IMG/VR virus record: IMGVR_UViG_3300040759_000057
Location: 1 to 23,166 of that record
Source: a virus
Reading direction: 5' to 3' (one strand)
Length of the DNA: 23,166 nucleotides
Position numbers and translations under genes: made by a program. Below are positions 1 through 23,166 of this stretch, in pieces. The notes under the pieces are model-generated. The model made no database searches, was not told the origin of the DNA, and saw only the letters and a program-made list of their open reading frames with translations. The first letter of the stretch is position 1. Each line of letters opens with the position of its first letter.

Positions 1-253
1 GCTGAAAAACATATCGACTGTCAGGCAAATTTTTATTCGAATTTCCGTCATAAAGATAAAAGCTAGAAGCTGGGATGAAATCGTTGTCGTTTACACCATC
101 GTAGCTGATTAAAATGTCAGCATTCGTATTATTCACGACCTTAAGGAGACGTATTGGATGTTTAAAGACAGTGCCTATTGCAACGTATGTCGCCGTAATA
201 CTTCCAGCCGCCAAAGTCCGCAATCCATCAACTCTTATGACTTGTGAAGACAT
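1..253 (-). CDS. Partial small phage protein (N-terminal 84 residues), function unknown
   Basis: The reading frame starts at ATG (complement of 251-253) and runs open off the left edge of the window. It begins MSSQVIRVDGLRTLAAG and continues as a beta-rich sequence with segments such as RLLKVVNNTNADILISYDGV and DFIPASSFYLYDG. Its start overlaps the stop of the 63-aa gene as TAATG, a typical sign of translational coupling. The motif of small hydrophobic strands around NNTNADILIS and a following polar turn resembles small virion decoration or tail-associated proteins, but I do not recognise a family. It is the last gene visible in the minus-strand structural series, downstream of the fibre gene. 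The C-terminal part is outside the window. Confidence 0.75.
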   Translation of the reverse strand, partial: MSSQVIRVDGLRTLAAGSITATYVAIGTVFKHPIRLLKVVNNTNADILISYDGVNDNDFIPASSFYLYDGNSNKNLPDSRYVFQ

Positions 254-444
254 TAGGCGGCCTCTTCTATTTTAATTTCTTCTTTTTCTTGTTGGGCTTT
301 CACCCATGCTTCGAGCTCATCTAAATATTTGGAGAACTGAGAAAGGGCATCTCGGGCATCACAAATCGGAGAATCAGGCTCACAGATAAACTGATAATCT
401 CTATCTCGAATTTTCACTTTCAGCTGTGTTAGGTTACTTCTCAC
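253..444 (-). CDS. Small acidic hypothetical protein, 63 aa, GTG start
   Basis: The start is GTG (complement of 442-444), supported by an AAGGGA ribosome-binding site 8 nt upstream that lies across the stop of the fibre gene. The protein is mostly helical and charged. Its last third is a run of Glu and Lys (KAQQEKEEIKIEEAA), and the middle has two Cys (residues 21 and 28). The stop overlaps the start of the next gene as TAATG. Tight packing with its neighbours supports that it is expressed. No family is recognised. A role as a small fibre or tail assembly factor is possible from position only. Confidence 0.7.
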   Translation of the reverse strand: MRSNLTQLKVKIRDRDYQFICEPDSPICDARDALSQFSKYLDELEAWVKAQQEKEEIKIEEAA

Positions 445-456
445 AAATTGTCCCTT

Positions 457-1740
457 TTAGTTGATGATCAAGTAAGCAACGGTTGAGGTATCTGTCGATA
501 CAGATGGAGTTACTGTAAAACTTGTTGACGCTATTTTACTGCTCACAGCGAGTGTAGAAGCCACTACAACCGTTCCCAAGGCCTGTGTTGTCAACAAAAT
601 TAATGAATTTGCTGTCACGGCTGAATTACTTACGACAGTTGTGGCAGCGCCAGAAAGGGTAAATGTACCCGCAGAGCATGTTGCAGACGACGTGGCAGGT
701 ATAATTAATTTATTACCGGCTGTAGACATCGTAAGATTTCCATTAGTAGCAGTTATGGCTCCTAAAGTAGCTGTCAAGGTTGTAGAAGCTGTCAAAGACC
801 CGGTGACGGCGGTATTTCCGGTTGCGTTGCCTATATTTACTGCTCCAGTTCCACCCGTGCCTATTGTAGTAACAGCTGCCCCTGAGTTATTGATCGTAGT
901 TGTGCCTGTTATTGCAGCTCCACCAGCCGATACGGTTAGCCCTCCGGCTGTCACAGTTGCCCCTCCTGCTGTTACTGTGAGAGCTCCACTTGTTGTAAGA
1001 GTTCCTGTAACAGATGTATTTCCGGTGGCATTCCCGATGTTGACAGCGCCTGTTCCCCCTGTACCAATCGTTGTGGTTGCAGCACCTGTCGTATTAATGG
1101 TGGTGGTGCCAGTAACCGCAGCCCCTCCGGCTGTCACAGTAAGACCCCCTGCGGTCACTGTGGCGCCCCCTGAAGTAACAGTAAGACCTGTTCCAGCTGT
1201 CATCGTCGTGGTGGAGGTAACAGATCCTGGAGCGACAAAGGCGCTTGGAATCGACCATGTCAAAGTACTTCCAGAACCTGTGACAGTGATTTCACTAGCC
1301 GTTCCCTTCGTATTGATGTTACCGCCAGTTGGCCCTATTGCTCCTCCAGTGTCTCCAGTTAATGTGGCTACAAGGCCTGTTCCAGCTGTTTCAGAAATAG
1401 TAAGAGTAGAGCCCGATCCTGTTACTGAGATCACCCCGGAACCTACGATATTGAGATTTCCTGCTGATGGAGTAAGGGCGCCTCCGGTATTGCCTGTGAG
1501 GGTATTTAATGCTCCCCCAGTCGTTCCCAATAGTGTCCAGTTTGCTGATAGAACCCCTCCAGACGTGGAAAATGACGTGAGTGTGTATTCACCATTTCCT
1601 AGGTAGACCCACCTTTTACCTACCGGATAATTGGTATCACTTGATAAAGGTGCGCGATTCGTGATGAAAGGCACTTCGACGTTTTCTGGCCTTGATCCAA
1701 ACCCTTGTGTATAGAGATTTCCACCTGGCTGAATAGACAT
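457..1740 (-). CDS. Repeat-rich tail fibre / host-contact protein, 427 aa
   Basis: This is a low-complexity protein dominated by Gly, Thr, Ala, Val and Ser, with hardly any charged residues after residue 60. The N-terminal part (residues 20-72; VEVPFITNRAP, YPVGKRWVYLG) looks like the globular attachment region common in repetitive phage fibres. Residues 81-165 hold two copies of a LTGNTGGA...TVTGSGSTLT unit. Residues 183-319 are a tandem pair of 68-residue units containing TTIGTGGTGAVNIGNATGN. The last ~110 residues are less repetitive and end in STVAYLIIN. Such repeats are typical of elongated beta-structured fibres. A strong AAGGGGG ribosome-binding site precedes the ATG. It follows the ejection-protein genes and is separated from them by the plus-strand cassette. 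The antisense strand has a long open frame (641-1606), which I regard as a compositional shadow. Confidence 0.8.
   Translation of the reverse strand: MSIQPGGNLYTQGFGSRPENVEVPFITNRAPLSSDTNYPVGKRWVYLGNGEYTLTSFSTSGGVLSANWTLLGTTGGALNTLTGNTGGALTPSAGNLNIVGSGVISVTGSGSTLTISETAGTGLVATLTGDTGGAIGPTGGNINTKGTASEITVTGSGSTLTWSIPSAFVAPGSVTSTTTMTAGTGLTVTSGGATVTAGGLTVTAGGAAVTGTTTINTTGAATTTIGTGGTGAVNIGNATGNTSVTGTLTTSGALTVTAGGATVTAGGLTVSAGGAAITGTTTINNSGAAVTTIGTGGTGAVNIGNATGNTAVTGSLTASTTLTATLGAITATNGNLTMSTAGNKLIIPATSSATCSAGTFTLSGAATTVVSNSAVTANSLILLTTQALGTVVVASTLAVSSKIASTSFTVTPSVSTDTSTVAYLIIN
784..1194 (-). repeat. Tandem 68-codon repeat inside the fibre gene
   Basis: Two consecutive units of about 204 nt encode residues 183-250 and 251-319 of the fibre protein. 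Both contain GGATVTAGGLTV, then TTIN, then TIGTGGTGAVNIGNATGN. The few differences are conservative (TAGG/SAGG, NTTGAA/NNSGAA). The similarity extends to the DNA, so duplication was recent or is maintained by recombination. Copy number could vary between isolates. Confidence 0.85.
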
Positions 1741-1844
1741 TTTTTCCCCCTTGATGTGTAAGTTAAAATTTAATCTTTACAAGAATAAATGTATAGTGGG
1801 GATTGAAAAAATGTTTAGATCTACAGTTTGAATCCTTAAAGCCT

Positions 1845-1850
1845 TATAAT
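1845..1850 (+). promoter_or_regulatory. Candidate -10 box for the plus-strand mini-gene cassette
   Basis: A perfect TATAAT lies 38 nt before the first ATG of the cassette in the 148-bp gap 1741-1888. No good -35 is found at 16-18 bp. A TTGAAT at 1828-1833 is only 11 bp upstream. The gap must also carry the leader of the minus-strand fibre gene, for which a weak TATACA (complement of 1790-1795) is the only -10-like element seen. The gap holds nothing else recognisable. Confidence 0.4.
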
Positions 1851-1888
1851 TGAGGCCAAAATGATGGAAATCGTGAAAAGGATAGACT

Positions 1889-2083
1889 ATGAATGCGCAA
1901 CAGCTGACATTTTTTGAAGAACCAAGCACAGAGCAAAACGCTATGTGGACAGAGATCAATGATCTTAAAAACAAACAAAACAATATGCGACGAGGACTTT
2001 TCCAAAGATTCGAAGAACTACAAAAAGAAGTCGAATTGCTTAGGAATCAGATCGTTTTCATAACGTGCAAAAATAGGGAATAA
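1889..2083 (+). CDS. Small coiled-coil protein, 64 aa, first gene of an inverted cassette
   Basis: The ATG is preceded by AAAAGGATAGACT, a good ribosome-binding site. The protein starts MNAQQLTFFEEPSTEQN and then forms one amphipathic helix (residues ~18-55) with heptad-like spacing of Ile, Leu and Val (INDLKNKQN, LFQRFEELQKEVELLRNQI), so a short coiled coil is likely. It is encoded opposite to the surrounding structural genes and is followed after 3 nt by a membrane mini-protein and then a third tiny gene. The cassette looks like a moron or lysis-type unit. No family is recognised. Confidence 0.65.
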   Translation: MNAQQLTFFEEPSTEQNAMWTEINDLKNKQNNMRRGLFQRFEELQKEVELLRNQIVFITCKNRE

Positions 2084-2086
2084 AGT

Positions 2087-2254
2087 ATGAATTGGTTACA
2101 AATTGTGGCTTTGATTGCGGGAAACGCTGCTTTCATTATTCCTCTTTGGCTTCATTTAGAAGGAAAAATGGATGAACAATCTCATCGAATTGAAGATCTT
2201 ATGAGAGATTTCCACGGTAGATTATGCGCACTAGAGGAAAGGAGTAAAAAATGA
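2087..2254 (+). CDS. Small membrane protein with one TM helix and amphipathic tail, 55 aa
   Basis: It starts 3 nt after the previous stop and ends ATGA-overlapped with the next gene, so the three are probably translated as a unit. Residues 1-23 (MNWLQIVALIAGNAAFIIPL, then WLH) form a transmembrane helix. Residues 27-55 form a charged amphipathic helix (KMDEQSHRIEDLMRDF). This N-terminal TM plus cytoplasmic helix layout is also seen in the plus-strand gene at 14384-14575 and in small holin-like or XhlA-like phage proteins. Sequence alone does not prove a lysis role. Confidence 0.65.
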   Translation: MNWLQIVALIAGNAAFIIPLWLHLEGKMDEQSHRIEDLMRDFHGRLCALEERSKK

Positions 2255-2358
2255 ACCTGTTTACAATCTATTTTATGATTACTGTCCCACTGACCGGAAT
2301 TTTATTTTGGATATGTTGGCCCCAAAAAAGCGAAAATGACACTAACCCTTATTCTTGA
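2251..2358 (+). CDS. Tiny single-TM protein, 35 aa, third gene of the cassette
   Basis: The ATG overlaps the previous stop (ATGA) and is preceded by GGAG at 2241-2244. The peptide is one hydrophobic helix (residues 3-23; LFTIYFMITVPLTGILFWI) followed by a short polar tail ending NPYS. Its 3' end overlaps the convergent minus-strand gene by 17 nt. Together with its two partners it could be part of a holin/spanin-like set, but a 35-residue protein is too short for firm assignment. Confidence 0.5.
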   Translation: MNLFTIYFMITVPLTGILFWICWPQKSENDTNPYS

Positions 2359-3706
2359 ATTTCATCTTAAAAGATTCCAAAGAATCTGGATTTAAAATTC
2401 CATGTTTTTTTTCTTCCTTAGCTAATTCATGATCAAGTTTTTCCATGCTTTTAATCATTGCTGGGGCATTTCCTGCTATCGAATGTGAAATTACATCTTG
2501 ATAATAAGCAGCCAGCGTTGGACTTTTTGAGATTCGATAAAGTACTTGCCCTCCTTTATACAATGGAAATAAGCCAGCCCCAACGGCAGCCGTTTTAGGA
2601 AGAATAGCAGCGCCACCAGCAACAGCTGGGAATAATAATTTCGCTCCTACGCTAGCTGTTTTTCTGCCGAAATTCTTTTCTATAAAACGAGATATAGCAT
2701 TACTACGATGAGTGACTGCGGCCGCTTCATAACCAGTTCTATAAAGATTGGCAGCTTGAGGAAATCTACTATTCAGATTTTCATCAATAGTATCTATCAC
2801 GCTACGTTTTAGCTCATTTAAATTTATAATAGAAGCATCTCGTGTATTTGCAGGAACATCCCAGCCACCTGCCTCTGAAATCCATTCATTGATATTATCA
2901 CGAGCATCCATGAGACTATGAAGAGACATGCGTCCACTTTGGATCTGATTTTCTAATTGCTTTATACCATCAAGTGTTCTAGATTTAGAAGGAACTTGTA
3001 ATCCTCTTCCTAAACGAGCCTTTAAAGGAGCAAGTTTGGAGCCTAAATTAGTAACATTGGCTGTGGCATTTTGAGGAATCATTTGTTTGGCGTTGCTTAT
3101 TCGATTGGAAGCAAATTTTGAAGGATTAGACTGGCCTGCTAATGTAGTAGCCAGCATGACTCCCAATTTAATTTTTTCAGACTTATCTTTATCTAGTCCA
3201 AGATATTTGGCTCCTTCTTTAACGAGATTGCCTAATATAGGTGCCCCTAATCGAACAGCCAATTTCATACCATTGCCAGGAATAAAAAAAGATGTTATGT
3301 CTTGAGTGAGTTCGCCTGCGAATTCTTCTCCTTTACTCTGGGGTTCAAGATAATCTTCTTCACCAAAAAGTTTTTTCGATATCAATGGAGTTACATGTTC
3401 TCGCAACTCTGATGATCCTGGAGGATTGAATAATAATTCTTGTAAAGAACCTTCTTCAGCTTCAGGATTATTTTCATCTACTACAGATCCTAAAGAAAAA
3501 AAATTATAAAGTTGTCCTAATTCTTTTTGAAATTGTTTTTTTAGATTTCCAGGAAGACCTACGAGAGTTTCAGTTGCTCGAGCACCTAATTGAGCTACAT
3601 TTCTACCTAAAAATTGCGCGTTAGTCTCAGATTCATTCTCTTTTCTCGCAATATTTCTGAAACGATCGCGAATCGATGGTAAATCAGTATTATTGACTGA
3701 CGTCAT
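2342..3706 (-). CDS. Candidate DNA-ejection / internal virion protein, 454 aa
   Basis: The start is chosen at the ATG at 3706 because AGAGG lies 7 nt upstream. An ATG two codons earlier has the site abutting it. The protein is largely helical. Residues ~130-160 (ITSFFIPGNGMKLAVRLGAPILGN) and ~355-385 (AKLLFPAVAGGAAILPKTAAVGAGLF) are small-residue-rich hydrophobic stretches that could insert in a membrane. The ends are charged. This pattern, and its position after two other helical virion-type genes and before the fibre gene, fits the ejection proteins that podoviruses deliver with their DNA. There is no recognisable lytic transglycosylase or peptidase motif. Its start overlaps the preceding gene by 17 nt. 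Confidence 0.6.
   Translation of the reverse strand: MTSVNNTDLPSIRDRFRNIARKENESETNAQFLGRNVAQLGARATETLVGLPGNLKKQFQKELGQLYNFFSLGSVVDENNPEAEEGSLQELLFNPPGSSELREHVTPLISKKLFGEEDYLEPQSKGEEFAGELTQDITSFFIPGNGMKLAVRLGAPILGNLVKEGAKYLGLDKDKSEKIKLGVMLATTLAGQSNPSKFASNRISNAKQMIPQNATANVTNLGSKLAPLKARLGRGLQVPSKSRTLDGIKQLENQIQSGRMSLHSLMDARDNINEWISEAGGWDVPANTRDASIINLNELKRSVIDTIDENLNSRFPQAANLYRTGYEAAAVTHRSNAISRFIEKNFGRKTASVGAKLLFPAVAGGAAILPKTAAVGAGLFPLYKGGQVLYRISKSPTLAAYYQDVISHSIAGNAPAMIKSMEKLDHELAKEEKKHGILNPDSLESFKMKFKNKG
2372..2412 (+). terminator. Weak candidate terminator for the plus-strand cassette
   Basis: Just past the 35-aa gene there is a clean hairpin (AGATTC, loop CAAA, GAATCT at 2372-2387). A weaker one follows (TGGA/TCCA at 2387-2401) and then a run of eight T at 2405-2412. 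The T-run sits well after the stronger stem, so only the weak stem is well placed. The elements lie inside the 3' end of the opposite gene. Confidence 0.3.
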
Positions 3707-4931
3707 ACCCATCCTCTTCCATCATTTTAATCGCTGAATTTTCGTTCCCATTTGAAAGATAGAAATATTTTTCTAACGCATTATCGTCTGGGTAAGTTCC
3801 CAGTCTAACTTTATATCGACCATTTCTTTGCTTAAATTTGTCATAAGCTTCTTCCAGCTGAGGCTTAATATCTCTCAAAACTTTTCCTCTCAGATCGTGA
3901 GGAAGAGGCTTTCCGGTTCTTTCTGCCTGATCGAGATAAAATTGCATTCTTTCATTCTTAAGTCTAGAAGGAAGTAGCATGGTTTTGATGTTTTCTGAAA
4001 TTTGCCTTCTTCCTTCTGGAGTTTGCATTAGGGTCGGTATACGCTGTTGAGAAACTTTAAATTCAGATTGCAAGACTCGGCTTCCATAATCGGCTTGTAA
4101 AGTACCACCACCAAGCAAATCTAGAGCTAGTTTTGTGTATTCTTCGTTAGCTGGATTTTTTAACCATTCTTGTTGTAAACCTAATGATTCTAAAAAGTTG
4201 ACGATTCCAGATTCAGAAAGTTCGCCAGAATCACTCAGTTGATCCATTCTGTCTAAAATGGATTCTCTACGTAAGCTATCTTCATACTGATCATGTGTTT
4301 TATCAATAAAATTTTGATTTTCAGTAAATGAAGCTCGCACATCTTTTGTATGAGCTAGTCCCTTCTTGATGCCTATATCTTCTTGTCTTTGAAGTTCTTT
4401 AATTCGAGATTCTGCAAATGCTTTGTTTTCGGGAGATTTTGCTTCTCGCAGTGCTCTTTGCCAATTTTTAATTTCGGATTCATAATCCCTTTCAGACTTA
4501 ACTGTAGACTGTTTTGATGTCAATTCAGGTTGTGCTTCAATTCCTGGTGATGCTACTTCTCCTGATGGCATCATATTTTCTTGTTGATCTGCTTTGTCTA
4601 TTCCACCGATCAATTCGCTGAATCTTTCATCACCCAATTTCTCACGCAACGCATTGATAGTAGATTTGGTAGATTGGGCACTTGTTAAACCGGCGGTTTC
4701 ATATGCTAACATTCTCTTTATTGTAGGATCTAGCCCTGATAGAGCAGGGTCATTCATTATTTCGTTCGCGAACTTTTGTTTTTGAGATAATTCTTCTTGT
4801 TTAGCTTTTTGACTCAGAGCATTTTGCAAAAACATCTGTCCAAGTTGCTGGCCAGTTTGAGCTCCTTGCTGAATCCCTGAAGAAACTTGTTCGCCAAAAG
4901 TCGGCCGTGTTCTGGGTATGATTTGAACCAT
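3690..4931 (-). CDS. Candidate ejection / internal virion protein, 413 aa
   Basis: AGGTGAGAA precedes the ATG. The N-terminal 45 residues are Gln-rich and helical (SSGIQQGAQTGQQLGQMFLQ), a signature often seen in internal proteins of short-tailed phages. The rest is hydrophilic and helical, with a disordered Ser/Glu/Pro-rich stretch around residues 115-150. A better-packed C-terminal region from ~235 onward includes NFLESLGLQQEWL and ALDLLGGGTLQADYGSR. No enzyme motif is seen. It sits between the 184-aa and 454-aa genes with 7-nt spacing on one side and a short overlap on the other, so the three probably form an ejection-protein operon. Alternative: a peripheral structural protein. Confidence 0.6.
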   Translation of the reverse strand: MVQIIPRTRPTFGEQVSSGIQQGAQTGQQLGQMFLQNALSQKAKQEELSQKQKFANEIMNDPALSGLDPTIKRMLAYETAGLTSAQSTKSTINALREKLGDERFSELIGGIDKADQQENMMPSGEVASPGIEAQPELTSKQSTVKSERDYESEIKNWQRALREAKSPENKAFAESRIKELQRQEDIGIKKGLAHTKDVRASFTENQNFIDKTHDQYEDSLRRESILDRMDQLSDSGELSESGIVNFLESLGLQQEWLKNPANEEYTKLALDLLGGGTLQADYGSRVLQSEFKVSQQRIPTLMQTPEGRRQISENIKTMLLPSRLKNERMQFYLDQAERTGKPLPHDLRGKVLRDIKPQLEEAYDKFKQRNGRYKVRLGTYPDDNALEKYFYLSNGNENSAIKMMEEDGYDVSQ

Positions 4932-4938
4932 TTCTCAC

Positions 4939-5493
4939 CTATAACAAACCTAAAAGTTTTAACAAAGACAAAGTGCCTCCTGATGATGCTGCCGATCCAG
5001 CAAATTGCCCACCTATATTACCAATTCCTCCTAGAAGACTTTCTAAAAAAGATGGCTTTTTTTCTGTTAGGAATCTTTGGGTAGGTCTTTGATTAAGCAA
5101 GGATGAACCCAAGTTAAAGATATCTCCTCTAGCTTCGCGCATAAGTCCCTGTCTTTTGGCTTGAAGATCTTGAGCAAAATCAGAAGATGCAGCATTAATC
5201 GTATTTTGGAATCCACTACTACGTCTTGCACCTGATCCCATGCCACTAAAGCGAGAAGCAAGATTGCCTTGAAGACCAGAAAATTGGCGAAGAGCAGGCT
5301 TTTCCATTTCTTCGAAGTATCCTTGATCCCCAGAAGCAAGTTTAAATAAATCACTATCACCACCCAGGAGAGAAGCTAGCCGACTAAACAATTCCATTTG
5401 TTCAGGATTAAATTGCTGAAGTTGTCCAGCTTTGTAACCTTTGGGAATTTTATCTCCCGATCCATAACCTGTAGCGCCATACATTGAAGACAT
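4939..5493 (-). CDS. Small Gly/Ser-rich internal virion protein, 184 aa
   Basis: The ORF opens two codons earlier at a GTG, but that GTG is part of the ribosome-binding site GAGGTGAT. The ATG at 5493 is therefore the likely start. The protein has a Tyr/Gly-rich N-terminus, then QFNPEQMELFSRLASLLG, then a helical stretch with GMGSGARRSSGFQNTINAA, and ends in a Gly/Ser/Leu-rich hydrophobic tail (SLLGGIGNIGGQFAGSAASS). Proteins of this size and arginine-containing Gly/Ser helix are common next to ejection-protein genes in uncultured podoviruses. The hydrophobic tail suggests membrane interaction during genome delivery. The exact function is unknown. Confidence 0.6.
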   Translation of the reverse strand: MSSMYGATGYGSGDKIPKGYKAGQLQQFNPEQMELFSRLASLLGGDSDLFKLASGDQGYFEEMEKPALRQFSGLQGNLASRFSGMGSGARRSSGFQNTINAASSDFAQDLQAKRQGLMREARGDIFNLGSSLLNQRPTQRFLTEKKPSFLESLLGGIGNIGGQFAGSAASSGGTLSLLKLLGLL

Positions 5494-5523
5494 AATCACC
5501 TCTATAAATTTATTTTTATAATA

Positions 5524-6006
5524 TCACGGAGCCGATATCCATTCGAGAACAATAAATCCACTTGTCACAGTAGGTGCGCCAACTCCAGAAGCAAAAAGGA
5601 TTTGTGTTGTACTGAGATAAAAAACGATTTGACCGGCAATAGAGGTCATATTTCCGTTCGCATAAATCAAGCCATAACTAAAAGTACCATCGTTATAGGT
5701 TCCGTAACAGCGAGGGGTAAAGTTGGCGATATTGTTAAGATTGATCCCGTGATTGATAGGAGTCGCAACGGATGTAAAAGTATAAACTTGTCTCAGACCT
5801 TGCTGTCTTTGATTAGCTTGTAAAAACCATTGCTGGGCATTGATAGCAGGTCGGTTGACTGGATAAATAGCCGTTTCTTTTGTATTGACGACGGCTGCTG
5901 TGTCGACATATGCTTTATTCACCTCGACTGTCAGTTGGTGTAAATCTTCAGGAAATTCTCTACTGGTGCGTAGATAAGCTGTTTGGTTGACGACATTTGT
6001 TGACAT
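5524..6006 (-). CDS. Tail/virion beta-structure protein, 160 aa
   Basis: It starts MSTNVVNQTAYLRTSREFPED. A helical N-terminal segment (LHQLTVEVNKAYVDTAAVVN) is followed by a beta-rich domain ending GFIVLEWISAP. The central INAQQWFLQANQRQQGLRQVY element is of a kind seen in many uncultured podovirus and crAss-like genomes, where the gene sits beside tail genes. The ribosome-binding site is AAGGGAT about 11 nt before the ATG. An atypical 113-nt gap with inverted repeats lies directly upstream (6007-6119), so the gene may be expressed independently from the hub gene. The role is probably structural, such as tail tip or fibre attachment. No homologue can be named with certainty. Confidence 0.6.
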   Translation of the reverse strand: MSTNVVNQTAYLRTSREFPEDLHQLTVEVNKAYVDTAAVVNTKETAIYPVNRPAINAQQWFLQANQRQQGLRQVYTFTSVATPINHGINLNNIANFTPRCYGTYNDGTFSYGLIYANGNMTSIAGQIVFYLSTTQILFASGVGAPTVTSGFIVLEWISAP

Positions 6007-6041
6007 TGCAAAAATAATCCCTTATATGATATACAAAATTT

Positions 6042-6062
6042 GATTGATCTGCACAGTCAATC
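6042..6062. promoter_or_regulatory. Inverted repeat in the leader of the 160-aa gene
   Basis: The arms GATTGA (6042-6047) and TCAATC (6057-6062) enclose CTGTGCAG-like inner arms, giving a nine-pair stem with one bulge. On the minus strand a TTGACT (complement of 6055-6060) falls inside it, which could be a -35 element. No convincing -10 is found at 16-18 bp. It may be an operator or RNA hairpin. It lies in the longest gap between genes of the hub-to-ejection cluster. Confidence 0.4.
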
Positions 6063-6096
6063 AGTTCGTTATCATAGAGACTCCTTATTATCCTCG

Positions 6097-6121
6097 GCGC
6101 TCAACGATGAGCGCTTTTTTT
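6097..6121 (+). terminator. Intrinsic terminator acting on plus-strand transcription
   Basis: The stem GCGCTCA (6097-6103) and TGAGCGC (6108-6114) has a 4-nt loop ACGA and is followed by seven T (6115-6121). It is a textbook terminator on the plus strand, yet no plus-strand gene lies nearby. The nearest is the cassette ending at 2358. On the minus strand the same hairpin immediately follows the stop of the 1013-aa gene but has no U-tract, so there it could only act as an mRNA 3'-end stabiliser or processing site. Confidence 0.7.
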
Positions 6122-9100
6122 ATGCTAGGAGTTGACTAGGAGTTGCATCCAAGATAAAGCCATGTAACTCAATCTCGGCGAACTGGTTTTGAGGTGCTAC
6201 GACCTGAAGACTTCCTCCCGAAACATAAGTCCCAAAAGTTGTGGAATCAACATCGATCGTAATGGTTGTAGCTGAAGTTGCGATGATATTAAAATACAGT
6301 GGATTGGCCAGGTTGACTGTATTTAATTGAGTCATCCCCACAACCTCGGTAATATAACATAATTGATTCGTATTGGGTTGTCCGGCGCATGTCAAAACGC
6401 AAGGATAGGCATTTGTAGCCCCTGTGACCGTTAAAGGAACTCCTACTTTGTCTAGAGAGCGCATTTGAATATCATTTAGACTAAATCCAATTTGAACTGT
6501 GTCGCCGATTAAAGAAGTATTCATCCGGTGCCAGGTTTGTGATTGAGATTGTGCTGTCACCATCTGAAGATTGATGTTTGCAGGAGTGAGGCCTAAATTT
6601 GTGCTTTCAGGACATGTGTAAAGGATAGCGCTATAGATAAGACTATTATTTGTCGAGATTTCAGGCACAATATTGTTAGGACTTAATGGAAATCCTGAAT
6701 AGTTATAAGGCGTTGTAGGATCTTGGCTCAAGAAAATAAGTAAAGTGATTTGGGAACCATTCGTCGTGGTAAAGAGATATTGCTGAGGGCCTAATCGTGT
6801 TTTTCTCGCATTTCCCCAAGAGACAGGAAATTGTTTTGTCTTGATAAGAGGAGCATACATCTTTGTGATGACACCCCCGCCCAAATATGTAAAGCCGCTT
6901 GACAATGCCGGAATCACATCAAAAGAATCATTTCCTACAAATTGGACAGAGAAGATTCGTTCATTGATCTCTGAACTTATTGTTCCTAGACATCCTGAAA
7001 TGATGATATAATCTCCGGGATCTAAAGAATGTCCAGGAGAAGTTATCGTGCTTCCTGAAATGCCTTGGATAAATCGGCTTTGAGATTCACCGGTTCCTTG
7101 ATCTCGAAAGACGACAAAGCCTTGTGAATTGCCTGCTATTACCTCCGGTTGCAGCTGAGAAGCGACGCCTGCATTCCAAGGTTCATTCCATTCAATCCAT
7201 GTCGGAAATTCAGATCCGATTGTAGCCCAAGTATAACCCCCTAGCCTTCTAAATGTACCATACGTAGTATAACTTTCGTTAAAAATCCCCCACGTTTGCT
7301 CTCTGTAGTTATATTGAAGAGTCTGAGTCGGGAAGATATCAGTAGTAGTTACATCATCATCTTTGAAATCTGGAACATAGGTGAAGTAAATCCATTCATT
7401 GATGAAGTCTCTCTGAGAACAAATCCTTTCGGCCCCATTGTTGAGAAGGCCCACCTCAAATATTTGATCGGGAATTTCCAAATCGACCCTTTGACTGCTT
7501 GTCTGACCTGTGATGACAAAACCACGACTTCCTAAACTCATAACACCCTGATCCATCGTGATGCTAGCAAAAGTGCCGACAGTTCCCCATTCAGCATTGA
7601 TGACAAAAAAGTTAAAAGGAACGATGTCATTTCCAGAATAGACGAGACGTGTCATAGAACGACTAAATTCCACGATGATAACGTCTTCATTTAACCCAAG
7701 GCTTATGATGGCTTGATCATTCCCTGCCGTTAAGAATCCACCGAATCCCGTCTGATCTTCCCAATAAGCAGTTGGAGTAGCCGTTTGGTGAATTGGAACA
7801 AGAATTGGAGTGAATGTAGTAGAAGATAATGAAGGATCTTCTGTGAAAGAAGCTGTATAATAAGGTGTACCATTTTGTGAATAAATGATTGTATCTTTTA
7901 GATAAACTTGACTGCCTGCGCTCGAGGTTTGGACGACCGGCCCAAAGAAGATTAATCTATCCTTGAATGGATAGATCATTCTCGCTCCTACGAGATAATA
8001 TTGAGCAGCTGGCAAATCGGCTATTGAAAAGGCAGCCCTCGAAAGAGGAGGAGAAAAATTAACCCATCCAAGCATTCCTGTAAGCATAGGATTGGTGGGA
8101 TTCCCATTGGTAGGATCGCCATCATACCATCTAATACAATCAATCGTAGGCGTAGCGCTGTTTGTTAAATATTGGGCGATTCCTCCAGTGCCATTTGTGG
8201 CTATAGTAGCATCAGGAAACTCTACAGAAACATTATTTGCATCTATAACCGTGACAACATATCCGGTCTGAAAATTGATACCGGTTGTCGTGACTACTTC
8301 GTTGATAAAAAGAAAATCTCCAACAACAAGACCATGAGCAGTTATCTGTAAAGTCACGATCGCTGGAGGGCCTCCAGATGTGACAGTCGCAGTCACTATG
8401 GGTTTAAATTGCATACCGATATTCGTAGTCTGAAAAGGCACCTGAATGCCATTTGTTGCCCACAAAGCGCCTTGATAATTCACAGTCCAAAATTGCTGAT
8501 AATTTTTCCCATTCCAGACAAAAGGAGTTGGTGTTGATTTAGCAACATAGCCAGGATAAGTAGCCGATGGAGGATTTTTATAGAAGTTTACATTATAGGC
8601 GGTGTAAGGAAATGCTGTTAAGAAAGCATAAGAATAAACTGTATCAAAGCCAAGATTACTAGGATATTGATTTAGAATAGAAACAAAATCTTCGAGACCC
8701 ATGACAGGAAGACCAGGATAATAAGTAAAAGAAGCAGAGATCAAATGACCTGCGGCAGCAGGAATATGAATAGCTCCTGTCGCATAATTGATTGTTCCTG
8801 AAGGGCTCAATGTTCCATTCTCGCCAGGATCTGTGTAGACGACGGTGGTTACAGTATCGGTGATCGTAACTGAACCTGGAATGATCGAAGAGGTAGTTTG
8901 CAAACTATAACCCGTAATTAAATTACCATTACCAGCACCATCCAAGGTGATAGATAGACCTGAAGGATTATAAGAAGAAATTGTTGAATTGAAAAATCGG
9001 CTTAGGCGAGCAAGAAAAGATGTTCCACGTTTTCTTTTCACTCTCCCTCTCCATTGGTAGGCATTGATCAAGACAGGAAATGAATCATTGTCGATATAGG

Positions 9101-9161
9101 GAGGAATCCTATCGTTTTTCAAACCTCGGTTGTATGGGCCGATGACTATTTTTTCTCCCAT
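6120..9161 (-). CDS. Large tail-hub / nozzle-like structural protein, 1013 aa
   Basis: The largest protein of the window. The N-terminus (residues ~25-50) has VLINAYQWRGRVKRKRG, a motif I associate with large tail/stabilisation proteins of P22 gp10-like and crAss-like phages. Residues ~93-153 form a beta module (PGSVTIT ... INYATGAI ... YYPGLPVMG) that recurs in the neck protein at 9777-10994. At least three short beta modules resembling phage E1-FCCH-like domains are at ~255-328, ~697-765 and ~910-986. The middle (residues ~380-680) has repeated aromatic strand segments suggestive of a beta-propeller hub. There is no coiled coil, so it is not a tape measure. GAGGTTAGT precedes the ATG. It probably forms the tail nozzle below the adaptor. 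Confidence 0.7.
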   Translation of the reverse strand: MGEKIVIGPYNRGLKNDRIPPYIDNDSFPVLINAYQWRGRVKRKRGTSFLARLSRFFNSTISSYNPSGLSITLDGAGNGNLITGYSLQTTSSIIPGSVTITDTVTTVVYTDPGENGTLSPSGTINYATGAIHIPAAAGHLISASFTYYPGLPVMGLEDFVSILNQYPSNLGFDTVYSYAFLTAFPYTAYNVNFYKNPPSATYPGYVAKSTPTPFVWNGKNYQQFWTVNYQGALWATNGIQVPFQTTNIGMQFKPIVTATVTSGGPPAIVTLQITAHGLVVGDFLFINEVVTTTGINFQTGYVVTVIDANNVSVEFPDATIATNGTGGIAQYLTNSATPTIDCIRWYDGDPTNGNPTNPMLTGMLGWVNFSPPLSRAAFSIADLPAAQYYLVGARMIYPFKDRLIFFGPVVQTSSAGSQVYLKDTIIYSQNGTPYYTASFTEDPSLSSTTFTPILVPIHQTATPTAYWEDQTGFGGFLTAGNDQAIISLGLNEDVIIVEFSRSMTRLVYSGNDIVPFNFFVINAEWGTVGTFASITMDQGVMSLGSRGFVITGQTSSQRVDLEIPDQIFEVGLLNNGAERICSQRDFINEWIYFTYVPDFKDDDVTTTDIFPTQTLQYNYREQTWGIFNESYTTYGTFRRLGGYTWATIGSEFPTWIEWNEPWNAGVASQLQPEVIAGNSQGFVVFRDQGTGESQSRFIQGISGSTITSPGHSLDPGDYIIISGCLGTISSEINERIFSVQFVGNDSFDVIPALSSGFTYLGGGVITKMYAPLIKTKQFPVSWGNARKTRLGPQQYLFTTTNGSQITLLIFLSQDPTTPYNYSGFPLSPNNIVPEISTNNSLIYSAILYTCPESTNLGLTPANINLQMVTAQSQSQTWHRMNTSLIGDTVQIGFSLNDIQMRSLDKVGVPLTVTGATNAYPCVLTCAGQPNTNQLCYITEVVGMTQLNTVNLANPLYFNIIATSATTITIDVDSTTFGTYVSGGSLQVVAPQNQFAEIELHGFILDATPSQLLA

Positions 9162-9168
9162 ACTAACC

Positions 9169-9780
9169 TCATATTTGCATGACTAAGAATGAGAAAGATG
9201 TCGGATCTAAAAAAGTGCCCGCGTTGTTTCCGCTAACGAAAGTCAAAGTAAATTGACCGATCCCAATGATATTATAATTCACAACTAATCTATTCGATCC
9301 AGCTTGACTTGTTGTCGACGCTATAACGGCAAAATTATCACCAGTGACAGCATTCGTAGTTAATGTCACAGTATATATCCCTGCACTCACACGCGTTACG
9401 GTTGCCACATTGACCGATTGAGAAGAAATAATACCAGCAGTACCTGCATATCCCCATGCCTTGATTGGGCTTACCTGGAAAATTCCATTATTATTGCTGT
9501 AAAACATTTGAGAAACAGTGGAAGCCGTACCGGAATTTGTGTAGCAAATGGATAGAGGATCGGTAGGCATGAAACCCGGAACGAATTTGTTGGCAAATGT
9601 AACTTGCTTATGTTGTCCATCACTCACATTTGGGCCACCACCTTGAGCTTGTCCAAAGGTCAAGTGATCAATACCTATAATGCTATTGATTGATCCCGAA
9701 TTGGTTTGCATAAGTGGCTGATCAAAAGATGGATTGTCAGGAGCATTCGGAATATTGGCATAGTAAGCAAACGTCGTCAT
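9169..9780 (-). CDS. Tail-associated structural protein, 203 aa
   Basis: The start overlaps the preceding stop (ATGA) and has GGAGGAG upstream. The N-terminal region contains FAYYANIPNAPDNPSFDQ and then SINSIIGIDHLTFG, a helix-turn pattern common at the start of small tail or fibre-base proteins in uncultured podoviruses. The rest is a beta-rich sequence of Thr, Val and Ser with a final domain (VATVTRVSAGIYTVTLT ... GQFTLTFVSGN) that looks like a receptor-binding or trimerisation beta fold. It sits between the neck and hub genes with 7-nt spacing to the latter. A role in fibre attachment is inferred from position and N-terminal motif. Confidence 0.6.
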   Translation of the reverse strand: MTTFAYYANIPNAPDNPSFDQPLMQTNSGSINSIIGIDHLTFGQAQGGGPNVSDGQHKQVTFANKFVPGFMPTDPLSICYTNSGTASTVSQMFYSNNNGIFQVSPIKAWGYAGTAGIISSQSVNVATVTRVSAGIYTVTLTTNAVTGDNFAVIASTTSQAGSNRLVVNYNIIGIGQFTLTFVSGNNAGTFLDPTSFSFLVMQI

Positions 9781-10994
9781 AGAGAAACTCCTCCACCGTA
9801 ATTGTTGTTAAATCCGGCGCCTTGGCCGAATCCTTGGCTATAAATTGATTCTGTTCGAGATGATGTCCAAAGTCTCTGGCTTCTCTTCCAAATCAAAAGT
9901 TCTTGCTCTTTGAAAAGAGGTTCATAAAATTGGAATTGTTCGATATCTCCAGTGTCTGCAAGAATTTTACGCGCTGCTCCTCTTGCAAGATATTCGGCCA
10001 TATAGCCGAATGGAATAGCCGCTCCTGTATTTAGGAAAGCAGCAGGAGACAGGTAAGCATCGATCTCGACCAGATATTGGATGTCTGGAACCGTTCGCAG
10101 AGTGAGTGTATTGTTATAAAATAACACTCCCCTTGGCAACCCCGATTGGAAAAAGAAACATTGACAGTTGATGTTATTGCCTTGAGGTATCGCTACCGGG
10201 AAAGTGACCGTGATTTGTCCTGTCAGATAGTTGACAGTATTTGAAGTTATGCTATATCCACCTGGTAAAACGGTATTTCCAAGAGGGGCTGAACCAGGAG
10301 TCATCAAAAGTCCATAATTCGTATTACCAGAAAGAAATTGTCCACTATCGGCAGCGATTATATTTGAGCCATCTGATCCAGTAGAAGTCAGATAGAATCT
10401 GGACTCCACACTCGTTACAGGTACGGCAGGTATCGATGTGGAAGCTACAGCACTTGTCACAACAGGCGGATCGGCAATACTCCCTATGGCATTGCCAAGA
10501 GCTATAATCCCCGAAATATCTATATGACCTCGAGAAAGTGCGCTCAAAGGAGGATTTGGCGGAGAAGGAGGCCCAATGATCGGCACTTGTAATGTATATG
10601 GGCCTTGAGTTCCATTTCCAGTCCCTATCACACCAACGTTTTGGACAATATTTGGCCAAATATTGTAAAACTGGCTTTTTTGTGTTTGCCAGGGAACTTG
10701 GATACCGTTAATATAGCAAGGTGGGATGAATCCCTGATATACGGGATAATAACCAATATTTTGCATACCTGGTTCGATCTGGACGTTATATAGCGGCATA
10801 TTGTACTGATCGACGCCAGGTTGCGTTTGAAATTGGTATTTCGTCTTCAAATCAAAAAGTTGCAGGCGAGCATCGACATCCATTATCCAAAAACGATTGA
10901 TGTAATCGATAATCAGATTATCAGTGATGAGAGCGTTCGAAGGGCTCTTGATGAGCCTTCGAACATAAGTGATGATATCCTGCAATAGATTCAT
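9777..10994 (-). CDS. Neck / head-tail adaptor protein, 405 aa
   Basis: The frame opens at a GTG (11009), but the ATG at 10994 begins one base after the preceding TAG stop, so I choose ATG by stop-start coupling. The helical N-terminus (LQDIITYVRRLIKSPSNALI, then TDNLIIDYINRFWI) and C-terminal helical part (MAEYLARGAARKILADTGD, EPLFKEQELLIWKRSQR) match the layout of T7 gp11 / crAss-like ring proteins that bind under the portal. A long beta-rich insertion occupies residues ~115-275. The part NTVNYLTGQITVTF ... FFQSGLPRG matches a module of the 1013-aa protein. The last 25 residues are Gly/Asn-rich. It would connect portal and tail hub. Confidence 0.7.
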   Translation of the reverse strand: MNLLQDIITYVRRLIKSPSNALITDNLIIDYINRFWIMDVDARLQLFDLKTKYQFQTQPGVDQYNMPLYNVQIEPGMQNIGYYPVYQGFIPPCYINGIQVPWQTQKSQFYNIWPNIVQNVGVIGTGNGTQGPYTLQVPIIGPPSPPNPPLSALSRGHIDISGIIALGNAIGSIADPPVVTSAVASTSIPAVPVTSVESRFYLTSTGSDGSNIIAADSGQFLSGNTNYGLLMTPGSAPLGNTVLPGGYSITSNTVNYLTGQITVTFPVAIPQGNNINCQCFFFQSGLPRGVLFYNNTLTLRTVPDIQYLVEIDAYLSPAAFLNTGAAIPFGYMAEYLARGAARKILADTGDIEQFQFYEPLFKEQELLIWKRSQRLWTSSRTESIYSQGFGQGAGFNNNYGGGVSL

Positions 10995-10995
10995 A

Positions 10996-11559
10996 CTAAG
11001 CTGCCGCACCCATAAAGACTGATTTACGAGGAGAGACAGGTTCTGCTGTTAATCTCTGAATGGTGGTGTCGGCAATCATTTGACCAAAATATGTTACTCC
11101 ACCTTCTGATCCAGTCATACGGCTCTCTTCCATTCTTAATCGGTGATATTTTGCACCACGGATTTGTTCAGCAAGATAGCGTGGTCCCCAAACAGGCTTG
11201 TTTGTAGGAATTTTCCAATAAGAGGCTCCTACGCCTCCAAAAGGACGTGTCCACGCTTCAATCACCTCACCGATGAGTTCTCTATGTTCTGCGATGAACT
11301 GGACATATTCTTTTTTGTAGTTCCAATCTTCTCTAAATTTCTCGTTAAATTTAGCTGGATCGGAAATGGTAGTAATAGGCTTCAGATAGATATCTTTCGA
11401 TTTTTCAACCTCTTTCTGAGAAAGCTTGGTTTGCGGTTCGATATCCTGTGAAGGTGCTTCGTTCATCCGATCTTGTGTCAAAGTCTTGATTTCTTCTTCA
11501 AACTGATCGAATTTCTTCTTCATTTTCTCTGTCTCTTGATTTTGTTTTTTTTCTGTCAT
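10996..11559 (-). CDS. Virion-associated hypothetical protein, 187 aa
   Basis: The first ~60 residues are a charged, probably coiled-coil helix (MKKKFDQFEEEIKTLTQD). The conserved-looking core (residues ~60-160) has KDIYLKPITTIS, YVQFIAEHRELIGEVIEAWT and KIPTNKPVWGPRYLAEQI, and then RMEESRMTG. I recognise this as a family that recurs between capsid and neck genes of uncultured podovirus and crAss-like genomes, without known function. AGGTAATT precedes the ATG. A location between capsid-associated and neck genes suggests a head-completion or internal component. Confidence 0.6.
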   Translation of the reverse strand: MTEKKQNQETEKMKKKFDQFEEEIKTLTQDRMNEAPSQDIEPQTKLSQKEVEKSKDIYLKPITTISDPAKFNEKFREDWNYKKEYVQFIAEHRELIGEVIEAWTRPFGGVGASYWKIPTNKPVWGPRYLAEQIRGAKYHRLRMEESRMTGSEGGVTYFGQMIADTTIQRLTAEPVSPRKSVFMGAAA

Positions 11560-11565
11560 AATTAC

Positions 11566-11988
11566 CTATGCTGATGGTGAGATGTTTATAAAGCTTCCAG
11601 GAATGAATGTTCCTTGATTCATAGGCCCTGAGCTATTCGTAACCCCAGTATTGACATCCCCAACTGGGATAATCTGAGGTTTAGTTGTTGCGGCAGATGA
11701 GATGAAAGGATCGACGTTTTGAGAGGAGTCAATCGATATAACGACTTGATTGGCTGCTGGTATGGAAAGGACATAACCTTCCTGTTCGTTAAGTTGGCGG
11801 CATCCAAAAGTCGGAGGAATCAATAATCTGACAAGTTGACCGATGACAAAATTGAGGGTTTCGGTCGATGTGACTGTGGTTGTTGTTCCTAAAGAGATAG
11901 CTGAAATAAAAAAGAAGTTTGGAGCATAATATTGTGCCTGAATCGGAACGTTACTATAAGGAGGTATTGGATAGGATATAACGGTCAT
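11566..11988 (-). CDS. Small beta-module virion protein, 140 aa, paralogous to the 382-aa protein
   Basis: After an aromatic Pro/Tyr-rich N-terminus, residues ~30-120 form a single beta module: TTTTVT, then FVIGQLVRLLIPPTFG, GYVLS, QVVISID and PQIIPVGDVNTG. The same order of motifs occurs at residues ~200-304 of the capsid-associated 382-aa protein encoded just upstream (VGQEVAFRIPPQWG, GYVVSV, PQVVPVGDVNSG). It therefore looks like a one-domain duplicate. The ribosome-binding site is weak (GAG), and a strong G:C hairpin sits in the 49-nt gap before it, suggesting lower expression than the genes upstream. A capsid decoration role is inferred. Confidence 0.65.
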   Translation of the reverse strand: MTVISYPIPPYSNVPIQAQYYAPNFFFISAISLGTTTTVTSTETLNFVIGQLVRLLIPPTFGCRQLNEQEGYVLSIPAANQVVISIDSSQNVDPFISSAATTKPQIIPVGDVNTGVTNSSGPMNQGTFIPGSFINISPSA

Positions 11989-12002
11989 TTCTCATTGTTA
12001 TA

Positions 12003-12021
12003 GGGGGGATTTCTCCCCCCC
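12003..12021 (-). promoter_or_regulatory. G6/C6 hairpin between capsid-associated genes
   Basis: The sequence folds as a seven-pair stem GGGGGGA/TCCCCCC with a 4-nt loop. It lies 17 nt after the stop of the 382-aa gene and just before the weak ribosome-binding site of the 140-aa gene. It has no U-tract in the minus direction, so it is more likely an mRNA 3'-stabiliser or partial attenuator behind the abundant capsid transcripts than a full terminator. Confidence 0.6.
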
Positions 12022-12037
12022 ACTTCCTCAAAAGTTA

Positions 12038-13186
12038 TTAAGGATTTTTATAATCGAACAAGTAGGCTTGCCAGTAAATGAGGTCACCCGTAGTCATGAG
12101 AGTTGCCGCAGTTGTGGTAGTTCCTGTACCGGTTCCAATGAAGAATCCTTGCTCCGTATTGTTCACGAAAGCACCTCGAATCGCAGGACCATTAATCGTG
12201 GGCACGCGATTGTTCGGATTAGGGAACAAAGGCGATGGATATAAAGCGTTTTGGAACGTATTTAATCCAATACCACCGCTATTAACATCTCCTACAGGCA
12301 CAACTTGTGGATAAGTCAATCCAACAATGTTTGGTGTTGCAGGGTTTGTGTTAAAGGCTGTGTAAGCCGAAGAGTTAATGTTCACGACAAATGTCCAGTT
12401 ATCCGTAACCGAAACCACATATCCATAGATGGGCGACCCAGGTATGACTGTGTTTGGTAACGAATTAAGTTGGATTGTCCCCCACTGAGGTGGAATACGG
12501 AATGCTACTTCTTGACCAACTTCCAAGTTGTGATACATCGTTGTCGCAACAGTTGTTGTGGCAGCGAGCGTGAGTGCAGAGATCACGTTATCTTGTGGTA
12601 GATACAAGAAGGGATACAGAACTTTCTTAACAATTGGAACGGTCTGTGCAGTCAAAGCTGTGTAGTTTGACTGGTTAGTGTTCCAGTTAATTGTGAAAGT
12701 GGTGGTCGAACCGACGGCGACAATCGTGAATGGCACTCCATTTAATAGGATCATGTCATTTGTCGTACCGATTGCCACGCTTTCCAGGATTACAGTATCA
12801 CCAATATTATAACCGTGAGCCGAAGCTGTAGTCACAACTGCTTGGGCAGCTTTGGTGATTGCAGTGACGCCAATCGATGCGCCATATTGCAATGCTAATC
12901 CTGCATAGAAAGTGCTGATCCCACCTGTGACGATCGTGTCAAAAGTAGAAACGCCGCTTGCATTGTAAAGTTCAACCATCGTTGGATTATTGGTCCCAGA
13001 AATCAATCCAGAATCCCACCAAGCTCTAGTAACTTTACTATCAGCAGGAGCTGTATTGATATTCGTGTAGTTCCAAAACTCAACGAAATCGGGTCTAAAT
13101 GGAATGTTTACATACCCAGAGGCAGCTGCCATGGCAGTCCCCGCAGCCGTAAAATTCCCTCTTGCTATTCTTGAATATTCAGCCAT
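12038..13186 (-). CDS. Capsid-associated beta-module protein, 382 aa
   Basis: It follows the major capsid gene with one base between and has TTGGGGGT before its ATG, so it is probably made in quantity. The N-terminus (NIPFRPDFVEFWNYTN) is a compact beta region. Residues ~105-180 form an E1-FCCH-like module (AHGYNIGDTVILESV ... FTIVAVG ... TFTINW). Residues ~200-304 form a second module of the type found alone in the 140-aa protein. The C-terminal part has GPAIRGAFVNNTEQGFFIG and ends in an aromatic segment (LIYWQAYLFDY). A head decoration, head fibre or capsid vertex protein is the best guess. No enzyme motif is present. Confidence 0.65.
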   Translation of the reverse strand: MAEYSRIARGNFTAAGTAMAAASGYVNIPFRPDFVEFWNYTNINTAPADSKVTRAWWDSGLISGTNNPTMVELYNASGVSTFDTIVTGGISTFYAGLALQYGASIGVTAITKAAQAVVTTASAHGYNIGDTVILESVAIGTTNDMILLNGVPFTIVAVGSTTTFTINWNTNQSNYTALTAQTVPIVKKVLYPFLYLPQDNVISALTLAATTTVATTMYHNLEVGQEVAFRIPPQWGTIQLNSLPNTVIPGSPIYGYVVSVTDNWTFVVNINSSAYTAFNTNPATPNIVGLTYPQVVPVGDVNSGGIGLNTFQNALYPSPLFPNPNNRVPTINGPAIRGAFVNNTEQGFFIGTGTGTTTTAATLMTTGDLIYWQAYLFDYKNP

Positions 13187-13187
13187 G

Positions 13188-14156
13188 TTATACCCCCAAG
13201 TTCGATAAGCGAGTGCTTAAAAGGTTTCTGATGGCCGTATCTTGGGTGATCGCCTGGGCTTGGGCAAATTTCACTGCCAAAGTCGCATTCTGAGCAAGCA
13301 TGCCAGAATAGTAAGGATCACGGTAGATAAGGTTCATGCTATAACCATCTTGGTTGATGTGTGTTATAGCTTGCTTACCAACAACGGTATTGTAGTAAAC
13401 ATCGTTTCCGTTAGCAGAAGCGGCTCTTGCTACAGGAGCTTCAGAGCTAGTTAGGATACGGATGTTAAATACAGAGCCATATTCAGAAGGTAAGGCGCTT
13501 GAGTTGGTAGGATAGTTCCATTGAGACAAGAACCCAGAGCCTGTCAAACCATCAAAGTCGGTTTGCAACTCTGTACTCGATAACATGAAATAAGCCGAAC
13601 GGACGGGGCCGGTGCCGAAGCGATCCATACCTTCTATCCCACTCATAAACTTATATGCGTTATTTGTATCAAGAGTTGTAGCCACCAAAGAAAAATCGGT
13701 GACCCCCAAATTCGTTGGATTGTCTCCATTGGACCCTCCCCCTGCATTAAGTTGGGAAGCTGCGGAAACGATATAGTCTCTTAAGATCAAGTCTTCAGCT
13801 TGACGCATAGCAACGGCTAAACGTTCCGATACCCAAGCAAGAACACCCTCTTGGTCTTGCAATACAACTTGTTCGTTGATAATGCAGCCAGTACCGAAGA
13901 AGGCCATCTGCGCATCGATGATGTCGCGTTGAGGGATTTGAGCCGGAGGATCAATCCCACTATTACCCAACTGAACTGTGGGCGGTTGTAGTGCGCGAGG
14001 ACGCATGAAACGGCAAGTTGTACCGCCGTTAGCTGGCATGCTAACCTTGTCGCATACAGTAATGTAATTCATTGTGGGAGTAGGCACATAAAGCATGGCA
14101 GGAGCCAAGCTTTGTAAAATAAGCGGGCCCAAATTCCCAGTCGTAGTCACTGACAT
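13188..14156 (-). CDS. Major capsid protein, N4-gp56 family, 322 aa
   Basis: The frame opens at 14177, but AAAGGA lies 7 nt before the ATG at 14156, which I take as the start. The N-terminal part holds LGPLILQSLAPAMLYVPTP. A proline-rich arm follows (MRPRALQPP), then DAQMAFFGTGCIINEQVVLQ and a long helix with VSERLAVAMRQAEDLILRDY. The C-terminal part has YRDPYYSGMLAQNATLAVKF and ends QDTAIRNLLSTRLSNLGV. This order fits the N4-gp56-type HK97-fold coat proteins of podoviruses. It lies downstream of the scaffold, as in most tailed phages. A 200-bp leader with promoter-like elements precedes it, which fits the need for high expression. Confidence 0.85.
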   Translation of the reverse strand: MSVTTTGNLGPLILQSLAPAMLYVPTPTMNYITVCDKVSMPANGGTTCRFMRPRALQPPTVQLGNSGIDPPAQIPQRDIIDAQMAFFGTGCIINEQVVLQDQEGVLAWVSERLAVAMRQAEDLILRDYIVSAASQLNAGGGSNGDNPTNLGVTDFSLVATTLDTNNAYKFMSGIEGMDRFGTGPVRSAYFMLSSTELQTDFDGLTGSGFLSQWNYPTNSSALPSEYGSVFNIRILTSSEAPVARAASANGNDVYYNTVVGKQAITHINQDGYSMNLIYRDPYYSGMLAQNATLAVKFAQAQAITQDTAIRNLLSTRLSNLGV

Positions 14157-14184
14157 AGTAAATCCTTTACTTGTCATTAATTAC

Positions 14185-14234
14185 GATATGATGATCGGTA
14201 GACGAGCCTAGTTACGTCAGTTCTCGATCATATC
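14185..14234 (-). promoter_or_regulatory. Structured leader of the major capsid mRNA
   Basis: Arms at 14185-14197 (GATATGATGATCG) and 14225-14234 (CGATCATATC) can pair to form an 8-10-pair stem enclosing 27 nt, ending 28 nt upstream of the capsid ATG. The octamer GATTCGCA also occurs twice farther upstream in the leader. The stem could protect the capsid transcript or control its translation. The rest of 14157-14383 holds the divergent promoters and no gene. Confidence 0.45.
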
Positions 14235-14294
14235 TTTTCTGGGTTGCGAATCCCGTACGCTGATGTGCCCATAACGCAGGACATGCGAATCTTC

Positions 14295-14322
14295 ACTATA
14301 GCAAATCTATTTTTTATTTAAA
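14295..14322 (-). promoter_or_regulatory. Promoter candidate for the major capsid gene
   Basis: On the minus strand TTTAAA (complement of 14317-14322) and TATAGT (complement of 14295-14300) are 16 bp apart. TG lies one base before the -10, giving an extended -10 (TGCTATAGT). Transcription would start near 14288 and give a leader of about 130 nt. Confidence 0.5.
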
Positions 14323-14335
14323 CCTTTTTTTAACA

Positions 14336-14364
14336 CTGAAATGAGAAAGTCGTTATGCTATAAT
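14336..14364 (+). promoter_or_regulatory. Divergent promoter for the plus-strand 63-aa gene
   Basis: CTGAAA (14336-14341) and TATAAT (14359-14364) are 17 bp apart. The -10 is extended (TGCTATAAT). It points towards the small membrane-protein gene starting at 14384, only ~13 nt beyond the expected start of transcription, which still leaves room for the GGAGG ribosome-binding site. Confidence 0.6.
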
Positions 14365-14383
14365 CGTTAGCAATGGAGGATTT

Positions 14384-14575
14384 ATGGAGATTGTACTACA
14401 AACACTTGTATTGATTGGTTCACTTGCTGGACTTATGTGGGCAATGCTTAAGTTTATGTTGCGCGATATTCATCGGGATCTACAAAGGATCGAAACGCGA
14501 ATGGATAAAGCAGACATTCGCATTGATCATTTATATCAGATATGTGTCGACATGCTTAAAGAGAAGAAATCATGA
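14384..14575 (+). CDS. Small membrane protein with amphipathic helix, 63 aa
   Basis: GGAGG (14375-14379) precedes the ATG. Residues 4-26 (VLQTLVLIGSLAGLMWAML and on) form a transmembrane helix. Residues 28-63 are a charged amphipathic helix (RDIHRDLQRIETRMDKADI, then RIDHLYQICVDMLKEKKS) likely to make a coiled coil. The same architecture appears in the 55-aa protein at 2087-2254. It resembles small holin-like/XhlA-like proteins. It is transcribed divergently from the major capsid gene and converges with the 98-aa gene, 2 nt apart. Confidence 0.7.
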   Translation: MEIVLQTLVLIGSLAGLMWAMLKFMLRDIHRDLQRIETRMDKADIRIDHLYQICVDMLKEKKS

Positions 14576-14577
14576 AA

Positions 14578-14874
14578 CTACGGATGGATATTCGTAAAAT
14601 ATGGCACGTAAGCAAGAGTGCCACCAACATATAATTCGATGAATCCGGCATTATTGCCGGGATTAGCCGATGTAGACTTAATCGACAAAGTCCCTGTGCT
14701 AAGGCTAGTATTCGTAGTCGGATTGAAGGTTGTTCCGGCTAAGGTGAGAGTATTAGCAACGGCTGCATTGCTCAACCAAGTAACATTTGACAAAGTTAAG
14801 GTACCTGTTCCCGATCCTGCGATAGAAGGGTTATTACTTAGAACGAGATTTTTTAGTCTTGTGTGGGCTAACAT
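14578..14874 (-). CDS. Small beta-rich virion protein, 98 aa
   Basis: The only usable start in this frame is the ATG at 14874, which lies inside the end of the upstream 51-aa gene (41-nt overlap), with a poor ribosome-binding site, so translation is probably coupled. The sequence is Ser/Thr/Gly-rich (IAGSGTGTLTLSNVTWLS, TLTLAGTTFNPTTNTSL). It ends in a Gly/Ile/Leu domain (NNAGFIELYVGGTLAYVPYF) of the type found at the C-termini of phage fibre and decoration proteins. It could decorate the capsid. Its position between scaffold and major capsid genes supports a virion role. Confidence 0.6.
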   Translation of the reverse strand: MLAHTRLKNLVLSNNPSIAGSGTGTLTLSNVTWLSNAAVANTLTLAGTTFNPTTNTSLSTGTLSIKSTSANPGNNAGFIELYVGGTLAYVPYFTNIHP

Positions 14875-14989
14875 GAGCCATTTTTGCTTTTTCAGCGGTC
14901 ATTTTATGAGACTTTTTAGTCTTCTTATGCATATGAGAGTCTTTTCCACCCTTCATTTCTTCTTCGTGTGTTAAATGGTGCTTTTTCAT
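14834..14989 (-). CDS. Lys/His-rich basic protein, 51 aa
   Basis: An ATG (complement of 14987-14989) with AAGGG 9 nt upstream opens a 51-codon frame ending in two TAA stops in tandem. It begins MKKHHLTHEEEMKGGKDSHM and continues with repeated KKTKKS and HKTKKS elements and several Met and His. The strong net positive charge suggests binding of DNA or RNA, for example inside the capsid, or binding of scaffold. It lies between scaffold and major capsid genes. No family is recognised. Confidence 0.7.
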   Translation of the reverse strand: MKKHHLTHEEEMKGGKDSHMHKKTKKSHKMTAEKAKMAHVSPHKTKKSRSK

Positions 14990-15038
14990 GATTTAAACCC
15001 TTGTGGTAGTTTTCATCATGATATGTAAAAAAATTATT

Positions 15039-15701
15039 TTATCCAAGCCTTAATCTTGCTTGTGCTTCCTTCATTTTCTTGTAGGAGTTTTTCTGCCCTT
15101 CTGTGCTGAAATCTCCCTGAGGCGTGAACGGTGCATTAGCAATACCGCTGGGTTGATAGAAGACATTTTTACGGTTTGAATCGATCTGCTCTTGAATAGA
15201 AGATTGCTTTTGAGGAGGTTTATGCAAATTCATCGCTTTGATGTTTGCATAGACCAGTTTTTTCCTCTCAAAATTATCAGGCATCTTTAAGATTGTCTCT
15301 GCAAGAAGTGGATTTGCATCAGCAAATTTATCGGCATGCTGCAAAACATCGAAGAAGTCGGGATTGCTTTCGAGCCAGATCTCTTGCTTGATTTCATCCT
15401 TAGCGCTGTTCTTAGCCATCTCCATTGCTTTTTGGATGTCTGTTTGGGTCATTTGCCCAAACTTGGCTAATTTCTTTTCGAGCTTCCGATGATCCACGTA
15501 TGGATCGGATTGATCATCTTCATCAGGCTCTTGAGTGTGTTTTTTGCTAAGCTCTTGGACTTTTTGTTCGAGATCGACTCTAGCTTGACGCTCTCTTTCA
15601 ATCTCGTTCTTGTATTTTGCTTCTAACTGTCTAAAGTTAAATTCTTTATCGTTAGCTTTGTTTTCTGCTGCTGGTATTGCAGCTTGTGCTTCTACAGACA
15701 T
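15039..15701 (-). CDS. Scaffolding protein, 220 aa
   Basis: The protein is highly charged and helical. A coiled coil covers residues ~22-57 (LEAKYKNEIERERQARVDLE). An acidic linker (EPDEDDQSDPY) follows, then a second helical region and a compact segment LESNPDFFDVLQHADKF. The C-terminus is basic (KKMKEAQARLRLG), as expected of scaffolds that bind the coat protein through a positively charged tail. AAGGGGGG precedes the ATG. Its position between portal-side genes and the major capsid gene is the usual one. No protease is seen, so the scaffold is probably released rather than cleaved, but that is inference. Confidence 0.75.
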   Translation of the reverse strand: MSVEAQAAIPAAENKANDKEFNFRQLEAKYKNEIERERQARVDLEQKVQELSKKHTQEPDEDDQSDPYVDHRKLEKKLAKFGQMTQTDIQKAMEMAKNSAKDEIKQEIWLESNPDFFDVLQHADKFADANPLLAETILKMPDNFERKKLVYANIKAMNLHKPPQKQSSIQEQIDSNRKNVFYQPSGIANAPFTPQGDFSTEGQKNSYKKMKEAQARLRLG

Positions 15702-15735
15702 ATTTCCCCCCTTAACGCTGGTGTACGGCTGATAT

Positions 15736-15773
15736 TTCTTGATTTAAATAAAAATTTTAATTTATATCAAGAA
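15736..15773. repeat. 38-bp AT-rich palindrome between divergent genes
   Basis: The arms TTCTTGATTTAAAT (15736-15749) and ATTTATATCAAGAA (15760-15773) match at 13 of 14 positions. The centre AAAATTTT is itself palindromic, so only two base pairs are imperfect over the whole element. It occupies the 97-bp gap between the scaffold (minus) and the 165-aa gene (plus). Both halves contain a TTGAT that could serve as a -35. No U-tract follows in either direction, so it is not a terminator. An operator or a protein-binding cruciform is likely. Confidence 0.65.
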
Positions 15774-15798
15774 GAACTTTAAAAAATCTCTTTACACC

Positions 15799-16296
15799 AT
15801 GAAAATTGACAGACTAGAAACCCACGACCGACTCGAGCATTTCATTGAAGATCAATGGAAAACCATTTCTAAGGGAGCCGAAGATTGCCTAAAAAGAAAT
15901 CCTGACTCACTGGCTCTACAAGAAAAATCGCCCTACATTTATATTTTTGCCCATCCTAGGACATGCGACGATGGAGCAAATAAAAGGCTCCTCTGGCAGC
16001 CCAGGATCACAAAGCCTAAAGCCCAGACAAACTCATTTTTGTTTAGGGCGATGTCGAATAGTGACGTTATGATGGTTTGCTGGCTGATTCCACCAAAAGA
16101 ACTCTGGGATCAATACAAGAAGGGAAATGTTTGCGAATCGAATATTGTCCTATGGAGTATCAATCAGTTCCAATACAACCGGGAAGAGCTTGAAAAGCCC
16201 GATCCACAAGACTTGTCAGATGAAATGGCGAGAAATATTTGGCTTGATTTTTTAACGAGCTATGCGGTTAAGCCAAAGACCGAGGTGGTTTCTTGA
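15799..16296 (+). CDS. Conserved-type hypothetical protein on the opposite strand, 165 aa
   Basis: The protein starts MKIDRLETHDRLEHFIEDQW and has a central block with YIYIFAHPRTCDDGANKRLL and WQPRITKPKAQTNSFL, then VCWLIPPKELWDQYKKGN. I recognise this pattern as recurring in uncultured podoviruses next to portal and scaffold genes, but its function is not known to me. There is no clear ribosome-binding site (TTTACACC before ATG), so it may be translated from a very short leader. It is inverted relative to all neighbours and its end overlaps the 73-aa minus-strand gene by 29 nt. It is a moron-like insertion or an early gene in a late block. Confidence 0.7.
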   Translation: MKIDRLETHDRLEHFIEDQWKTISKGAEDCLKRNPDSLALQEKSPYIYIFAHPRTCDDGANKRLLWQPRITKPKAQTNSFLFRAMSNSDVMMVCWLIPPKELWDQYKKGNVCESNIVLWSINQFQYNREELEKPDPQDLSDEMARNIWLDFLTSYAVKPKTEVVS

Positions 16297-16489
16297 GGTT
16301 CTTAGCGTGCTGTTCATTGACGACAAAGTTATCTCTAACAGTCCCTAGCTTTGCGACTATGCCGGTACCATAATAGTCGCCCATTCCCTGAGAAGAGGCG
16401 GGAGTATGGGCTTGCCCTTTATAGGGCTTCTTGGACTTATTTTTGTATCCGGTTCCAGGAGATGGTTTGAAGTAGTTGTTGTAATCCAT
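16268..16489 (-). CDS. Small basic hypothetical protein, 73 aa
   Basis: It has no ribosome-binding site of its own, but its ATG overlaps the stop of the 29-aa zinc-ribbon ORF (TAATG), so re-initiation is likely. The N-terminal half is rich in Lys, Tyr, Asn and Pro (YFKPSPGTGYKNKSKKPYKG). The second half has DYYGTGIVAKLGTVRDNFVV. It is probably an unstructured, nucleic-acid- or capsid-binding small virion protein. Convergent overlap with the 165-aa gene. Confidence 0.6.
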   Translation of the reverse strand: MDYNNYFKPSPGTGYKNKSKKPYKGQAHTPASSQGMGDYYGTGIVAKLGTVRDNFVVNEQHAKNLKKPPRSLA

Positions 16490-16578
16490 TATTTAAACAC
16501 ATCCCACAAAAGACAATTTAAACACTTATCTCCAGATATAAGTGTTCCGCAAGACCTGCAACGATCTTTATTTGACAT
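16489..16578 (-). CDS. 29-residue zinc-ribbon mini-protein
   Basis: A 30-codon frame starts at the ATG at 16578, inside the last codons of the 87-aa gene, with AGGA just upstream. It stops in TAATG with the 73-aa gene. It contains the pairs CRSC (residues 7-10) and CLNC (residues 19-22), a minimal two-knuckle zinc-binding arrangement, then a hydrophobic tail LLWDVFK. Stop-start coupling on both sides and the four Cys make it a credible gene despite its length. A role in binding nucleic acid or protein is inferred. Confidence 0.6.
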   Translation of the reverse strand: MSNKDRCRSCGTLISGDKCLNCLLWDVFK

Positions 16579-16831
16579 ATTCCTGATCAAGCATCTTGCG
16601 AGGAGCTTCATCGGTTTCCATTCCTAATTTGTGGTCAAAAGGCATCGTAGCAACGCGTTGCTTTACACCTGATGTGTGACCCACAGGATTAGTAAATCCA
16701 ACGCCATAATGAGACCCAGCGTCAACATAACAACTAGTACGTTCGTCATACTTGGGAGCGCGGAAGTCCCATGGAGATTTTTTTTTCTCAGCTTTTGGCT
16801 TTGGAGCTATTGGATCATGAAATTGTACCAT
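16568..16831 (-). CDS. Hypothetical protein upstream of scaffold, 87 aa
   Basis: The frame opens at 16876, but AGAGGTAGAT lies directly before the ATG at 16831, so that is the start. The protein has a basic Pro/Lys stretch (PIAPKPKAEKKKSPWDF), then YDERTSCYVDAGSHYGVGF and NPVGHTSGVKQRVATMP. Its acidic C-terminus is METDEAPRKMLDQEYVK. Similar small proteins occur between portal and scaffold genes of uncultured podoviruses. I know no function. It is followed by a coupled chain of two tiny genes. Confidence 0.65.
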   Translation of the reverse strand: MVQFHDPIAPKPKAEKKKSPWDFRAPKYDERTSCYVDAGSHYGVGFTNPVGHTSGVKQRVATMPFDHKLGMETDEAPRKMLDQEYVK

Positions 16832-16854
16832 ATCTACCTCTAAAATTAAACTTA

Positions 16855-16870
16855 GGACGCAGAAACGTCC
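16855..16870 (-). promoter_or_regulatory. Small hairpin in the leader of the 87-aa gene
   Basis: GGACG and CGTCC pair around a 6-nt loop, 24 nt before the ATG of the 87-aa gene. In the minus direction it is followed by a U-rich but interrupted stretch (TAAGTTTAATTTT), so it may be a leaky terminator or a stabiliser. Confidence 0.35.
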
Positions 16871-16906
16871 CAGCATCTGTTTCTACACTTGGCAGATCAG
16901 TCTCAA

Positions 16907-17125
16907 TTAATACCGATATCCAGGCTTTAATGGACGGTTTTTCAAATGCTTAGTGCTTTCGTCTTGTACATGACCGATAGCCTCTTCGGTATCTTCATAG
17001 CGCATGACGCGTCCAGCACCTTCTTTCTCGGAAATTTGTTTCATTTTAGCTCCATCTGGTAATGGAACGTCTTTAGGACGTTTGCCGCCCCAAAAAGAAT
17101 GATTGTCGATTCTTTGTCCTGACAT
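16907..17125 (-). CDS. Small hypothetical protein, 72 aa
   Basis: A strong GGAGGGGG site precedes the ATG. It is charged and probably mostly unstructured, with RIDNHSFWGGKRPKDVPLPD at the start and RPLKPGYRY at the end. The middle holds a short acidic helix (RYEDTEEAIGHVQDESTKHL). It lies directly after the HNH gene in the portal-to-scaffold interval. Its Pro, Gly and aromatic content is similar in style to the 87-aa and 73-aa proteins, which suggests they form a set of minor virion or assembly factors. Confidence 0.65.
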   Translation of the reverse strand: MSGQRIDNHSFWGGKRPKDVPLPDGAKMKQISEKEGAGRVMRYEDTEEAIGHVQDESTKHLKNRPLKPGYRY

Positions 17126-17146
17126 AAATCCCCCTCCGGATTCAAT

Positions 17147-17713
17147 TTATTTCTTTATAACATCAAACCCATATTCATTCAAGAATTGTTTGCACCACTC
17201 AACCTTATCCTCTACCCGTTGTCCATGTGGATGAGAAGACGACCACAATTCTAGATTTTCTATACGATTATCATCCCGAATCCCATTCTTATGGTGAACG
17301 GTTTCTCCTTTATGCAAAGGACGCCCTAGGTGATTAGACATAACAAGAACGTGTTCAAGTATTTGATTTCGCTTTGACGCGTTTGGATGTTTTAAAGTAA
17401 TAATCCTATAACCATTCGCTTGAATATATCCAGAACCTTTAATATGTTTTTTGGGGCCAGCTAACTCTCTACCGTGATATTTCCTAGAAACTCCAAGTTT
17501 CTTGCAATTTTTAGTACAATATTTTGTGTTATTGACGCGTGACTGGAAAAAATTTTTCCCGCAAACAATGCATTGCAAATATTTCAGCCTTAGAGAGAAT
17601 CCTTGACGCGCACGATGATAAGCATTACATCTACATTTGTTGCTACAAAAATAGTGACGAGCCGCCTTTGTTTTCTTAATTAATTCTTTATCACAAATTA
17701 TGCAATTTTTCAC
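17147..17713 (-). CDS. HNH homing-type endonuclease with two zinc-finger motifs, 188 aa
   Basis: Two Cys4 knuckles come first (C4-C7/C23-C27 and C48-C51/C66-C70). The HNH domain then spans residues ~97-160, with HVLVMSNHLGRPL, the catalytic-type ETVHHKNGIRDDNRIENL (His140/His141, Asn143, Asn153) and LELWSSSHPHGQR. This combination is typical of free-standing phage homing endonucleases that cut DNA lacking the insertion. The start is GTG, overlapping the stop of the 23-aa ORF (GTGA). It sits between portal and small structural genes, where such endonucleases commonly insert. No intron boundary is evident and no neighbour appears split. Confidence 0.85.
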   Translation of the reverse strand: MKNCIICDKELIKKTKAARHYFCSNKCRCNAYHRARQGFSLRLKYLQCIVCGKNFFQSRVNNTKYCTKNCKKLGVSRKYHGRELAGPKKHIKGSGYIQANGYRIITLKHPNASKRNQILEHVLVMSNHLGRPLHKGETVHHKNGIRDDNRIENLELWSSSHPHGQRVEDKVEWCKQFLNEYGFDVIKK

Positions 17714-17781
17714 TCTTTGCCCGCTTTATAACCGCGGATATAGGTGTATAATAATAATGCGATTAGTGGAAAAATAAACAT
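17710..17781 (-). CDS. 23-residue membrane peptide coupled to the HNH gene
   Basis: The ATG at 17781 has AAAGGA five bases upstream. The 23-codon frame encodes one hydrophobic helix (MFIFPLIALLLYTYIRGY) with a basic end, KAGKE. Its TGA overlaps the GTG of the HNH gene, so it may act as a leader peptide that couples HNH translation. The ribosome-binding site lies in the arm of a perfect hairpin formed with the portal stop region. Confidence 0.5.
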   Translation of the reverse strand: MFIFPLIALLLYTYIRGYKAGKE

Positions 17782-17783
17782 TC

Positions 17784-17802
17784 TAATCCTTTATGGATTA
17801 GG
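17784..17802 (-). promoter_or_regulatory. Hairpin at the portal stop that covers a ribosome-binding site
   Basis: A perfect seven-pair stem (CTAATCC and GGATTAG) with a 5-nt loop includes the portal stop codon in the loop and the GGA of the ribosome-binding site of the 23-aa ORF in the 3' arm. Ribosomes finishing the portal would open it, so portal translation could gate the downstream ORF and the HNH gene. There is no U-tract, so it is not a terminator. Confidence 0.5.
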
Positions 17803-19926
17803 TGATTGTATCCCATTTCCTAGATTTTGTGAAGCATTTATTGCGTTCATCGATCCCATCAATTCCTGTACAAATCTATTAGCATTTGAGGATCTTTGAG
17901 CATTAGAGCGAGCCTGATTCTCTTTAAGTACTTCTTCATGGTTTAACCCCTGAATTTCATGCATTTTCAACATTGTCTCTATTTCACCATATTTGGCGAC
18001 GACATCAATCAATTTTTCCAATGCTTCCATTTTAGATTTAGTCGATATAGATTGATTTTTCGATATTTCACTTAATCTCTCTTCCATTAAACCAATATTT
18101 GAATCCGCTCTTCCTTGCCTTTCTCTGGCCATTGCCAAATTGTTAGCAGCCCTTGAGGTGAGTTCTTGTAATTTAGCCTGTTCAAATGCATGTTGGACCG
18201 CCGTTTGTTCTTGGTTAAGCTGACTTGCTTGCTGCTCTTGCTGTTGCAAGAATTGCATGATTTCAGATTTTCCTTGAATATTCATATCTTTAATGATCAT
18301 AGAAGCAGGAAGAACTTCTCGACCAAAGACAGAGTTCACGTCAAGCATTTGTTGAGCTTGAAGATTGCGTTGAGTGGGTGTGAGCAGGCCCTCTTCAACG
18401 ATTGTCTGGAATTTCGAGAAGATTCGTGAGAAAAAGAGAGGGGATGGTTCTTCATCGATCATAAGAGATACTTTTGCAGCATTCCAGTTGTTTTGGACGA
18501 TTTGAAGAAGTCTTTCTCCTAGAAGCTTGAGAGAATAGTCCCACTGATCGAAATACTTTTGGAAGACCATCAGATTTGCGGCTTGCTTCAGAAGGACTGT
18601 TAGGCTAGAAACCTGTTTGTCTTGTTGTCCCGCCCAATTTTCTAGGTCGATTCCAGAGGTTCTAAAGATAAGATTGGCCATCTCATTTCCAAGGGCAATA
18701 TCGGACTCAGGAACGGCGCTAGGAATGATTTTCTCGCAGTCTGTCATGTCGTAGCCTTCATTGATGATGATATCCCATCCCTGGCCAGACTTTTTGAGGT
18801 TATCTTCGTTGGCGACAGCGCCGACTTTGCGCTTCCATCCCGCGTTAATGGTCGCAGCCGTGATATCGTTGTTGGTTATAATCCTATAATTGTAAAGAAA
18901 CTGAGCATCACGCATAGTGCGTATAAGGCCACGAACGCGAAGATCATAGTAGTTAATATGAGGCTCATAATTCCAGTATACAGGAATAAAAGGGCAATCA
19001 TCAAACCCCAGAGGATTATCACCCTGGAACATGAGCTGATCATTGAGAACAACCGCAAGCTTCCACGTCGGAACCTCGATAGTGACAGCTTCCAGATCCG
19101 GGATACTTCGTAATATTTGATCGAGATTTTCCTCTCCACCAGCAAAATCAAAAAATTGATTACGCGAGCGGGAATAGAGTCTTTGTTTTTTTCTTCTCCA
19201 CTTGTACCAGACATAAGACAAAACCATTAAATCATTTCTTGCCATATTGTAGTTTTCTGGCAGGAAATAGAAACTTCCATAACGTTGAGGCGTCCCAGCC
19301 ATAGGAGCTATTGCTTCTACCTTATCTGGAAATCTTGCTTCGGCCTCTTTCTTAGAGATATATTCTTGGGTCCATACAAATTGCGCGTCCGACATATCCG
19401 GCATACGAAAGTACGGATCGACAAGGAAAGCGTTGTACTCCCAAATCTTTAACTGTAACTGTCCTTGAGCTGGATCATCCTTCGAGAAATCCAAATAAGG
19501 CTGAAGTAAAACCATCCCAGATATGCAAGCCAACTCACACGCCTTAGAAAATTGATCGTGAATCGCCTCGGTATTGCTGATGGCAGAGATGATTTTGGTA
19601 TATTGATCAGTTGTCTGAGAATCTCCTCCTTGCGCAGGAATATAAGTGATAGCTTTACGATGCTGTCTCTGATAACCCGTGATCATGTTGACGGGTTGCT
19701 GGACAAGGTTGAAATAGTATTGTTGATATGATGTCGTGGGAGAAAAGTTGAAATATCTGTTTACAAATGTCTGAGAGCCTGCATAGAAAAGCGTATCTAT
19801 GTTACTCTGATTCCATCTACTTTGTTCGATTGGCTGAAATTTGCTGTAAAGATTATCGAGCCATTGACGGACGTTGCCCTGAGATGGTTCAAGCGCATTA
19901 TTCCAAGGGGGGTAATAGAAAGCCAA
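17791..19926 (-). CDS. Portal protein, P22-like, 711 aa, TTG start
   Basis: Length and layout match P22-type portals. The N-terminal segment has VRQWLDNLYSKFQPIEQSRW and VNMITGYQRQHRKAITYIP (wing region). The central part has YNAFLVDPYFRMPDMSDAQF and DRR-like basic stretches, then DDCPFIPVYWNYEPHIN and LIRTMRDAQFLYNYRI. A Gln-rich helical C-terminus follows (residues ~565-690; LQQQEQQASQLNQEQTAVQ), resembling the extended barrel of podovirus portals. The frame has no ATG before residue ~79. TTG at 19926 has GAGGT at proper distance, so I take it as the start. The gene has its own promoter region after a strong terminator. Confidence 0.85.
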   Translation of the reverse strand: MAFYYPPWNNALEPSQGNVRQWLDNLYSKFQPIEQSRWNQSNIDTLFYAGSQTFVNRYFNFSPTTSYQQYYFNLVQQPVNMITGYQRQHRKAITYIPAQGGDSQTTDQYTKIISAISNTEAIHDQFSKACELACISGMVLLQPYLDFSKDDPAQGQLQLKIWEYNAFLVDPYFRMPDMSDAQFVWTQEYISKKEAEARFPDKVEAIAPMAGTPQRYGSFYFLPENYNMARNDLMVLSYVWYKWRRKKQRLYSRSRNQFFDFAGGEENLDQILRSIPDLEAVTIEVPTWKLAVVLNDQLMFQGDNPLGFDDCPFIPVYWNYEPHINYYDLRVRGLIRTMRDAQFLYNYRIITNNDITAATINAGWKRKVGAVANEDNLKKSGQGWDIIINEGYDMTDCEKIIPSAVPESDIALGNEMANLIFRTSGIDLENWAGQQDKQVSSLTVLLKQAANLMVFQKYFDQWDYSLKLLGERLLQIVQNNWNAAKVSLMIDEEPSPLFFSRIFSKFQTIVEEGLLTPTQRNLQAQQMLDVNSVFGREVLPASMIIKDMNIQGKSEIMQFLQQQEQQASQLNQEQTAVQHAFEQAKLQELTSRAANNLAMARERQGRADSNIGLMEERLSEISKNQSISTKSKMEALEKLIDVVAKYGEIETMLKMHEIQGLNHEEVLKENQARSNAQRSSNANRFVQELMGSMNAINASQNLGNGIQSPNP

Positions 19927-19952
19927 GGATACCTCGTGAATTTCAAGAAGAT

Positions 19953-19958
19953 TTTATA
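19953..19958 (-). promoter_or_regulatory. Weak -10 candidate for the portal gene
   Basis: TATAAA on the minus strand lies 26 nt before the TTG start. No good -35 is seen at 16-18 bp. Some promoter is expected between 19927 and 19997 because a strong terminator stands just upstream. Confidence 0.3.
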
Positions 19959-19997
19959 CACAAGATATCAGTTAATATTTTACTTTACAATGGGGAT

Positions 19998-20026
19998 AAA
20001 AAAACCCGAAAACTCATGTTTTCAGG
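19998..20026 (-). terminator. Intrinsic terminator ending the RAMP-like/pentamer unit
   Basis: On the minus strand CCTGAAAAC and GTTTTCGGG form a nine-pair stem (one G:U) with loop ATGA, followed by seven U (complement of 19998-20004). It lies directly after the last pentamer tract and before the portal promoter region. Confidence 0.85.
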
Positions 20027-20030
20027 TTAG

Positions 20031-20085
20031 TTGCCATATCATATCAAGCCGTATCTTGCCAGATCCCTCCAAGCCCGATCCGTCC
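20031..20085 (-). repeat. Pentamer-periodic tract 1 (11 units)
   Basis: Eleven consecutive 5-mers in perfect phase. On the minus strand each begins with GG (six) or GA (five), followed by three variable bases; examples are GGCTT, GGCAA, GATAT. Not a tandem repeat in the ordinary sense: only two of five positions are kept. It is the last tract of the 3' UTR of the 212-aa gene and abuts the terminator. Confidence 0.85.
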
Positions 20086-20180
20086 ACAGTTTATTTAATT
20101 AGTTCTCAAAATACCTCACCCATGCCCACAATTCCGGACCCCGCACCGACATTCCACGCACGACCTGTCCACAGTTTATT
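20082..20180 (-). repeat. Direct repeat marking the 5' boundary of tracts 1 and 2
   Basis: A 14-nt identical sequence (GTCCACAGTTTATT on the plus strand) occurs at 20082-20095 and 20167-20180, and similarity continues into TAATT. The copies are 85 nt apart, exactly 17 pentamers. In transcription direction each stands at the beginning of its tract as an AT-rich box leading into GGAC. The AT-rich stretches between tracts hold no gene. Confidence 0.8.
20111..20170 (-). repeat. Pentamer-periodic tract 2 (12 units)
   Basis: Twelve 5-mers in the same phase as tract 1. On the minus strand seven begin with GG and five with one substitution (TG, GT or GC); examples are GGAAT, TGCGT, GGTGA. It is separated from tract 1 by a ~25-nt AT-rich spacer containing the boundary motif. 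No reading frame runs through it. Confidence 0.85.
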
Positions 20181-20199
20181 AATTTAGCTTCATCATCTC

Positions 20200-20304
20200 A
20201 CGCCCTAACTTACAATACCTGATCCCGCCGGATCTTGCAAGTCCGCACCCCACAATATCATTACTCACCATACCATATCTCGACCCGCCCCAGCGTTGCG
20301 AACC
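20200..20304 (-). repeat. Pentamer-periodic tract 3 (21 units)
   Basis: The longest tract: 21 5-mers without a phase break, starting 14 nt after the stop of the 212-aa gene. On the minus strand nine begin with GG and twelve with one substitution (GA, GT, GC or TG); examples are GGTAT, GATAT, TGTGG. Its phase is one base off that of tracts 1 and 2. It forms the first part of the gene's 3' UTR. Confidence 0.85.
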
Positions 20305-20318
20305 AGAAATAAAATGAT

Positions 20319-20957
20319 CTAAGCAGCCTCAGTCATTGTTTCTTCCAAAACTGCAAAATTTGTCACAACAAACCTACCATACGTTGGTCTGAAATCACCA
20401 ACCCCGATAAGACGACCAGCCGTTTGTAAAGAATCGTTTAAGTCCATAGGAGAAATGTATTCAGGAATATTGATCAACAGATCGAATGTCGCTTTCCAGC
20501 CGGCATGCATAGCAGGCCGTACGCGGTTTACACCGGCCCTTTGAATCACAACACGTCTTTTATCTTCATAATCCCATTCTTTTGTTCCAAGAGAGGCAAG
20601 AGAGGTCAGTGTGACGATAGCAGCTTTGTAAAGATCCATAGCCGATTTACGAGGTGACCGAGGATCTTGCTTAAATTTGGCAGCGTTGATCAAACTCATT
20701 CTCAGATATTCACCGGGTATACACAGAAAACCATTCTCATCTCGATAAACATATGTTTCGAGATCGTCTGTTTTTTTGGCTTTTGAACCCTTTTTAGCCG
20801 CAGATTTCATTTCAACCGATTCACAATTCCATCTATGAAAAAGAATGTCTGCCGTCCCTTGAATCGTTACATTTGCTTGATAAGGATATGACATTTCGAT
20901 AAGCTCTTTTGAGCCGTTTGTAGGCACTTCACCGCCTATATTTTTTGTTTTGGCCAT
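20319..20957 (-). CDS. RAMP/Cas7-like protein flanked by pentamer arrays, 212 aa
   Basis: The ATG has AGAAGG 8 nt upstream. After a ~22-residue polar start, a first strand reads YQANVTIQGTADILFHRW. A Lys-rich loop follows (residues ~51-65), then YRDENGFLCIPGEYLRMSLI (71-90), which resembles the IPGSSLKG-type helix start of RAMP-family Cas7 proteins. Residues 134-149 are basic (RRVVIQRAGVNRVRP). Residues 181-196 (GRLIGVGDFRPTYGRF) look like the glycine-rich loop of RAMPs. I also recall unnamed phage proteins with the same order of motifs. There are no other Cas genes and no CRISPR array. The gene stands alone in a terminator-bounded unit whose 5' and 3' UTRs are pentamer-periodic. A protein binding single-stranded RNA or DNA in a filament is the best inference. 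Alternative: a phage recombination protein. Confidence 0.65.
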   Translation of the reverse strand: MAKTKNIGGEVPTNGSKELIEMSYPYQANVTIQGTADILFHRWNCESVEMKSAAKKGSKAKKTDDLETYVYRDENGFLCIPGEYLRMSLINAAKFKQDPRSPRKSAMDLYKAAIVTLTSLASLGTKEWDYEDKRRVVIQRAGVNRVRPAMHAGWKATFDLLINIPEYISPMDLNDSLQTAGRLIGVGDFRPTYGRFVVTNFAVLEETMTEAA

Positions 20958-20982
20958 TTTGAAACCTTCTTAAAATATTAAT

Positions 20983-21056
20983 AATCCATACCATATGCTT
21001 GGTACCGCGCCCGGCCTATCCATTCCCAACAATTGCCTGCCGAATCTGGACTTACC
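20983..21056 (-). repeat. Pentamer-periodic tract 4, in the 5' leader of the RAMP-like gene
   Basis: Eleven 5-mers in phase at 21002-21056 (seven start with GG on the minus strand; examples GGATA, GGCCG, GGCAG). Three or four more follow after a one-base phase slip to 20983. It ends about 25 nt before the start codon, leaving the AGAAGG site free. Confidence 0.8.
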
Positions 21057-21070
21057 AAACTTAAATTTGA

Positions 21071-21076
21071 AATATA
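21071..21076 (-). promoter_or_regulatory. Weak -10 candidate for the RAMP-like unit
   Basis: TATATT on the minus strand lies between the upstream terminator and tract 4. No clear -35 is found. Some promoter is expected between 21057 and 21118 if the terminator upstream is efficient. Confidence 0.3.
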
Positions 21077-21118
21077 CATACAACATACCATCCCTTTATG
21101 CAAGCAATATTTTTAGAC

Positions 21119-21145
21119 AAAAAAAAGAGGGGAAAATTCCCCTCT
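21119..21145 (-). terminator. Intrinsic terminator ending the terminase transcript
   Basis: AGAGGGGAA and TTCCCCTCT form a nine-pair stem with a minimal AT loop (21126-21145), followed on the minus strand by seven U (complement of 21119-21125). It separates the terminase operon and tract 5 from the RAMP-like unit. Confidence 0.9.
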
Positions 21146-21147
21146 GA

Positions 21148-21202
21148 TAACCATGCCACAGATTGCCCTGCCACGGCACACTATATCACGCCATAGCCCG
21201 CC
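21148..21202 (-). repeat. Pentamer-periodic tract 5, 3' UTR of the terminase transcript
   Basis: Eleven 5-mers in phase between the stop of the 79-aa gene and the terminator. On the minus strand six start with GG (for example GGCGG, GGCAT), four carry one substitution, and one (TCTGT) departs at both positions. It shows that the pentamer pattern also sits outside the 212-aa gene's own transcript. Confidence 0.75.
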
Positions 21203-21229
21203 TTGTGTAATTACAACCAAGAGCGGATC

Positions 21230-21469
21230 TTACTCCGCTTCCTCACAGCGATAAACGCCTCTTTCAAATTTTAAAATCCCTTCCTCGATCAACATATCAA
21301 CAATATCTTCGATTAGCCATTTCTTATCCATGAAATATATCACAAAAGCCGCTGACGCATAATCTATAGTCCATTTGCCTGTGATATCATTGAGAACATC
21401 GGAGGCTTCGCAGGCTTTGTCGAAAGCCAACTTAGATATTCTCTCGAGTCCTAGTTTTTTCTCTTTCAT
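21230..21469 (-). CDS. Small helical hypothetical protein, 79 aa
   Basis: It begins MKEKKLGLERISKLAFDKA and continues as a compact helical domain (DVLNDITGKWTIDYASAAF, DKKWLIEDIVDMLIEEGIL) ending in RCEEAE. The C-terminal half reads like a small winged-helix or helical-bundle domain. The ribosome-binding site is weak (AAAGAA) and the start overlaps the end of the 61-aa gene by 38 nt, suggesting coupling. It is the last gene before tract 5 and the terminator. It could be a regulator of the unit, but this is only from position. Confidence 0.6.
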   Translation of the reverse strand: MKEKKLGLERISKLAFDKACEASDVLNDITGKWTIDYASAAFVIYFMDKKWLIEDIVDMLIEEGILKFERGVYRCEEAE

Positions 21470-21617
21470 ACATTTCTTTGTAATGTCCGACCAAATTATT
21501 CATTCTTACGAAGTTCTTATGCTGTGTGTTAAACATTCTCCTATACTCGATGAGTATGTAAAAACAAATGAAGTTCACGATACATAAGAAAAAGAGCTCA
21601 ATCTGGAGCATTATCAT
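21432..21617 (-). CDS. Small single-TM protein, 61 aa
   Basis: GAGGTAGTGA precedes the ATG. Residues 5-24 are a transmembrane helix (QIELFFLCIVNFICFYILI). The rest is a charged helix (NTQHKNFVRMNNLVGHYKEM) ending TRTRENI. It overlaps the 52-aa gene upstream by 20 nt and the 79-aa gene downstream by 38 nt. A spanin- or holin-like role is possible. No family is recognised. Confidence 0.5.
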   Translation of the reverse strand: MIMLQIELFFLCIVNFICFYILIEYRRMFNTQHKNFVRMNNLVGHYKEMYEREKTRTRENI

Positions 21618-21756
21618 TCACTACCTCGAAGGCTTTCTTGGCTTGTTCAGCTATCGATTTGGTTTCTTCGATGGCAAAATCTGCCTCTTCTACCCATTCT
21701 CCTTGACCAAACCATTCGATTTTCTGCTCTGAGGAGTACTTATGCATCATTTCCAT
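21598..21756 (-). CDS. Small acidic hypothetical protein, 52 aa
   Basis: The ATG follows the terminase stop without a gap (TAAATG), with AGGGG 8 nt upstream. The protein has an aromatic segment (EWFGQGEWVEEADFAIEE) and an acidic/lysine helix (ETKSIAEQAKKAFEVVND). Tight linkage to the large terminase suggests a packaging accessory, but it is far shorter than usual small terminases and no DNA-binding motif is seen. Confidence 0.65.
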   Translation of the reverse strand: MEMMHKYSSEQKIEWFGQGEWVEEADFAIEETKSIAEQAKKAFEVVNDNAPD

Positions 21757-23037
21757 TTAGAATCCCCTCGGTCCAAATCTATTTTGCATGTATTCCCTTT
21801 GCTGTCTCTGTAAAGCCACGTCATCGAAATAGGCTGGTCTATGCGAGTAAACGGCGTACCTCAATGCATCCATACAATGGTCATCCTGTTTCAACGGATT
21901 GTCTTCTCCTCTTTCTGAGGCCTTCGGATCCCAAACGTAGGATTCTATTTCTCGGATGGTATTTGTGCAACGATCTAAAACATAAAGATTGCCATCTCTC
22001 ATTTCAGAGACCATATGGGTGATTCCATTATAGACATCATTGTTAGCATCGATAGGATGAAAGCCTTTGCGTCTAAGCTCTTCTTTCATCGCCGCAGCAG
22101 ATGGATCAATGTAAAGCTGCTTTACTCCGTATGGGCTAAGAAACTCTTGTACATCATTTGCGTATTCCAGATTGGTCTTTGCCCTTCCTGTTGCTTTACG
22201 ATCCCAGAAATATTCATCTTCCACCCACAGGATAGGACCAGACTGATCATAGCGACCCGTGGAAACACCAATGACAACACAAGCAAAAGCATTCGATGTA
22301 CCAACATCCATACCAGCGATAAAATATTCGGCAGCCCTCGGAGCTTTTTTACGCACATGGAATTTGCTGTCAAAGAAATCAAAAATAGCACCTTCTGCGA
22401 GACACCATTCTCCAAGATAATTTCTTCGATAAAACACACCTGTGCTATTGGCTATCCTTTTTTTGTAATCCGGAGGGACGAAGGGATTATCATCGAGAGT
22501 GAAGTGCAAAGAATAGTAATTCTTATCTCCTCGGATACCTGAATCGATCCATTGCTTGATGATATGAGATGGATACGTTGGGTTCATTGAACCAAAACCC
22601 ATGCTCCATGGACAACTGAGTCGCGAATCGAGCATCAGGAGAACTTCGAGAGGATAAAGCGTCATTTCATCACCCAGAAAAAGCGACATTGTCTTTCCTT
22701 GAATATGACCAGTAGCAGATCTATCTTTGATTCCAACCGTTTTGATCTCTTTATCTTTGAAGTGGAGTATACCCCTGCCAGGAGCCCATGTACAAAAAGG
22801 GCGGAAGATCGAAAACTGTGGAGAATTTAGGATCAAACTTATGACATTATCAAAAATTGTCGTTGAACTTTTCCCGCCAATCCAAATATTGTCATCTGGA
22901 CAGCTATTTACAGCTTGCATAAAACGAAATGTTGAGGCATTTGTCTTACCAGAGCGGACCGAACCATGTGCAAAGTTCCATTTGGCAGTACTGTTGAGGA
23001 TAAATTCGATTTGCTTAGGAGCAAGTGGTAGATTCAT
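21757..23037 (-). CDS. terL: Terminase large subunit, 426 aa
   Basis: The ATPase domain has Walker A GSVRSGKT (residues 25-32) and Walker B SLFLGDE (118-124). A motif GFGSMNPTYPSHIIKQW follows (coupling region). The nuclease domain (RNase H-like) shows acidic residues in AGMDVGTSNAF (Asp244), LYIDPSAA (Asp311) and DDHCMDALRYAV (Asp385-386 and Asp390). These match phage Terminase_3/6-type enzymes that drive DNA into proheads and cut it. Length is typical. No good ribosome-binding site precedes the ATG, and a plus-strand gene starts 32 nt away. The small subunit is not identified in the window. Confidence 0.93.
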   Translation of the reverse strand: MNLPLAPKQIEFILNSTAKWNFAHGSVRSGKTNASTFRFMQAVNSCPDDNIWIGGKSSTTIFDNVISLILNSPQFSIFRPFCTWAPGRGILHFKDKEIKTVGIKDRSATGHIQGKTMSLFLGDEMTLYPLEVLLMLDSRLSCPWSMGFGSMNPTYPSHIIKQWIDSGIRGDKNYYSLHFTLDDNPFVPPDYKKRIANSTGVFYRRNYLGEWCLAEGAIFDFFDSKFHVRKKAPRAAEYFIAGMDVGTSNAFACVVIGVSTGRYDQSGPILWVEDEYFWDRKATGRAKTNLEYANDVQEFLSPYGVKQLYIDPSAAAMKEELRRKGFHPIDANNDVYNGITHMVSEMRDGNLYVLDRCTNTIREIESYVWDPKASERGEDNPLKQDDHCMDALRYAVYSHRPAYFDDVALQRQQREYMQNRFGPRGF

Positions 23038-23069
23038 AATTAAATTTTTAGTCTAAAATCGGAGAAACT

Positions 23070-23166
23070 ATGTCAAAAGTCAAGGAAGAAATTGAAAATA
23101 TGATTCGCGATAAGATTGATTATGTCTGGAATACCGAAGACAAAAAGGTTGAGGCCATCATAACAT
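23070..23166 (+). CDS. Partial gene leaving the window on the plus strand
   Basis: GGAGAAACT precedes an ATG at 23070 and the frame is open to the right edge (32 codons): MSKVKEEIENMIRDKIDYVW and on. The visible part is a charged helix. It is divergent from the terminase and could be the first gene of another module. Nothing more can be said. Confidence 0.6.
   Translation, partial: MSKVKEEIENMIRDKIDYVWNTEDKKVEAIIT

Follow-up and report, generated by a model that had tools for sequence, protein, structure and literature searches.

The 23,166-nt window analysed here, a 23-kb virus fragment, carries between the terminase and portal genes of a tailed phage a minus-strand module in which a single gene for a 212-aa protein (vipr, 20319–20957) is surrounded by five tracts of pentanucleotide units, referred to below as the candidate guide RNAs vr1 to vr5. 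Read along the minus strand, the order is vr1, terminator, vr2, vipr, vr3, vr4, vr5, terminator. The first tract, vr1 (21148–21202, 11 pentamers), has the variable dinucleotides (NN) GG AT GT AT GT GT AG AA GT AT TA and is directly followed on its 3′ side by a predicted intrinsic terminator (21126–21145; 8-bp stem and U run, MFE −13.9, z −5.2). On the 3′ side of vr2 (21003–21062, 12 pentamers) there is a phase break (20983–21002), and then GGTATGGATT ahead of vipr. Beyond the gene, vr3 (20185–20304) runs through 24 pentamers in a single register and is the top-scoring period-5 tract of the window; it probably comprises two guides, fused or overlapping. It is separated from vr4 (20111–20170, 12 pentamers, NN code CA CG GT AT GG GG CC AT GG TG GA AT) by AATTAATAAACTGT (20171–20184), read directly from the minus strand. 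This block recurs almost exactly ahead of vr5 as AATTAAATAAACTGT and is a candidate spacer or tail, the second copy, AATTAA(A)TAAACTGT, being part of the directly read A/T-rich block that separates vr4 from vr5 (20086–20110). The module ends with vr5 (20031–20085, 11 pentamers, NN code CG CG TT GG CT AA AC TT AT AT AA) and, 3′ of it, a second predicted intrinsic terminator (20003–20028; 11-bp stem and U run, MFE −13.1, z −5.1). The sequences 3′ of the five tracts differ, two being terminators and two sharing the A/T-rich, unstructured block.

No accessory (vap) gene was found within the module. Two upstream ORFs of 79 and 61 aa were considered as accessory proteins and rejected, as neither has relatives near other vipr genes. 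In two related phages (L001 and L002), whose portals are 73–75% identical, the module is located 3′ of the portal gene and not in the terminase–portal gap; judging from this difference in position, it seems to be mobile as one unit. Elsewhere in the window, an HNH endonuclease gene, probably encoding a homing endonuclease, lies immediately 3′ of the portal gene (17147–17713), and a 1013-aa structural protein (6120–9161) gives three matches to E1_FCCH, a domain of ubiquitin-activating enzyme (whole-protein E 2e-13), likely the sign of a tail protein with a repeated beta-barrel.

Periodicity and composition of the tracts

The G–G autocorrelation of the minus strand was evaluated against 1000 dinucleotide-preserving shuffles. 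Across 19998–21202 it was elevated at lag 5 (z = 4.3), lag 10 (z = 3.7) and lag 15 (z = 4.1), in each case with 0/1000 shuffles as high. The flank downstream of the 212-aa gene gave z = 4.1 at lag 5 and z = 5.3 at lag 15 (0/1000 shuffles) and the upstream flank z = 3.1 at lag 5 (2/1000 shuffles), with no period-5 excess of G inside the gene (z = 0.4). The highest-scoring period-5 tract reached 36.3, as compared with a maximum of 20.1 among 60 shuffles of the whole window, and periods of 4 and 6–9 on the real minus strand scored at most 15.7. The 5-nt rhythm around the gene, which an initial annotation had picked out from the raw sequence without recourse to databases, is thus real on both flanks; the comparison with shuffled sequence that it proposed returned an excess at lag 5 and not the lack of one that would have spoken against it.

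The five tracts lie where the initial annotation placed them, apart from small corrections (vr3 is longer, and the phase break beside vr2 occupies 20983–21002). Its hand count of 66 units, 35 of them with GG, becomes 72 and 36 on recounting with slightly different tract ends. Of the remaining units, 34 have one G replaced and two have lost both. Nor are all three bases after GG freely variable: a pyrimidine (T or C) occupies position 3 of the unit in 57/72 cases, so the hypervariability is confined to the last two. The tracts are accordingly described as five arrays of 11–24 GGYNN units.

The 212-aa protein

The 212-aa protein matches PHROG 4652, a family without annotated function (E 1e-17); Pfam and NCBIfam provided no family name for it, and a weak PADLOC match was discarded as being at chance level. 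Its relatives include proteins of phage DSL-LC04, of SUSP1 and SUSP2 and of Gordonia phage Trine, all of which have in common the G-loop GxxDxRPxxGRF or a close variant. A profile of the clade aligns with SUSP2 Vipr over 161 columns (hhalign E 1.3e-12). When an AlphaFold model (pLDDT 86.9) was compared with the PDB, Cas7/Csm3 subunits from type VII and type III-A complexes came out closest (VIA Z 12.7, Foldseek E 1.8e-7). On the basis of this predicted fold the protein is a Cas7-like RAMP, and the earlier description of the gene as RAMP-like is borne out by the G-loop, the SUSP2 profile match and the model alike. Sequence identity to the Trine and SUSP2 proteins is 27–29%. In a protein tree the window protein belongs to a large clade that strongly supported forks separate from SUSP1 and from Trine, although branches are long and the placement of SUSP1 is rough; it thereby falls outside the SUSP1 clade, that of type II.

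VIPR and the arrays at related loci

VIPR (Viral Interference Programmable Repeat) was described in a preprint of April 2026 as an RNA-guided weapon of phages against rival phages (PMC13142463). The RAMP protein Vipr oligomerises on an RNA made of GGY/NN repeats, the vrRNA consisting of 9–16 YNNGG repeats. The NN dinucleotides provide the pairing to double-stranded DNA, with a single unread target base between one NN and the next (PMC13142463). RNP formation, DNA binding and targeting, and repression were reported for the model phage SUSP1, which represents type II and in which small-RNA sequencing revealed four vrRNAs (PMC13142463). This preprint, which is not peer reviewed, is the sole paper on VIPR found in the literature searched (PMC13142463). 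As a control, our tract finder was applied to SUSP1 and returned four arrays, three of them downstream of vipr and one upstream, a layout that agrees with the four vrRNAs sequenced in the preprint (PMC13142463); one of these four arrays has full GG in just 6/12 units.

Related loci were collected in two scans, which yielded 57 from genomes and 364 from viruses (80 kept). Strong GG period-5 tracts, one or more per locus, were observed in 136/149 related loci, beside the vipr-like gene and nearly always on its sense strand. The initial annotation had proposed looking for such tracts beside homologues, whose consistent absence would have weighed against its claim; the association of gene and arrays was instead the rule. 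In locus L004, eight guides of approximately 11 units each alternate with a short A/T-rich block, and in L010 full GG is present in 127/143 units, compared with 36/72 in the window. The longest array observed comprises approximately 227 pentamer units, 118 of them consecutive, 3′ of one vipr gene (L131:4633–5815). In two other loci the opposite strand carries a second array, 53 units long and over 3 kb distant from vipr (L115:395–659 and L118:492–756). A single cyanobacterial contig (Stenomitos rutilans JAHHIE010000002.1) holds two loci, L016 and L017, about 100 kb apart and with an identical vipr match and tract layout. A helicase gene is found near vipr in L132 and 22 more loci, and a gene for a RusA-like resolvase in 19 loci; these may have an accessory role or simply belong to the usual replication genes of phages, and both are absent from the window module. 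A search of the related loci for SUSP1 vap1 recovered SUSP2 only, plus a weak match in L059, and the gene is absent from the window. Neither the window nor 11 related loci gave an Rfam match to any known RNA, including hammerhead ribozymes.

Guide–target matching with a 1-nt skip

The skip code was examined in the clade by reducing 316 unique tracts, taken from the window as well as the related loci, to their NN strings and searching these against 1.07 Mb of those same loci with the arrays masked. With a skip of one base, 105 matches scored at least 15, as compared with 10 in the permuted control; the corresponding numbers at skips of 0, 2, 3 and 4 were 6, 8, 17 and 18. When guides were counted by their best score, eight reached at least 18 at skip 1, where permuted runs gave 0.18 on average, while none did so at skip 0 or skip 2 and three at skip 3, the last of which look like homologous arrays that had escaped masking. 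Collapsing related copies leaves about five independent guides among the eight, so that the result rests on few cases. Each of these is nevertheless strong, with matches of 30/32, 28/30, 23/24, 24/26 and 18/18, and in every case with an identifiable target gene the skipped base is the third base of a codon. At the level of sequence matching, the 1-nt skip rule is thus confirmed for relatives of the window's Vipr in the same clade.

The targets include vipr and helicase genes of other phages. In L098, the vipr segment 'NRTRPAMKAGWQA' is matched at 24/26 positions by a guide of L082, which fits its own vipr at 20/26 at best, and a guide of L028 fits the helicase motif 'VIPTGGGKTPVM' at 23/24, with 19/24 as the best site in its own locus. 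Likewise, a guide of L022 fits rivals at 30/32 and its own locus at no better than 22/32; a further own-locus best among the matching guides was 16/22. The poorer fit to own loci than to rivals is what would be expected if a weapon must spare its owner. A weaker match (20/22) falls on the opposite strand of the segment encoding 'DFLFHRWNTDA' in the L110 vipr gene. Across the five independent pairs, bases matched at 81/88 positions in GG units, 15/16 in units with one G and 6/6 in units with neither; these numbers are small, but together with the SUSP1 array they suggest that imperfect units are probably read normally.

For the window's own guides, the predicted targets are CANCGNGTNATNGGNGGNCCNATNGGNTGNGANAT for vr4 and CGNCGNTTNGGNCTNAANACNTTNATNATNAA for vr5. 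Exact patterns of 8–10 units per guide gave no match extending beyond chance in IMG/VR, and a search of 50 related virus records allowing up to three mismatches gave no target beyond one 18/20 match. This best single match, of vr4 to L010, was rejected since several hundred guide windows are expected to produce about as good a match by chance in the searched set. A 14/16 match of vr3 within the 79-aa ORF of the window does not follow the codon phase and was treated as chance, and phages yielded no match to a 24-aa peptide decoded from vr3.

Interpretation

In combination, these observations make it very probable that the window contains a VIPR locus, with pentamer guide-RNA arrays and a gene for Vipr, a minimal Cas7-like RAMP, in a tailed phage. 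It is a new example of the known VIPR kind and not a new kind, in a clade distinct from the SUSP1 type. Under the mechanism that this implies, the pentamer tracts would be transcribed into guide RNAs (vrRNAs), along which Vipr subunits would align with one GGY held per subunit; the NN dinucleotides would then pair with double-stranded DNA, skipping one target base between successive NNs, and the resulting DNA binding would repress genes of competing phages. In this scheme RNP formation, DNA binding and repression are carried over from SUSP1 (PMC13142463), to which the present analysis adds the arrays, the predicted RAMP fold, the kinship with SUSP1 Vipr, the gene–array association and the skip-1 target matches in relatives. 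We infer that the tracts of the window are expressed as guides, that their imperfect-GG units are used and that the guides are functional. The initial annotation had envisaged a 5-nt repeat register read by a protein, possibly the encoded one polymerising on its own RNA or on ssDNA. A register for the encoded RAMP along RNA is indeed the best reading, albeit with the variable bases as guide payload and not as filler in a polymerisation track, and the tracts, which had been taken for the UTRs of one gene, are best read as separate guide RNAs.

In the window, as in nearly all relatives, the tracts lie to either side of the gene and in its sense strand. This position would also fit an arrangement in which they are binding sites only, Vipr coating the leader and trailer of its own transcript to regulate itself and the intervening bases being uninformative. 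Such binding would resemble that of TRAP, a protein that reads about 11 evenly spaced short RNA motifs (triplets) at a spacing of approximately 5 nt; TRAP is unrelated to Vipr, and the variable bases in its sites hold no information on a target. However, a binding track indifferent to sequence would not yield skip-1 matches of relatives' NN strings to coding targets far above permuted controls, and DNA targeting has been demonstrated for SUSP1 (PMC13142463), so that this explanation is highly improbable. Still less credence can be given to a CRISPR-related array or to a chance or low-complexity artefact: a RAMP protein does adjoin a repeat, but there is neither a repeated unit with spacers nor any other cas-like gene in the module, and chance is excluded by the shuffles and by the tracts at 136/149 related loci. 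We agree in this respect with the earlier verdict that the tracts are not a microsatellite, an iteron array or a CRISPR array.

More weight is due to the view that the window holds a decayed VIPR module, with an intact gene and eroding arrays, although this too is unlikely. Erosion would account for the many imperfect units (full GG in 36/72 units of the window, against 127/143 in L010), for the phase break in vr2 and for the failure to find targets of the window guides in IMG/VR or the 50 related virus records. Conversely, imperfect units of relatives match their targets as GG units do, SUSP1 itself has an array with GG in only half of its units, and vr3 maintains its register across all 24 units. 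The clade may represent a VIPR type of its own, whose repeat is relaxed to the point that one G of the pair suffices for register, working without accessory gene or structured tail, and carried as a cassette that moves within the head-gene operon with guides directed against rivals' vipr; this extension of the VIPR reading is put forward tentatively.

The analysis provides an independent check of a recent and surprising claim, that of a noncontiguous RNA code for DNA recognition. The skip rule was recovered by comparing sequences alone, in a clade separate from the SUSP1 type that is the main subject of the preprint's experiments (PMC13142463), and for guides of this clade the vipr and helicase genes of other phages are a better match than any own-locus site.

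Comparison with known systems

The window locus shares with the type II VIPR of SUSP1 a homologous, phage-borne RAMP with the same G-loop, and arrays of GGY/NN pentamers on both sides of the gene in the sense strand. It differs in that vap1 is missing, that no SUSP1-like structured tail was found 3′ of any of the five tracts, that its Vipr belongs to a separate clade, and that the second G, not the first, is the one most often replaced. Measured against the 9–16 repeats of VIPR, the arrays have 11, 12, 24, 12 and 11 units, of which only the 24 of vr3, possibly two guides, lie above that range. The remaining VIPR types likewise have the GGY/NN or a related consensus in variable layouts, including overlapping guides (PMC13142463). 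The identical repeats, unique spacers and cas genes by which CRISPR–Cas is recognised are not seen in the window. With Cas7-family subunits such as Csm3 and type VII Cas7, Vipr has in common the RRM-like RAMP fold (Z up to 12.7); in contrast to the systems built on those subunits, VIPR relies on a single protein without a CRISPR array, on a unit of 5 nt and not 6 nt, and on noncontiguous pairing.
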